NCBI GenBank assembly: GCA_031292625.1
Contig: JARLGU010000053.1
Location: 248,001 to 312,000 of the forward strand
Direction: 5' to 3'
Length of the DNA stretch: 64,000 nucleotides
Source of the DNA: Capsulimonadaceae bacterium
GTDB taxonomy: Bacteria > Armatimonadota > Armatimonadia > Armatimonadales > Capsulimonadaceae
The first letter of the stretch is position 1. Every line of letters begins with the position of its first letter. The translations under genes and the position numbers were made by a program. The notes under the pieces are model-generated. The model searched no databases, was not told the origin of the DNA, and saw only the letters and a program-made list of their open reading frames with translations. Of this stretch, positions 1 through 64,000 are shown piece after piece.

Positions 1-1690
1 GCCCGGCCATCATCCACGCCGGAATGAGCTTGCCCGCCGAGTCCACGGCGACCTCATCCTGATTGTAGAGCGGTCCGTTGGGATAGAAATCGTCGTAGTT
101 CTCGTGCAACGCGACCCGCTGTCCAAGCGCCTTCGCCTTTGTGGTCAACGTAATGAGCCCGGCGTTGCCGCCAATGTAGTCGTTGGCCGGAAGGACCGTC
201 GGAAGCTGCTGATCGTAGCCCCCATGTTGCCAGTTGTGGATAATCGTAAAGAAGTGCGTCAAGCCGTACGTCGATGCATCTTCCAGAAAGCCCGCATACT
301 TGGCCGCGTCTCCGCCCCAGTAGTCGATCACGGCAACGTCGCCCATTGCCTGACGATACGGCGATGCCGCATTGATCGGCGTCGGCAGCACGTCCTCCGC
401 CTCGGGCGACAACGCATAATACGCAACTTCGTTCACGGCAAGCCGGGCGCCGTCCGTTAGGGCGCGATATTCGGCCGAGTCGGACGATAGGGCGCTCGAG
501 TTCGAGATTCCGTAATCGATGATCACGTTCGAGAACAGACCGAGGTCGGCGGCATAGCTCACCGAGCCGTAGAACGGCACGGCGATTCTCCTGGAGTACG
601 CCGACGGTCCGATGCGGCCAAAGTGAACCGACGAGATATACGGGTCGCTCGAGTGAAGTGATACGCGAACGCTGGAACCGTCGTACCGGTCAATGTCGGC
701 AACAACTTTGATCGTGCGCGAGCCGACGGTATATACGGCGGTGCGGCGGATCACGCTGGCGGATGGCGACGATTGAGTCACCACGCAATGGACATCGGGC
801 GAAGTCGACGAGACGATCTTACCGTCGGGGCCAACAAGGTCCAGCGACGCCCCGCCAGCGTACGGCAACGTGACGTGCGACGTACCGCTCGTCAGGTGAA
901 ACGCGAGACCGCCAAGGAGTTCCGTCGCGCCGGCATCCGCAACCGATTCAATCTTCCCAGCCGTGCTCGCAGTGGAGATGTGAGTAGGCGATGCGCTTCC
1001 CCATCCTACTGGCTTGCCATCGAGCGCGACCGGCGGCGCTGCAAATAAACGCCGCACAGTGGCCACCGGCACGCCCGTGCAAACCAAGCGGCGATCGCCC
1101 CAGATGCCGTAGTCCCAACTCGGGTCGTTCTTAGGGCCAGGATCGGCCTCAAATACCAGGGTGATTGTTTGTCCCCCATATTTAGTTAGGTCGAATTTGT
1201 AGTCGGCCCATGTTGCGTCCGTCTTGTTCTGATCGATGAGCTTCTCGCCATTTAGAAAAGCCCGGAACGTGACCCCATCGGACTTGCCGACAACATCGTC
1301 CCTCATCGCGATCGAAAATGCGAATGTGATCGATTTCGCCTTCGGCAACGCGAGGCGGTACGTCTGATCCGTGTAGCCCGTGCCATCGTGCCAGATCGGA
1401 TGAATCAAGTAGGCGCGCTTCCCGGCCTGTACGCCCATTGGCGTCGCCGAGATACCGGTCTTGTCATCGAAGTGTCCGGACCAGCCCATCGGTTTGCTTC
1501 CGGTGCGACCATCCGTATACCGGTAGGTAACACCGTAGAAGCCGATGTCGTCGATGTTCGTCACGCCGCCCAGCACGGCGGTCACCGGAACGGTCTCGGC
1601 CGCGCGGGCAGCCGGACAGAACAAAAAAAGCGTCGCGAGAGTCGCGATTAAGCACGCGCCAACGCGCGTTCGGAGGGAGATGTTTGTCAT
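1..1690 (-). CDS. Secreted glycosidase-like protein, 3' end outside window
   Basis: An open frame runs leftward from an ATG at 1690 to the window edge without a stop, so the C-terminus is missing. The first ~30 residues form a signal peptide (basic start, hydrophobic core, AARA before AET), so the product is exported. Residues ~30-190 look like a beta-sandwich carbohydrate-binding module of NPCBM type (segments such as GVTFRAFLNGEKL and SWDYGIWGDRR). The visible C-terminal part (IDYWGGDAAKYAGFLEDA, then HNWQHGGYDQQLP) resembles the start of a TIM-barrel glycosidase catalytic domain. I cannot name the family. It lies 90 bp after a pseudopilin gene on the same strand, the same pilin-then-glycosidase order seen at 34.5-37.7 kb. 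A weak AAGG ribosome site precedes the ATG. Confidence 0.7.
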   Translation of the reverse strand, partial: MTNISLRTRVGACLIATLATLFLFCPAARAAETVPVTAVLGGVTNIDDIGFYGVTYRYTDGRTGSKPMGWSGHFDDKTGISATPMGVQAGKRAYLIHPIWHDGTGYTDQTYRLALPKAKSITFAFSIAMRDDVVGKSDGVTFRAFLNGEKLIDQNKTDATWADYKFDLTKYGGQTITLVFEADPGPKNDPSWDYGIWGDRRLVCTGVPVATVRRLFAAPPVALDGKPVGWGSASPTHISTASTAGKIESVADAGATELLGGLAFHLTSGTSHVTLPYAGGASLDLVGPDGKIVSSTSPDVHCVVTQSSPSASVIRRTAVYTVGSRTIKVVADIDRYDGSSVRVSLHSSDPYISSVHFGRIGPSAYSRRIAVPFYGSVSYAADLGLFSNVIIDYGISNSSALSSDSAEYRALTDGARLAVNEVAYYALSPEAEDVLPTPINAASPYRQAMGDVAVIDYWGGDAAKYAGFLEDASTYGLTHFFTIIHNWQHGGYDQQLPTVLPANDYIGGNAGLITLTTKAKALGQRVALHENYDDFYPNGPLYNQDEVAVDSAGKLIPAWMMAG

Positions 1691-1780
1691 TGATCCGCCT
1701 TCAGAGCGTAGTGTGGAACTAAGAGTGCCGCGACGCCGATTGGGGCTGGCGTCGCGGCGAAGAATTTACGTTGCCCAAAA

Positions 1781-2635
1781 CTAGGTCGGGCTAAACGTCA
1801 TCGTGTAAATGTTGCCAGCCGCATCAGTCATACTCGATGTGCCGGCCGCTATTCCGCTGGATGGAGTCCCTGGCGACGTTGCCGAAGCCGCGTCGTTACC
1901 GGGACATACCTTGGTGCCAAACAACCATTTGACATGACCATCCATCGCAAGGAAGTTCGCGCCTCCGCTATGACGCGGCATGCGAACACCTCGCGCGGGT
2001 GCGCCGTTGTAGTCGCCATAGGCCTCGAATCCAAGCCCCCATGTTGCATCGCGATAGCCGTTCAACAGATACTGCGTGTCGGAAAAATAATAACCGGACC
2101 CCGCAACGCTGCCATCGTTTGTCGAGCCAACCCCAAATGAACCTTCTTGCACCTCATATAGCGCGACTGTCAAGGCAGGCGACGTCCCCTTAGCAAGCGA
2201 TCGCCCCGCCGAAACTGTAGTGCCGTTCGTTTGACATGGCCCGGACGAACAAGCCAGCGCTTCGTTGTAGGCATAGGATAACGTCGCAGGCGCCGTACCG
2301 CCGTACACGGTCGATGCGTCGCTCGGACAAACGTAAACCTTGGCGGACTTAACGTACGGGTAGATTACGCCAGCCCAACTCATTCCTCCAGCATTAGCCT
2401 GGTAAGTCACGTAACCAACGGGATAGCACTCATCGTAATCCTGCGCATACTGGATGAAAGCAACTCCAAGTTGCTTCAGGTTCGACGCACACGAGGCTTG
2501 ACGCGCCTTTTCGCGGGCTGTCGCGAACACTGGAAACAAAATCGCGGCCAAAATCGCAATAATCGCGATGACAACGAGTAACTCGATTAAAGTAAACGCC
2601 GTGCGCGTTGGGGTATCTATCCGATTTTTATGCAT
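1781..2635 (-). CDS. DUF1559-like type II/IV pseudopilin (P1)
   Basis: About 284 residues. The start is the ATG at 2635, preceded by AAGGGGG; an upstream in-frame start at 2659 lacks a ribosome site. It has a short basic leader, then a prepilin cleavage site before FTLIE (Glu at mature position 5), a hydrophobic helix ending [13 protein letters not shown], and a globular domain with Cys-containing loops (YVCPSD). The C-terminus carries the H-x9-DG motif ([16 protein letters not shown]) typical of these pseudopilins. The mature protein should be membrane-anchored, processed by prepilin peptidase and assembled by, or associated with, a type II-like secretion or pilus machine. No assembly gene is in the window. 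A promoter of its own lies 250 bp upstream, and a glycosidase-like gene follows. Confidence 0.9.
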
Positions 2636-2883
2636 AATATCCCCCTTGCAACCTCGCAAGCGCGAGAAGACTCCGCCAATGCCGACACCCGCCCCGTCAT
2701 ATTAATCGCTATGTCCAGCTTCCAACCTTATTGTCGGAATGAGGGCGGCTGGTCTCGAGCCGCACAAATACGCGTTTTCGGCGAATCGCGGCAACCGTCC
2801 TGTCGAGCAAGCCCCTCGACTGAATGCATATGCAAGATGCAGTTTCGCCCCGTTATCAGATCATATGCGCACGGTACGGAGTA

Positions 2884-2912
2884 ATTATAGTACACTCCGC
2901 GCCGCGCGTCAA
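2884..2912 (-). promoter_or_regulatory. Sigma-70 promoter for P1 with long leader
   Basis: On the minus strand TTGACG (2912-2907) is followed after exactly 17 bp by TATAAT (2889-2884). The predicted transcription start near 2877 leaves a 5' leader of about 240 nt before the P1 start at 2635. The leader contains a perfect hairpin (GTCGAG, 7-nt loop, CTCGAC). I saw no match to a known riboswitch class. Confidence 0.7.
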
Positions 2913-3001
2913 GCATAGAATATGCACAGATCCGGCAACCACGCTTGCTCGTGCGCTCCGAGCAACCCGGCCGCCAGATCCGTTAGCGATCAAGAGCGCG
3001 G

Positions 3002-3895
3002 CTAGAGCGCGCTGAACGTAAGCGTGTAGCGTTTGCCAGACGGATCGGACATGCCCGTCACGCCGCAGGCCGTTGGCAGATCGTTTGGCGACGAACTCGT
3101 CGGGAACCAGGACGTTGTGTGCGTTGTCCCAGGCATCCAGCCAACGCTCACCAGGTTCGCATTCAGGTACTTAACATGCCCATCTGCGGCAAGCCAGTTC
3201 GCTCCGCCGCTATGGCGTCCTGGCAGCGGTCCGCAGTTCGTTTTCGAGACCTCGCATTGGGCGACGTTGAAGGCCGTCGATGCTGGGATAGCCGTCCCCT
3301 CATAGTCGCCAACCGCATTCATGCACGTACCATCGCACATCCACGTATCGCTCAGCCTGACCGCTCCCATACCTGCTGCGGACTCACTGTCACGAACGCC
3401 TCCACCCAGCATTCCCGTCTGAAGCTGGTTCGCCGAGATCTCGTAGAGAACAACCGTACTCGCTGGTGCGGTGTACTGCGAAAGCGCCATCATTGGCAGC
3501 CCCGCCGAGGGGGCCCCGTAGTTGAGAGTGCAATTGTATCCGTACGAAACGACCGTGTTGCCAGCCGTCGGTTGCGTCACATCGTCCGGGCAGACAAAGG
3601 CATTTGCCGATTTCACATAGGGATAAATCACGCCAGCCCATCCGACCGCGCCATCGCCTCCGCCGCCTCCACCGAACGGTTGCGGGGGCATTTCATCGAA
3701 GTCCTGGCAGTACTGAACCCATGCGATTCCGAGCTGCTTGAGATTGCTTGCGCAGGTCGTTTGCCGCGCTTTCTCCCGCGCGGTCGCGAAGACCGGAAAG
3801 AGGATAGCTGCCAATATCGCAATTATAGCTATCACGACTAATAATTCTATCAGAGTAAACGCAATGACACGTCTCTTCGCAACAATACTCTTCAT
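3002..3895 (-). CDS. DUF1559-like pseudopilin (P2)
   Basis: 297 residues, with a strong ribosome site (AAAGGAGAA) before the ATG. The 11-residue leader ends in Ala before FTLIE, followed by the same transmembrane helix and ATAREKARQ segment as P1. Residues ~75-85 contain a Gly-rich insertion (FGGGGGGDG) not present in the other copies. [13 protein letters not shown] and the C-terminal H-x9-DG motif ([16 protein letters not shown]) are present. The gene begins 37 bp after the end of the GntR-LacI regulator at 3933-5063, so the two are probably co-transcribed. Assembly into a surface or periplasmic pseudopilus is expected from the family; the specific role is unknown. Confidence 0.9.
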
Positions 3896-3932
3896 AACTG
3901 TTCTCCTTTTGGCGGACAGAGCGACCGAAGAC

Positions 3933-5063
3933 CTATCTCCGCGGCGGCTCGGCCTTGCCTAAAACAGGCGCGGGAAGCACGTATACGGTCCCTTGCGGGG
4001 CATCGTCGCGGGTCGCCAGCCGAACCGCCAGCCTCCCCGCGCTCCGAAAGTCCGGGTTCGTGGTCACAAATGGGCGATTCAATTCACTCGACGGCGGCTC
4101 GTTATCGAACCCTGCGACGATCACATCCTCCGGAACACGCAAGCCCATCTCCCGCGCGAGCGCCATGAGTATCGTCGATTCGGAGTCGCTCTTTGCAATG
4201 AGCGCAAGAGCGGAACGATCCTCCTTGAAAGCTCCTTGCATGAATGGCCGCAAGTGTTCCGTGAGAGGCAAAGGGTCCGTGCAACGCAATTCGTTCCAAT
4301 AAGCGGGCATCAGCCCCGCCCGCGCCATCGCGTCACAGTAGCCCCGGCAGCGCTCCTGGTTGGAATAGTGCATCAGAACACCTTCCTCGGCGACGATGCG
4401 CACGAATACGATCCGCTTACGCCCCTGGTCGATCAGCGCCTGCGTCACATCGTATCCGGCTTGATAGTTGTCGAAGACGACTTGCGTGCGAGCCTGTTCC
4501 GGGTACGCCATATCGACGAGCACCAATGGAACGTCAAGGTGTTTACGCTTGAGGTAGTCGGTCTTCATCTCTGCTAGGGTCCGCGTGACGGGATTCAAGA
4601 TGATCGATGTACAACCGGACGCGATCAGGCGATCAACCTCGCGCTCTTCTTCATCCACAGTGCTAGCCGTTGCCATCACGAAATGGCGATCCAGATTGCG
4701 GGTTGCCTCCTCGATGCCATCGCAAAGATCCACGAGAATGTGCGCGGCGTTGCGGGCCGAGTTACTGACCAGGGCAACGAACTTGACGACGGAAGCAGCC
4801 GGACGGCTGGTCGTCATCGTGACGAAGCTTCCAATCCCCTGCCGCCGATCGATGCAACCGTCGCGTTCAAGCAAGGAAAGGGCCTGGACAAGCGACGCTC
4901 TCGGGAAACCATACCGGTCTTCGAGTTCACGGATACTCGGCAACTGGTCACCCGGCTTGCATTCCCCGCTATCGAGCAGGCCCGCGCGAAGGATTTCGGC
5001 AATCCGGGAAGGCGCCGACCGTTTTCTCCGCGTGGTATTGTTCGATACAGTTGCAGTGGCCAT
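3933..5063 (-). CDS. GntR-LacI chimeric transcriptional regulator (Reg1)
   Basis: 376 residues. Residues ~20-82 form a GntR winged helix-turn-helix ([20 protein letters not shown], then RRQGIGSFV). Residues ~90-376 are a LacI/GalR-type periplasmic-binding-protein-like effector domain ([31 protein letters not shown]). The architecture matches AraR-type sugar-responsive repressors, so a carbohydrate effector is likely, but the ligand cannot be told. It is the first gene of a leftward unit with pseudopilin P2 and has a consensus promoter immediately upstream, as do the paralogues at 6.5-7.7 and 33.3-34.5 kb. Confidence 0.88.
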
Positions 5064-5075
5064 AAGTCTGCAGGC

Positions 5076-5104
5076 ATTGTATCACGCCGGGACGCGGCTG
5101 TCAA
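5076..5104 (-). promoter_or_regulatory. Sigma-70 promoter of Reg1-P2 unit
   Basis: Minus strand TTGACA (5104-5099), 17-bp spacer ending CGTGA, TACAAT (5081-5076). The start codon is 13 bp downstream of the -10 box, so the leader is very short. A CTGCAG palindrome lies at the expected transcription start and could serve as an operator. Confidence 0.75.
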
Positions 5105-5305
5105 GTGTTCGAAGTCTTCAAGTCTTCGCAGAGTTCAAATTGTGGATTGGCCGGCTTGTTCGGCAGCCCCTCGCCTGCGAGAGAACCGGACGGAAAATGG
5201 CTGCGTCGCTCCGCCGCCCTAATCCTATGCGGGGCGGGGCAGCCGGGAGAACGCAGCCATTAACGATCGCGAAAGCGGAGCCGCCGCGTCTTGCGCCTCT
5301 AAAAG

Positions 5306-5535
5306 AAAATCGAAAGACCTTGTAAGACGGCTCTGCGGCCGCCGTGGCCGTTTTTGAAAAAGGGCCGTCAAAGCGCTTTCGCCGCTTAACGAAGTGCGCT
5401 GGCATCGGACGATGGCGGCAGAAGGCCGTACGCGTGTAGACGAAGCATCGTAAATCACCGCCGTAAACGAGGCGCGGGCAAAAACATGCCCCGGCGGCAC
5501 GAGCCGTCCTGAATCTATCTCGCAAAGCCGACCAA
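5306..5535. repeat. Dispersed repeat family 1, copy A
   Basis: An intergenic ~230-bp element between P3 (ends 5547) and the Reg1 promoter. It starts with ATCGAAAGACCTTGTAAGACG and ends with GAGCCGTCCTGAATC followed by TCTCGCAA. Its ends are inverted relative to each other (GACGGCTC against GAGCCGTC, each next to CCGG/CCGCC runs). The same element recurs near 13.8, 30.3, 41.4, 49.0, 54.9 and 58.4-59.1 kb. It carries no transposase and keeps several frames open only because of its GC-rich composition. Confidence 0.85.
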
Positions 5536-5546
5536 TGACGCACCTT

Positions 5547-6467
5547 CTAATAGATGCTCCACGTCACCGACGAACCCGGCTGACTGCAGCCCGTATTCGA
5601 GGCAGTCGCCCCGGTCGTTGTGCACGCTCCCGCACTCGCATTATTGGAGCCGGCCGACACCTGCGTACCGATAAACCACTTCACGTGGCCGTCCGCCATA
5701 AGATAGTTCGCCCCGCCCGAGTGGCGTCCCGTTGCCCCGGAAAACAGAATGGCGGTCGAAAAGCTCGTCGGGAAGTTTGACGGATAGCCGGTGGCATACT
5801 TTATCGTAAAATTAGCGTTAGCGCAAACGGGCGTCACATTCGCTCCGGACTGGTTGCAAGAAATGTTGCTCGTGTTGCTCGCGGCGGACTGAGGCGAAAA
5901 GGGATCATAGTTTGCGCCAACTCCGCCGTAGCCGTCCGGCGAGTGACCGGCCTGCCCCGTCGCGGGATAGAAATCGCTCGCGGAGTCCGCGGGGTTCGCA
6001 TCGGAGACGTCGTAACCGCCGCTGCCCGTAATCTCGGCGAGCAGAACGGTCTTCGCGACGCTGCCGTATTTCGCAAGCGGATAGCTGCCCCACCCATTCG
6101 TGCCGACAGTGATCGACCCGTTCTCATTCTGCGTGTCCCGGTTGTAAACGTACGACACCGATGGCCCCGTCGTCAGATCGTCGGGACAGACAAAGGCCGC
6201 CTTCGATTTGACGTACGGATAAATTTCGCCGGCCCAGCCGGTCACCGCATTGGTTCTCGACACGCCGTTCGGAGGGCACTCGTCGTAGTCCTGGGCGTAC
6301 TGTACCATCGCCAATCCAAGCTGCTTCAGGTTGCTTGAGCAGGTGGTCTGCCGGGCCTTTTCTCGAGCGGTCGCGAAGACAGGAAACAAAATTGCGGCCA
6401 AAATAGCAATAATGGCTATAACTACGAGTAACTCAATCAATGTAAAAGCGGAACTACGCATCTTCAT
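5547..6467 (-). CDS. DUF1559-like pseudopilin (P3)
   Basis: 306 residues. It begins 3 bp after the stop of Reg2 with GAGAGAGG just upstream, so translation is probably coupled to Reg2. The leader is very short (MKMRSSA) before FTLIELL. The globular part contains [30 protein letters not shown] and SYVYNRD, closely matching P4 in order and spacing, so P3 and P4 look like a recent duplication. The C-terminal H-x9-DG ([16 protein letters not shown]) is present. The tail ends SSVTWSIY, shared with P4. Expected to be inner-membrane anchored and processed by prepilin peptidase. Confidence 0.9.
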
Positions 6468-6470
6468 CTC

Positions 6471-7709
6471 TTATGCCTCTCTCGTTGACGCTAACCCTCT
6501 TCGATCAATATTCATGGAAACAGTTCGCTTTGTAATGTCCGTCGAGGCGCGGGGTATGAGGTTCCAGCGCAACTTAACCTCGCAACACGCATTCTCGCCG
6601 CGAAGCGCCTTCTGGACCAGCCGGGCGGCCTCAACCCCCATCGCCTCCACGGGGGGACGCATCGACGTGAGACGAATAATGCGCGAGTGCGGGTTGTCGT
6701 CGAAAGCGGCGATCGCAAAGTCGCGCCCGGGAGACAGGCCAACCTCCTGCGCCGCGCGGATGAAACCATAGGCTGTTTGGTCCTGCAGGCAGATGACCCC
6801 GGACGGAACAGCGATGCCGCGCAACAGTTCGCGAGCGCGCAAGTATGCCAGTTCCTCGGGGTCATGATCCTGAACCCAGGGTTCTGGATCGTCAGGGACG
6901 ATGACCAGCTCGTCCGCGCCACCGGCGGCATGAAGCGAGGCCGCCCGAATGCCCGCAATTCGCTGCGCCGCCCAATCCGATGTCGCCGGCGCAAAAATCA
7001 TCAGGCGGCGACATCCCGCCGCGAGCAAGTGAGCCGCCGCGTCGTATCCGGCGGCGCTGTTGTCGTAGAGGACGTGCGATACCGGCCGGTCGATTGCGGC
7101 GCCGGCCGAGATCACGACGAGCGGAGGACGCTCGCGGCGCGCGAAATAGCCGTCGAGTGCGTCCTCAATTTCGTCCGATGCCACGCCAAGGCCGATAATC
7201 ACGATCGCGGAAACGCCGGCGTCACAAGCATCCGCGACCGCTTGGCGCAGCGGTTGGACAGTATCGCACAGCCCTCGCGCCCGGTTAAAGAAGCACGTTC
7301 GATTACTATCGGCCGCCATAGCGCTTTCCAACGAATGGATCAGCAGCTTGACCACCTCATTGTTAAGCTCAAGATGGTCGTGCCGGTAGGTGTAGAGGGA
7401 GCCGATTATGGCAATGGTTTGCTCGCCCAGGGGCTCTCTAGAAAGGCCCACTGCCTGGGAGACCTCTTCTGGCTTTCGCTCGGCAACAAACGTCCCCCGG
7501 CGATCGTCCGCGCGAAGCAAACCATCCGAGATCAACGCGCTCACCGCGCGTTCGATCGTCAGCGACGACACCCCGTAACGCTTTGCAAGCTCGCGCCGGC
7601 TGGGAAGCATAACGCCGGGACGCCACTCTCCCTGGCTAATCGATCCGCGCAAGCGCATCTCGATCTGCCTGTAAATTGCCTGCCCGCCGGTTTTGTCGTC
7701 TTGCCCCAT
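6471..7709 (-). CDS. GntR-LacI chimeric transcriptional regulator (Reg2)
   Basis: About 412 residues from the ATG at 7709, which has GAGGAG six bases upstream; an in-frame ATG at 7745 lacks one. An N-terminal GntR winged helix (AIYRQIEMRLRGSISQGEW, SRRELAKRYGVSSLTIERA, DDRRGTFV) is fused to a LacI-type effector domain (VLYDNSAAGYDAAAHLLAAG; FAIAAFDDNPHSR). It is encoded between paralogous pilins P4 (upstream) and P3 (downstream, 3 bp away). The effector is probably a sugar. A 13-bp sequence in its leader also overlaps the -10 box of the P4 promoter, suggesting that Reg2 controls itself, P3 and P4. Confidence 0.88.
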   Translation of the reverse strand: MGQDDKTGGQAIYRQIEMRLRGSISQGEWRPGVMLPSRRELAKRYGVSSLTIERAVSALISDGLLRADDRRGTFVAERKPEEVSQAVGLSREPLGEQTIAIIGSLYTYRHDHLELNNEVVKLLIHSLESAMAADSNRTCFFNRARGLCDTVQPLRQAVADACDAGVSAIVIIGLGVASDEIEDALDGYFARRERPPLVVISAGAAIDRPVSHVLYDNSAAGYDAAAHLLAAGCRRLMIFAPATSDWAAQRIAGIRAASLHAAGGADELVIVPDDPEPWVQDHDPEELAYLRARELLRGIAVPSGVICLQDQTAYGFIRAAQEVGLSPGRDFAIAAFDDNPHSRIIRLTSMRPPVEAMGVEAARLVQKALRGENACCEVKLRWNLIPRASTDITKRTVSMNIDRRGLASTREA

Positions 7710-7725
7710 GCCGCTCCTCGTCGCA

Positions 7726-7738
7726 GCTGAGGTAATCA
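7726..7738. promoter_or_regulatory. Candidate operator, shared 13-mer (Reg2 leader)
   Basis: GCTGAGGTAATCA on the plus strand lies between the -10 box and start codon of Reg2. The identical 13-mer occurs at 8891-8903, where it overlaps the P4 promoter. I noticed no third copy in this region. A role as the Reg2 binding site is an inference. Confidence 0.45.
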
Positions 7739-7755
7739 ACTGCAATCATCAACCA

Positions 7756-7784
7756 ATTTTATCACGGCATTGGGGCGTTGTCAA
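7756..7784 (-). promoter_or_regulatory. Sigma-70 promoter of Reg2-P3 unit
   Basis: Minus strand TTGACA (7784-7779), 17-bp spacer ending CGTGA, TAAAAT (7761-7756). The predicted start near 7749 gives a ~40-nt leader containing the 13-bp candidate operator. Confidence 0.75.
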
Positions 7785-7832
7785 TAAGTATCCGAAAAAT
7801 ACCGGCCCTCTCCAGCGAGACGCAGGACGCCG

Positions 7833-8744
7833 CTAATAGATGCTCCACGTCACCGACGAACCCGGTTGCGTGCAATTGCTGTTCGCGGCGGTGTTCGACA
7901 CGCCGCACGATCCGGAAGTGGGATTGTTGCCGCCGCCCGAGACCTGCGTGCCCACGAACCATTTCACGTGACCGTCAGCCATCAAATAGTTGGCGCCGCC
8001 GGAATGGCGTCCCAAAGGGCCATTGAAAAGAATTGCGTTGGAGAAGCCGCTCGGATAGTTGGACGGATATCCGGTTGCGTACATGATCGTGAACGTCGGA
8101 TTATAGCAGCTTGGCGTGGCATTATTGTTGCTCTGGGAACACGCCACGCTGGTCGTCCCATAGCTCGTCGTGAACGGATCGTACGACGTGCCCACGCCCC
8201 CAAGCCCATCCGGCGAAAAGCAGCCCGCGGCCCCTGGGGTGATGTGAAGGTCGCTCGCCGCATCCAACGGATTGGGGTCGGAGATATCGTAACCCGCGCT
8301 TCCCACGATCTCACAGAGTACGATCGTCTTGGCGACGCTGCCGTACTTGGCGATCGGATACGTCCCGTAGTTCGTCACGCCATAGGTCATCGGAGTCGTG
8401 TTATTGAGGATGTTCCGGTTATAGAGGTATGACGTACTTGCGCCCGGAGTCTGGTCGTCGGGACAAACGTAAGAGGCCTTCGACTTGACATATGGGTAGA
8501 TCTGCCCAGCCCAACCGTTCGTCGAGTTTGTTCTCGACTCCCCATTGGGAGGGTACTCGTCGTAGTCCTGCTCGTACTGAACAATTGCCAGTCCGAGTTG
8601 CTTCAAATTGGCGGAACAAGTCGTCTGCCTGGCCTTCTCCCGCGCCGTCGCAAAGACCGGGAATAGGATTGCGGCAAGTATCGCAATAATAGCAATAACT
8701 ACTAATAGTTCAATAAGCGTGAACCCCGCGCGGAGACTAGACAT
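7833..8744 (-). CDS. DUF1559-like pseudopilin (P4)
   Basis: 303 residues with AAGGGTGGT upstream of the ATG. It is the only one of the six pilins here with the classical Gly before the cleavage point (RAG, then FTLIE). The body ([37 protein letters not shown]) parallels P3 nearly throughout, including the NASP/DSASD-like loop and the terminal SSVTWSIY. The C-terminal motif is [16 protein letters not shown]. It has its own strong promoter, separated from the downstream Reg2 gene by 123 bp that hold the Reg2 promoter. Expected to be a membrane-anchored pseudopilin. Confidence 0.9.
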
Positions 8745-8890
8745 TGTCGATTACCACCCTTCTGGATTGCGCACTAGCCATTTCACGCGATAAATCCGCG
8801 CCGGCTCTGCCGCGCGCGCCCCTTATCTTAATGAACGCTCGTATCTATATATTTTCTTAACTGAACCAGTGCGTCCGACCTTAGCTAAAC

Positions 8891-8903
8891 GCTGAGGTAA
8901 TCA
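8891..8903. promoter_or_regulatory. Candidate operator, shared 13-mer (P4 promoter)
   Basis: GCTGAGGTAATCA, identical to 7726-7738, overlaps the -10 box of the P4 promoter and the predicted transcription start. A bound repressor here would block P4 transcription. Confidence 0.45.
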
Positions 8904-8928
8904 TATCACGCGCAACTGATGCTGTCAA
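8900..8928 (-). promoter_or_regulatory. Sigma-70 promoter of P4
   Basis: Minus strand TTGACA (8928-8923), 17-bp spacer ending GCGTGA, TATGAT (8905-8900). The leader to the P4 start is about 150 nt. Confidence 0.75.
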
Positions 8929-8971
8929 GTCGCTGTGTGGAACAAGATTGCACTGGCAAAGATTCGGCAAC

Positions 8972-9024
8972 AAGAAAGGCTCCCGGCAACCAGCCATGAA
9001 CGGCGGTTATCGAGAGCCTTTTCT
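8972..9024 (-). terminator. Rho-independent terminator of flagellin gene
   Basis: On the minus strand AAGGCTCTCG pairs with CGGGAGCCTT around a ~25-nt loop, followed by TCTTG, starting about 25 bp after the flagellin stop at 9045. Confidence 0.65.
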
Positions 9025-9044
9025 GTCGCCTTCTCGCTACGCGG

Positions 9045-10517
9045 CTATTGCAACAATTTGAGTACCTGCGTCGGCGACTGGTTCGCGTACGCGAGAGCCG
9101 ATGTAGCTGATTGAACCAGAATCGCGTCCTTCGTGTACTGAACCACGGTAGACGCAAGGTCCGCGTCGGTAATCGTGCTCTTGGACGCGCCGAGATTCTG
9201 CGACGCGACGGTCAGGGAGTTTGCATTCGACTGCAGCACGTTCGTCTGGAAGGCGCCCAAATTGGCGCGAATGGACGAGATGTCGTTGATGGCCTTGTCG
9301 ATCACCGCGACCGAGTCCTGCGCGCCCTTGAACGTCGTGACGTTAATATCGGCGACCGAGTTGGCGGCCACCGTTTGCTTGTTCCCGTTGGCGTCGATGT
9401 AGCTGCCGGCGTTGGCGCCGAGATTAGCCGCGGCCGTGCTCTGGATGCTGATCGATGTCGTCTGCCCGTAATTGGCGCCGATCTGGAACTGCAGGTCCTT
9501 GCCCCGGCTGGCGACGCCCGCCTTCCCGGTTACCGATGCTCCGGCGATCTCGCCGGAGACGCCGGATGCATTGACGACCATGCCGTTCGAGAACATGTAC
9601 GAGTTCGTCTTGTCGGCGTTTGCGATTGAGCCCGTGCTCCTCAGAACATGCCCTTTGCCGTCGTCAAGCGTGAGCGCCGCATCCGTCCCCTGGGTGACGC
9701 TCGCCTCGTCGACAAATTTGTTGCCGGCCTTAAGCTGGCTCGTGTCCACGCTCTGAGGCACGTTGGATGCGCCAGCGGTGCCGGAAGTGAGGACGAGTTT
9801 GCCGTGATCGATCGACGCCGTGTAGCCGCTCGACTGGATCTTGTTATTCAGCGTCGTGACGTCGACGCCCGCACTGCCTAAGTCGTAGGACGTGCCATTG
9901 ATTGTAAGCGCGCCGCTGAGCTTTGAGTCGCCCTTTACGCCGCCAATCGACGCCGTCGCGGCGGTTGCTCCCGTGACGGTCGCCTTGTTGTACGTGAAAG
10001 CGTCGCCAGAGTTCCAGCGCCCCTCGGACGCCAGCGTCACCGCGCCCGAAGCGGTCGCGGAGCCAGCCGTAATGGTGACGGCCGATGACGCCGAGCCATC
10101 TAGCAGCTTCTTCTGGCCAAATTGGGTGGTTGACGAGATCCGGTTGATCGAGCTGATGGCCGAGTTGATCTCTTCCTGATCGGCGGCGACATCGGTGGAA
10201 TCGTTGACGCCTTGGTTCGACGCGTTGACCGCCAATTGGCGCATCGTCATGAGAAGCGACTGCACTTCGCCAAGGGCGTTCTCAGCCGTCTTCACCTCAT
10301 TGATGGCATCATTCGTGTTTGACGTCGCCTGGGTTATTCCGACCAGTTGGGCGTTCATGTTCTGGGAAATTACAAGTCCCGCCGCGTCGTCGGCCGCGCT
10401 GTTGATGCGCAATCCCGTTGACAGTCTTTGAATATCCGTGCTCTCGCGATCACTGTTCACGTTCAGATTGCGCGATGCCATTATTGAAGTTGTATTCGTA
10501 TTGATCTGAGTCGACAT
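9045..10517 (-). CDS. fliC: Flagellin
   Basis: 490 residues with GGAGGAAA before the ATG. The N-terminal D0/D1 region (residues ~1-140: INTNTTSIMASRNLN, RLSTGLRINSAADDAAGL, NDAINEVKTAENAL) and the C-terminal D1/D0 region (~405-490: ISSIRANLGAFQTNVLQS, ending QSPTQVLKLLQ) are both conserved, so the filament-forming core is intact. Residues ~145-400 are a variable Ala/Gly/Thr/Ser-rich surface domain. The product is secreted through the flagellar export apparatus and polymerises into the filament. No other flagellar structural gene is in the window, so this is a solitary flagellin locus. I found no convincing sigma-28 promoter upstream. Confidence 0.96.
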   Translation of the reverse strand: MSTQINTNTTSIMASRNLNVNSDRESTDIQRLSTGLRINSAADDAAGLVISQNMNAQLVGITQATSNTNDAINEVKTAENALGEVQSLLMTMRQLAVNASNQGVNDSTDVAADQEEINSAISSINRISSTTQFGQKKLLDGSASSAVTITAGSATASGAVTLASEGRWNSGDAFTYNKATVTGATAATASIGGVKGDSKLSGALTINGTSYDLGSAGVDVTTLNNKIQSSGYTASIDHGKLVLTSGTAGASNVPQSVDTSQLKAGNKFVDEASVTQGTDAALTLDDGKGHVLRSTGSIANADKTNSYMFSNGMVVNASGVSGEIAGASVTGKAGVASRGKDLQFQIGANYGQTTSISIQSTAAANLGANAGSYIDANGNKQTVAANSVADINVTTFKGAQDSVAVIDKAINDISSIRANLGAFQTNVLQSNANSLTVASQNLGASKSTITDADLASTVVQYTKDAILVQSATSALAYANQSPTQVLKLLQ

Positions 10518-10831
10518 GTGTTTCCTCCGTGAGACCTACCCCGCGGGGCATCCCTTCCGAGAGCGGGCGACCCTCCGCCGTGGCATCCTGCTCAGGCAGA
10601 GGTTTGCTATAGACATACAAGGCTTGTCCCGCCGCAATCGCGATGGAATACAGCGCCTTGACGGTCAATAAGCCGTATTGCCAGGGACATCCCTCGCTGA
10701 ACGTGCACGAGCAAGTCCCAAATTCAACCCCTTATTTAATCGGATTCCGGAGGTAGTATTTTCCACTGTTAAGATTACCAGTCTTTTATCAGAACCAATC
10801 TCTATAAGCGACGAAGGGAACGGGGCGATCA

Positions 10832-11038
10832 CATCTATAACGGTTAACAGCTGCGCGAGTCCGGTCCTGAAAGGGCCGGCCTGTGTTGAGAACGCCCGTG
10901 AACGGGCCTAATCGGTAGACGGCCAGCACTTTCGTGATCCGGGAGTCCCATTGATGAGGCTTGAAATCTCAGGACAGTCGTTCACGGCCGGAAACCGCGC
11001 CAGTATCGGTGACAATCGTTGATACGAATAGATGCGAT
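10832..11038. repeat. Dispersed repeat family 2, copy 1
   Basis: A ~207-bp element bounded by CATCTATAA and AATAGATG (7-bp inverted ends). Internal palindromes include GCCCGTGAACGGGC and GGTCCTGAAAGGGCC. A second copy lies at 42983-43191, with most positions identical by eye and the same hairpins conserved. No coding capacity is apparent. Confidence 0.8.
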
Positions 11039-11405
11039 GCCCTTGGACGGAAAGTACGGAATGAGAGCCGACATCGCGGCCGCCGCCCCGCGCCACAGCA
11101 GGTAATCGGGGGAACTACGGTAGCTGTGCGCTGTCGAAGCGAGCTCAACTACGGTCGCCTTGGCGGCAATCGCATCCACTCCCCCGAGGCAGCTTTCTTA
11201 CGTGTAAGCGGTTGTCGCCTCATAACCTTCCGAGGCCGCTTCATGGCCGCATGAACAAACGCGGCCGCCGACGGATGCGTCTCGTGACTAAGCGGTTTAC
11301 ACGACACCACGCCTGACGCTCCCTTACGATCGCGCACAAGCGCTAACGAGAACGAAGCATCGCGATTGTTTCATGAAATTACATTTCACGATGTCGCAAA
11401 AGGGC

Positions 11406-11434
11406 TTTTCTAATTGCATAGATCGTGTTATGAT
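11406..11434 (+). promoter_or_regulatory. Probable promoter of P5
   Basis: An extended -10 (TGTTATGAT, hexamer 11429-11434) lies 70 bp upstream of the P5 start. The -35 position (TTTTCT) is poor, so recognition probably depends on the extended -10. Confidence 0.45.
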
Positions 11435-11505
11435 GCTAGTAGTTAAACGAGCTCTATACGGATTGGGGACAACCAATAATCAAACTGCGGAAGGGAGATT
11501 TTACA

Positions 11506-12282
11506 ATGTTGAAAACATCTCGCGATGCTAACGTTCGCCGCTACGGCCGCACTGCATTCACTTTGATTGAGTTGCTCGTTGTGATCGCTATTATTGCAAT
11601 TTTAGCAGCAATTTTGTTCCCGGTTTTCGCGACCGCAAGGGAAAAGGCCCGGCAAACCGCCTGTCTCAATAATATGAAGCAGATTGGTCTCGGCGCCATG
11701 CAGTACATGGCCGACTACGATGAAACGTATCCGGCCGCTGCGTACGTATTCCAGGGCGCAAACAGCGGAGCTGGGCCATCGCTCGGCTACCTGCTCGATC
11801 CCTACATCAAGAGCGCTAACGTCTGGCGGTGTCCGAGCGACACGCTTAATACGAACCCTGTTTACACGACCGGCACGACGACCGCGACGAGCTACCCGAA
11901 TTACAAGAACGTCAGTTACGCCTATAACTGCATGTTCTTTTGTCCAGGGGTAAACAACTGGCCCAATCCGCTCAATGCGTCAAAATGCCAAACGCCGGCT
12001 AACGATGCGCTGGTTGTCGCGGCCTGGGGAACAGCTCCCAACAGTTCGTTGACCTGGATTATCGATACGCTCTACTACAGCGCCCCTCCAGCCTATAACA
12101 GCCCGTCGAACCGCATCGAGGGCTCGCTGCAAGCGCCGCAGCCGACATCCACTGGACACAGCGGCGGCGGAACGTATATTTTGGCGGACGGACATGCCAA
12201 GTGGTTTTCGTCGGGCTACATTACATCGCAACTCGTCCTGTACCAGGCGGGGACAAGGCCGAACTTGTACCAGGAGTTCTAA
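11506..12282 (+). CDS. DUF1559-like pseudopilin (P5)
   Basis: 258 residues, the shortest and most divergent of the six pilins, with GAAGGGAG seven bases before the ATG. The leader is 18 residues and ends in Ala before FTLIELLVV. The helix and [19 protein letters not shown] follow. The globular region has a CMFFCPG segment and shorter loops. The C-terminus keeps H-x9-DG as [16 protein letters not shown]. It has no regulator or glycosidase next to it, unlike P2, P3 and P6. Confidence 0.88.
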
Positions 12283-12470
12283 TTGGGGGGCTCGCCTCGT
12301 CGCGGCTTGAGGTAAGCAGCGGCTGGCAGTTCAATGCGAGCAGAGAGGCTTTTGCGCCGCGTGCAGGCGATTTTGCTAGATTATCGCCCGCACGCGATGA
12401 AATTCGCGCAATCCGCCAATGAGAGGATCGACAATAATACCCGTTTGGGCATATTGTATTTGTAGCACCC

Positions 12471-12968
12471 ATGAAGACTAGAAAACCCAACTTCATATGG
12501 CAGGTACTGACCGTTCTGCTTATCGGCCAGCTTGTGATGCAAAATGTCGCAAGCGCCTCGGTGCTAATGCGGTGCGGTAAGACGTTAATGTCCACCGCTC
12601 AGTGTACGCGGATCGCAAACTCGATTGCACATTGCCCGACGATGGGCGCGAAATGCTGTTGCGCGCGGTCGACGGGCGTCAAGAGCGCCTCCATGGCGAT
12701 CGCTGGTCAGCCTGCGCAAAGCATGCCGTCGATCTCGGCGCGATGCCAAACGGTTACACAGGTCTCCCTGAACGACCGTCCCGCGCTCTCGCAGCAGATG
12801 CGCCAGTGGTCTCTTGGTGCGACGGCAGCGCAAGCGCCGCCGCTCTGCTCGCACATCAGCATCGCCCCGCAAACTACAACGCGCACGTTCGCAATTGGCG
12901 ACGCCCTTCCGCATCAACACCTTCTGCTCGTCCGCGCGCACGGCCTTCGTGCGCCTCCGATCTCCTAG
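12471..12968 (+). CDS. Secreted Cys-rich protein of unknown function
   Basis: 165 residues. The first ~30 residues form a good signal peptide (KPNFIWQVLTVLLIGQLVM, then ASAS). The mature part carries a cluster of cysteines (RCGKTL, AQCTR, HCPTMGAKCCCA, ARCQT) and a His-containing tail (LPHQHLLLV). I do not recognise the family. The Cys/Met cluster and its neighbour at 13516 suggest metal binding or a periplasmic metal-related role, which is inference. No good ribosome site precedes the ATG. Overlapping frames on both strands are open but lack signal peptides. Confidence 0.55.
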   Translation: MKTRKPNFIWQVLTVLLIGQLVMQNVASASVLMRCGKTLMSTAQCTRIANSIAHCPTMGAKCCCARSTGVKSASMAIAGQPAQSMPSISARCQTVTQVSLNDRPALSQQMRQWSLGATAAQAPPLCSHISIAPQTTTRTFAIGDALPHQHLLLVRAHGLRAPPIS

Positions 12969-13122
12969 CACAACTCGCCGATCGTTGCCGCCATTAGGCG
13001 GATCCTGCTTTAACGTCGTCGAAGCCTACAGCCGCAAAGACCAGTCTCCCAGGAGTTCGCGTGTCTTGCGCTCAGGCAATGCCCAGTGATTAGTCTCACA
13101 CATGACCTAGGAGGTCAAATTA

Positions 13123-13407
13123 ATGAATACCAATACGACATCCGTTCGACTTTTCGCAATCGCCGCGGCCACGGCCGCGCTCGTCGCCCCGACCGCCGTT
13201 CTGGCGGACACGACCGGCATCGCCGCCCCTGCGACGGTAACCGTGAGCGGCATCGCCGTTCAGGTCACGCACCAGGGACCTGGCGCTGGCAGCGTAAAGA
13301 CCGCGCCGTACGCGTGGCTTGCAACCGCCCCCGGCGCCGCAATCGCCGCGACGCCCGCGCATGTCGGCCCCGGAGTGGGCAGCGTCAAGACGCCTGCCGC
13401 CCGCTAA
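13123..13407 (+). CDS. Small secreted protein with internal repeat
   Basis: 94 residues, preceded by a perfect AGGAGG site nine bases upstream. A signal peptide of ~28 residues ends VLADTTG. The mature part is rich in Ala, Gly, Pro and Val and contains a twice-repeated motif (HQGPGAGSVKT and HVGPGVGSVKT). No Cys. I do not recognise it. It lies between two Cys-containing secreted proteins and is followed by a hairpin. Confidence 0.7.
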   Translation: MNTNTTSVRLFAIAAATAALVAPTAVLADTTGIAAPATVTVSGIAVQVTHQGPGAGSVKTAPYAWLATAPGAAIAATPAHVGPGVGSVKTPAAR

Positions 13408-13420
13408 GGCACAGTCTGTT

Positions 13421-13446
13421 CGCCCACCTCCCGTTCGAGGTGGGCG
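13421..13446 (+). terminator. Hairpin between two small secreted-protein genes
   Basis: CGCCCACCTC and GAGGTGGGCG form a perfect 10-bp stem with a 6-nt loop just after the 13123-13407 gene. There is no clear U-run, so it could be a weak terminator or an mRNA-stabilising stem. Confidence 0.5.
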
Positions 13447-13515
13447 ATCCCCATATTCGGCTGGCGACGCTCGCAACACAGTGAGCAAAGGGCCAATTCA
13501 ATCCAAGGAGTCGAA

Positions 13516-13773
13516 ATGAAACATCTACTCGCAATCACTGCAATCGCCGCGGTTCTCATACCCTCCGCCGCATTCGCAACGACGAAGCAAAGCGCCAAGG
13601 TCGCGGTCAGCTATCATTGCGCAAAGTGCAACATGAGCTTCACCGCCGCTCAAGCAAAGGCCGACCACTACAAGGACCCGATGGACGGCGGCAAGCTCGT
13701 TCCGGTCGCTCCGTCAAAGAGCGCCAAACCGGCGTCTGCCTCCTGCTGCCCGATGGGCGGCATGAAAATGTAG
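13516..13773 (+). CDS. Periplasmic heavy-metal-binding-like small protein
   Basis: 85 residues with AAGGAG upstream. The signal peptide is ~21 residues (ending AAFA). The mature protein starts with a YHCAKCNMSF motif (C-x2-C), then HYKDPMDGG, and ends with a Cys/Met cluster (SCCPMGGMKM). This pattern resembles short periplasmic metal-binding domains that handle copper or related ions. The metal cannot be told from sequence. Followed after ~65 bp by repeat family 1 copy B. Confidence 0.7.
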   Translation: MKHLLAITAIAAVLIPSAAFATTKQSAKVAVSYHCAKCNMSFTAAQAKADHYKDPMDGGKLVPVAPSKSAKPASASCCPMGGMKM

Positions 13774-13836
13774 GGCGCTCCAAGGAAACCGCCATGAGCG
13801 CATCGACTTATCATGGCGGTTTCTGGCGCAAGCGCC

Positions 13837-14096
13837 TAGAGCGTGTGTAAATAATCGAAAGGTTTTGTAGGACGGCTCCCCGGCCGCCGTGGCCGTTTTT
13901 GAAAAAGAGACGGCACGGCGATCCTCCTGCTTCACGATGTGCGCCGGGATCGGACGCTGACTGCAAAGGGCCGTGCGCGTGTTGACGTGGCATCGTAAAT
14001 CACCGCCATGAACGAGGCGCGGACAAAAAATTGTCCCGGCGGCACGAGCCGTCCTGAATCTTTCTCGCAATACGCCAGTTTATTACACACACGCTT
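13837..14096. repeat. Dispersed repeat family 1, copy B (most complete)
   Basis: About 260 bp. The outer ends are inverted: AGAGCGTGTGTAAATAA at the left and TTATTACACACACGCT at the right. Inner inverted arms are GGACGGCTCCCCGG and CCCGGCGGCACGAGCCGTCC. This copy defines the full element. It contains no gene and separates the 13516 gene from the SDR gene. Confidence 0.85.
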
Positions 14097-14116
14097 CGAG
14101 CAAGAGCGAACCGAAC

Positions 14117-14163
14117 CACCCCGCACGCGCAAAGCGCAGGACTTTGCATGTGCGGGGTATTAT
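14117..14163 (+). promoter_or_regulatory. Hairpin and -10 box directly before the SDR gene
   Basis: CCCCGCAC...GTGCGGGG with an inner GCAAAG...CTTTGC forms a long stem (14119-14157). It is followed at once by TATTAT (14158-14163), and the SDR start codon lies 7 bp further on. That spacing fits a leaderless transcript starting at the ATG. No convincing -35 is visible. Confidence 0.4.
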
Positions 14164-14170
14164 AAAGTCG

Positions 14171-14923
14171 ATGAAACTAGATCAGAAGAAGGTCATTGTC
14201 GTCGGCGCATCATCTGGAATAGGCGCGTCGATCGCTAGAGCGCTAGGCGCGAAGAACTGCAGCATCGGGCTGGTCGCCCGGCGCGAAGAGCTGATGCACG
14301 GGATCGCGGACGAGATCAACACACGGGCCGGGCGTACGATTGCGCAAACGTACGTTGGCGATGTCACCCATTTTGACGAAGCGGAACCGCTTTTGGATCG
14401 CATCGCCGGCGATATGGGCGGAGTTGACGTCTTGATCTACGTCTCCGGGATCATGCCGGCCGTTCAGTTCCACGAGTATTCCTTTGACAAGGACCGCGCA
14501 ATGATCGAGGTCAACCTGCTTGGCGCGATGGCGTGGATCAATGCCGCCGCAAAGCGCTTCGAGACCGCGCGGGCCGGCGCCATCGTTGGCATATCCTCCA
14601 TTGCGGGCGATCGCGGCCGCGGCTCGATGCCCGGGTATATCACATCCAAAGCCGCCCTCGATGCCTACCTCGAATCCATCCGGAACCGCATTTCCCGATA
14701 TGGCGTCCAGGTGACCACAATTAAACCCGGCTACGTCGCCACCGATCTGCTTGGAGGGGCGAAAACGCCGCTCAAGGCGATTTCGCCCGACGAAGCGGCT
14801 GCGGCAATCGTCAGCGCCATTGAAGAAGGCGCGCAGGTACGGTATGTCCCCGGCTTCTGGCGATGGATTGGCATGGCGGTCAAGCTTGCGCCATCATTCG
14901 TCATGCAGCGAGTGAAGTTCTAG
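14171..14923 (+). CDS. Short-chain dehydrogenase/reductase (DprE2-like)
   Basis: About 250 residues from the ATG at 14171; an in-frame ATG at 14144 lies inside the hairpin and adds only nine residues. The N-terminal NAD(P)-binding motif is GASSGIG, and the catalytic segment has Ser in VGISSIAG and YITSK (YxxxK). It is a cytoplasmic Rossmann-fold oxidoreductase. It is followed 61 bp later by an FAD oxidase of the DprE1 type. In actinobacteria DprE1 and DprE2 jointly epimerise decaprenyl-phosphoryl ribose to arabinose, so the pair probably performs an oxidation-reduction epimerisation of a sugar substrate. The substrate is inference; the SDR fold is certain. Confidence 0.88.
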   Translation: MKLDQKKVIVVGASSGIGASIARALGAKNCSIGLVARREELMHGIADEINTRAGRTIAQTYVGDVTHFDEAEPLLDRIAGDMGGVDVLIYVSGIMPAVQFHEYSFDKDRAMIEVNLLGAMAWINAAAKRFETARAGAIVGISSIAGDRGRGSMPGYITSKAALDAYLESIRNRISRYGVQVTTIKPGYVATDLLGGAKTPLKAISPDEAAAAIVSAIEEGAQVRYVPGFWRWIGMAVKLAPSFVMQRVKF

Positions 14924-14984
14924 CGCGACACGAAGCCGCGCAACGCCCAGGCCGCCTCAACCGGCTATAGACCCACTTTGAATC

Positions 14985-16427
14985 ATGTCTGACACACAAC
15001 GTTACCAACTTACACAAGACCATCGAGAGCTTGTCGAATCCTGGGGCATGAACCGCCGGACGGTAAGCTATGTTTTTCGCCCGACGACGGCCGAACAGAT
15101 CGCCGATGTATTCACGCTGGCCAAATCGACCGGGCGCACGATCGCGTTGCGAGGAGCCGGATGCAGTTACGGCGATGCGTCGCTGAATGCGGAGCAGATC
15201 GTACTCGATCTGTCTCGCATGAACCGCATTCTCGAATGGGATCCCGATTCCGGCGTCATCACCGTCGAGCCAGGCGCGACAATTCGTAACCTCTGGCTCT
15301 ATATCATCGAGGACGGCTGGTGGCCGCCCGTTGTGTCCGGCACCAGCTTCGTCACGCTCGGCGGGGCGCTGGGCATGAACATTCACGGCAAGAACAACTT
15401 CAAGGCCGGTCCGATCGGCGACCATGTCCTGGCGTTCGATATTCTGCTCCCCACCGGCAAGGTCAAACACTGTAGCCGCGACGAAAACGGCGAACTGTTT
15501 CACGCAGCGATTGGCGGATTCGGAATGCTGGGGATTTTCACGCGAATCACGCTGCAAATGAAGCGCGTCTATTCCGGTCTCCTGCGCGTCAATGCTTTCT
15601 CTACCACAGGCTTCGCCGAGATCAACGCGGCGCTTGAGGAACATCGCGCACAGAGCGACTACATGGTCGGCTGGATCGACGCTTTTTCGACGGGCAAGTC
15701 TTTCGCAAACGCCCTCGTGCACACCGCGAATTATCTCGCACCCGGCGAGGATCTTAATCCCGCGCAGACCCTGCGCGTGGTAAACCAGGAGATCTCTCCC
15801 ACCATCATGGGCATCGTGCCGCGCTCGCTTTTAGGGAAGCTCCTACAGCCATTCAACACCAATCCGGGCATGCGCCTGATCAACCTGGCGAAATCCATTC
15901 AGGCCAGCGTAACCGAGAGCGGGCATACGATTCTGCAACCGCATGCCCAGTTTGCGTTCCTTCTTGACTACGTCCCAGACTGGAAGTTCGCCTATAAGCC
16001 TGGCGGCTTAATCCAATTCCAGAGCTTCGTTCCGTTCGATCAGAGCGAGCGAGTGTTCACGCGGCAAATCGAGCTTTCGCAAAAGCTGGGGATCATTCCA
16101 TTCCTTGGGGTCTACAAGCGGCATAAGCCGGACGACTTCCTGATGACGCACGCGGTCGACGGCCATTCGTTCGCGCTGGATTATCCGTACACCGATCAGA
16201 ACAAAGCGGGTTTGTCATTCCTTGTCCAGCAGATGGCTCGCCTGGTCGTCGACGCGGGAGGCCGTTTCTATTACGCCAAGGATAGCTTGCTTCCGGCGGA
16301 CCTTGCACGCGCCGGAATGGGTGAGGAGCGTATCGCGCGATTCGCCGCAATCAAGAGCGAGTGCGATCCGGAGCGCATTCTGCGCTCGGACCTGAGCCGC
16401 CGCATTTACGACGGATTTGCCGGCTGA
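14985..16427 (+). CDS. FAD-dependent sugar oxidase (DprE1-like)
   Basis: 480 residues. An N-terminal PCMH-type FAD-binding domain (residues ~20-190) carries RGAGCSYGDASLN, VTVEPGATI and GTSFVTLGGALGMNIHGKN, the last being the hallmark of DprE1 and aldonolactone oxidases. The C-terminal substrate domain includes FQSFVPFDQSERVF and FYYAKDSLLP. It would oxidise a hydroxyl of a sugar donor, with the upstream SDR as the likely reducing partner. The 3' end overlaps the convergent GGDEF/EAL gene by 22 bp, so there is no intergenic terminator between them. Confidence 0.85.
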   Translation: MSDTQRYQLTQDHRELVESWGMNRRTVSYVFRPTTAEQIADVFTLAKSTGRTIALRGAGCSYGDASLNAEQIVLDLSRMNRILEWDPDSGVITVEPGATIRNLWLYIIEDGWWPPVVSGTSFVTLGGALGMNIHGKNNFKAGPIGDHVLAFDILLPTGKVKHCSRDENGELFHAAIGGFGMLGIFTRITLQMKRVYSGLLRVNAFSTTGFAEINAALEEHRAQSDYMVGWIDAFSTGKSFANALVHTANYLAPGEDLNPAQTLRVVNQEISPTIMGIVPRSLLGKLLQPFNTNPGMRLINLAKSIQASVTESGHTILQPHAQFAFLLDYVPDWKFAYKPGGLIQFQSFVPFDQSERVFTRQIELSQKLGIIPFLGVYKRHKPDDFLMTHAVDGHSFALDYPYTDQNKAGLSFLVQQMARLVVDAGGRFYYAKDSLLPADLARAGMGEERIARFAAIKSECDPERILRSDLSRRIYDGFAG

Positions 16428-19400
16428 TCGCCCGCCAGCGCCGCGCGAAGCTGCGGCCGGGCCGCACGCAAGGATGATCGCCGCGAAGCCGTGGTCTCGC
16501 CCTTGCCGGATCGCCTGGCGGATTTCGCCAGGGCGCGAGAGACGAGCGCCGGCGCAAGGGCCGCGCTGAAGAAGTAGCCCTGCATTACGTCGCAACCTTG
16601 TTGGCGCAGGATCTCGAACTGCTCCGCGGTTTCAACGCCTTCCGCGATCGTTCTGAGCTTGAGAGAGCGGGCCATCGCGATTATCGATTGCGCAATCGCC
16701 GAATCCCCTGAATCGCTTCCCAGATTCCGCACAAACGACTGGTCAATCTTTAGCGTATCGACCGGATAGCTCTTGAGATAGGTAAACGACGAATAGCCTG
16801 TTCCAAAATCGTCGATCGCGAGATGAACGCCCATTGCCTTGAGATCGTTCAGCGCCTTCATGCTCTGCTTCTTGCCATCGATCAGGATGCTCTCCGTCAA
16901 CTCAATCTCCAACGAATCGGCATCCAGTTCCGTTTCCGCGAGAATCGCGCGGATCGATGCGACCAAGCCCCTGTGGCGAAGTTGCTTGGCGGATAGATTC
17001 ACGGACATGCGTAAGGACTTATGCCCGGCATTTTGCCACTCCTTCGCCTGCAAGCACGCCGTCTTGAGCACCCATTCGCCAATCGGCACGATCTGTCCGG
17101 TCTCTTCGGCAATCGAAATAAAGTCCGCCGGCGGAATCAGCCCCCGATCGGGATGCTTCCAACGGAGAAGCGCCTCGACCCCGACGATTTTTCCGGTCAA
17201 TGCCTCAACCTGCGGCTGATAATGCAGCATAAACTCGCGGCGATCCAGCGCCTTGCGCAGCTCGTTCTCGATCGCAAGTCGCTCGCTAGCGCCCTCCGTC
17301 ATGACCGGAGCATACACCTGGTAGTAGTTCGCGCCCTGCTCGCGCGCCCGGTACATCGCGACATCCGCGTTGCGGACCAGCGTGACGACGTCTTCGCCCG
17401 CCTCGGGGAACATCGCGATGCCTATCGTGCCGGTAATGTATAGCTCATGTCCCTGAACGATAAACGGATCCGAGAGCGCGTTGATTACCTTGTCGGCGAT
17501 GCGGATCGCTTCCATCGTTCGCCCAAGATCCGGCAAAATCATCATGAACTCGTCGCCGCCCCAGCGCGCAACCGTGTCCTGCGGACGAATGATATGCGTC
17601 AGCCGGTGCGCGACCGCGCGCAAAAGCAAATCGCCGATCGCATGCCCCAACGTATCGTTAATGACCTTAAAGCGGTCGAGGTCCAGGAACAACGCTCCGA
17701 CGGACCGTGCATCCCGGCGCGCCCGTTCGATGGCGCGATATAGCCGGTTGTTGAACATCAGCCGGTTGGGCAAATCGGTCAGGACGTCGTGATACGCCAT
17801 ATAATCGAGCTGCTGTTCCACTTTCCGCCGCTCGGTGACATCGCGGGCGTTGATCACCAGCCCCCGTATCGCCGGGGCCTCAAGAAGGTTCGTTGCGCTT
17901 GCCTCGATGTAGCGCCACGAATCGTCCGCATGCTTGAGACGCATATCCAGGCGCAACGGCTCTCCGGGACGCGACAGGAGCTCGACGAACGATGTCCTCA
18001 CCGTTGCGACGTCATCGGGATGAACGGATGTAAACAGGCTCTCGCCGGTGAGCGCTTCGGCGCGATACCCCAGAACGGTTTCGGCCGACGGACTGGCGTA
18101 CCGGCAAATTCCGGTGCCGTCCAGGATCAGGATCACGTCCGTGCCGTGCTCGATCATTTGCCGGAACCGGTTTTCGCTGTGCTTGAGGATCTGGTCGTCA
18201 AGATCCCGCTCGATTGCGATGCGCGCGAGATGCACGACGCGGCTGACGACCTGAATGTCGTCCGGTCGAAGCGAGCGTGGGCGATGGAAATAGATGTCGA
18301 CAGCGCCAAGAGGCTGTCCGCGCGACGAAAGGATTGGCGCGGACCAGCATGTCTTCAAGCCTGCCGCTAGGGCCTCGTCACGCAACGCCTCCCAATTGGG
18401 GTCGGTCGCAATATCGGAAATGACGCGCTCGTTGCGGTGAATGGCCGCGCCTCCCGACCCGCTCGTCGCCGCAAGCGGCAAGGTCGCAATGGTCTGCGCG
18501 AACCCGGGAGGCAGATCGGGCGCGGCAACGCAACGCAGGACGGCGTTCTCACGATCGACAAGAATAATGGCGGCCGAAGCGCCATCCGCCAGCGCATCCA
18601 CGGTCCGCGCGATCTCGACCAGAATATTCTCGAGCGGAACGCGCGCGGCGATCAGAGCCAGGACTTCGTTCTCCTCGCGCAACAACGCCTCGATACGCTT
18701 CTGCACCGAGCAATCCCGCGCGATGAAATAGACGCCCGTCACCCGCCCGCCAACAATGATCGGCACGCTCAAACCGTTCGTCGGCACGCGCTTCCCATCG
18801 GTTCCGATCACCGTCATCTCAAACGTAAGCGGTTCGCCCTGCGTGGTCATGTCGAAAATCGTCTGGAGAACCGCCCGATCCGCCTCCTCGACATAATCCA
18901 GGAAGGAACGATGGCGCAGCCGGTCCGCATCAATGCCGATGAGGTGCTGAAAGGCCTTGTTGACCGACTCAAACCGGCCCGACAGGTCGAGCGAGAACAT
19001 GGCGTCGAGACTGTAATCGTAGAGTGAGCGAAAACTTTGTTCGCTCTCGATAAGACGCTGTTCCATTACCCGCTGGGCAGTGATATCGCGCGTTGAGGTG
19101 AAGATGTTCACCAGCTTGCCGTCGCCGTCATAGATCGGCGTGCTCATCGTCTCCAGCCAGCGGTAGACGCCGTCCTTGCGGCGGCCCCGGAACGTTACGA
19201 CGCAGGTCTGGCCGTTGCTGATCTTCTGGACGGATTCCTGCTCGAGACGCTTCACATCTTCCGGATGGCAGATCTCCTGAGGCAGCATCCCTTTCATCTC
19301 GTCGGCCGTGTAGCCGGTGACAGCCTCGCTGGCCGAGCTGACATACTCGTAGCGTCCATCAAGATTGCGTATTCCCACAAGGGCATCCGACGGGAAGCTG

Positions 19401-19960
19401 ATCGACGGGTTTACCAGGGTATCGGCGTTCAAGACGACGCCATCGCCAACCAGCACGCGGTCCGCGTCGACGGCGCGCGGCTCGATTTCCGCCATCGTCA
19501 TCGCGGCCAGCTGCCGGAGGATCTCCTCCTGGGCCTTCGATATCTTGCGCGGGACGTAGTCGAGGCCGCAGACGGTTCCCAAGGGGATCCCGTCGCGAGT
19601 CACCAATGGGGCGGCCGCGAAGAAACGGAATGGCGTCTCGGTATCGTCAACCGCGCCTTTAACGCCGGGATAATTCTTGAAATCCTCGAGGACGGTGACG
19701 CCTTCATTCTCTATGGCGCGGCTGCTATAGGAAAATTGGCGGGGAACTTCAGAGCGGTCGATGCCGATTCGGGACTTGAACCAGACGCGATCGTGGTCGA
19801 CGAAGCTAATGAGCGCAACAGGACACTCCAACGCTTCGCTAACAAGCCCCGTAATTCGATCGAAGAACTCTTCCGACGGGGTGTCGAGGATCTGATATTT
19901 ATACAGCGTACTCAGACGCGCAAGCTCGTTGACCAAGTCGTTCTCCAGTGTGGCCTTCAA
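16406..19960 (-). CDS. GAF/PAS sensor with GGDEF and EAL domains
   Basis: 1184 residues, no transmembrane segment. Domains in order: GAF ~24-160, PAS ~190-300, PAS ~308-420, GAF ~430-590, PAS ~598-712, GGDEF ~715-880, EAL ~895-1145. The GGDEF signature is intact at 801-805, with an RxxD inhibitory site (RPQD, 792-795) five residues upstream. The EAL domain keeps EALLR (929-933), VNLSA, ELTES, DDFGTGYSS and KID. Both cyclic-di-GMP synthesis and hydrolysis are therefore possible in the cytoplasm. Which activity dominates cannot be told. c-di-GMP often controls motility versus surface attachment, relevant beside flagellin and pseudopilins. It converges with, and overlaps, the DprE1-like gene. 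Confidence 0.95.
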   Translation of the reverse strand: MKATLENDLVNELARLSTLYKYQILDTPSEEFFDRITGLVSEALECPVALISFVDHDRVWFKSRIGIDRSEVPRQFSYSSRAIENEGVTVLEDFKNYPGVKGAVDDTETPFRFFAAAPLVTRDGIPLGTVCGLDYVPRKISKAQEEILRQLAAMTMAEIEPRAVDADRVLVGDGVVLNADTLVNPSISFPSDALVGIRNLDGRYEYVSSASEAVTGYTADEMKGMLPQEICHPEDVKRLEQESVQKISNGQTCVVTFRGRRKDGVYRWLETMSTPIYDGDGKLVNIFTSTRDITAQRVMEQRLIESEQSFRSLYDYSLDAMFSLDLSGRFESVNKAFQHLIGIDADRLRHRSFLDYVEEADRAVLQTIFDMTTQGEPLTFEMTVIGTDGKRVPTNGLSVPIIVGGRVTGVYFIARDCSVQKRIEALLREENEVLALIAARVPLENILVEIARTVDALADGASAAIILVDRENAVLRCVAAPDLPPGFAQTIATLPLAATSGSGGAAIHRNERVISDIATDPNWEALRDEALAAGLKTCWSAPILSSRGQPLGAVDIYFHRPRSLRPDDIQVVSRVVHLARIAIERDLDDQILKHSENRFRQMIEHGTDVILILDGTGICRYASPSAETVLGYRAEALTGESLFTSVHPDDVATVRTSFVELLSRPGEPLRLDMRLKHADDSWRYIEASATNLLEAPAIRGLVINARDVTERRKVEQQLDYMAYHDVLTDLPNRLMFNNRLYRAIERARRDARSVGALFLDLDRFKVINDTLGHAIGDLLLRAVAHRLTHIIRPQDTVARWGGDEFMMILPDLGRTMEAIRIADKVINALSDPFIVQGHELYITGTIGIAMFPEAGEDVVTLVRNADVAMYRAREQGANYYQVYAPVMTEGASERLAIENELRKALDRREFMLHYQPQVEALTGKIVGVEALLRWKHPDRGLIPPADFISIAEETGQIVPIGEWVLKTACLQAKEWQNAGHKSLRMSVNLSAKQLRHRGLVASIRAILAETELDADSLEIELTESILIDGKKQSMKALNDLKAMGVHLAIDDFGTGYSSFTYLKSYPVDTLKIDQSFVRNLGSDSGDSAIAQSIIAMARSLKLRTIAEGVETAEQFEILRQQGCDVMQGYFFSAALAPALVSRALAKSARRSGKGETTASRRSSLRAARPQLRAALAGDQPANPS

Positions 19961-20362
19961 TCAGAATAACGATAATTGCGCTGGCAGTTGTCGTGGAGAA
20001 CCAATAGCCGACCAAGCATATCGATATTAGAATCTACCACAAGAATCGCTAGATAGCAATATTTTCTTTCTCTTCAGGAGCATCTTGCTACAATAGAAAA
20101 TCAACGAATTTTTCAACATCAAGTGAAAACATTCAATTAGCTGTATTTTCGGATATTGAAGTCCAATTTTGCAACAGTCCAAAGCGCCCCGTTCGCCGAG
20201 GAACGCGGCGAACGGCACGAGACAACGGACATTCAAGAACGTCTTGATAGGGCTTATTCGTGCCACTTGAACCACAAAACCGGGATTGCGCGATCAACGT
20301 GTGTTAGAATGGAGAAAGAGAAGAGTCGTGCGCCGGAAGCGCTTATCGGAGGACAGGGACGG
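19961..20362. other. AT-richer intergenic region
   Basis: About 400 bp, clearly more AT-rich than its flanks, between the divergent GGDEF/EAL and Cas3-like genes. It probably carries both promoters; TGTTAGAAT (20302-20310) is an extended -10 candidate for the rightward gene. No supportable gene is present. Confidence 0.45.
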
Positions 20363-21640
20363 ATGGAAGCGACACTTGCCGCGGATCAGCAACAATACGA
20401 GCGGGCCGACACGCTTCTGGAGACGGCCTTCAGGCGAGTCGCCGGCGGCCAAGTTGCAGTTCCGAACACGCTGCAGCGAGCGCTGTTCCCGCGCCTGCTC
20501 AGCCGTGACAGCGGCCTATTAGTGCCGACGGCTCCGGGCGCCGGACGTTTGGAAGCCGTTTTCGTCCCGTCTCTGACGCGATGGCCGCTGAGCGAGATGC
20601 CTCCTCGCCTGTTCATCGTCGCCCCTGACCGCGCGGTGCTCGACGATTACGAATACAGGCTTATTCCTTACGTGCGTTCGCTGGCGGCATCGGATGGCGT
20701 CCCGCGCACCGTCTACATGACGAACGACCCCATGTCTCCGGCATGCCGCAATTATATGCCGGACGGACGCACGGAGCCGCAGGAGTGCGCGCACCCCCTG
20801 GACAGTGAAATTGACCTTTTCGTGCTTCGCATGTCTGAGTTTCGAGCGCTGTTTTTCTCGGATGGAATTGTCAAAGGCCTTCCGGAAGCCACGATGCCGC
20901 AAGAGATGGATGACGCGTCGCCGCGATCCGACATGCTCTATTTCGACGATGCCCCGGAATATTCGCCCGAACAGTTCGGTTCGTTCCTGCGGCTAATCGA
21001 GTTCCTCTTCGCTGAGGACCTCGACATCGTCGTGGGCTCGACAACGTTGCCGCGCGCCGCCATCGAGCAGCTCTCGTTTCTCGAAACGCTCTATGTTCCC
21101 GAGGCGAACGACGAGCCCATCCGGACTATTCAGTCGATCGACCGCAAGAGATGGACTCCGCCGGCAATTGCAGCGGCGATTGAGGACGCGCAATCCGCGG
21201 TGCTCATCGCGGAGACCGATGACGAGGCAAATGGCCTCGCCTCCAGCATCTACGAGGCAACCGGCGCGCCGCCGACGCTCTATCTGGCCTCCATGCCGGC
21301 GGATGATCGATTGAGCGTCTACGGCGGACTTCGCACGGCCGAGCGCGAAGGGCGGCGCTATGTTTGCATCGCGGATCCCGCCGTCGCCGAGGCGGTCGAT
21401 TTGAGCGCGGATCTCGTGGTTACCGGCGTCTGCTCGCCGGAGAGCCTGGTCCGGCGAGCCGGGCGTTGCAACCGGCGGCGCGAGTTCGCATCGGGACGCA
21501 TTCTCGTCATTACCGAAGAAGCGGAGAAATCGGCCAAGCGATTGTCCAAATACGAAAGTGCGTATACTTCAATGATTCGCGACCTATCCGAACCAGTCCC
21601 TTTCTCGGGCGCGGCCTGGATCGCGTTTATCGGTGCGTAA
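20363..21640 (+). CDS. Degenerate Cas3-like superfamily 2 helicase
   Basis: About 425 residues from the ATG at 20363 (GGAGGACAGGGA upstream); the frame is open back to 20156. The order of SF2/Cas3 helicase motifs can be followed: VPTAPGAGRLEAV (motif I, with Arg where the Walker A Lys belongs), PRLFIVAPDRAVLDDYEYRL (Ia), LYFDDAPEY (motif II, DDAP in place of DEAH), IVVGSTTLP (motif III), and SPESLVRRAGRCNRR (motif VI, arginine finger intact). The end of the C-terminal RecA lobe reads ADLVVTGVCSPESLV, as in Cas3. There is no HD nuclease domain, and the protein is short for Cas3 (usually >700). ATP hydrolysis is doubtful. No other cas gene or CRISPR array is nearby. It could be a decayed or repurposed Cas3. 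Confidence 0.6.
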   Translation: MEATLAADQQQYERADTLLETAFRRVAGGQVAVPNTLQRALFPRLLSRDSGLLVPTAPGAGRLEAVFVPSLTRWPLSEMPPRLFIVAPDRAVLDDYEYRLIPYVRSLAASDGVPRTVYMTNDPMSPACRNYMPDGRTEPQECAHPLDSEIDLFVLRMSEFRALFFSDGIVKGLPEATMPQEMDDASPRSDMLYFDDAPEYSPEQFGSFLRLIEFLFAEDLDIVVGSTTLPRAAIEQLSFLETLYVPEANDEPIRTIQSIDRKRWTPPAIAAAIEDAQSAVLIAETDDEANGLASSIYEATGAPPTLYLASMPADDRLSVYGGLRTAEREGRRYVCIADPAVAEAVDLSADLVVTGVCSPESLVRRAGRCNRRREFASGRILVITEEAEKSAKRLSKYESAYTSMIRDLSEPVPFSGAAWIAFIGA

Positions 21641-22140
21641 GGAACGCATGCCGCCGGTCACGGGTTCAATTGCGCGACTGGAAAGTGCGGCAACGCGTTG
21701 AAGCGGGCAACCGTTCTTCGCGGAACGGTTCATTGGCGCGTGGCGCGAGCGGACGGCCTTCGTTACACGGCACTAAGGGCGGATTGAGAATCAATTGTCT
21801 TCGTTTTGACGATTAATGGAACTTGCAGCCTGCCAAGTAGGTTTAAGGCATAGGGGGTTCGGAGATTCTCGTAGACAATATTGCGCCATGAGCATCGATT
21901 CTTTTTGACGAATGGAAAAAACGGCCTAACGTGGGATGCGCTCAAGCCATAATGGAAATATGATATGCTATAATAGTGTGTGATGAGAAGTGCGACGCAC
22001 TGCTTCGCTGAACTGCTTCCCCGACAACACACTGTAGATACGTCTTCCTATGTCTGGCGAGCGAAGACAGATCGGAACTATGAAACCGCCAGTATGCAAC
22101 TAACCGTGCCTTCCATGTCGGAAGCAGGAGGTAGAGCGTA
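21641..22140. other. Intergenic region after the Cas3-like gene
   Basis: 500 bp without a supportable gene. A hairpin AACCGTTC/GAACGGTT (21709-21730) could end the Cas3-like transcript. The second half is AT-rich and presumably holds the promoter of the 22141 gene. Confidence 0.45.
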
Positions 22141-22512
22141 ATGAGTGGCATTCGAAACTCTTTGCAGTGTCATTGTGGTCAGCGGATCATTGCTCGCGAT
22201 GTGATGCAGACGGGCTTCTACCTGCGGCTTTTTGGACCGAGCTACGTGTATGTCAAATACCGCTGCTCTCGCTGCAAGAAACTGGGCGAACAATTCGTCA
22301 AGCAGGAAGAGTGGGATGGCGGAATCCTTCGCAACGCCGCAGAGGAAGTTGCCGCCGACGATAAAGAGCGATTTGATACGCTTGGCCCGATCGACATCAA
22401 CGAAGTGATTGACTTTCATTTCCAGCTTGAGAACCTGGGGGATTTGAAAGGGATTGAGCCGCCCCATCCTCCTGCCAAGAAAGTCAAGCAGCGAAGCTCG
22501 ACCGAACGGTAG
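22141..22512 (+). CDS. Zinc-ribbon-like conserved protein
   Basis: 123 residues with GGAGGTAGAGC before the ATG. The N-terminal half has CHCG and, ~35 residues later, YRCSRCKKLG, a four-cysteine zinc-ribbon arrangement around an aromatic strand (FYLRLFGPSYVYVKYRC). The C-terminal half is acidic then basic (KKVKQRSS). Cytoplasmic, no membrane segment. The family is not recognised; a nucleic-acid or regulatory role is possible from the zinc ribbon only. It is the first gene of a rightward stretch including gatC and hpt, but a 214-bp gap separates it from gatC. Confidence 0.75.
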   Translation: MSGIRNSLQCHCGQRIIARDVMQTGFYLRLFGPSYVYVKYRCSRCKKLGEQFVKQEEWDGGILRNAAEEVAADDKERFDTLGPIDINEVIDFHFQLENLGDLKGIEPPHPPAKKVKQRSSTER

Positions 22513-22726
22513 CGGCTGACTAGCTGGCGCATCCGCTAGACAGCAGGGCCTGCCCAATTGCGGGCTAGCGTTCATCTCAGTTTTCTTTTGCACGCCGCCA
22601 GGAAACGTCGCTCCCATTGCGGCGGAATTACTCAGCGGCCCGCAGGCGGCCGGTTCGACGGTCCCGCCCACCCCGCACGTGTCGCTGTTGGCGCGCTGCG
22701 CGGGGAAATCCAGATCGAGAAAGCAA

Positions 22727-23023
22727 ATGGCCACTCAATTGACCACACAGGACGTCGCGAAGGTAGCCGCTTTGGCGCGCCTGGAGCTGTCCGCCGACGA
22801 ACAAGAACGGATGAAGTACCAGCTCAACGATATCCTGGATCAGTTTCTAAGCCTTCAAGAGCTTGACACCCAGGATGTCGAGCCGACATCGCATTCGCTC
22901 CCAATGCGCAATGTCTTCCGGGAGGATGCAGCCCGTCCGTCGCTTCCGAGAGAAGCGGCAACGCGCAATGCGCCTGAAAAGCGGGACGGAAACTTTATTG
23001 TCCCGCAAATTGTTGATGCCTAG
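22727..23023 (+). CDS. gatC: Aspartyl/glutamyl-tRNA amidotransferase subunit C
   Basis: 98 residues. It matches GatC throughout: TTQDVAKVAALARLELSADE, a long helix DILDQFLSLQELDTQDVEPT, LPMRNVFREDAARPSL, and the C-terminal DGNFIVPQIVD. GatC stabilises GatA in the GatCAB complex that converts misacylated Glu-tRNA(Gln) and Asp-tRNA(Asn) to the amidated forms. gatA and gatB are not adjacent; the next gene is hpt, 23 bp downstream. The start is the ATG at 22727, since the upstream extension does not match the family. Confidence 0.95.
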   Translation: MATQLTTQDVAKVAALARLELSADEQERMKYQLNDILDQFLSLQELDTQDVEPTSHSLPMRNVFREDAARPSLPREAATRNAPEKRDGNFIVPQIVDA

Positions 23024-23046
23024 GGGAGCGGAGAGTTCGACTTCAC

Positions 23047-23613
23047 ATGCCTGTAGTTTCGAAAAACGATGACGATATTGAGCGAGTCATTCTCAGCGAG
23101 GAGCAACTCGCAAAACGAGTGACGGAGTTGGCGGAAGAAATCTCTCGCGACTACGCTGGAAAGGATCTGGTCCTGATCGGCATCCTCAAAGGATGCGTGG
23201 TCTTCTTGTCCGACCTGATCCGCAAAATCGATGTCCCACTTTCGTTCGATTTTGTAGCGGTTTCGTCTTACGGAGCGGACACAAAATCCTCCGGCGTCGT
23301 ACGGATCCTCAAGGATCTCGACGAAAGCGTCGAAAGCAAGCATGTCCTGGTCGTTGAAGATATCGTCGATACCGGTTTGACGCTCAGACTGTCCTACTTA
23401 CTGGAGAACCTCCGTTCACGGCGCGCAGCAAGCGTCAAGGTTTGTACGCTGCTCGATAAGCCGTCCAGGCGACGCGTCGACGTACCCGTCGACTATCGCG
23501 GTTTTACGGTTGAGGATCAGTTCGTCGTCGGTTATGGCCTTGATTATCAGGGCAAGTATCGAGGCCTACCTTATATTGGGCTCCTGAAGCCGGAGATTTA
23601 CGGGGGCGGCTAG
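23047..23613 (+). CDS. hpt: Hypoxanthine phosphoribosyltransferase
   Basis: 188 residues. The family's segments are present in order: GILKGCVVFLSDLIRKID, FVAVSSYGADTKSSG (flexible loop SY pair), the PRPP-binding motif VLVVEDIVDTGLT, and VGYGLDYQGKYRGLPYIG. The enzyme salvages hypoxanthine (and usually guanine) with PRPP to give IMP or GMP in the cytoplasm. It starts 23 bp after gatC and is probably co-transcribed with it. A GC-rich stem spans its stop codon (GGGGGCGG with CCGCCCCG), which may act in termination although it has no U-run. Confidence 0.95.
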   Translation: MPVVSKNDDDIERVILSEEQLAKRVTELAEEISRDYAGKDLVLIGILKGCVVFLSDLIRKIDVPLSFDFVAVSSYGADTKSSGVVRILKDLDESVESKHVLVVEDIVDTGLTLRLSYLLENLRSRRAASVKVCTLLDKPSRRRVDVPVDYRGFTVEDQFVVGYGLDYQGKYRGLPYIGLLKPEIYGGG

Positions 23614-23869
23614 GTTCAATCCGCCCCGCCGCAAAGTATCGGCCTGCCTAAATAGCAAGCCATTATGGTTTAGTACGACCTCGTAACTTGCGAGGTTCGG
23701 GACATTGTCCGCCCTGGAAGGATGGAGTGTCCCATCGCCGGGCGCATGACGCGTTGCGCCGTCGGGCAGTTGCTCGGTATCGACGTACCGGCGACACTTA
23801 TCCATTCCTATCCCCAGCACTTGAGTTATGTTTTAGATTATTCGCAATCAACAGGTGAATCACATTCCG

Positions 23870-25414
<1,545 letters not shown>

Positions 25415-25446
25415 ACGCTGGCGTATCACAAGACGATTTGGGCAAG

Positions 25447-25480
25447 CGGCTCGGCTTCGCGGCCGGGCCGTTTGTTTCTT
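25447..25480 (+). terminator. Rho-independent terminator after rho
   Basis: CGGCTCGG pairs with CCGGGCCG (one T-G pair) around a short loop and is followed by TTTGTTTCTT, about 30 bp after the rho stop. Confidence 0.75.
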
Positions 25481-25514
25481 AAGGCGGCGGGGTCGCAATC
25501 AGGGCCTCCGCCGA

Positions 25515-25544
25515 TTGGCGCTCGCTATCGCGTTGTGGTATATT
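25515..25544 (+). promoter_or_regulatory. Promoter of the DUF151 gene
   Basis: TTGGCG (25515-25520), 18-bp spacer, TATATT (25539-25544), giving a leader of ~70 nt to the gene at 25622. Confidence 0.55.
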
Positions 25545-25621
25545 AGTGGGTGTAAATAGTTTGTCATGGGGCAGGAACCAGGTCGATCCGCACCGTCGTA
25601 TTCAGGATAAACGGATCGCAA

Positions 25622-26233
25622 ATGGTCAGAAATGGTCCGCGGCAGAGCGGCGAGAGGAAGAATGTGAGTAGCGACTTCAAGGATCTATTTGGCGAAGATT
25701 GGCGACCTCATGACACCAACGACGATCCCCAATCCTCAGGAGAACCGATTACGCCGTCCGACTCCGGAAAGGGCGGCGCTGAGTTTACGTCGGAGACGGA
25801 AAACCAGGGTCCGCGCGCGCTCAACGAAAAGGAAGTCAAGGTCTCTGGAGTTTACCTCCAGCAAGAGCCGGGCATGCCCGCTCAACATTTTGTCCTGTTG
25901 CGCGACAATCGGGGACGCCGCGTGCCGATTTGGGTCGGCCCCTTCGAGGCGTGGGCTATTTCCTTCGCGATCGAGGAGCAGCCGGCCGATCGACCTTTGA
26001 CTCACGACTTAATGAAGATCCTTCTGGAGAAGCTCAACGCCACCGTCGACCGGATAATCATCGACGACCTCTGGCGCGATACCTTCTACGCAAAGATCAC
26101 CGTCGTGACGCCGGATGGCAACTACCTGGAAATCGACGCAAGACCGAGCGACGCCATTGCGCTTGCGCTGAGGGTGCATGCCCCCATCTACATGGCCGAA
26201 TACGTTCTCGAACAGACGGTTCACAAAGAGTAG
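25622..26233 (+). CDS. DUF151 family protein (bifunctional nuclease fold)
   Basis: 203 residues from the ATG at 25622. A GTG at 25664 with AGAGG upstream is an equally good start and would remove 14 residues. After a polar, low-complexity N-terminus (~70 residues) comes the DUF151/BFN domain: VKVSGVYLQQEP, FVLLRDNRGRRVPIWVGPFEA, AISFAIEEQPADRPLTHDLM, IIIDDLWRDTFYAKITV and RPSDAIALALRVHAPIY. Related proteins have been reported as nucleases, but their cellular role is not settled. It has its own promoter and a strong terminator, so it is monocistronic. Confidence 0.9.
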   Translation: MVRNGPRQSGERKNVSSDFKDLFGEDWRPHDTNDDPQSSGEPITPSDSGKGGAEFTSETENQGPRALNEKEVKVSGVYLQQEPGMPAQHFVLLRDNRGRRVPIWVGPFEAWAISFAIEEQPADRPLTHDLMKILLEKLNATVDRIIIDDLWRDTFYAKITVVTPDGNYLEIDARPSDAIALALRVHAPIYMAEYVLEQTVHKE

Positions 26234-26250
26234 CCGCCCGCGAACTAAGA

Positions 26251-26295
26251 GCCCGCCGGAACCGGAGTTTGTCTCCTGGTCCCGGCGGGCTTTTT
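26251..26295 (+). terminator. Strong rho-independent terminator
   Basis: GCCCGCCGG (26251-26259) pairs perfectly with CCGGCGGGC (26282-26290), then TTTTT. It lies between the convergent DUF151 and chemoreceptor genes and serves the former. Confidence 0.9.
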
Positions 26296-26315
26296 CTGAA
26301 ATGCGCTCCTGATCC

Positions 26316-28130
26316 CTAGAACTCATCGTACATGCTTGCCGCGTCGCTTAGCCTGAGCGCGGGCTTCGACGACGGGCGGGCGTGACCGTGTGATATGCTC
26401 GCCTTGCCATGCGTCCCCGTAGCCAGTTCGCGGACTTGCTGCGCCGCCGGAGCCTGCGCGACGGAAGCAAGAGACGAGTCCACCTTGAAGCGGCGAACTT
26501 GATCCCGCAAATGCAGCGCTTGCTCGGACATCGTCTGGCTGGCCGCCGTCGCCTCCTCGACAAGCGCCGCGTTCTGCTGCGTAATTTCGTCCATTGAGAT
26601 TACGGCCTTGTTTACCTGCTCGATCCCGGCCGACTGCTCCTGGGCGGCGGCAGAGATTCCGGCAATGATCTCGGCAACCTTATCGACGGAGGCGACGATC
26701 TCCGTTAGCTGCTCGCCGCTTTTATTGACAAGCTTGGTGCCTTCTTCGACCTTCCGGGCGCTGTCCTGCACGAGCGTCTTAATCTCCTTGGCGGCTGTCG
26801 AGCTCCTGCCCGCCAGGTTCCGCACTTCGCCGGCTACGACCGCGAAGCCTCGTCCCTGTTCGCCAACCCGCGCAGCCTCGACGGCGGCATTGAGCGCCAA
26901 CAGGTTCGTCTGAAAGGCGATCTCGTCTATCACGGAAACGATCTCCGTGATGCTCCGGCTGGCCTGGCCAATTTCGGCCATCGCGGCCACCGCGCTGCTT
27001 ACGATTGCGCCTCCGCTCTGTGCGACGACGCTCGCTTCCGAAGCGATCCGATTGGCGTCGCGCGCATGTTCGGCGCTCTGCTTCACGATGCTGGTCATCT
27101 CCTCCATGCTCGCGGCAGTCTCTTCGAGACTCGACGCCTGCTCGGATGTCCGGGCCGACAAATCGTCGTTTCCGGTTGCAACCTCGGCCGATGAGGACGC
27201 AATTGCTTCGGCCGAATTGGCTACGCTGCCGATCAGGGTTGAGAGAGCCGACTGCGCATCGCGGAAGTCCCCGATTGTTCTCTGAGCCTGGCCGACCATT
27301 GAATTTACGGTCGTCGCCAATTCGCCGAACTCGTCCTTGGATCGCACATCTATCGGCGTGGTTCCAGTGGTAATCTTCGTCGTAAGGTCGCCCTGAGCCG
27401 CATCGCGGACCGCCGCGGCAAGGTTAGTCAGGCAGATCCCGTCAAGCGACTTCATGCGGCTTGCGACTTCCGACAGGTTCCGCAAAATGTATCGGGTGAT
27501 CGCCAGGCCGATTCCAGCGCAGAAGATCACGAGCGCCAGGAGTATTGCGACCATGGTAGCGCGAGCGGCAACAAAGGTTGCTTGAGATTGCCTGGCGAGT
27601 TGTTGCCCGTGCGCTTTGTTCCATTCCATCATCGTATCAGAGAGATCTCGCACGGCATTGGATGCGGACTGCGAATCAGCGTTGATCGCTTTGTCTCCAA
27701 GCGCCGCATTATTCGTCCAGGCGGCTTTGATGATCTCGTCTTGGAACGAGCGAACTTGAGCCCAGTCATCCCCGAGCTGTTTGGCATTCTGCTTGTCTTC
27801 AACATCCGTCGCAAGCTTAGAGTAAGCCTGCAGGTCTTCGTCCACTTTCACGCCATACGCCTGCGTCTGGTCAATCATCTTGCCGATCGTCGGTTTGTCC
27901 TGCGCAACAATAGCCCGAAGCTCTGAGATGCGATACTGCTTGTAATCGTTAACAAGCTTCGCTAACGTCTGGCTGTTCGCCAGCGACTCGTTTACGATTT
28001 GGCTGCCTGAGTTGTTCAGGGCGGCCATCCGATTGATCGACACAACGCCCGCCACGACCGAGAATGCGACGCATGCGCCGAATGCAAGTACGAGCTTTTG
28101 AGCTACCTTAAGGTTGATGAGCCACGCCAT
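26316..28130 (-). CDS. Methyl-accepting chemotaxis protein
   Basis: 604 residues with GAAGGAGA before the ATG. Order: an N-terminal transmembrane helix (~10-32), a periplasmic four-helix-bundle ligand domain (~35-190, 4HB_MCP type), a second transmembrane helix (~192-215), HAMP (~215-290), and the cytoplasmic signalling domain. The hairpin tip reads [40 protein letters not shown], which binds CheA/CheW; that is a family trait. The C-terminal tail is Ala/Lys/Ser-rich with no CheR-binding pentapeptide that I can recognise. No che genes are near. The ligand is unknown. Confidence 0.96.
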
Positions 28131-28310
28131 TTCTAATGATCTCCTTCTCCGCCTTGATTTGAAACCGTCTCACTCCAGGGGGCGCACCAGTCTTACTCAA
28201 ATAAGAGGATGCCTGCCACACAGACGAATAATAGTTGTTAGCAAAATCCAGTTCCGCTTAGTTGGCATATTGAGAATATTCTGGTATTTTGGCGAGTTTC
28301 TTGTAGAGCC

Positions 28311-28997
28311 CTATTTCGCGGCGTCTCTTGCCATTTTTATCTCTCGCGCAAGTGGTCGCCTCGCTTGTTCACGAATCCGGTTTACGAGTTGCTTGGAGAT
28401 GCCCATTTGCCGCCCTGCCTCTAGCAAACCCTCCCCATCGTAAAGACGCTCGAGCACCGCGCAATTTCGAGCGGCGCTCCGTCCGGTTTGGGAGTCGAGG
28501 ACGACCCTGAGCAGACGCCTTCCCTCGATCTCGCCCAAAACCGTCTCTTCGATGCTCCGCTCTGCAAGGTCGCCAAGAGCCTGGGCGTCCTCTTGCGGCA
28601 AGGCGTTCAAGGAGACGTTCTCCTCCGACCAATCCCGCTTTTGCCGTCTCGCGAATCGGCACATATGTTCGCATTCCCTGCGCACGCCATACCAAATGTA
28701 CGTCGTCAGCCGGGCATTGCGCGAGGGATCGAATTGCCGGATCGCACTCATCGCGCCGATAACCGCAACCGCATAGACATCCTCGTGCTCGTGCCCCGGG
28801 ATCCGCCAGGCAGCCGCGCATCGACGGATCCAACGCTCGTGACGCATAAGCAGCGTTGAGAGCGCGCGCTGATCTCCCGCCTGCGCCAACCGGCAAACCG
28901 CTGCGTCGGGCAACAGGTTGTAACGCGGCCGCGCCCCGCCTTCGCCTTCCTGTTCCGCACGCACCGATTCCTGTAACGCCGCATCGTCATTTTCCAT
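28311..28997 (-). CDS. Sigma-70 family RNA polymerase sigma factor
   Basis: About 228 residues from the ATG at 28997 (GAGGAGGA upstream). An in-frame start 12 codons earlier lacks a site. Region 2 is visible (YAVAVIGAMSAIRQFDPSRNARLTTYIW), followed by a basic stretch RFARRQKR. Region 4 has a helix-turn-helix GISKQLVNRIREQARRPL. The protein lacks regions 1 and 3 of housekeeping factors, so it is an alternative sigma factor. No anti-sigma gene is adjacent. Its regulon is unknown. Confidence 0.85.
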   Translation of the reverse strand: MENDDAALQESVRAEQEGEGGARPRYNLLPDAAVCRLAQAGDQRALSTLLMRHERWIRRCAAAWRIPGHEHEDVYAVAVIGAMSAIRQFDPSRNARLTTYIWYGVRRECEHMCRFARRQKRDWSEENVSLNALPQEDAQALGDLAERSIEETVLGEIEGRRLLRVVLDSQTGRSAARNCAVLERLYDGEGLLEAGRQMGISKQLVNRIREQARRPLAREIKMARDAAK

Positions 28998-29042
28998 CAC
29001 AATCCTCCTCGCCAACCAAACCGCCGGCAGCACGAAAACTGC

Positions 29043-29071
29043 TGGACAGGATAATCAACATCTGGTATAAT
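29043..29071 (+). promoter_or_regulatory. Promoter of the XRE/ImmA-like unit
   Basis: TGGACA (29043-29048), 17-bp spacer, perfect TATAAT (29066-29071) on the plus strand, 120 bp before the XRE gene. The leader is AT-rich. Confidence 0.65.
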
Positions 29072-29191
29072 ACGTACAGACGTTCGATATAGATATTGCT
29101 AATATACCCGTCAGCAAGACAAATGTTCAATTATTTAGCTAATATTTAAAATATCAATCATGAAGATCAAGAAATTGTTCACAATAATTAT

Positions 29192-29677
29192 ATGATGCCG
29201 CCACGCAAGGACAACCCGGAAGGAGAGATTCCTGAGTTCGCGCGGTTGGTGCGCGAGGCGATGACGCCTGTGGACGAGTTTGGCGTCGCTGGCCGCCGAA
29301 TGACCGCGCGGACGGCGGCTCGGATCACCGGCATTAGCCTTGGCACGATCAACTCCATGGCGCACGGCGTCCGGCCAAAGGCGAGCCTGCTGATCAAGTT
29401 CGCCGGCGCGCTCGGGGCGCCAGCGACGCCGTTGCTTGCCGCAGCCGGATACCTTCCAGAGGCGCCGCTAGCGGAGATCAAACCCGCCGCGGAAGACGCG
29501 ATTTCGATAACGGATCCGGACGAGGCGAAGATCGTCGCGCGCTATAGAAACCTCCCGCCGGATCGAAAGCGCATGGCTAGGCGCCTGCTTTCGGCCCTAG
29601 AAGCGGACGACAACAGCTTCGACGGCTACGACGAGGGCGAGGGCGACCCGCCGCCGCCATCGACGCGCCGTGCATAG
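29192..29677 (+). CDS. XRE-type helix-turn-helix regulator
   Basis: 161 residues. Residues ~36-85 carry a Cro/C1-type helix-turn-helix (MTARTAARITGISLGTINSM, SLLIKFAGALG). The C-terminal half is helical, then acidic with a Pro-rich tail. No ribosome site is evident before the ATG-ATG. It is followed after 10 bp by an ImmA/IrrE-like gene, the usual arrangement of a repressor with the peptidase-like partner that inactivates it, or of a toxin-antitoxin-like unit. Confidence 0.75.
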   Translation: MMPPRKDNPEGEIPEFARLVREAMTPVDEFGVAGRRMTARTAARITGISLGTINSMAHGVRPKASLLIKFAGALGAPATPLLAAAGYLPEAPLAEIKPAAEDAISITDPDEAKIVARYRNLPPDRKRMARRLLSALEADDNSFDGYDEGEGDPPPPSTRRA

Positions 29678-29687
29678 AGGGAGCCGC

Positions 29688-30284
29688 ATGAGTCGACGTA
29701 CACAATCCAATCGCCCAGCTTGCACATCGGATGGAAGCAGCGATCCGACCGGCTTAACAGCCTATTGCGCCCATAGAATCGCGGAAACGATTATCGCGCG
29801 AAGCGGCAGCCGTCGCTTCGCGACGACTGACGCTCTGCGGCAATGGATCCGCCTGGAATTTGGCGTGCGAATTCGCGCTGAAAAGGTGGATGTCGCCGAA
29901 ACGGGCCGCCTGGAGCGTTCCGATCGCGATGGCGCGCTGGAGATTGTGTTTAATGTCGCGCAGCGGCCAAAGCGGCAAATGCGCATTCTGATTCACGAGC
30001 TAGCCGAGTGGATCTGCTTCACGCGATCGGGAGTCGCCGACGAAATCCAACCGCTGAAAGCGCTGCCTGACGCCCTGCCCGCCAATTTCCGTCACGATGT
30101 CGCCGTTGAGGTCGAAGAGCGGGTCGCGCGCATCTGGCAAATCGATGACTACGCGAGCAGCTTCAGCGTCTACGATCGCCTGCGAATCGCGTCGCCCTAC
30201 GGCGCATGCCCCGCGAAGTACACACTCGGCGACGGACAGCCGGAAGCGGAATGCGCCGATCCGCTCGAGGACGCTTGTCTGTAG
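29688..30284 (+). CDS. ImmA/IrrE-like protein with altered metal motif
   Basis: 198 residues from the ATG at 29688 (GAGGGAG upstream). The N-terminal half looks like an ImmA/IrrE fold (RQWIRLEFGVRIRAEKVDV). The expected zinc motif HExxH reads HELAE (in ILIHELAEWICF), so the second ligand His is a Glu and normal zinc proteolysis is doubtful. The C-terminal half has EVEERVARIW and a Cys-containing end. Paired with the XRE gene immediately upstream, it may sense a signal and relieve repression; this is inference. Followed at once by repeat family 1 copy C. Confidence 0.6.
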   Translation: MSRRTQSNRPACTSDGSSDPTGLTAYCAHRIAETIIARSGSRRFATTDALRQWIRLEFGVRIRAEKVDVAETGRLERSDRDGALEIVFNVAQRPKRQMRILIHELAEWICFTRSGVADEIQPLKALPDALPANFRHDVAVEVEERVARIWQIDDYASSFSVYDRLRIASPYGACPAKYTLGDGQPEAECADPLEDACL

Positions 30285-30290
30285 TTAAAA

Positions 30291-30524
30291 GCGCGCGTAG
30301 TAAAATCAAGATGCTATGTAAGACGGCTTCGTCGATCGCCGTTGTGATTGCGGCGCGGGCGAGACCGGTCCGTGACCGGCGGACCTCAGCTACAAACGCC
30401 GTACGCGTGTCGACGCGGCTTCGTAGATCGCCGCCGTGAACGAGGCGCGCGCAAAAAAATGCCCCGGCGGCACGAGCCATCCTGAATCCTGTCCTCGGTA
30501 TGCCCATTCGTTACACAGCCTGTT
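30291..30524. repeat. Dispersed repeat family 1, copy C (rearranged)
   Basis: Its left end is TGTAAGACGGCT and its right end is GCCCCGGCGGCACGAGCCATCC. The usual left-centre segment is replaced by a module with GAGACCGGTCCGTGACCGGCGGAC, also found inside the array at 58.6-58.7 kb. It therefore looks like a recombinant or internally deleted copy. The remaining ~110 bp before mutL hold its promoter. Confidence 0.8.
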
Positions 30525-30629
30525 AGCGAACGCCCAAGGCAAAAGTAACCAAACGCAATTCCGGGCGGAAACGCGAATAGGGCCAGGCGAGACGTTTGCC
30601 GCATCCATGTTGACGCGGCTTGTCAAAGG

Positions 30630-30635
30630 TATACT
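30630..30635 (+). promoter_or_regulatory. -10 box of mutL, probably leaderless
   Basis: TATACT ends six bases before the mutL ATG, so transcription should begin at or beside the A of the start codon. TTGACG upstream is only 14 bp away, short for a -35 spacing. No ribosome site is present. Confidence 0.45.
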
Positions 30636-30641
30636 AGCACG

Positions 30642-32543
30642 ATGGACGACCTGACATCCAATATTCGGATACTCGACGACAACACGGCCAACCAGATTGC
30701 GGCGGGCGAAGTAGTAGAGCGGCCGGCGTCAGTCGTCAAAGAGCTCGTCGAAAATGCGATCGATTCGGGAGCACACGCAATTTCCGTGGAGCTCGAAGAC
30801 GCCGGCAAGGCGCTGATCCGGGTAACCGACGACGGCATCGGAATGTCTCAAGCCGATATCGTGATCGCGCTGCAACGCCACGCAACGTCCAAAATCCGCA
30901 CGGCCGGCGATTTGTTCGCCATACGGACGATGGGGTTTCGCGGCGAGGCGCTTCCGAGCATCGCCTCTGTCGCCGATGTGACCATCGTCTCGCGCCCACA
31001 GTCCGCCCCGCTCGATGAGCCCGGCGCGAGCGTGCACGTCGCCGGCGGCAGCGTGGACGAAGTTGCGCAGGTTGGGGTCCGTTCGGGCACCAGCATCACG
31101 GTCGAAAATCTGTTTTACAATGTCCCGGCGCGTCTCAAGTTTCTAAAGTCCAACTCCACGGAGTTGAGCCACATCACGGAGATGGTGCAAAGGTTCGCGT
31201 TGGCGCAGCCGGAGATCGCCTTCAGCCTGGTCAACATGGGACACGAGATCTTCGCGAGCCGCGGTTCCGGATCGCTGCTGGACGCTTGCGTCCAGGTGTA
31301 CGGGCGCGATCAGGCGCGCAACCTTGTGCCGATGGATCTGGATCGAGGCGAACTGCGGGTTGCCGGTTTTGTCGCAACGCCGGTCGCGCTCCGTCCGACG
31401 CGGACTGGCCAGCATACGTTCGTCAACCGGCGGTTCGTGCGCGACCGGGCGGTAATGCGGGCGATCGATGAAGGCTACTCGTCGGTCCAGACGATTCACG
31501 GAGGCAAGCATCCGCCGATCGTCCTGATGATCGACATCGATCCCGCCCTGGTCGACGTCAACGTCTCCCCTACAAAAACCGAGGTGCGCTTTACGCGGGA
31601 CCGCGACGTCTTTTCGGCGGTCTATCACGCCATCGCCGACGCGCTCGTTCAGCGCGGCGGGCTCGTGCCAAGCATCGAAACGCGCTGGACGACCGGCGGG
31701 CAAACGACGCCAGAGCCGGCTCAGCCGGAATTGATGGCCTTTCCATCTCACCCGCCGGCCACGGTCCAGCGAACTTCATCGGACACCTGGAGCCCCGGTC
31801 CATCCTCCTACGAGCGACCACTTCGGCCGTCTCCCGGCGATCCGGCGGCGTTCCGGCAGGAAGTCCAAGAGCGCGCCGGAATTGCGCCCGCCATTGACGA
31901 CCCGTTCGCGTCGGAAATTCCAAACGCTCCCGATCCGCCTCGGGAAAGCGTCCCGCACCGATCGGAGCTAACCAGCCTGCGCGTGCTCGCGCAGACGCGC
32001 AACATGTACATCGTGGCGCAAACGGAAAAATCGTTGTGCATCATCGACCAGCATATCGCGCATGAGCGCGTTCTTTACGAGCAACTTCTGAAGGGACACG
32101 CGGCGCAATCCCTCGCGCTGCAGCACCTGATTATTCCGATCACGCTCGAGCTCGGAAAGCGCGAAGCAATGGTCATCAACGGCAGGCTCGACGAGATCCG
32201 CAAGGCCGGGTTCGACCTCGAGCCGTTCGGAGGCGATTCGTTTCTCGTTCGCTCCGTGCCTGCCCAGATCGCCAATAAGAATCCGGAGAAAGTGGTCCGT
32301 GAAATTATCGATGAGATCGTCGAAAAGTCGGCATCGCGCAAGCTGCTTGTCCCGGCCGAGGAGGTGCTCATCACCGCGTCGTGCAAAATGGCGGTGAAAG
32401 CCGGCGACCCCATGACATTCGACGAAATGCACGCTCTCGTCGCCGCGCTGCTCGCCTGCGACAACCCGTATACGTGTCCGCACGGACGCCCGATCATCGT
32501 CGAGATGAGCAACGACGACCTGGACCGAAAGTTCGGCCGCTAG
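30642..32543 (+). CDS. mutL: DNA mismatch repair protein MutL
   Basis: 633 residues. The GHKL ATPase domain has ENAIDSGA, DDGIGM, and RGEALPSI near residues 37-105. A Pro/Ser-rich linker (~350-440) follows. The C-terminal dimerisation domain carries the endonuclease motif DQHIAHERVLYE (~469), ACKMAVKAGD, and CPHGRP near the end. MutL therefore belongs to the nicking type used in bacteria without MutH. It acts with MutS, not encoded here. The gene probably starts from a leaderless transcript and is followed by a DUF2227 gene 66 bp downstream. Confidence 0.97.
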   Translation: MDDLTSNIRILDDNTANQIAAGEVVERPASVVKELVENAIDSGAHAISVELEDAGKALIRVTDDGIGMSQADIVIALQRHATSKIRTAGDLFAIRTMGFRGEALPSIASVADVTIVSRPQSAPLDEPGASVHVAGGSVDEVAQVGVRSGTSITVENLFYNVPARLKFLKSNSTELSHITEMVQRFALAQPEIAFSLVNMGHEIFASRGSGSLLDACVQVYGRDQARNLVPMDLDRGELRVAGFVATPVALRPTRTGQHTFVNRRFVRDRAVMRAIDEGYSSVQTIHGGKHPPIVLMIDIDPALVDVNVSPTKTEVRFTRDRDVFSAVYHAIADALVQRGGLVPSIETRWTTGGQTTPEPAQPELMAFPSHPPATVQRTSSDTWSPGPSSYERPLRPSPGDPAAFRQEVQERAGIAPAIDDPFASEIPNAPDPPRESVPHRSELTSLRVLAQTRNMYIVAQTEKSLCIIDQHIAHERVLYEQLLKGHAAQSLALQHLIIPITLELGKREAMVINGRLDEIRKAGFDLEPFGGDSFLVRSVPAQIANKNPEKVVREIIDEIVEKSASRKLLVPAEEVLITASCKMAVKAGDPMTFDEMHALVAALLACDNPYTCPHGRPIIVEMSNDDLDRKFGR

Positions 32544-32609
32544 AAGCTGGAAGAGCGTTTGCCGCGTGGGCTTGCCTTCCAGGCGCGGGCGCGCTTTCCG
32601 CTTACCCAT

Positions 32610-33125
32610 ATGCCGTCCGGTAAAGTACACGACAAAATTACCGTCGCCACCGCCGCGCTCGCCGCTCCGGCCGTATGGCTGCTTACGCCGTCGCACGATC
32701 CACTGACTTCGTGTGCGGCCGTGGCGGGATATGTCTTTGGCGGCCTATGGATGAGCGACGATCTGGACACGCACAGCGTCGCGTACAAGCGCTGGGGGGC
32801 ATTGCGCATCCTCTGGTGGCCGTACAAGAAGCTCGTGCCTCACCGTTCATGGATCTCCCACGGGCTCGGCGTCGGACCACTTCTGCGTGTCGCCTACTTT
32901 ACGCTCGCCCTGTACGTTGCGGCGCATGCTCTTCTTGGAATTATTAACACATGGATTATCCCGCTCAACCGCGACGATGTCCTGCGCCAAGCGGCCATTT
33001 GGCTCCTGGCCGTCCTGAGCCGCCACCAATCCCTCGCCGCCTGGGCCCTGGGCGGCCTGATCGCCGCTGGCATCGCGCACGGCGCCTTGGACAGGGCGGT
33101 TTCCACGGCTAAGAAGCTCTGGTGA
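32610..33125 (+). CDS. DUF2227 putative metal-binding membrane protein
   Basis: 171 residues from the ATG at 32610. The N-terminus has MPSGKVHDKIT, and the interior has GGLWMSDDLDTHS, YKRWG, PHRSWISHG, the His/Asp pattern of DUF2227 (putative metal-binding, related to membrane YdjM/LexA-regulated hydrolase-like proteins). Three or four hydrophobic segments (~12-30, ~38-52, ~90-112, ~128-160) suggest an integral membrane protein. Its function is not known. It lies 66 bp after mutL in the same direction but may be unrelated. Confidence 0.8.
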   Translation: MPSGKVHDKITVATAALAAPAVWLLTPSHDPLTSCAAVAGYVFGGLWMSDDLDTHSVAYKRWGALRILWWPYKKLVPHRSWISHGLGVGPLLRVAYFTLALYVAAHALLGIINTWIIPLNRDDVLRQAAIWLLAVLSRHQSLAAWALGGLIAAGIAHGALDRAVSTAKKLW

Positions 33126-33274
33126 CGACGGGGATGCGGCGCTTCGTAATCGCTCTGCCTTAGCACGCCGCCGTCCTGTTGGCGGGGAAGAGAGCAGCCT
33201 GATCGTAGAGCATGCCGGAGCGCTGCCATCTCATGCAGTCTCGCACAAGTTACGCATTCGCTGCGAATTTACGC

Positions 33275-33303
33275 TTGACAACCGCAGGCAGGCGTGTTAT
33301 GAT
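33275..33303 (+). promoter_or_regulatory. Consensus sigma-70 promoter of Reg3-P6-GH71 operon
   Basis: TTGACA (33275-33280), 17-bp spacer ending GCGTGT, TATGAT (33298-33303). The start codon of Reg3 is 38 bp beyond the -10 box. Confidence 0.85.
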
Positions 33304-33317
33304 CACATGTATATTAA

Positions 33318-33330
33318 ACAGTTCAACTGT
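33318..33330. promoter_or_regulatory. Candidate Reg3 operator
   Basis: ACAGTTCAACTGT is a 5-bp inverted repeat with a 3-bp centre, just downstream of the predicted transcription start. The position suits autorepression by the GntR-LacI regulator encoded next. Confidence 0.5.
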
Positions 33331-33340
33331 ATAGAAACAT

Positions 33341-34543
33341 ATGCCTCCAGTGACCGCGAAACCGAATAAGCAAAAACGAACAGTCGTGGCCTATGCACGA
33401 CTCGCTAGCGATTTACGCACGCAGATCGCCGACGGGCGTCTGGCGCCTGGTTGCCTGATCCCAAGCATTCGCCGCTTGGCGGAGCAAAACGGGGTAGCGA
33501 TCGGGACAGCGCAGCAAGCTGTCAAGGACCTTTTGACCGAAGGTCTTCTTCGAAGCGAAGACCGGCGGGGTCTCTTTGTCGTGGATCACGCGACGGACGG
33601 CAGTCATTCAACCGCAATATCGTCTCCCGCACCCCCTGCGCGGGACCTGCAAGGCGCTCGTATCGGCATAGTAATCGACCATCAGGTTAACTTTTGGGAC
33701 GAACTGGTTGTTCATGGCATGGAGCCGGTGCTGACTCAGTACGGAATGGTTGGTGTGCCATCGTGGCGTCAAGGCGGCTGCGGGGTCGATTTGCCGCTCG
33801 GCGTTCAGGCGGCCCGCTTGCGTGCGGAGGGCTGTGCCGCGGTGCTCATTCTGGCAGTGGTTGTCAGCCAGATCGACATCGACGAGGTGATTCGCGACGC
33901 CGGCGGGATGGATGTCCCGATTGTGTTCGCGACAGGCTTTGATGTTGATCGACCCTTGTGGTTCGCCCACTATGGCAACCGGGATGCTGGATTTCAAGCG
34001 GCGACCCATCTCTTGAAGACCGGGTGGGAAAAGCTGATATTCACCACGAACATCAGCGTTACCTGGGCGATCGACCGCTTGCGGGGGGCGCAGATGGCTG
34101 TCCGCGCCGCTGTCCCGCCGATTGCCGAATTGGCGGTGCTGAACCTGGAGAAGCCAATGCCGGTCCATAGCCCGAGTACGCGTACCTTCTTCCAAGACTG
34201 CGGCGTGGAGGCGGGACATATGCTTCTGGCGCGCCAGGGCGAGTTCGACGGGATCGTCGCGGTCAATGACCGCATGGCGATTGGCATCATGGATGTCATG
34301 GCCGCGGCGGGACGCGTCGCGGGACGCGACTATGGCATTGTTGGGTTCGATAACGTCGACAACGCGGCGATAGAGTACGGTCTGACCAGTCTTCGCCCGC
34401 CGCTCGTCAACTTGGGCGAAGAAGTAGCAAGGCTTTGCGTGGAGTTGCTTCAGGGACAAAGTCAATGCCGTTCGGTACGGCTGCAGTCGCACATCATTGC
34501 GCGCGCGTCGACGCAGCGAATCGCACCGGCAATGGAGGTTTAG
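33341..34543 (+). CDS. GntR-LacI chimeric transcriptional regulator (Reg3)
   Basis: 400 residues. A GntR winged helix occupies ~15-82 (AYARLASDLRTQIADGRLAPG, SIRRLAEQNGVAIGTAQQAV, DRRGLFVV). A LacI-like effector-binding domain follows (~100-395: RIGIVIDHQVNFWDELVVHG, VIRDAGGMDVPIVFATGF, YGIVGFDNVDNAAIEYGLTSLRPP). It is the first gene of an operon with pseudopilin P6 (3 bp downstream) and a GH71-like glycosidase. Gene order implies it senses a sugar, perhaps a product of the glycosidase, and controls the operon. The architecture is of AraR type. Confidence 0.9.
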   Translation: MPPVTAKPNKQKRTVVAYARLASDLRTQIADGRLAPGCLIPSIRRLAEQNGVAIGTAQQAVKDLLTEGLLRSEDRRGLFVVDHATDGSHSTAISSPAPPARDLQGARIGIVIDHQVNFWDELVVHGMEPVLTQYGMVGVPSWRQGGCGVDLPLGVQAARLRAEGCAAVLILAVVVSQIDIDEVIRDAGGMDVPIVFATGFDVDRPLWFAHYGNRDAGFQAATHLLKTGWEKLIFTTNISVTWAIDRLRGAQMAVRAAVPPIAELAVLNLEKPMPVHSPSTRTFFQDCGVEAGHMLLARQGEFDGIVAVNDRMAIGIMDVMAAAGRVAGRDYGIVGFDNVDNAAIEYGLTSLRPPLVNLGEEVARLCVELLQGQSQCRSVRLQSHIIARASTQRIAPAMEV

Positions 34544-34546
34544 GAA

Positions 34547-35377
34547 ATGACAAATAGACGAGATCGTGCGTTCACGCTTATCGAGCTTCTCATAGTTATC
34601 GCGATCATTGCAATACTGGCGGCAATACTCTTTCCCGTATTTCAAACGGCGCGTGAGAAGGCGCGGCAGACGTCGTGCGCAAGCAACGAAAAGCAATTGG
34701 GGCTTGCGTTCACGCAGTATACACAGGATTACGACGAGTGTTTTCCGTTTGGGAACTATCAGTTTTCATCGGGCAGCGCGGAAGGCGCCGGTTGGGGAGG
34801 GATCATGTATCCCTACGTCAAGAGCTTGCAGGTCTTCGCGTGTCCGGATGAAACGTTCGCGGTAAAGAATAAAGCCGATTCTCCGGTTTCATATGCCTAC
34901 AACACGGAGTTGCCGCAATCGTTTGTTTCTCAATTGACGGCCCCCGCAAAGACGGTACTGCTCTGCGAGTGCGCACATTTTGAGGCGAACGTATCCAGCG
35001 CGAGCGATACATCGCCCTTTACCGGGCAAACATCGCCAGCGACGGAGGGACTTTGCTTTTATGTCGCCTACCCGGTCTCGGCCGGCGCGGACTTTGCGAC
35101 GGGAATCCTCGGCGGGCGAGTGGAGACGTCGAGCACTTGCGGATCGTCATACGGCCCCTACTTTGTTGCGACAACCGGTCGTCATTCGTTGGGCTCCAAC
35201 TTTCTCGCAGCGGACGGACATGTCAAGTGGCTACTGGGCAACCTCGTTTCGGGAGGGCAAAAGCCGGAGGCCTTTTTCTGTCCCCAGGGCGGGGTGGCCA
35301 CCGGATGCAACTCCAACGCGCTCTCTGCGGCAGGAACCGGCTATCCGGGATATACGCTCACGTTTTCGATAATTTAA
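34547..35377 (+). CDS. DUF1559-like pseudopilin (P6)
   Basis: 276 residues. It starts 3 bp after the Reg3 stop, with GGAGG and TAGGA inside the end of Reg3, so translation is coupled. The leader is only nine residues (ending DRA) before FTLIELLIV. The helix ends [16 protein letters not shown], with Gln replacing the Ala seen in the other five pilins. The globular part has [15 protein letters not shown] and the C-terminal H-x9-DG is [16 protein letters not shown]. It is followed after 22 bp by the glycosidase, so the pilin, sensor and enzyme are expressed together. Confidence 0.92.
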
Positions 35378-35399
35378 CCACGGGCAAAGCGGCAATTCA

Positions 35400-37664
35400 A
35401 TGACACGATATCGACCCATTATTCTCGCGCTCCTGCTGATATGCGGAGGAGCGGCATTCCATCCGTCACATGCGGCTCCTCCGGTCACGAACGCGCCTCT
35501 CACGAAGCGAATGGTTTGGGCGCACTGCATGATCTGTTATCCACTCGACCTCGATGTCAAGGCCCTATCGTCCGTAAAAGCGTATCGCGAATGCTATCCG
35601 CTCTTACAACAATTCGGCCTGGAAAAACGGACTCAGGCGCGGTGGCAATACACGGATATCGTCCAAGCCAAAGCAGCCGGGATCGATGCCTTCGCGATCG
35701 ACTTGTTCACGATGAAGGATGTCGACGGCGCTGCGGAGGCATACCTTGCGTCCGCGGATCAGGCAGGCGATTTTCTGATCGCGATGACCCTGGACCTCTC
35801 GGTTGCGCCGCGAGCGGAGAAGGAGGACCAAGCGTATCGTATCGTGGCCGCTTACTGCGACATCGCGTCACGGCATCCGTCGGCGGCGCGGGTGGACGGT
35901 AAATTCGTAATCGAAACGTACGGCACGGATCAACTGGATCCAGCGGCCTGGCACAGGGTACGAGGGCGACTTGCGGAAGCCGGTTACAAGACTTATTGGG
36001 TGGCGTCGGTCGATACTGGGTTTGTTTTGCGCAAGGCCCGGACGTTTCCGGCGGATAAGATCGTCACGGCGTTGGATCCGTTTGAAGGCGGCTATATCTT
36101 CGAGTTTGCGGGACCATGGTGGAACGATCTTATTTCCCTATTCGCATCGGAACACCGATCGTTCATGGGCGGCGTCAAACCAGGCTATTACCGCTATAAC
36201 GGCTCCGAAGTCGATCCCGAAAATACGGCTCACTATCGCGCCGAATGGGAACGGGACATTCGATCGCCCCTGACCTGGAATACCGTGATCACATGGAACG
36301 ATCTCGGGGAGACGACAGGCGTCATGCCGACGGGGGATTGGAACGCCACGCGATCGGACATTACGGCGTGGTATGCAGCTCTGTATAAAGGAACGCGGCC
36401 GCCATTCACGAAAGCTCGCCTTTATGTCACGACAACACAGATGGTCTATCCGGGAACAAAGCACTTCGCGGAGGCTCTTGTGCTCAACCCGTTAGGACAT
36501 GCCGTTCGCGCGAAAATTGGGCTTATCGATGCAAAGGGAAAGCCATTCGGACAGCCGGTGACTGCAGAGATCGCCCCGCGCGCCATTGGCGCCGCGACCG
36601 TCGAGTTCGACCTCCCGCGTTCGTTCACGGGATCATTTATACGCGCGTCGGCGACGCTGATCGACGAAGGCGCGCAGATCGCGTCCGTCATGAGCGCCCC
36701 AATTCTCGTCCTCGACGCCGGCGCGCAGAGCGGCTACGGATCGCTGTGCTATTCGATCCCGGCCGGCAGAGCCCTGCCTGGGAAGGTTGGTCTGCGGCTC
36801 ATTCACGGCGCGGCTGGAGAACCAGACCGCATCGCCGCGATCCTTCCGGACGGCATGTTGCCGCGCTTCGTCGAAATCCTGCACAACGCTTCGCTCGTCT
36901 CGAACACGATAAACGGCAACCCAATGCCCTTGCCGATCCCCGCGCGCGACTCCACCGGAGCGTTGATCGGCAAAACGGAATGGGGCTTTTATGTTGCACG
37001 GATCACCGATTCCGGCCTGCGTGTCGGCTACTCGGATCCGATCTACATCGCTCCGCCAGCGGCGGATTATTCCGTACGCGAATCGTACGAGTTCAACGGG
37101 GCCGAAACGTCCACCGTGACCGACTCGACGCCATTCAAGAACGCCGCCGTCGTGAAAGGCGGAACGTGGATATCGCCGGGCTACCGGTCCGACGGCGCCT
37201 GCCTAGCCCTCAACGGGACGACGTCGCGCGTAAATCTCGTCCCATCGGTAACGCCAGCAGCACCCATGAGGCTGACGTTTGTCGTGCGCCCGCATTCGTA
37301 CGGCGGCGTTGTCTTCGCGGACACCGGCGGGCTCATCGTCTCCCTCCGGCCCGACGGCCGGGTCTGCTACACGCGGCTCGTTGCCGCGGGAAGTCCCTGG
37401 GCGACGGCGGTCGGAAGCGGCCCGCTTCCACTCAATCAGTGGTCCAAAATCGATTGCACCTGGGACGGCACGACGATCCGCATATTTATCAACGACCAGA
37501 TCGACGGAAGCGCCGCTTGCGGCGAGGGTTTCGACAGTTATATTCGCGCCCTGGGATGCAATCCGTTTGGTTTAAGCTCGGACTACTTCAACGGCGACAC
37601 CGCGCGCTTCGAGAGCGCGACGATCGCGAAGAATGGACCCGCGGCCGCACATCCGCCATTTTAG
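35400..37664 (+). CDS. Secreted GH71-like alpha-1,3-glucanase with LamG-type domain
   Basis: 754 residues. The signal peptide is ~26 residues (ending HPSHA). Residues ~35-340 resemble the GH71 (endo-alpha-1,3-glucanase) barrel: KRMVWAHCMICYPLD near the N-terminus, then DIVQAKAAGIDAFAIDLF, TALDPFEGGYIFEFAGPWW, and WNTVITWNDLGETTGV. Residues ~345-540 are beta-rich linking domains, and ~550-745 form a concanavalin-like LamG domain (DGACLALNGTTSRVNL, QWSKIDCTWDGTTIRIFIND) that may bind carbohydrate. It should act outside the cytoplasm on alpha-glucans of fungal or bacterial walls; the substrate is inferred from the family. It is the last gene of the Reg3 operon. Confidence 0.78.
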   Translation: MTRYRPIILALLLICGGAAFHPSHAAPPVTNAPLTKRMVWAHCMICYPLDLDVKALSSVKAYRECYPLLQQFGLEKRTQARWQYTDIVQAKAAGIDAFAIDLFTMKDVDGAAEAYLASADQAGDFLIAMTLDLSVAPRAEKEDQAYRIVAAYCDIASRHPSAARVDGKFVIETYGTDQLDPAAWHRVRGRLAEAGYKTYWVASVDTGFVLRKARTFPADKIVTALDPFEGGYIFEFAGPWWNDLISLFASEHRSFMGGVKPGYYRYNGSEVDPENTAHYRAEWERDIRSPLTWNTVITWNDLGETTGVMPTGDWNATRSDITAWYAALYKGTRPPFTKARLYVTTTQMVYPGTKHFAEALVLNPLGHAVRAKIGLIDAKGKPFGQPVTAEIAPRAIGAATVEFDLPRSFTGSFIRASATLIDEGAQIASVMSAPILVLDAGAQSGYGSLCYSIPAGRALPGKVGLRLIHGAAGEPDRIAAILPDGMLPRFVEILHNASLVSNTINGNPMPLPIPARDSTGALIGKTEWGFYVARITDSGLRVGYSDPIYIAPPAADYSVRESYEFNGAETSTVTDSTPFKNAAVVKGGTWISPGYRSDGACLALNGTTSRVNLVPSVTPAAPMRLTFVVRPHSYGGVVFADTGGLIVSLRPDGRVCYTRLVAAGSPWATAVGSGPLPLNQWSKIDCTWDGTTIRIFINDQIDGSAACGEGFDSYIRALGCNPFGLSSDYFNGDTARFESATIAKNGPAAAHPPF

Positions 37665-37684
37665 GTCATAACTAGGACCTAAAA
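37659..37684. terminator. AT-rich hairpin after the GH71-like gene
   Basis: TTTTAGGTC and GACCTAAAA form a 9-bp stem with an 8-nt loop overlapping the stop codon. The convergent MDR gene ends at 37801, so the stem could act in both directions, but no long U-run follows. Confidence 0.4.
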
Positions 37685-37800
37685 CATTCCGGCTCATTGA
37701 GCACCTCAGGAGCGTTCCCGAAACCTACCAGACCGGCATCACGGCATTTTCCGCGAATCCGTACGCATCGGACGACCTTCCCTTTCACGGCGGCCATTCG

Positions 37801-38766
37801 TCATTCCCGCCACGGCTCGAAGCAGACCTTGATCGCCTTCTGCTGCTCAAGCAAGTCTACCGCCTCGGCGTAATCTTCCAAGCGCATCCGGTGCGTCACC
37901 AACGGCTCAAGGTCGAGCAGGCCGCGTTCGATAAGATCGACAGCGTACTCAGCCGCCTCGCGGCAGTGCGGTCGATAACCGCACAGGCGCAGTCCAGCCC
38001 AATGTCGCGAGGCAAACGCCACTTCTTCTCTCAGCACGCCGAAGACGGCCACGGTATCGATCGTCCTATCCATTAGCCATTCAATTGTCCCCTTCGCCCC
38101 AACGCAGTCAATCGACGTATCCAAAGACGGAAGCGTTGGCCTCGAGGGGAAGCGCGCAGGCGACGCTTCCCGCGTATTGATCGCATCGTCAGCGCCGATT
38201 TTGAGCGCTAGCGCCATTCGCTCGGGCGAAAGGTCGAAGCCGATCACTTGCGATGCTCCTTCCGCCCGGGCCATCTGCAGGGCGACCAGGCCCGCGGGAC
38301 CAAGCCCCATCACCGCCACCCGCTTTCCACGCAATGCATCCATTTCCCTGAGCATCAGGAACGTCACGCCGACGCACATTGCCAGTTCGATCGGCGCGGC
38401 TCCGACGAAGGAGACGCTGCCGGGGATGCGGATTATGTCGCGCTCCGGCACGACCGCATACTGCGCATAGCAGCCATATCCGCCGTCGCGCCACACACTG
38501 ACACGGTCGCCAACATTCAGGCTTTTAACGCCGTCGCCTAGCTTCGCCGCCACGCCGCTGGCCTCATGGCCCGGCTGCCCGATCGCGTACGGATAGTGGA
38601 ACCTGTGTCCCTCGAACATAGGCGAGTTATGACGCAGGTGCAGATCCCACTGCGGGCAAGTCGTCACCGCCTCGATCTTCACCAACGCTTCGCCGGGGCC
38701 GGGCTGCGGAATCGGCCTATCGAGCAGCTGAACCTCTCGGCCTTCGCCAATCTGTATAATCTTCAT
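37801..38766 (-). CDS. Zinc-type medium-chain dehydrogenase (MDR family)
   Basis: About 321 residues from the ATG at 38766 (AGGGAG upstream); the frame is open 61 codons further but without support. The N-terminal GroES-like domain has GEALVKIEAVTTCPQWDLHL, GHEASGVAAKLGDGV and VGDRVSV. The Rossmann domain has VAVMGLGPAGLVALQMAR and IGFDLSPERMALALKIGADD. The structural-zinc cysteine loop of classical alcohol dehydrogenases is missing, so it may carry only the catalytic metal. The substrate is unknown; sugar-alcohol or threonine-type dehydrogenases are closest in pattern. It follows a related MDR gene on the same strand with a 170-bp gap. Confidence 0.85.
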   Translation of the reverse strand: MKIIQIGEGREVQLLDRPIPQPGPGEALVKIEAVTTCPQWDLHLRHNSPMFEGHRFHYPYAIGQPGHEASGVAAKLGDGVKSLNVGDRVSVWRDGGYGCYAQYAVVPERDIIRIPGSVSFVGAAPIELAMCVGVTFLMLREMDALRGKRVAVMGLGPAGLVALQMARAEGASQVIGFDLSPERMALALKIGADDAINTREASPARFPSRPTLPSLDTSIDCVGAKGTIEWLMDRTIDTVAVFGVLREEVAFASRHWAGLRLCGYRPHCREAAEYAVDLIERGLLDLEPLVTHRMRLEDYAEAVDLLEQQKAIKVCFEPWRE

Positions 38767-38936
38767 CGAGTTTCTCCCTAACCAGGCTGAGCCTGGACCA
38801 ATTTCCGTATTGCTCGTTAGATCTTTGCCATGAGGCTGTCGAATGGAGAGAAGAGGACCCCGTGTCCGCTCGGGGTAGAAAGATCGCCATTCCAGCGAAC
38901 CATGCTCAAATGGCGCTGCATTTTCCTGGGAGCGCG

Positions 38937-39956
38937 CTAATCTTCCCAATCCAGGATGACGCCAAGGACGTTTTCCCGGCGGTTCAGAATCAGGTCGAAC
39001 GCATCCCCGGCCTTGGATACCGGGAAACGGTGCGTAATCAGGCTGAGCGTGTCGAGATGCCCGGCGGCAAGCAGCGCCAGAGTTTCATCCATACGCTGCT
39101 TGTTCCACCCAGCAGGCGCGTGCAGAGTCAATTCTCGATCGCGCAAAGTCTGAATATCGATCATCCCCTTCGTTCCGTAGAACCCAGCGGAAACGATGTG
39201 GCCGCCATGGCGCATGAGCGGGAGAAGCGAGACAAGCGAATCCATGCCTCCTGCCGTGTCGGCGACGACCTTAACGCCGTCCGGCGCCCACTCCCGAACC
39301 ACGTCGACGAGGGCGGCATTGCGAGTGTTGAGCGATCTGTCCCCAGGTCTCGTTTTGAAAAGTCCAAGGCGCTCGTCATGCCGACCTGCGATGAGCACCC
39401 GTGCGCCCCGATGCTGGAACGTTTGGGCCGCCCATTGACCGACCATGCCGTCGCCAAGCACTACGACCTGATCGCCCGGAACGATGCCGGCGCGCGTTCC
39501 GACGTTGTAGCCGACCTGCGTCAGAACGAGGCCGCTTGCCGAGACGGGATCCAATCCGGAGGGTAGTTTCCAAACCTGTGACTTATCCTGTATCGCGGGC
39601 GAGACGTGTCCGGCCGAATCGAAAAACATGTTGTCGACTCGCGACACAGTCGCGAAAACGAAATCGCCGACGGAAACATGACACACGGCCTCGCCGGTCC
39701 ACTCCACGACCCCGACTTTCTGGTAACCAGGGACGAAGGGAAACGGCAGCGGATCGGAGTCGCGGCGCGGCGTATCTCCTCCGATCCGCTCCCCGCGCAC
39801 GCAAGAGCCCTCGGTGCCATTGCTGATCCACGAATGCGTCACGCGCACGACCACGTCGTCCGGCGTCGGCGCGGGTAGTTTCACTTGCTGATACGATACT
39901 TTCCAGGGCTGCGTCGAAACGACGGCATAGCCTTGGTTGAAGTTGGAAGTATTCAT
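38937..39956 (-). CDS. MDR-family dehydrogenase, second copy
   Basis: 339 residues with GAGAGAGG upstream. The N-terminal region (VVVRVTHSWISNGTEGSCVRG, PFPFVPGYQKVGVVEWTGE, VGDFVFA) and the Rossmann domain (QVVVLGDGMVGQWAAQTFQHRG, VVADTAGGMDSL) match zinc-independent or partly metal-binding MDR proteins that resemble bacteriochlorophyllide or sugar dehydrogenases. The classical Cys/His metal ligands are not obvious (SNGTE where Cys is usual). It acts in the cytoplasm as an NAD(P)-dependent oxidoreductase. Together with the gene at 37801 it may form a two-step polyol or sugar pathway; that is inference. Confidence 0.82.
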   Translation of the reverse strand: MNTSNFNQGYAVVSTQPWKVSYQQVKLPAPTPDDVVVRVTHSWISNGTEGSCVRGERIGGDTPRRDSDPLPFPFVPGYQKVGVVEWTGEAVCHVSVGDFVFATVSRVDNMFFDSAGHVSPAIQDKSQVWKLPSGLDPVSASGLVLTQVGYNVGTRAGIVPGDQVVVLGDGMVGQWAAQTFQHRGARVLIAGRHDERLGLFKTRPGDRSLNTRNAALVDVVREWAPDGVKVVADTAGGMDSLVSLLPLMRHGGHIVSAGFYGTKGMIDIQTLRDRELTLHAPAGWNKQRMDETLALLAAGHLDTLSLITHRFPVSKAGDAFDLILNRRENVLGVILDWED

Positions 39957-40927
39957 CCTATATTGACCTCTCTCGAAAATCCTTGCTCAGCTTGCCGCCC
40001 ACAGGCGACAGAGCGCCAGAGATTAGAGACCTTTCCGCAAATCCTTAAACGAAAACCGTTGAGGAATGGATTCTCGTCGCCGCACATCACGTTGATTTCG
40101 AAAGTTGACAGCACAGTCCCAATGAGCAAATCCTGAGCACGATCCGTTCGCCAGCTTTGAACAGAGACGCTCAGCCCAACGCCAAGAGCGCCGCGAAACA
40201 CGGCATGGAATCGAGATGGCGAGATGGGACGCTTCGTCAATACTGGCTACTCCTCAGTTGATTCGGGAGCGCTGGAGATAATCTGAAGGGGGCGACAAAC
40301 TCGGTCAACGCAAGACCTCGAACGACCTATGCGATCACCAGCTCAGCCGTCGTCGATTGTTGTTAACTGGCGCGGCGTATCAGGAACCAGACAGCAAACC
40401 GGTCCATCCAGTACGCGTTCATCGCAACTGTCCTTGAAACCGCTTTCCGTCTGAGGCGCAAGGTCGTCGTTCGCCAAACGGTGGAACTCCGGGCCTGCAC
40501 GGGCGTAATGCATCCAGAGACAATCGTGCACTCGGCGGGATTGGCGAGTATCTCCACAAACCTCCGCAAGTTATCGCTGCACGTCGTGTGCTCAGTCGAT
40601 TATTGCATAATTGAAAAACGATTTGCTTATGGCTCCTGCAGTCGAAACGAACTAAACTCCCGGCATTATCGCGGCGGTCGTCTCATGCCGCCGAGCGGGT
40701 TGGCGAAGGGCCGTATATGACCGCGCAAGTGATCGAGCGGCCCGATGTCGTGGTCATTGAAGATAAGAACCGTGCCGGCATCGCAAGAGGCATCATCGAA
40801 ACCATCCATACCCCAGGGCCGCTTCCCGTCGAAAATTCCAAGATCCGCCAAATGTCGCAAACTTTGGGGTTCTCGACGGGACGCAGACTCTGAGGCTCTC
40901 GAAGGAAGCGAAGTCAACGCGATATAA
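39957..40927. other. Long region without a recognised gene
   Basis: About 970 bp. Short frames are open but none has a family signature or ribosome site. The minus-strand stretch at 40666-40917 reads like a protein fragment (RPWGMDGFDDASCDAG, DIGPLDHLRGHIRPF) and could be a decayed gene; I cannot identify it. Confidence 0.4.
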
Positions 40928-41356
40928 TCAGCCGGCGCTCAGGGCCGTCATGGCTGCAAGCGAGTCCATGTAATCCCGCCAATGCGCTATCTTCCGGTTG
41001 TCAATCTCGATGATTGAGCAAAACCGATTGTTGTACTTGACGCCCGTGGCGAGGATGGTCCCGTGGACTTCATATTCCATGACGACGACACGCCCGTTGT
41101 CGGTCTGGTGGGTAATCAACTTATCGGCGGACTGAAGCTCGATGTTCTCAACGTAGCCCCTGAATAGGGCCATCAGGTCGGCTCGTCCGTGGACGACGCG
41201 GGGCCAGCCGGGAAAGTCGTAGAGAACCTCGTAGACAATGTCGTCAGTGACGACGTCGAAGAAGTGTTCGCCGTCGACGAGGTCGCCTACCGCCCCTCGA
41301 ACCAGCTCGAAGTAAGGCCTGGCAGCCTCGTAGGCCGCGTATTTCGGATTGGTCAT
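40928..41356 (-). CDS. SnoaL-like NTF2-fold protein
   Basis: 142 residues with AAAGGAAC before the ATG. The pattern is that of SnoaL/ketosteroid-isomerase-like NTF2 folds: a helical start (YFELVRGAVGDLVDGEHFF), DIVYEVLYDFPGWPRVVHGRADL, then strands ending NNRFCSIIEIDNRKIAHWRDYMDS. This fold is used for small enzymes and ligand-binding proteins; the reaction cannot be deduced. Cytoplasmic. It lies in the same direction as azoR but is separated from it by repeat family 1 copy D. Confidence 0.8.
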   Translation of the reverse strand: MTNPKYAAYEAARPYFELVRGAVGDLVDGEHFFDVVTDDIVYEVLYDFPGWPRVVHGRADLMALFRGYVENIELQSADKLITHQTDNGRVVVMEYEVHGTILATGVKYNNRFCSIIEIDNRKIAHWRDYMDSLAAMTALSAG

Positions 41357-41394
41357 CGCTATGTTCCTTTCTTAGAAGGTCTGTAATCAATCGG

Positions 41395-41626
41395 CGTTGC
41401 GACGAAGATTCAGGACGGCTCGTGCCGCCTGGACACTTCTTTGCCCGCGCCTCGTTCACGGCGTCGATCCACAAGGCCGCGTCAATACGCATGCGGCCTT
41501 GTGCAGCCAGCGCCCGATAGCAGCACGTGTCGCGAAGTCATCAAAGCGCTGCGCCGGCCCTTTCCCAAAAACGGCCACGGCGGCCGGGGAGCCGTCTTAC
41601 AAGACATTTCGATTTGCACGCTCTTA
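41395..41626. repeat. Dispersed repeat family 1, copy D (inverted)
   Basis: Reverse orientation relative to copies A-C. It starts GATTCAGGACGGCTCGTGCC and ends GGAGCCGTCTTACAAGAC, then TCGATTTGCACGCTCTTA. It fills the gap between the SnoaL-like and azoR genes. The ~165 bp from 41627 to 41791 show no gene. Confidence 0.8.
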
Positions 41627-41791
41627 GGGAATCCCTCCGCCCAGTATGGGGTCCCCTTCTCCCCGAAACGGAGAGACAAAGAAGCAAGCATTGGTCCACG
41701 ATCTTCTTCCTCCTCCCGTTCAGGAAGGGGCCTGTCGTCCTCGGCGGGAAGGTGGGTTCCGCGCGAAGAGCTTGATCGCGCCCTTCGATTA

Positions 41792-42400
41792 TTATAGCGA
41801 GAGTGCCTCAACCGCCGCTACGGCGTTCGGCACGGCGCTCTTTGCGTGGGCAGGCATATTCGTTCCCTGAACGCGAACAGTCTGTACGTCTTCGATGCCG
41901 ATAAAGCCTAAAACGGTGCGTAAGTAAGGTTCCACGAAGTCCCACGCCTTCCAAGGGCCTTCCGTGAACACGCCGCCTGACGCCAGCACGAGAATGGCTT
42001 TCTTATTGCGCGCCAGGCCGACCACGCCTTCTTTCGCGTAATTGAAGGTCCGGCCGGGGCGCACGACAAGATCGATCCACGCCTTGAGCAGCGACGGGAT
42101 GCCAAAGTTCCACATCGGGGTCGCGATCACCAGAAGGTCTGACGCCAAGAGTTCCTCAGTCAGCTTATCCGAGAGGACGGCCGACTGCTTGTTGGCCTCC
42201 GCCTCAAGTGGATCCTTCGATGAAATGGCTTTCAGCGCGCCAATATCCAGGTGCGGGAGCGTATCGTTTGCAAGATCGCGGCGGACGAACCTGGCTTCAG
42301 GGAAGCGCGCCTCAAGCCGCGCCGACAGCGCTTCCGTGACTTCGCGGCTCGCCGACTCGGCCCCTCTGGGGCTAACCTCAATAATCAACGCTTGTTTCAT
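41792..42400 (-). CDS. azoR: FMN-dependent NADH-azoreductase
   Basis: 202 residues from the ATG at 42400, which has GGGGGT eight bases upstream (a GTG two codons earlier is less likely). The flavodoxin-like fold is clear: ALIIEVSPRGAESASREVT near the N-terminus, SDLLVIATPMWNFGIPSLLKAWID (FMN-binding PMWNF), and ILVLASGGVFTEGP. The enzyme reduces quinones and azo compounds with NADH. It is divergent from an HxlR regulator with a 110-bp shared region bearing a dyad, the common arrangement for quinone/electrophile-inducible azoreductases. Confidence 0.93.
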   Translation of the reverse strand: MKQALIIEVSPRGAESASREVTEALSARLEARFPEARFVRRDLANDTLPHLDIGALKAISSKDPLEAEANKQSAVLSDKLTEELLASDLLVIATPMWNFGIPSLLKAWIDLVVRPGRTFNYAKEGVVGLARNKKAILVLASGGVFTEGPWKAWDFVEPYLRTVLGFIGIEDVQTVRVQGTNMPAHAKSAVPNAVAAVEALSL

Positions 42401-42422
42401 GGACACTTACCCCCAATTTGGT

Positions 42423-42443
42423 ACTTACTATAGTATAGTTAAG
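42423..42443. promoter_or_regulatory. Dyad in the azoR/HxlR intergenic region
   Basis: ACTTACTATAGTATAGTTAAGT is read here as two halves, ACTTAC and GTTAAGT, around a TATAGTATA centre. TACTATAGTA inside it is a perfect 10-bp palindrome. It is a likely HxlR operator controlling both directions. Confidence 0.45.
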
Positions 42444-42510
42444 TATGCATGGTATGTTTATAAAATACAAGAAGGCACTTTCACATCAGTTACGAACATG
42501 GAGGTAAGTT

Positions 42511-42948
42511 ATGAATGGACACAGTAAAGGCCCCCATCTGGACCCGGTGTATGTCTGCGGGCACAAGGATCCGATGGCGGTTCGCGAGCTCCTCACGAGG
42601 GTCGGGGATAAATGGAGTATCTTCCTGATCCTGTCGCTTGCCAAATTGCCTGGCTGTCGTGCACGGTTCTCCGACATCGAGCGCGCGATCCCCGGCATCT
42701 CGCAAAGAATGCTGACCATGACCCTGCGGCACCTGGAGCGGGACGGCTTGGTCACGAGAGAACTGTTCCCTGAAGTGCCGCCAAGGGTCGAATATGAGCT
42801 GACATCCCTTGGACGGAGCTTGCTTGAGCCAATGCAAGGTTTGGTGGATTGGGTGACGACCAACTGGGAACAGGTGAAGGAAGCACGGGCTCAGTTCGAT
42901 GGAAAACAGGGCAGTAATATAGTCGACGCCACGACTGCGGGCGCTTAG
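42511..42948 (+). CDS. HxlR-family transcriptional regulator
   Basis: 145 residues with GGAGGTAAG before the ATG. It shows the HxlR winged helix: a Cys near the N-terminus (YVCGHKDP), the core LLTRVGDKWSIFLILSLAK, the recognition region ISQRMLTMTLRHLERDGLVTR, and the wing PPRVEYELTSLGRSL. Family members such as HypR and YodB sense electrophiles through that N-terminal Cys. Divergent from azoR, it is probably the repressor of azoR and of itself. Confidence 0.92.
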   Translation: MNGHSKGPHLDPVYVCGHKDPMAVRELLTRVGDKWSIFLILSLAKLPGCRARFSDIERAIPGISQRMLTMTLRHLERDGLVTRELFPEVPPRVEYELTSLGRSLLEPMQGLVDWVTTNWEQVKEARAQFDGKQGSNIVDATTAGA

Positions 42949-42982
42949 TGGGGTTGCTGCGGGGAGTGGCCGGAGGCTATTC

Positions 42983-43191
42983 GCATCTATAACTGTTAAC
43001 AGTGGCGCGGGTCCGGTCCTGAAGAGGCCGGCCTGTGTTGAGAAAGCCCGTGAACGGGCCTAATCGGCAGACGGCCTGCATCTTCGTAAGCCGGCAACCC
43101 CATTGATGGGGTTTGACATCTCAGGCCGGTCGTTCACGGCCGGAAACCGCGCCAATATCGGTGACAATCGTTGATATGCGATAGATGCGAT
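42983..43191. repeat. Dispersed repeat family 2, copy 2
   Basis: About 209 bp, bounded by GCATCTAT (starting one base before) and ATAGATGC. It shares with copy 1 the AACAG-palindrome start, TCCGGTCCTGAAgaGGCCGGCC, GCCCGTGAACGGGC, and TTCACGGCCGGAAACCGCG. It lies between HxlR and the cupin isomerase-like gene. Confidence 0.8.
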
Positions 43192-43230
43192 CGCCCAAGG
43201 GAGCTCCAGCTGCACGCGCGGAAGAGGCAT

Positions 43231-43257
43231 TAGGTTCAAATCCTGTACCGCGCACCA
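43231..43257 (+). pseudogene. 3' end of a tRNA gene, possible attachment-site remnant
   Basis: AGGTTCAAATCCTGT (T arm) followed by ACCGCGCACCA (acceptor strand, discriminator, CCA) matches the last ~26 bases of a tRNA gene. Nothing upstream pairs with it: a 5' acceptor GCGCGGT and D/anticodon arms are absent, and family 2 DNA lies there instead. Such isolated tRNA ends are typical of recombination sites left by integrative elements. Confidence 0.4.
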
Positions 43258-43417
43258 GACTCCCTCACGCACGTTCACGCTTGAGCTCTCAGGGGTTGCA
43301 TCTTTTCCGTCGGCGAGGGCTCTCATTCTGTCACGATAGGAGTCTCCCATTGCCGTCTCACACCTTCCTCGCCGCAATTTGCCCCCACTCACGCAACGTC
43401 GCGGCTGACTATTGTTC

Positions 43418-44695
43418 TCAGGCCCGGCTGTCCCCCAAGCTGCTGGCTTCGGGATTTGCGCCCGACGCAAAGTGCTGATAGAGTGCGAGATCTTCCGCGC
43501 TGGCGCACTCCAGCCGGAGTTTGCCGGCGGCGCTGGCGGCGACGAAGATTTCGTCTCGCCCGACAAAGTCTCTCGACGGAAAATAGGAGGCGGTCTCGAC
43601 GGCGACTGGCGCGAAGCCGTCAACCCAAACCCGGCCGTGCCCGGCGAGGAGAACCGCGCCAAAGGCTTCGCGTTCCGCCAGGTCCAGCTTGTGCCCGCTG
43701 CTAACGACGGTTCGCTTGGCGCTGAAAAGGTCGGGATTGCTGGGTTCGCTTGAGCGGCCGCAGCGGTAGACGATATAGCTTTGCGACCCTGCGTCCTCGT
43801 CCCGAACGACGACGGGAGGACGGAAATATTCTTTCCGGAAATTATCCCGGTTTCCGGAATTGCGGCAACGTGCGATCGAAAGATAGAACTCGGCGACCGA
43901 CTCAATCCCATCGCGTTCGACTGTGACCGGCAAGTCCCTGTCGAACATGCCGGAAGCCATCGCGACATCTTCGACGCGCGATTCCGGGATGCAGCACACG
44001 TCGGACGATGCCTGCAACTCATACGTAACCAACGATCCTGGGGCGTGCAGCGTACAAGGCGGCATGTACCAACCCGTGCCCGGAATCAAATTGATCGTGT
44101 GACCTATTTCAGTCAGGTGGTTATCTTCGCTTTGATAGCGACGGAAATAGGCTCGCACCTGCTCATCGGAGTATCCTTCATCGACGCCAATGCACGTGTA
44201 CGGAAAGGCGTTCCGATTGATATTCAGCTCCACGGGAAAATGGTAGGCTTCCGGCTTTGGCGCGAGGCCCGGTTTGAGATGGTCGACGCAAGGATGCACA
44301 TGATGGGGGATCCGGTGCCAGTTGTCAAAAAACTTTGGCAGCACGTCCCACGTCTTGCCTCCGAGAAGCATGTCGGCGGCGTAGAGCATCGCGTCCTTGA
44401 GGAGCACTTTGCACCCAGACAGGACAATATAGCTCAGGCCATGGTCGTCCGCGCACGCGGCGTTGTAATCGCCATTGTCCGCATACGTCGCCGACGCAAG
44501 CCAGCGTTCGTTAACGGCCAGATCCTTGGTGAGATACTCGTCCGCGAGCTTCATGCGATGTCCTGGCCGCATCATGGGTCTAGCAACCCAGGCAGGCGCG
44601 AGCCGGAAGATTCCGCCCGTCGCTTGCATCTCGAGTTCTATGGCGTCACGGACAGGCTTTTCGCCGCGAACGTGTGGGAGTGTCGATGTTCTCAC
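43418..44695 (-). CDS. Cupin-type sugar isomerase-like protein
   Basis: About 425 residues. The best start is the GTG at 44695, with AAAGGAG seven bases upstream; a GTG at 44701 overlaps that site. The central part has HHVHPCVDHLKPGLAPKPEAYHFP and HLTEIGHTINLIPGTGWYMPP, a metal-ligand pattern like type I phosphomannose isomerases, with a second cupin-like half (RTVVSSGHKLDLAEREAF, FAPVAVETASYFPS). A cytoplasmic isomerase acting on a hexose or sugar phosphate is plausible. It follows the class II aldolase gene by 2 bp in one unit; a PfkB kinase and DeoR regulator lie divergent. Confidence 0.7.
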   Translation of the reverse strand: MRTSTLPHVRGEKPVRDAIELEMQATGGIFRLAPAWVARPMMRPGHRMKLADEYLTKDLAVNERWLASATYADNGDYNAACADDHGLSYIVLSGCKVLLKDAMLYAADMLLGGKTWDVLPKFFDNWHRIPHHVHPCVDHLKPGLAPKPEAYHFPVELNINRNAFPYTCIGVDEGYSDEQVRAYFRRYQSEDNHLTEIGHTINLIPGTGWYMPPCTLHAPGSLVTYELQASSDVCCIPESRVEDVAMASGMFDRDLPVTVERDGIESVAEFYLSIARCRNSGNRDNFRKEYFRPPVVVRDEDAGSQSYIVYRCGRSSEPSNPDLFSAKRTVVSSGHKLDLAEREAFGAVLLAGHGRVWVDGFAPVAVETASYFPSRDFVGRDEIFVAASAAGKLRLECASAEDLALYQHFASGANPEASSLGDSRA

Positions 44696-44697
44696 GA

Positions 44698-45564
44698 TCA
44701 CGCTCCTTTGTCCAGCATGCCGGCGCTTCCGAGGTTATGCATCCACCGCTCGACGACGCCCCTGACGTGCTGCTTTCCTTCGATCAGCGCATGCACCCAC
44801 CATTCCTTGCCCGCGGTTCTCTCCAGGCATTCGTTGATCCCACTCAGATAGGCGCGCCCGATTTCGCTGGCGACGTTTACCTTTGTGACCCCAATGTTTA
44901 CGGCGCCGCGAAGTTGATCGGTCGGAGTTCCGGAACCGCCGTGGAGCACGAGTTGCGTAGGCGTCAACTCGCGTATGCGGGTGAGACGCGCAAGGTCGAG
45001 ATGCGGTTTCTGCGGATACATGCCGTGCGCATTTCCGATCGAGCACGCGAGCGCATCGACTCCGGTCAGGCGGGCGAATTCCGCCGCCTGCTCCGGATCG
45101 GTCAGCGTCGATTCTTCGCCGCCTTCGACCGTCGAATCATCCACCCGGCCGATCGCGCCAAGTTCGCCTTCGACGGTCACGCCGCGTTCGTGGGCGAGCA
45201 GCACGACGGCGCGTGTAAGACGCACGTTTTCGTCGAACGGCAGCGCTGAGCCGTCGATCATAACTGACGGAAATCCCGCGTCGATACACGCCTGTATCGT
45301 TTCGATGTCGCCAGTGTGGTCAAGGTGCAGGCCGACGGGCACGGTCGCGCGCTTGGCCAAGCAGCTTGCGATATCGACGACCGCTTGCGCGCCGTAAAGA
45401 CGCACTTCCGACGGTCCGTAGATAAACAGTACCGGAGAACGAAGGGCTTCCCCCGCCTCGATAATTGCCTGAGCGGTTTCGGCGTTGCCAAAGTTAAATG
45501 CGCCAACGGCGTAGTGGTGATGACGTGCGTGTTCAAGAAGAGGACCTAAGCTAATGAGCGCCAC
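44698..45564 (-). CDS. Class II fructose/tagatose-bisphosphate aldolase
   Basis: About 288 residues from a GTG at 45564 with AAAGGAA upstream; this start gives the usual class II length. Motifs: AVGAFNFGNAETAQAI, the zinc-binding VGLHLDHTGD, SVMIDGSALPFDEN, VEGELGAIG, CSIGNAHGMYPQKP, and LVLHGGSGTP, all as in class II aldolases. It cleaves a ketose 1-phosphate or 1,6-bisphosphate to dihydroxyacetone phosphate and an aldehyde. With the isomerase-like protein and the PfkB kinase it gives an isomerase-kinase-aldolase route for an unidentified sugar. Confidence 0.92.
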   Translation of the reverse strand: MALISLGPLLEHARHHHYAVGAFNFGNAETAQAIIEAGEALRSPVLFIYGPSEVRLYGAQAVVDIASCLAKRATVPVGLHLDHTGDIETIQACIDAGFPSVMIDGSALPFDENVRLTRAVVLLAHERGVTVEGELGAIGRVDDSTVEGGEESTLTDPEQAAEFARLTGVDALACSIGNAHGMYPQKPHLDLARLTRIRELTPTQLVLHGGSGTPTDQLRGAVNIGVTKVNVASEIGRAYLSGINECLERTAGKEWWVHALIEGKQHVRGVVERWMHNLGSAGMLDKGA

Positions 45565-45674
45565 GTTAAGTTCCTTTCGATGACGCGCCATGCTTATCGC
45601 AAAGCGCACCGGCCGCTAACAGATAGGCGTCTGCTTGACACGCCATCCCAACCGGATTTCATCATTCCATCCAA

Positions 45675-45703
45675 AGCTTACCGAAATCCTGAATGACAGT
45701 CAA
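45675..45703 (-). promoter_or_regulatory. Promoter of the aldolase-isomerase unit
   Basis: Minus strand TTGACT (45703-45698), 17-bp spacer, TAAGCT (45680-45675), with a ~100-nt leader to the aldolase start. Confidence 0.5.
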
Positions 45704-45706
45704 TCG

Positions 45707-45748
45707 AATCGATCACTCATTGACTATTTCGGGCAACCGTGATCAATT
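45707..45748. promoter_or_regulatory. DeoR-type half-sites between aldolase and PfkB genes
   Basis: AATCGATCA (45707-45715) is identical to one arm of the dyad before the DeoR gene. TGATCAATT (45740-45748) matches the other arm with one mismatch. They flank the region where the divergent promoters lie. Confidence 0.45.
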
Positions 45749-45841
45749 ACGAGATCTAGAGCCGTCAGAGGGTACACAATTCCGGTACTATCGCATCAGG
45801 TACTCTAGCCGGACAACGCCCCTTCAACGAACGAGTTCGAG

Positions 45842-46756
45842 ATGTATAACCAGACAAGCTTTGATATTATCGGCGTCGGATGTTCCACCGTCGATGACAT
45901 TCTTTACGTCGACGCGTATCCAGAAGCCGACGCAAAAACGCGGGTCGACCGCCAGGAGCGCCACTGCGGCGGCCTAACCGCCGTCGCGCTGATCGCGGCA
46001 TCCCGTTTTGGCGCTCGTTGCGCGTATGCGGGGACGCTTGGAACGGACGCTCAATCGGATTTCATCGCGGCTTCGCTGGCCGCCGAGGGCATCGACATTG
46101 CGCTAGCGCCGCGGCGCGACGATGCGGCGCCGATCCATTCAAGAATTGTCGTCGACACAACACACAACACGCGCAATATATTTTTCGCGCCTGGCGAACA
46201 TATTGGTCCGTCCGAAACGCTCGATGAAACGGCGATACGCAGAGCACGGGTGCTGTTCATCGATCATTATGGCGGCGAGGCCACCGTCCGCGCCGCTCGG
46301 ATCGCGCGCGAGGCGAACGTCCCGGTTATCGCGGACATCGAACGCGCTGACGCACCAGTCTTCGACGAAATCCTGCGGCTGACATCGCACTTAATCGTGT
46401 CCGCGGGCTTCGCGCTTCGTCTCACCGGCGCGCGCTCTCCGGAGGATGCGGCAGTGCGGCTCGCGGCGGACGGCAAGGATGTTGTCGTCGTGACGCACGG
46501 CAAGCATGGCGGCATCGCCATCGTAAACGGCGAACCGGTCGCGCGGGCGTATCCCGCATTTCCGGTGACGGTCGTGGACACGACGGGGTGCGGCGACGTC
46601 TTCCACGGGGCGTACGCCGCCGGAGTCGCCGCCGGCTTCGACATTGACGTTCGCCTGCGGTATGCGTCCGCCGCCGCCGCAATCAAGGCGTCGCGAACGG
46701 GCTCGAAGAACGGCATTCCGACGCTCGCGGAAGTGCGCGCGTTCCTTGCGGTATGA
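45842..46756 (+). CDS. PfkB-family carbohydrate kinase
   Basis: 304 residues. The N-terminal region has GCSTVDDILYVD and ERHCGGLTAVALIAASRFG. The C-terminal PfkB signature is VVDTTGCGDVFHGAYAAGVAAG, with the catalytic Asp (GCGD) intact. It phosphorylates a sugar or sugar phosphate with ATP; ribokinase-like and tagatose/fructose-type substrates are possible. It is divergent from the aldolase-isomerase unit and is followed 49 bp later by a DeoR regulator. No good ribosome site is visible. Confidence 0.92.
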   Translation: MYNQTSFDIIGVGCSTVDDILYVDAYPEADAKTRVDRQERHCGGLTAVALIAASRFGARCAYAGTLGTDAQSDFIAASLAAEGIDIALAPRRDDAAPIHSRIVVDTTHNTRNIFFAPGEHIGPSETLDETAIRRARVLFIDHYGGEATVRAARIAREANVPVIADIERADAPVFDEILRLTSHLIVSAGFALRLTGARSPEDAAVRLAADGKDVVVVTHGKHGGIAIVNGEPVARAYPAFPVTVVDTTGCGDVFHGAYAAGVAAGFDIDVRLRYASAAAAIKASRTGSKNGIPTLAEVRAFLAV

Positions 46757-46764
46757 TCGTAATA

Positions 46765-46791
46765 TGATCGATTGCGATAACAAATCGATCA
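46765..46791. promoter_or_regulatory. Perfect 9-bp dyad before the DeoR gene
   Basis: TGATCGATT (46765-46773), 9-bp spacer, AATCGATCA (46783-46791). It lies between the PfkB stop and the DeoR start and is a good autoregulatory operator candidate. Confidence 0.6.
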
Positions 46792-46805
46792 CGCGAGAGG
46801 CCCAT

Positions 46806-47582
46806 ATGCGAACGACTCTTATTCCCGATCGCTGGCAAAGGATTATTGACATTGTCGCGCTCGCGGGCGGGGCGGCAACCATCGAAATTGCGGCGGAACT
46901 CGGTGTGTCCGAAGTGACGATCCGGCGCGATTTGCGACGCATCGAAGCGCGCGGGCTCATTCTCCGGACTCGGGGCGGCGCCGAACCGGCGCCGGATGTC
47001 GCGCTGATGGGCACATACGGCGCGAGTCTCGAATCGCGCGCGATCGATAAGCTCGCAATCGGCCGGTGCGCCGCGGCACTCTTGCGACCGGGCGAGACAA
47101 TTATGATCGACGGCGGAGCGACGACCTTGCAGGTTGCCCGGCACTTGCCGGCAGGCTCGTTCACGATCGTGACGACCTCGCTTGATATCGCCAATCTCCT
47201 GGCTCGACGAGAAGATGTCCGCCTTGTCCTGGTCGGAGGAGACGTGAACGCTCTCATTGGAACGACTACGGGACCGACGGCGCAGGAACAGCTCCTGCAA
47301 ATGGGCGCCCATAAGGCCATTCTCGGAGCGGACGCGATCTCACCCGAAACCGGCATCAGTTCGCCAAATTCACTGACGGCGGCCAATAAGAAGGCGATGG
47401 CGCTCAGGTCGAGCGAAGTGATCGTGGTCGCCGATAGCAGTAAGATTGGCCGGTTCGCACTCTACCACGTGCCGCACCGCGAAAAGATCAAGGTCCTCGT
47501 TACGGACGCCCGCGCCCCTCTCGAGAGCGTTCAGCAATTTCGGGCCGCTGGCATCAACGTCATGATCGCCGCGCCCAAATGA
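46806..47582 (+). CDS. DeoR/GlpR-family transcriptional regulator
   Basis: 258 residues from the ATG at 46806 (GAGAGG five bases upstream), the usual family length. The N-terminal helix-turn-helix is DRWQRIIDIVALAGGAATIEI, ELGVSEVTIRRDLRRIEARG. The C-terminal sugar-phosphate sensor domain has MIDGGATTLQVARHL, LVGGDVNALIGTTTGP, ADAISPETGISSPN and VADSSKIGR. It probably represses the aldolase, isomerase and kinase genes until a phosphorylated sugar accumulates; operator half-sites in the cluster support this. Confidence 0.93.
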   Translation: MRTTLIPDRWQRIIDIVALAGGAATIEIAAELGVSEVTIRRDLRRIEARGLILRTRGGAEPAPDVALMGTYGASLESRAIDKLAIGRCAAALLRPGETIMIDGGATTLQVARHLPAGSFTIVTTSLDIANLLARREDVRLVLVGGDVNALIGTTTGPTAQEQLLQMGAHKAILGADAISPETGISSPNSLTAANKKAMALRSSEVIVVADSSKIGRFALYHVPHREKIKVLVTDARAPLESVQQFRAAGINVMIAAPK

Positions 47583-47736
47583 AACGCGATGGACGCGGGT
47601 TCAGTCTTCCCATCGCAACGAACGCCGCAAGCGATTGCCTTGGCGCGGGCATACGCCCCTCCGGCTGCCTCGGTGCGAATGATCGCCGATTGCTTTCTCA
47701 TATCGGCTACCGGACGCTGACGGCGGAGCGCAGGCT

Positions 47737-48399
47737 CTACGGGCGGCGGCGAATCTCGTCGGCCGCCCGCAACAGGATCTGCGCGATACGTTTCGCCTCG
47801 GCCCCTGTGGGCTCGCAATCACGCATGGCCCTCCGGATCTGATGACGCGCCTCGTCGAGCTCATCGCTAAACGCTTCGACGTCGCTCGCCGCCACGCCTG
47901 CATTGGCGTACGCCTCGCGGGCTTGCTGCGTTTCTGCCCCGATCCGCTCCATCTCGGTCAAAATTCGGGTGGCCGTCTCCCGCCGCTCTTCGTAATAGCC
48001 CCTGCCGCTCTCAGTCACGCTGTAGCGCTTCTTCGCCCCTTCTGCTTCAACCAAAGCGTAGCCGATCTCCTCGAGATAGGTGAGCGCGGGATAAATCATT
48101 CCAGGGCTCGGCGCATAGAGGCCGTGCGAATGCTCCTCAAGCGCCTTCATGAGCTCGTACCCGTGCGACGGCTTATCCGCCAAGAGCGTCAGCAGAACAA
48201 GATGCAGATCCGAGGAGGAGAGCTTGCGCCCGGAGCGCATGCCCCCGTGACCGCGACGTCCGCCGCCGCCGCGATGGCCATGATCATGCTCGCCGTAGCC
48301 GTGATGTCCTCGTCCGCCCTGGTCCGTATCCTCTTCGTGATGCCGTTGTCCTCGTCCGCGTTCACCGCGAGAGCATTCGTTATGTTCCATATCGTACAT
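47737..48399 (-). CDS. PadR-family regulator with His/Gly-rich N-terminus
   Basis: 220 residues. The first ~55 are rich in His, Gly and Arg (HNECSRGERGRGQRHHEE, then HHGYGEHDHGHRGGGG), which could bind metal. Residues ~60-140 form the PadR winged helix (LHLVLLTLLADKPSHGYELM, LYAPSPGMIYPALTYLEEIG, KRYSVTESGRGYYEERR). The C-terminal helices (~140-220) provide dimerisation. An ATGATATATCAT palindrome lies ~80 bp upstream and is a likely autoregulatory site. The usual partner gene (a transporter) is not adjacent on either side. Confidence 0.9.
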   Translation of the reverse strand: MYDMEHNECSRGERGRGQRHHEEDTDQGGRGHHGYGEHDHGHRGGGGRRGHGGMRSGRKLSSSDLHLVLLTLLADKPSHGYELMKALEEHSHGLYAPSPGMIYPALTYLEEIGYALVEAEGAKKRYSVTESGRGYYEERRETATRILTEMERIGAETQQAREAYANAGVAASDVEAFSDELDEARHQIRRAMRDCEPTGAEAKRIAQILLRAADEIRRRP

Positions 48400-48480
48400 G
48401 TGTCTATTTACCTTTCACAACCTTCGTCAACGCGAAATATTCGATTCGTTGTTGACAAAGATATATCTTATGATGTATCG

Positions 48481-48494
48481 TATGATATATCATA
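48481..48494. promoter_or_regulatory. Perfect palindrome upstream of the PadR gene
   Basis: TATGATATATCATA (7-bp arms) with a related TATGATG half ten bases away. TTGACG on the minus strand (48511-48506) places it in the PadR promoter. Confidence 0.55.
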
Positions 48495-49034
48495 AAAGTC
48501 TCTTCCGTCAAGGGTTCTGGCAACAAACGAAAAAGAAAGTTCACTTTGAACTGGATTGCAGCGCCTTCGCCGAACGATTGAGGGCCTGCCGCGGATCATG
48601 GATCCTTGCGAAAGGCCATGCGTTTCTTGCGCCAGCGCCCGGACGAGGCTAGAAAGGACATATCGATTGAATCGATATAGCATGAATCAAAGCTGCCGCA
48701 GATCGCCATACATGGCGGCGGCAGGCAATTCAACCGCCTTGCCGTCAGCGGCCAGACCCAGCTATTGGCGCCGCTTTGCCGTGCGCCGGGAAATGGAGGT
48801 TACCGTTCTATGCTACTGCTATGCGAGATCTTTCTCGGCGTAAGTGTACAACTTCTGTTGATCTTCGCGTTAGGAGAGTTCCTAATTCCGCGCGAACCGT
48901 CCGCGTTACGTAAGATTGACGTTCGACGCCTGGATCCTGCCGCCAAGGCACGTCTTGCTTGCGCATCGAACGTTTAGAACGGTGCGCCGCTTCGGGAAAC
49001 GAAAGGTAAGAGAACGAGCACGGAAACTCGAAGA

Positions 49035-49286
49035 AGGTGTGTCATTAAGGTGCGTTGCGAGAAAGATCTAGGACGGCTCGTGCCGCCGGGGCATTTTTTC
49101 GCTCACGCCTCGTTCACGGCATCGAACGGCAAGGCAGCGTCAACATGCGTACGGCCTCTTGCCGCCAGCGTCCGATCCCAACACCTATCGTGAAGCCGTG
49201 AACGCTCTGCCGACCATTTTTCAAAAACGGCCACGGCGGCCGTGAAGCCGTCTTACAAGACCTCTCGATCCATTACATACGCTTTC
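49035..49286. repeat. Dispersed repeat family 1, copy E (inverted)
   Basis: Starts GGTGTGTCATTAA, GAAAGATCTAGGACGGCTCG; ends GAAGCCGTCTTACAAGACC, ATTACATACGCTTT. Same orientation as copy D. It retains GGCCACGGCGGCC and the outer inverted ends. Confidence 0.8.
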
Positions 49287-49833
49287 AGAGATCCATCTCC
49301 CGCTCCGGCAGACGCGAACTATGCTGACGCTCTGTTCAAATCGATACGCCTCCGCAGGAGGATGGGGCTATCTTGCCTCAGGCCGGCCCCGGTTGCCCGG
49401 CTTCTTTATGTGCGGCTGGCCTTCGAGCGAGTGGCTCACGAGCGAGCGCCGCCCACTGTCCGAAAAAGTCCGATGGGTGGAATGTGGAATAATGATAATA
49501 GAGTATGTCACGCGCGCGTTTGCGTTACGCCACGCCGAGAGCCCCTTCCGGGTTTAAACACTCTTAGGCGATGTGAAGCGGCGTGCAAAGGAAATCCACA
49601 TTGAGTTTCGCCCAGAAGGCCAGCCGGGAACGCACGAGTTTCTACGGCTGCCCAGGTACTGGCAGCACGTTGCCCGCACGATTGTTCACCTATTTAAATG
49701 ACGGCGAGCCCTCTGCCGTATGGCTTAAGAGCAAGCGCCGAATGCTGGATGAGAAGGAATTGTGGCGAGGCGGCAGTTAGCGCTCCCCGCCCTTCTCGTT
49801 CCGCGGTCCCTATTGTTCGAAGGATTGAGGAAC

Positions 49834-51438
49834 ATGAAGCGACACGTCAATTCGCGGATCGCCGGAGCTTTTGTTCCGGCGATCCTTGCAATGTTCTTGA
49901 CAATACTTGGACCAAATCCGCTTATGGCTGCACAAAACAATCCTGTTCGAATCGAATCTGGCATGGTCTCCGGTGAACTGGGCCGGGACCGTACCATTAT
50001 GGTCTACAAAGGAATCCCTTACGCTGCTCCCCCCATCGGGGAGCTCCGATGGCGCGCGCCCGAGCCGCCGCTGCCGTGGCACGGCGTCCGCGATGCCACG
50101 CAATTCGGCAAAATCTGCCCACAGACGCAGCGCGATCCGGCGCTGCCGATGAGCGAAGACTGTCTGAACCTGAATATCTGGACGCGAGCAAACTCCGCGA
50201 AGGAGCGACGGCCAGTGCTCGTCTGGTTCTACGGCGGCCGCTTCGTCGGCGGCTACGGCTCGGATCCGCGCTACGACGGCGAAGGACTTGCGCGCAAGGG
50301 GCTGGTTGTGGTGACGATGAACTACCGGACCGGCGTCTTCGGCTTTCTGGCAACCCCCGAGCTGAGCAAGGAATCCGGCCACGACGCATCAGGCAATTAC
50401 GGGCTCCTCGACCAGATCGCTTGCCTCCGCTGGGTGCACGAAAACATCGCCGCGTTCGGCGGGGATCCGAAGCGCGTCACGATCGCCGGCCAGTCCGCCG
50501 GCGCGGCGTCCGTCTTGCTCCTGTGCGACTCTCCCCTCGCGAAAGGCCTGTTCCAGCGAGCGATCGCCGAGAGCGGCGCACGATACCCAAACGATCCGTT
50601 GCTCGCCAGCCTCGCGACTTCCTGGCGGCCACTCAAGGACGCCGAATGCGCGGGCATCGATTACGCCGAGGCGCACGGCGCTCACTCACTGGAGAATCTG
50701 CGCGCTCTATCCTGCGAGAAGCTGCTTGTAGGCAATAACGCCAACGACGAGAAAGTGAGCGGATCTCCGCCGCTCTTCCGCCCGGTTGTCGACGGCTGGG
50801 TGATCCCTCTCGACTACAGCCAGACTTATGCCAGGGGCGTGCAGAGCGACGTGCCCTTGCTGACCGGCAACAACCTGGATGAAAGCGGCGCATCCCCGCA
50901 GCCCGATATCACGCTCGAAGACTATCGGAGCGCGGCAAGGCTGAAATACGGCAAGCTGGCTGAAGAGTTTTTGAGCCTCTATCCAGCGTCATCGGCCTAT
51001 GAGGCTGGACTTGCAGTGAGCGCCGCCGCGCGCGACGCGTCACGGGTTTCCACCTTCCTGTGGGCGAAGGAGTGGAAGAAGGCTTCGACGAGCCCGGTGT
51101 TCACATATTTCTGGACGCATGCGCCGCCAGGACCGGATCACGACAAAATGGGCGCGTTCCACGGGTCGGAAATCAACTACGTGTTCAGCAATCTCTACTC
51201 CAGCGATCGCCCATGGGCGGATGAAGACTGGAGGATCGCCGCCCTGATGTCGACGTATTGGGCCAACTTCGCGGCGAACGGAGACCCCAACGGCAAGGGC
51301 AACCCGCTCTGGGCGTCCTTCGATCCGATGTCGCACACAACCATGGAGGTGGGCGACAAGTTCGGTCCGATCCCGATATCGGACGATGCCAGGATCGACT
51401 TCCTCAAGCGATTCTTCAAGACCCAGGACGCCTGGTGA
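49834..51438 (+). CDS. Secreted type B carboxylesterase
   Basis: About 534 residues from the ATG at 49834 (GAGGAAC upstream). The signal peptide is ~32 residues (ending LMAAQ). The carboxylesterase/cholinesterase fold is clear: GIPYAAPPIGELRWRAPEPP, SEDCLNLNIW, VLVWFYGGRF (oxyanion hole, with Arg after GG), the nucleophile in GQSAGAAS, and a catalytic His in GAFHGSEINYVF. It hydrolyses esters outside the cytoplasm; esters on plant polysaccharides are plausible given the neighbouring glycosidases. It is convergent with the beta-galactosidase gene. Confidence 0.93.
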   Translation: MKRHVNSRIAGAFVPAILAMFLTILGPNPLMAAQNNPVRIESGMVSGELGRDRTIMVYKGIPYAAPPIGELRWRAPEPPLPWHGVRDATQFGKICPQTQRDPALPMSEDCLNLNIWTRANSAKERRPVLVWFYGGRFVGGYGSDPRYDGEGLARKGLVVVTMNYRTGVFGFLATPELSKESGHDASGNYGLLDQIACLRWVHENIAAFGGDPKRVTIAGQSAGAASVLLLCDSPLAKGLFQRAIAESGARYPNDPLLASLATSWRPLKDAECAGIDYAEAHGAHSLENLRALSCEKLLVGNNANDEKVSGSPPLFRPVVDGWVIPLDYSQTYARGVQSDVPLLTGNNLDESGASPQPDITLEDYRSAARLKYGKLAEEFLSLYPASSAYEAGLAVSAAARDASRVSTFLWAKEWKKASTSPVFTYFWTHAPPGPDHDKMGAFHGSEINYVFSNLYSSDRPWADEDWRIAALMSTYWANFAANGDPNGKGNPLWASFDPMSHTTMEVGDKFGPIPISDDARIDFLKRFFKTQDAW

Positions 51439-51487
51439 CGATCTCGATAGATCTCACAGCCGGAGATCTATTGCACAACCAGCCCAT

Positions 51488-51520
51488 GCCTCGCCCAGCG
51501 CAGTATCCGCTGGGCGAGGC
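51488..51520. terminator. 13-bp hairpin between convergent esterase and lacZ genes
   Basis: GCCTCGCCCAGCG and CGCTGGGCGAGGC pair perfectly around a 7-nt loop. There is no U-run on either side, so it probably works as a bidirectional stem or with Rho. Confidence 0.55.
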
Positions 51521-51564
51521 AGTGCGCATAGGCGTTTCGCCTAATCTCCAACGATAGAGAACGG

Positions 51565-55594
<4,030 letters not shown>

Positions 55595-56515
55595 TTACTT
55601 GACGTCATCCCCTTCGGTTTCTTTCGCGAACGATCCTTTGGCCGCAATAATATCTGCTGGAGACAATCCTCTCTCCTTTGCGACTTCCAGCCACTCGCGA
55701 GCAGCTGCGGGAAGTCGGTCAAGTATTTCCTTACCGAAAAGTACCTCGTCGACAAAGCCCATATGAAGCATGTCTATGATTCTGCAAAGGTAAGATTTTC
55801 CTTGGATCCACCAAGTTCTATACGCATCAACCATAAGGAGGTGCTGTACGCGGAGATCGGTTTCGCCACTAGCGTGTAGTTCGGCCAGTTCCAGGCCGTC
55901 AAGTTGGGTTTCGTAAACCCCGTCGGCGATTCTGCTGCCAAAAGTAGTCGTGAAGTAGTATTCCTTGATTTCCCAGATCGCGATTGGGTTGATTGCTGAC
56001 GGAAACGCCCCGTCCACCCGTCTGGAGAGGGTACGAACCGGCTTACCATTATGAGTCACGCTTGTTAAGGCGTGGGGATCGAAGTTACAGTCGAATCCAA
56101 GCGTGTTTTCCGCGACTAATGTGTTAATAATGCCAGTGAGATACGCGTAAGTTTTTTTGGGACCCTTCTGCTTATTCATTGGAAGTGGGCAGGGGACCGT
56201 TGCTTTACACCGAACCCTGTCAAAGACGTCTTTAGCCTCTTCTACCGCCATAAGTTGGTGCTGGACAAAATTGTTGAGAACATCAGCGCGGTACCGGTAG
56301 TACGCAAGAATTTGATCTGCCTCCGCTGTAGGATTACTATCTTTGGAAATCAAATGATCTGTTGCAAGGCTGAGTGCAGTCATCGCACGCGCGATTTCCG
56401 CCAATGTTGGGACGCGCACTTGCCCCTTAGAGGTATATCCGCACACTTGACTGACAGTCCGAATATGCGCCCAAAAACTTAATGGCAGGCCAACAAATCG
56501 GGGATCAGGTTTCAT
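55595..56515 (-). CDS. Type II restriction endonuclease (PD-(D/E)xK)
   Basis: 306 residues. Its ATG overlaps the stop of the upstream controller gene (ATGA), so translation is coupled. A catalytic core of the PD-(D/E)xK kind is visible: RRVDGAFPSAINPIAIWEIK, with Asp168, Glu182 and Lys184, followed by EYYFTTTFGSRIADGVYETQ. The product would cut DNA at a site protected by the divergent D12-class methylase; the recognition sequence cannot be inferred. The base composition is visibly more AT-rich than that of neighbouring genes, as expected for an acquired module. Confidence 0.8.
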   Translation of the reverse strand: MKPDPRFVGLPLSFWAHIRTVSQVCGYTSKGQVRVPTLAEIARAMTALSLATDHLISKDSNPTAEADQILAYYRYRADVLNNFVQHQLMAVEEAKDVFDRVRCKATVPCPLPMNKQKGPKKTYAYLTGIINTLVAENTLGFDCNFDPHALTSVTHNGKPVRTLSRRVDGAFPSAINPIAIWEIKEYYFTTTFGSRIADGVYETQLDGLELAELHASGETDLRVQHLLMVDAYRTWWIQGKSYLCRIIDMLHMGFVDEVLFGKEILDRLPAAAREWLEVAKERGLSPADIIAAKGSFAKETEGDDVK

Positions 56516-56754
56516 TGGAGCTTCGATTCAAGTTGAGTTACTATGGCAGCGAGCGTTGTGTTCAGGGCAGTACATATTTGGCGCAATTCGAATAGGTCGA
56601 GTTTACGCTCACCGATTTCGTATTTGGCGACATAGGACGGGGGAACTTCGAGGCGCTCGGCTAGCTGCCGCTGCGTAAGCCCGGAGTTTGAACGTAAATC
56701 GCGCAGCAATTGCTGCAAAGCTTTACGGCCTTGAATATGTGAGCTTGGTCGCAT
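56512..56754 (-). CDS. XRE-type controller (C) protein of the R-M system
   Basis: 80 residues from the ATG at 56754; in-frame ATG 56781 and TTG 56790 are alternatives. A single helix-turn-helix domain (LRSNSGLTQRQLAERLEVPPSYVAKYE) is followed by a short helical end, the size of C proteins. CATACT lies six bases before the 56754 ATG with TTGGGA 18 bp further up, so the transcript may be leaderless, as is common for C genes. It would activate or repress itself and the endonuclease so that methylation comes first. Confidence 0.8.
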   Translation of the reverse strand: MRPSSHIQGRKALQQLLRDLRSNSGLTQRQLAERLEVPPSYVAKYEIGERKLDLFELRQICTALNTTLAAIVTQLESKLQ

Positions 56755-56854
56755 GTGCAAAGTATGGCAGAATAAATCCATTGCTCCCAAATCAGGAGCG
56801 GATTAGGTATACTAAGCTCGGTGATAACCTCAGGTCTTGGTGAAGGGATTTCGG

Positions 56855-57736
56855 ATGTCAACCCAACTTGCATTGTTTGAAGCATATGAAGTGTGCAAGC
56901 CCAATGCGCCTAAAGGGCAATTATTGAAGTGGATCGGCAATAAGCAACGATTTGCAGAGGAAATTGTCAGCATGTTCCCAGCTGGATACCGCCGCTATCA
57001 TGAGCCGTTCCTTGGGAGCGGCGCGGTTCTAGCAACTCTCTCTCCGGAAGAAGCGACGGCCTCAGACACCTTTGGCCCGCTAATGGAGATTTGGGCAGCG
57101 TTAAAAGACGCGCCTGAAACGCTGTACGAATGGTATAGGGAGAGATGGGAGTTGACGCGCGAAAATAAGCGTCAAGGATATGAACGAATAAAAGCGTCCT
57201 ATAACGAACGGCCAAATGGAGCGGACCTTCTTTTTTTATGCCGTTCTTGCTATGGAGGGGTGGTGCGATTTCGTAAGGCCGACGGGTACATGTCTACACC
57301 CGTTGGCATACATAATCCGATCAAGCCAGATAGCTTTGCTACACGTGTGAATGAATGGCATCGTCGTGTCCAGGGAACCACGTTTTTACATCGTCCGTAC
57401 GAATTGACCATGTCTGAGGCAAGAAGAGGCGATCTGGTCTATTGTGACCCGCCGTATTCGTACTCACAATCTATTTTATACGGTGCTCAGGAGTTTAGTT
57501 TAGAAAGCCTTATGGCTTCCATTGCTGACTGCAAGAACCGAGGAGTTCACGTGGCACTAAGTATTGATGGACGGAAAAAATCGGGTGCATTAGATTGTGA
57601 ACTGGACATTCCGGATGGTCTATTTGAGCGCGAATTGTATATTGAGTGTGGCCGATCAATGTTAAAACGATTTCAGATGGAGGGGCATTCCCTTGAAGAG
57701 GAACATGTGGCAGACCGCCTCTTGCTTACTTTCTGA
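56855..57736 (+). CDS. D12-class DNA adenine N6-methyltransferase
   Basis: 293 residues from the ATG at 56855 (AAGGGAT upstream). The D12 class is shown by KGQLLKWIGNKQRFAEEI, the SAM motif EPFLGSGAV and the catalytic DPPY in LVYCDPPYSYSQ. It methylates adenine in a specific site and protects the genome from the endonuclease encoded divergently. The base composition is AT-rich compared with the rest of the window. Its region 56791-56854 is shared with the controller gene promoter. Confidence 0.93.
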   Translation: MSTQLALFEAYEVCKPNAPKGQLLKWIGNKQRFAEEIVSMFPAGYRRYHEPFLGSGAVLATLSPEEATASDTFGPLMEIWAALKDAPETLYEWYRERWELTRENKRQGYERIKASYNERPNGADLLFLCRSCYGGVVRFRKADGYMSTPVGIHNPIKPDSFATRVNEWHRRVQGTTFLHRPYELTMSEARRGDLVYCDPPYSYSQSILYGAQEFSLESLMASIADCKNRGVHVALSIDGRKKSGALDCELDIPDGLFERELYIECGRSMLKRFQMEGHSLEEEHVADRLLLTF

Positions 57737-58431
57737 AACAATGTGGATGCTCAACGGCTAATCCAGGACATCTTCGGCAGCTCTAACCTGCTGGACCGCC
57801 GATCGTATACCTTGGTCGTCCAGCTATCGGCACGGTCGGCGATTTGCTACGCAGATCCGGAACGCTGGCGCTTGAAGTGTGTCAAGTCAGCAATTTAGAG
57901 TACACCGACGGATCCAATCTTTGCTCTTCAGAATGTCCAAGATAGTGTAGCTACATGCATCAATCTGTACTGACACGGAGTAGCTTATCAACTTGTAACG
58001 CAAGCATCTTCATCTACGCTGTCGTCGCAGAACGCGAGACTGCCGCCCACAGCGTGTACTTTGCCTTCGGATGGCTTGCCGCGGTTCTCACAATTCACGA
58101 CGTTCGCACCGCATTCTTGACATCATTAACAATAACGCAATGCGCCGAGCACCCAATGCAAGTCGCGGCACGCTCGCAATACAACGGCCCCCCGGCGATC
58201 ATGCAGGGGGCCGTTGGGCTGCGTCATATGAACCTTAGGCACAATATCAAATCGCCTCGTACTACGGCTCCTCCATGCAATAGAGCCGAGCAATACGCAT
58301 AAAGAATTCGGAGCCCCCTCTGGCCAGCCCTTCGGCGCTCTCAGGGCGGTGAGCTTGTCGAACCGGCGGGCCATTTTTCGTGCACCGAAGACGGCGATTT
58401 TGTCGCAAGCAGCTGGCTGTGATTAAGCTGG
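57737..58431. other. Intergenic region after the methylase
   Basis: About 700 bp without a supportable gene. It contains a perfect 11-bp inverted repeat, CAACGGCCCCC/GGGGGCCGTTG (58182-58216), which could be a terminator-like stem. The region leads into the tandem family 1 array. Confidence 0.5.
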
Positions 58432-59088
58432 AGCGAAGCGACCAAGAAAAAATGCCCCGGCGGCATGAGCCGTCCTGAATCTTTCTCGCAACGCCGATCA
58501 ATCAATGACTCGCTTTCTCAGCTGCCCTTCAAGACGGCTCCCCGGCCGCCGTGGCCGTTTTTGGGAAAGGGTCGGCACAGCGCTTTCACTGCTTAACGAT
58601 GTGCGGTGGAATCGTACGATGGCGGCAAAACGATGTGCGCGTGTTGACGAGGCATTGTCAATCACCGCCGTGAACGAGGCGCGGGCAAGACCGGTCCGAG
58701 ACCGGCGGACGATGGCGGCAAAGGGCCGTACGCGTGTTGACGAAGCATTGTCAATCACCGCAGTGAACGAGGCGCGGGCAAAAAAATGCCCCGGCGGCAC
58801 GAGCCGTCCTGAATCTTTCTCGCAACGCCGATTGATGGCTCGCTTTCTCAGCTGCCCTTTAAGACGGCTCCCCGGCCGCCGTGGCCGTTTTTGGGAAAGG
58901 GTCGGCACAGCGCTTTCACTGCTTCACGATGTGCGGTGGAATCGGACGATGGCGGCAAAAGGCCGTGCGCGGGTTGACGAAGCATTGTCGATCGACGCCG
59001 TGAACGAGGCGCGAGCAAAAAAATGCCCCGGCGGCATGAGCCGTCCTGAATCTTGTCCGCGACATGCCAGTTAAGAACACACAATCTG
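58432..59088. repeat. Tandem array of repeat family 1 (copies F1-F3)
   Basis: F1 is only the right end (58441-58500). F2 (58531-58836) is complete but has an internal ~93-bp duplication (58616-58797). F3 (58861-59088) is complete. The starts of F2 and F3 (AAGACGGCTCCCCGGCC) are exactly 330 bp apart. The joins (CGCTTTCTCAGCTGCCC) are nearly identical, so the array grew by duplication of a whole unit including flanking DNA. Confidence 0.85.
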
Positions 59089-59233
59089 AGGTTCTCTAAG
59101 GGACAGGGAGATCTCTATATCGCTTCTAAGCGCAACCTATCATTCCAAATCCGTGCGGCGGGGTAGAAGTTTCTCCGGATCATGGGTAAACCCATTCAAG
59201 TGGTTGTATGATTGCGGGAGGGAGGGCGTATTC

Positions 59234-60319
59234 GTGACAGCACAATGCTATCTGCAAGAGCAATTTGATCGCCGGGGAGCAAGGATCGTCTTAAATGGCG
59301 ATCATCCCTGGGATATTCAAGTTCGCGATTGGCCTCGCATGGCTGCCGCGTTTCTTCGGGGAACGATCGGCTTGGGCGAAGCCTACATGGACGGCGTCTG
59401 GGAGTGCGATAATCTCGACGAGCTATTTTACCGGCTTGCCGGAGCGCCTTTCCCAACATTGGCGGGACTTGGGGTGCAAACCGCCGCTCTGATGCGTATG
59501 GGACGTCGCCGGAATGCATTCCGTGTCGGCGAGGCGCATTATGATCTCGGCAACGACATTTATGCCGCAATGCTCGACCGGCGGATGACTTATAGCTGCG
59601 CGTACTGGGACAACGGAGCGCGCAACCTCGATCAAGCGCAGGAGGATAAGCTCGAGCTAATTGCCCGCAAACTAGACCTCCGTCCCAACATGCGCGTGCT
59701 CGACATCGGTAGTGGCTGGGGCAGCCTGGCCGGATACCTCGCCGAGAAGTATCGCGTCACAGTGACGGGTCTCACGGTCAGCAAGGAGCAGGCGGCGTTC
59801 GCGAATGACCGGTATGCCGGCGCCGGAGTTAGGACGCTAGTGGAAGACTACAGGGACCACGTGCCGCCAGTTCCCTACGATCGAATCGTCTCCGTCGGAA
59901 TGTTCGAACATGTCGGCGTGACCGCCTACCGCGCGTTCTTCCAGAACGCCGCGAGGATCCTCGCCCGCGATGGATTGCTCCTCGTACACACGATTGGCAA
60001 CTCGCGAAAGCGAGACCGCCCCGATCCCTGGGTCGCCAAGTACATTTTCCCGAATTCCGCCATACCCGACCCCGTCGATATCGCATCCGCGTCGCGTGGA
60101 CTGTTTCGCCTCAAACATGCGGAAGACATCGGCGGCCGCAACTATTGGCGAACGCTCATCTGTTGGCTGAATAACTTCGATGCCGCGTATCCATCGCTCG
60201 ACCACAACCGATACCATGAACGATTCCGGCGCATGTGGCGCCTTTATCTTGGAGGGGCCGCCGGGAACATGCGAGCCGGCTTGATGGATGTGTGGCAATT
60301 TCTGTACACGAAGCTATAA
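59234..60319 (+). CDS. cfa: Cyclopropane-fatty-acyl-phospholipid synthase
   Basis: About 361 residues from a GTG at 59234, with GGGAGGGAGGG seven bases upstream; this fits the family start better than a GTG at 59153. The N-terminal helical domain contains LGEAYMDGVWECDNLDELF. The SAM-dependent methyltransferase core has VGEAHYDLGNDIYAAMLD, MTYSCAYWDNGA, VLDIGSGWGSLAGYL and SVGMFEHVGVTAYRAFF, and the C-terminus has YIFPNSAIP and NFDAAYPSLD. It adds a methylene bridge to unsaturated acyl chains at the membrane. Length and motifs are complete. Confidence 0.96.
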   Translation: MTAQCYLQEQFDRRGARIVLNGDHPWDIQVRDWPRMAAAFLRGTIGLGEAYMDGVWECDNLDELFYRLAGAPFPTLAGLGVQTAALMRMGRRRNAFRVGEAHYDLGNDIYAAMLDRRMTYSCAYWDNGARNLDQAQEDKLELIARKLDLRPNMRVLDIGSGWGSLAGYLAEKYRVTVTGLTVSKEQAAFANDRYAGAGVRTLVEDYRDHVPPVPYDRIVSVGMFEHVGVTAYRAFFQNAARILARDGLLLVHTIGNSRKRDRPDPWVAKYIFPNSAIPDPVDIASASRGLFRLKHAEDIGGRNYWRTLICWLNNFDAAYPSLDHNRYHERFRRMWRLYLGGAAGNMRAGLMDVWQFLYTKL

Positions 60320-60357
60320 TTAAATATTTCCGTGTTTGTAGATAAATCACATTGACG

Positions 60358-60381
60358 GTATTACCATTTATATGGTAATAC
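60358..60381. promoter_or_regulatory. Perfect 10-bp dyad abutting the TrhA-like start
   Basis: GTATTACCAT (60358-60367), TTAT, ATGGTAATAC (60372-60381), then directly the ATG. TTGTAG (60336-60341), 17 bp, TATTAC (60359-60364) is a possible promoter whose -10 lies in the dyad, so a bound repressor would block it. Confidence 0.6.
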
Positions 60382-61050
60382 ATGAATATGTGGACTAAAG
60401 CAAATTGCACGCCTCTTCGCGATCCGTTTTGCGCCCTGTCGCATCTGACCGGCGCTCTCTGCGCGCTGGTCGGCACGGGCGCGCTGCTTGTTTCGGCTCA
60501 TGGCGCTCCGCTGCCGTCGGCCGCGTACCTGGTTTACGGGTTAAGCATGGTGGCGCTGTTCTTGGCGAGCGCATTTCATCATGCATCGCCGCTTAGAGGA
60601 CGGCTAGCCGAGCGGCTTCTGCGGCTCGATCACAGCGCAATCTACCTGCTGATTGCTGGCACCTACACGCCGATTTGTCTGGTGACGCTTAAGGGGGCGC
60701 TTGGATACCACACGTTGTTGGCGGAGTATCTGCTGGCCGCGATTGGGATCGTCCTGACCAATCTCTGGAAAGATGCTCCTGGTTGGATCAGGATCGCGCT
60801 CTACCTTTCCATGGGGTGGATTCTGGCAATCTCCATCGGCCCGTTGCGTGCGGCGCTCGCTCCGATGGGCGTCGACTGGATCGTAATCGGCGGGCTTTGC
60901 TATACGATCGGCTGTCTTGTGTACGTCGGAAACTTTCCGCACCTTGCTCCGGGCAAGTTTTCCGCGCACGACTTGTGGCATGTCTTCGTGCTTGCCGGTT
61001 GCGCGTGCCACTACATCGCGATTTTCCGCTACATTGCGTTGGCATCGTAA
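60382..61050 (+). CDS. TrhA/HlyIII-family membrane protein
   Basis: 222 residues and seven predicted hydrophobic segments, from ~22 to ~215. Conserved TrhA/hemolysin III residues are present: LASAFHHASP, LLRLDHSAIYLLIAGTYTP, and HDLWHVFVLAGCACHY. The family belongs to the progestin/adiponectin-receptor-like (PAQR) membrane proteins; bacterial members affect membrane homeostasis. The start abuts a perfect dyad with no room for a ribosome site, so a leaderless or very short leader is likely. It is placed after cfa, another membrane-lipid gene. Confidence 0.9.
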   Translation: MNMWTKANCTPLRDPFCALSHLTGALCALVGTGALLVSAHGAPLPSAAYLVYGLSMVALFLASAFHHASPLRGRLAERLLRLDHSAIYLLIAGTYTPICLVTLKGALGYHTLLAEYLLAAIGIVLTNLWKDAPGWIRIALYLSMGWILAISIGPLRAALAPMGVDWIVIGGLCYTIGCLVYVGNFPHLAPGKFSAHDLWHVFVLAGCACHYIAIFRYIALAS

Positions 61051-61071
61051 TTGCGGCGGGGATTTTGGCGT

Positions 61072-61122
61072 AAAAAAAACGGCCGGGAACGGATCGCAAT
61101 CCGTCCCCGGCCGCGTTGCGTT
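61072..61122. terminator. Strong bidirectional terminator
   Basis: CGGCCGGGAACGGAT and ATCCGTCCCCGGCCG form a ~15-bp stem with a CGCA loop. On the minus strand it is followed by eight T's; on the plus strand by CGTTGCGTTT. It serves the TrhA-like gene and the leftward unit ending at 61126. A near-identical copy is at 61868-61918. Confidence 0.85.
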
Positions 61123-61125
61123 TGA

Positions 61126-61371
61126 CTAAGCCGCTTTCATTGCCCGAAGCTCGTCCGCGGTGTACGTGAAGATGACGCCAGCTATGGCAGCGTCGGAACC
61201 TAGCGCGGCTCGAAGGGCGCTCCTGATTTTAGTCTGGCGATCGACCTGGTCCAAGCCTATAAATCCATCCCATACAGCGGTTCCCGTGATACGTCCGTTG
61301 GATAGCAGCTCAAGATCAAGGTCGATGCCTGGGAATGCTTTTTCCAGAGCTGAGTTTACTTTGTCTACCAT
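61126..61371 (-). CDS. Small protein paired with a HEPN gene
   Basis: 81 residues. Its ATG overlaps the end of the HEPN gene by 7 bp, so the two are translated together. The sequence (LEKAFPGIDLDLELLSNGR, ITGTAVWDGFIGLDQVDRQ, GVIFTYTADELRAM) suggests a compact alpha/beta fold, but I recognise no family. Overlap with a HEPN gene is the arrangement of HEPN/MNT-type toxin-antitoxin units, where the partner neutralises the RNase; here the partner has no nucleotidyltransferase motif. Confidence 0.7.
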   Translation of the reverse strand: MVDKVNSALEKAFPGIDLDLELLSNGRITGTAVWDGFIGLDQVDRQTKIRSALRAALGSDAAIAGVIFTYTADELRAMKAA

Positions 61372-61790
61372 TTCGCTTCTCCTTGCCCGATTATCTCGTA
61401 GGCTGCGTTTAAAAGCGCTCGTGATAAATTCTTCCAGCGATCGCCGCGGTTGTTAAACTCCGCTCTTAGCTCGTTCATATAATCGAGAAGTTGCCGTTCT
61501 GAATAGTACCGGTGATTGCTTCGCCAGCGCGTATTTGCAGTCACGATAAAATGGAAGATCCGATCGGTTGCCACGATTTCCAAAAATCCCGATTCCTTGG
61601 CAAGAAGCTGCAGATCATGCCGCGAATCGAACACGCTCGTCTTACGGCGAAGATAGGCTCGCAAGTGGCACTCAATGGCTAAGCCCGCAAGATAGTGCGC
61701 CAGAACGTAGCCGCCGGAATCGAATTGCTCTTGTGCACGGCCAAGATGCTCGTTTGCGGCCGTTCTGTACGTATTCGCAGTCGACGCCAT
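61365..61790 (-). CDS. HEPN-domain protein
   Basis: About 141 residues from the ATG at 61790. The open frame extends to 61892 but passes through the terminator hairpin at 61868-61918, so the shorter start is preferred (CAGGG upstream). The helical HEPN pattern is YRTAANEHLGRAQEQFDSGGYVLAHYLAGLAIECHLRAYL, then RWRSNHRYYSERQLLDYMNEL. An R-x4-H (RWRSNH) is present, the kind of motif that can form an RNase site in HEPN toxins. With the overlapping 81-residue gene this may be a toxin-antitoxin or nucleotide-sensing pair. Confidence 0.75.
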   Translation of the reverse strand: MASTANTYRTAANEHLGRAQEQFDSGGYVLAHYLAGLAIECHLRAYLRRKTSVFDSRHDLQLLAKESGFLEIVATDRIFHFIVTANTRWRSNHRYYSERQLLDYMNELRAEFNNRGDRWKNLSRALLNAAYEIIGQGEAKW

Positions 61791-61867
61791 CCGGTTAACC
61801 CTGCCGCAAGATCCGTACATCGAGAATACAACATCGATTTTACCCGAACCCAGCCGGACGGTGGCGC

Positions 61868-61918
61868 AAAAACGGCCGGGAACGGATCGCAATCCGTCCT
61901 CGGCCGCGTTGCGTTTTC
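61868..61918. terminator. Second copy of the bidirectional terminator
   Basis: The hairpin CGGCCGGGAACGGAT/ATCCGTCCTCGGCCG is nearly identical to 61072-61122, with five T's on the minus strand and TTGCGTTTTCTT on the plus strand. It ends the gene at 61919-64000. Confidence 0.8.
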
Positions 61919-64000
61919 TTACTTCTGGCGGAACTTCACCGAGTCCTCATCGGACTGCTGACCGGTGGCATCTACGACAACCGCGGTGGCCGTAAAGATG
62001 GTGCCCGACGAGGTTGCGAAAGCGCCTCCGGATGCGAGCTTGAGGTCTTCCGTGTGCCAGTGTCCGGTCTCGTCAGCCTGCACCTGGGTCGATGCGGCTT
62101 TGCCGGAGTTCTTGAAGATATCGCCGACGCTCGGGCTCTTATAGCGCACGTTAATCAGCACGGTGGCGTTCGGTGCGGATGTCCCCGCGATGACGACGTG
62201 GCCGGGAACCGGTTCGTTCGGCTTGGGGGACGCGATCGTCGGCTTGACGGGGACGGCGGGATCTACCGAGATTGACTGGCTGAGCGTCGCGACCATCACC
62301 GCATTGTTTGCCGCGACGAACTTGGCCGTAACGGCGGCGTCCTTTACCGACGCGGCGCGATCAGGAGTGAAGTCGCCTTCGTAGACGCCCGAAGACGTCT
62401 CCTTCATCGGGATCGCCGATGCAAGCCAGCCGACCGAGAAGGTTGCAGCGCCGCCGGGCTGGGCATGAAGGGTTACGTGAAGCGGGCGCGAGGATGAGAT
62501 ATGCGTGTTGCCGTCGCTCAGGTTGGAATCGAGGCTCGTCACAAGACCGCTGTTTGCGTTAATCGTGAATTTCCACGTGAGTTCGGACGAGTTTCCCACG
62601 GCGTCGACGGCAATCACGCGGATGCGGTGCTCGCCATCCGAAAGCGCAATCTTGGGCTCATACGTGACGAACTGGGCGGTGCAGATCGCGTCTTGCGTAA
62701 CATCCCGACCATCGACAAAGAGGCGTGTCGCGGAGATGTCCACCCCTGAGCCGCCGGAGTCGTCCAGAGTTGCCGAGATGCGCGGGCGGCCGTTGGAGAC
62801 AGCGCCGGATGACGACGGAGTCGCGTTGGCGATAACGGGCGGTTTGCTGTCGATGACCAGATTTTGTGCCGCCTGGATCAGCACGGGCGCGCGGGCGCCA
62901 TCCACGGAAAGCTTGCCAATCACGGACGCGCCGCTCGCATTCAAACCCGCGGGGACGACGAAGGAACCCTGGTAGACGCCTGGGCTCACCTCGGTCATCG
63001 GTACGGTTTCAACGATTCCCGGGATGGCGAATTCAGCCTTCGCCTTCTCGGTGCCCCGCAGGGTCGCTTTCAGCGTGTCGCCTCCCTTGAGAGGACCGGC
63101 AGCATCGATTTGGAACGAATTGATCGACACCTCCCGCGCCGGCGAGGCGGAGACTGGCGCCGGGACGTTCTTGACGGTTACAGCATAGCCCACTTTGCGC
63201 TGTGGCTCGATCCGGACGCCGACGAGCGCGCCGGAATGAATATCGGTCCACGAGATGGGGTGTCCGCCGCTCGACACTGGAGCGTCCGGTGCAACCTGCG
63301 CGTTCTGGCCGTCTTGCAGCAGCACGACGCGAGAGCCGTCGGGCAATGGGACGATGTCCTTAAGCGTTCCGGCGATCTCGTCGAAATGGACGCTAACAAC
63401 GGTCGCAGGGCCGTCATCGGAGATCCGCGTAACGCGAACATGATCCCCAGGGATCAAGCCGGACAAAGGCGCCTGGACGGCTGGTTCCTTGTCGTGCTGG
63501 AGAAGAACGAGCGTGTCCGTGACAAGAGGCACCATGATCGTTTGCTCGCCGGAGCGTACGACAATCTTGGGCGGGTTCGAGTCGGCGCTCACTGCCGTGA
63601 TCTGGCCGACGACGATCGGGTGATGCGAGGGAGCCCGGCTCACCGATGCCGAGCGGATCGTGACCAACTGCTTGTCCGCATTCCACGCGACGGTCGCGCC
63701 GAACACCTGCGCCACAAAACGGAGGGGAACGAGAGTTACATTGTCCACGACGACAGCAGCCTGCGCGAGCGGGACCTGGACGTTGTTGACGAAAGCGCTC
63801 GTGTCGCCGACGCGCATTACGAGATAGGTTGCCCCCCGCGTCGCTTCGATCGTATGCGTGGCCGGATGATACTGGACGCTGGCGTCAAGTCGCTCGAAGA
63901 CGCCGCGCAGCGGGACGAGCACGGAGCCGTTCACTCGCTCGGGGCCGGTCCCGGTGAAGTTCACCGCCTTGTCATCAACCGTGACGGTGATTGCCGGCGG
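61919..64000 (-). CDS. Copper-amine-oxidase-N-domain surface protein, 5' end outside window
   Basis: The frame is open to the right edge (694 codons seen), and the residues before GTG 63964 (ITVTVDDKAVNF) belong to the same domain, so the true start is beyond 64000. The N-terminal region is the copper-amine-oxidase N-terminal-like domain (VLVPLRGVFERLDASVQYHP, then LVPLRFVAQVFGATVAWN), which in many bacteria is a cell-wall-associated domain and not an enzyme. The rest is a series of beta-rich Ig-like repeats (~PPVIANATPSSSG, VSNGRPRISATLDDSGGSG, DGRDVTQDAICT). It is expected to be an extracellular or wall-bound structural protein. Confidence 0.82.
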   Translation of the reverse strand, partial: PPAITVTVDDKAVNFTGTGPERVNGSVLVPLRGVFERLDASVQYHPATHTIEATRGATYLVMRVGDTSAFVNNVQVPLAQAAVVVDNVTLVPLRFVAQVFGATVAWNADKQLVTIRSASVSRAPSHHPIVVGQITAVSADSNPPKIVVRSGEQTIMVPLVTDTLVLLQHDKEPAVQAPLSGLIPGDHVRVTRISDDGPATVVSVHFDEIAGTLKDIVPLPDGSRVVLLQDGQNAQVAPDAPVSSGGHPISWTDIHSGALVGVRIEPQRKVGYAVTVKNVPAPVSASPAREVSINSFQIDAAGPLKGGDTLKATLRGTEKAKAEFAIPGIVETVPMTEVSPGVYQGSFVVPAGLNASGASVIGKLSVDGARAPVLIQAAQNLVIDSKPPVIANATPSSSGAVSNGRPRISATLDDSGGSGVDISATRLFVDGRDVTQDAICTAQFVTYEPKIALSDGEHRIRVIAVDAVGNSSELTWKFTINANSGLVTSLDSNLSDGNTHISSSRPLHVTLHAQPGGAATFSVGWLASAIPMKETSSGVYEGDFTPDRAASVKDAAVTAKFVAANNAVMVATLSQSISVDPAVPVKPTIASPKPNEPVPGHVVIAGTSAPNATVLINVRYKSPSVGDIFKNSGKAASTQVQADETGHWHTEDLKLASGGAFATSSGTIFTATAVVVDATGQQSDEDSVKFRQK

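Follow-up and report, generated by a model that had tools for sequence, protein, structure and literature searches.

Does a Cas3-like helicase gene that has damaged ATPase motifs and stands apart from any cas gene encode a working Cas3, a decaying pseudogene, or a protein kept for another purpose? This question is raised by a gene of a Capsulimonadaceae bacterium (genome G000, contig C20) that lies within a stretch of 64,000 nucleotides, which was analysed as a whole and is referred to here as the window. The frame of 425 codons described in the initial annotation is intact, with no internal stop, and a GGAGG ribosome-binding site ahead of the ATG supports this codon as the start (table 1). 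A sigma-70 consensus scan made no promoter call on the + strand, the candidate −10 element listed in table 1 included; this element can be compared with TGTTATAAT, which is found immediately 5' of the homologues in genomes G003, G001, and G005.

We compared the protein with models of Cas3 and of other helicases. Its single Pfam match is PF22590 (Cas3-like_C_2; 33.9 bits, cut-off 27), and it also matches the Cas3 core model TIGR01587 (E = 7e-11, 41.8 bits) and the Cas3g model TIGR02621 (40.1 bits), both under their curated cut-offs of 102.45 and 400, as well as the PADLOC Cas3 model (E = 7e-17). All seven members of the orphan family match TIGR01587, TIGR02621, and other Cas3 profiles, the other six likewise falling under the TIGR01587 cut-off, and a profile built from the seven matches solved Cas3 structures with E = 1.5e-12; these scores place the relatedness to Cas3 well above chance. 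Pfam DEAD and Helicase_C models give weaker matches in some members only, and on sequence none of the other helicase families gives a better fit. An AlphaFold2 model computed from eight sequences has two RecA domains (pLDDT 77, pTM 0.82), so that the predicted fold is an intact SF2 fold, and its top PDB match in Foldseek is the Cas3-DExD structure 8wtk, with RecQ and DEAD-box proteins close behind in score. Because these further matches are generic SF2 folds, structure alone cannot single out Cas3, whereas sequence together with the tree can; profiles, model, and trees agree on an SF2 core of two tandem RecA domains that is related to Cas3'. The claim that the HD nuclease is missing is borne out: Pfam and NCBIfam models detect no HD domain, the stretch ahead of the helicase core is only about 29 residues long, and no HD gene was found by inspection among the neighbouring ORFs.

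As first reported, the window contains neither a CRISPR array nor a Cascade gene; no cas gene of any kind was found in it, and its closely spaced direct repeats amount to low-complexity codons within rho and a single repeat of two copies. Ahead of the core of Rho lies a long tract of RGD/RGDR repeats that is encoded at 23970–24129 by 9-nt repeats, and two 76-nt direct repeats at 58613–58781 are 89% identical and 93 bases apart. The genome itself does carry CRISPR-Cas on other contigs, with two Cas1/Cas3 loci on C34 and C55. The type I locus on C55 (L019, C55:32500–52000) includes a repeat array, seen as repeated FQFLKGAIKA peptides, and Cas6-, Cas8-, Cas7-, Cas5-, and Cas4-like ORFs that were read by eye, the model matches being those to Cas3 and Cas1 only. 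Among the other genomes with the orphan, G002, G004, and G005 have cas loci. In G001 and G003 no Cas1 was detected and no Cas3 exceeded the cut-off; as these two genomes are drafts (96% and 87% complete, respectively), the absence of cas genes from them is not certain. In none of the seven genomes is the orphan linked to cas genes.

The seven orphans come out as a single clade (100/100) in maximum likelihood trees built from the helicase core. This clade groups with the Cas3' proteins of Thermus thermophilus pTT27 (L083), Picosynechococcus PCC 73109 (L084), and the Armatimonadota genome G063, a grouping that singles out no one CRISPR Cas3 as the sister. Both tree and BLAST point to the Thermus and Picosynechococcus proteins as the closest clade, with identities of 23–27% to the window protein and up to about 37% to intact members. 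By PADLOC both of these loci are type I-B on the basis of Cas8b, the Thermus locus also having Cas7b and Cas5b, and an active type I-B system has been reported in T. thermophilus HB27 (PMC10989782). The Cas3-like label of the initial annotation is supported, the protein grouping with type I-B Cas3' proteins. The Cas3 proteins resident in G000 are only distantly related to the orphan, and those of G000, G002, G004, and G005 all fall into other clades, so that the orphan did not arise by duplication of any Cas3 that these genomes carry today. A phage origin is not supported either, as no relative was found in viral contigs or phages.

Intact homologues, free of frameshifts and stops, are present in all seven genomes of the family and in all five of its genera (g1–g5), the genus of the window being sampled by one genome. 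The 12 genomes of the sister family have no homologue at a comparable score, only weak matches to ordinary Cas3 proteins and helicases, and the best relative in the phylum outside the family is that of G063 (234 bits; the next, 58 bits). A scan of genome contigs with a single sequence gave no match, and one with the alignment recovered five family members only; the relatives are MAGs of Armatimonadota, a Capsulimonas among them. The gene order orphan-(uvsE)-Cys protein-gatC is kept in four of the five genera (g1, g3, g4, and g5): the orphan lies upstream of, and in the same orientation as, a gene for a small Cys-rich protein (CHCGQR...CSRCKK) that occurs in 15 of the 19 genomes of the order and has no NCBIfam model, and gatC follows wherever the contig reaches far enough. 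uvsE stands between the orphan and the Cys protein gene in g5 and g3, and in g2 the uvsE-Cys protein-gatC block is kept with the orphan located elsewhere. In G004, and in that genus only, a gene for a 1,234-aa NTPase with tetratricopeptide-like repeats (L014:10288–13989) lies between the orphan and uvsE, as if inserted. Presence throughout the family, a position shared by four genera, and occurrence in genomes without detected Cas1 or intact Cas3 make the inheritance look vertical and independent of CRISPR.

Table 1. Coordinates of the orphan gene, its motifs, and adjacent features in the window
Feature	Position	Strand	Basis or remark
Orphan Cas3'-derived two-RecA SF2 protein	20363..21640	+	425 aa plus stop
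GGAGG ribosome-binding site	20348..20352	+	10 nt before ATG; from sequence
Candidate extended −10, TGTTAGAAT	20302..20310	+	Putative, from sequence; no −35 seen
Motif I (Walker A) GAGRL, residues 59–63	20537..20551	+	Alignment
Motif II DDAP, residues 195–198	20945..20956	+	Alignment
Motif III STT, residues 226–228	21038..21046	+	Alignment; family-wide change
Motif V ADPAVAEAVDLS, residues 337–348	21371..21406	+	Alignment; Gly lost family-wide
Motif VI RRAGRCNRR, residues 364–372	21452..21478	+	Alignment; invariant in family
Small CxC...CxxC protein	22141..22512	+	Conserved syntenic neighbour; not claimed as functional partner
gatC-like gene	22727..23023	+	Named from sequence; syntenic anchor

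Alignment of the family upholds the two substitutions first noted, Arg for Lys in motif I and DDAP for DEAH in motif II, and reveals that the damage goes further. Relative to GxGKT, the window protein has lost not only the Walker A Lys but also the Thr, which is replaced by Leu, and relative to DEAH it has lost both Glu and His. Beyond the initial annotation, the Gly of motif V is gone, motif III is STT in the orphan family (SAT or TAT in the CRISPR relatives), and just ahead of RAGR motif VI has Arg, compared with Gln in the CRISPR relatives. All seven members share the changes in motifs III, V, and VI and differ in the state of motifs I and II: G002, G004, and G006 have GAGKT and DEAH, G001 and G005 have GAGKV and DEAH with the Walker A Thr lost, G003, the nearest relative of the window protein, has GAGRL and DEAQ, and the window protein with GAGRL and DDAP is the most damaged copy. 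Of the substitutions first noted, GAGRL is therefore shared with a relative, in G003, and DDAP is not, since G003 has DEAQ and five members have DEAH. As the changes in motifs III, V, and VI occur in every member, the simplest order is that these came first, and retention of GAGKT plus DEAH in three homologues indicates that the damage to motifs I and II postdates the separation from CRISPR. Hydrolysis in SF2 enzymes does not normally survive a K-to-R change in motif I or the loss of the Glu from motif II, and judging from its motifs the window protein would neither hydrolyse ATP nor power translocation. The proposal that the protein is non-catalytic probably holds for the window protein and G003; it does not extend to the family as a whole, in which three homologues keep both GAGKT and DEAH. 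The arginines of motif VI normally contact ATP, and the fact that they are kept would be compatible with some remaining nucleotide binding. Of the sites that are otherwise invariant, the window protein retains 13 of 17 around this motif, compared with 4 of 8 in each of motifs I and II and 4 of 13 in motif V. Overall it retains 104 of the 198 residues that are invariant in the five slower homologues, suggesting weaker constraint in its lineage, and G003 retains 131.

We analysed selection with a purpose-written codon model of the GY94 type that has no rate variation among sites. A fit with one omega for the family gave 0.042, and fixing omega at 1 for the window branch lowers lnL by 7.8 units (2ΔlnL about 15.7, 1 df); synonymous sites on this branch are saturated, so that no reliable omega value can be assigned to it, and saturation also drove a codon model with four classes to boundary values, so that this model was set aside. 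The neutral fit predicts about 18 stop-creating changes, and none is observed. The gene has been maintained by purifying selection over the window branch as a whole, although relaxation may have set in very recently. Stops, frameshifts, and neutral evolution, the marks of a pseudogene, are all lacking; instead the fold is kept, catalytic residues are lost, and selection is purifying, as in a pseudohelicase. The view of the initial annotation that this is no recent pseudogene thus gains support both from the intact homologues in all seven genomes and from the dN/dS analysis. A slower decay, in which a protein functional in the rest of the family is relaxing toward a future pseudogene in the window lineage, would account for the long window branch (0.93–1.02 vs. 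about 0.40 for G003) and for the fact that the orphan evolves fast in this lineage, with an identity to G003 of 44.6% vs. 78% for the flanking Cys protein and 83% for rho. The contrast is smaller elsewhere, at 69% for the orphan against 79–82% between G004 and g2, and 86% against 91% within g2. We regard such decay as unlikely given the intact frame, the good ribosome-binding site, the intact motif VI, the rejection of omega = 1, and a GC content by codon position (0.66/0.49/0.72) like that of the neighbouring genes.

Alternatively, the orphan could still be an ATP-dependent stand-alone helicase or translocase, with a role such as DNA repair near uvsE, and with the window version coping with Arg62 and Asp196. 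The homologues with GAGKT plus DEAH, the motif VI arginines kept in every member, and the uvsE gene nearby in g3 and g5 are all consistent with an enzyme of this kind; it would nevertheless have to work in the window copy with Lys and Thr of Walker A, Glu and His of DEAH, and Gly of motif V all missing at once, and with motifs III, V, and VI altered in all seven members, which together with the usual effect of such motif I and II changes on SF2 hydrolysis makes this quite improbable. Still harder to credit is a role as helper or regulator of the CRISPR systems resident in these genomes, for instance as a decoy competing with active Cas3 for Cascade. Four of the genomes do carry cas loci, but the orphan also occurs in G001 and G003 without detected Cas1 or intact Cas3, is unlinked to cas genes throughout, and does not lie close to any resident Cas3 in the tree, and we give this idea very little credence.

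We consider it probable that the orphan originated from a Cas3', was inherited vertically, and is retained in an ATPase-damaged state. A type I-B Cas3' of the Thermus/Picosynechococcus kind would have entered the ancestor of the family, or outlived its lost CRISPR locus there, lost the HD nuclease and the C-terminal region, and become fixed in the chromosome near uvsE and gatC; tree, distribution, and synteny suggest that it was then passed on vertically as a stand-alone two-RecA protein of 420–430 aa. Residues of motifs III, V, and VI would have changed family-wide before some genera lost Walker A and DEAH step by step, which left in the window an apparently ATPase-dead pseudohelicase whose duty would not need ATP hydrolysis. 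Retention of the fold and of the basic motif VI (RRAGRCNRR) makes a static scaffold that binds nucleic acid or a partner the most likely form of this duty. Nucleic-acid binding is our tentative first guess for the window protein, and a protein-only scaffold, which we find rather doubtful, is the next. The uvsE neighbour hints at a role in DNA repair, a hint that deserves little weight, since in g2 the orphan lies apart from the block to which uvsE still belongs. That the protein is repurposed, as initially suggested, is likely, if on indirect grounds, in view of its family-wide presence, its conserved position, and its occurrence in two genomes without detected Cas1 or intact Cas3. The fuller proposition, on which we are evenly divided, is that a Cas3' motor was domesticated as a core gene throughout the Capsulimonadaceae for a non-CRISPR role free of ATP hydrolysis, with stages from motor to scaffold surviving in living genera.

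Although it descends from Cas3', the orphan does not pass the tests that define a working Cas3. With the type I-B Cas3' proteins of Thermus and Picosynechococcus it shares the tandem RecA core, the order of motifs, and GRxNRRG in motif VI; it lacks the 245–311 aa that these have before the core and their longer C-terminus, and whereas they sit in cas operons with motifs I, II, III, V, and VI intact, the orphan does not. The Cas3' of G063 (L055:1114–2895), which lies beside cas6, is HD-less like the orphan, and unlike it has 594 aa with an extra C-terminal region and all motifs intact. Its locus (L055; G063 C477:1–9000) contains two helicases, a type I-D Cas3d (TIGR03158, 915 aa) with Csc1 and the HD-less Cas3' of the I-B-like clade adjoining cas6. 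Our literature search, incomplete in coverage, found no paper on such a Cas3 and nothing useful on pseudoenzyme helicases. The orphan tells more as a family than as an individual gene. The graded loss of ATPase motifs across genera, from GAGKT/DEAH through GAGKV/DEAH and GAGRL/DEAQ to GAGRL/DDAP, provides a natural series in which to ask what a helicase fold can do once its motor is gone. Reduced CRISPR-Cas variants have been proposed to be exapted, and the type I examples keep the crRNA effector and lose Cas3 (PMC6452270). As in those variants, CRISPR interference is lost here and one Cas component is retained; exaptation in type I is usually reported for effector complexes minus Cas3 (PMC6452270), and the Capsulimonadaceae seemingly present the opposite case, in which the Cas3 core alone is kept.
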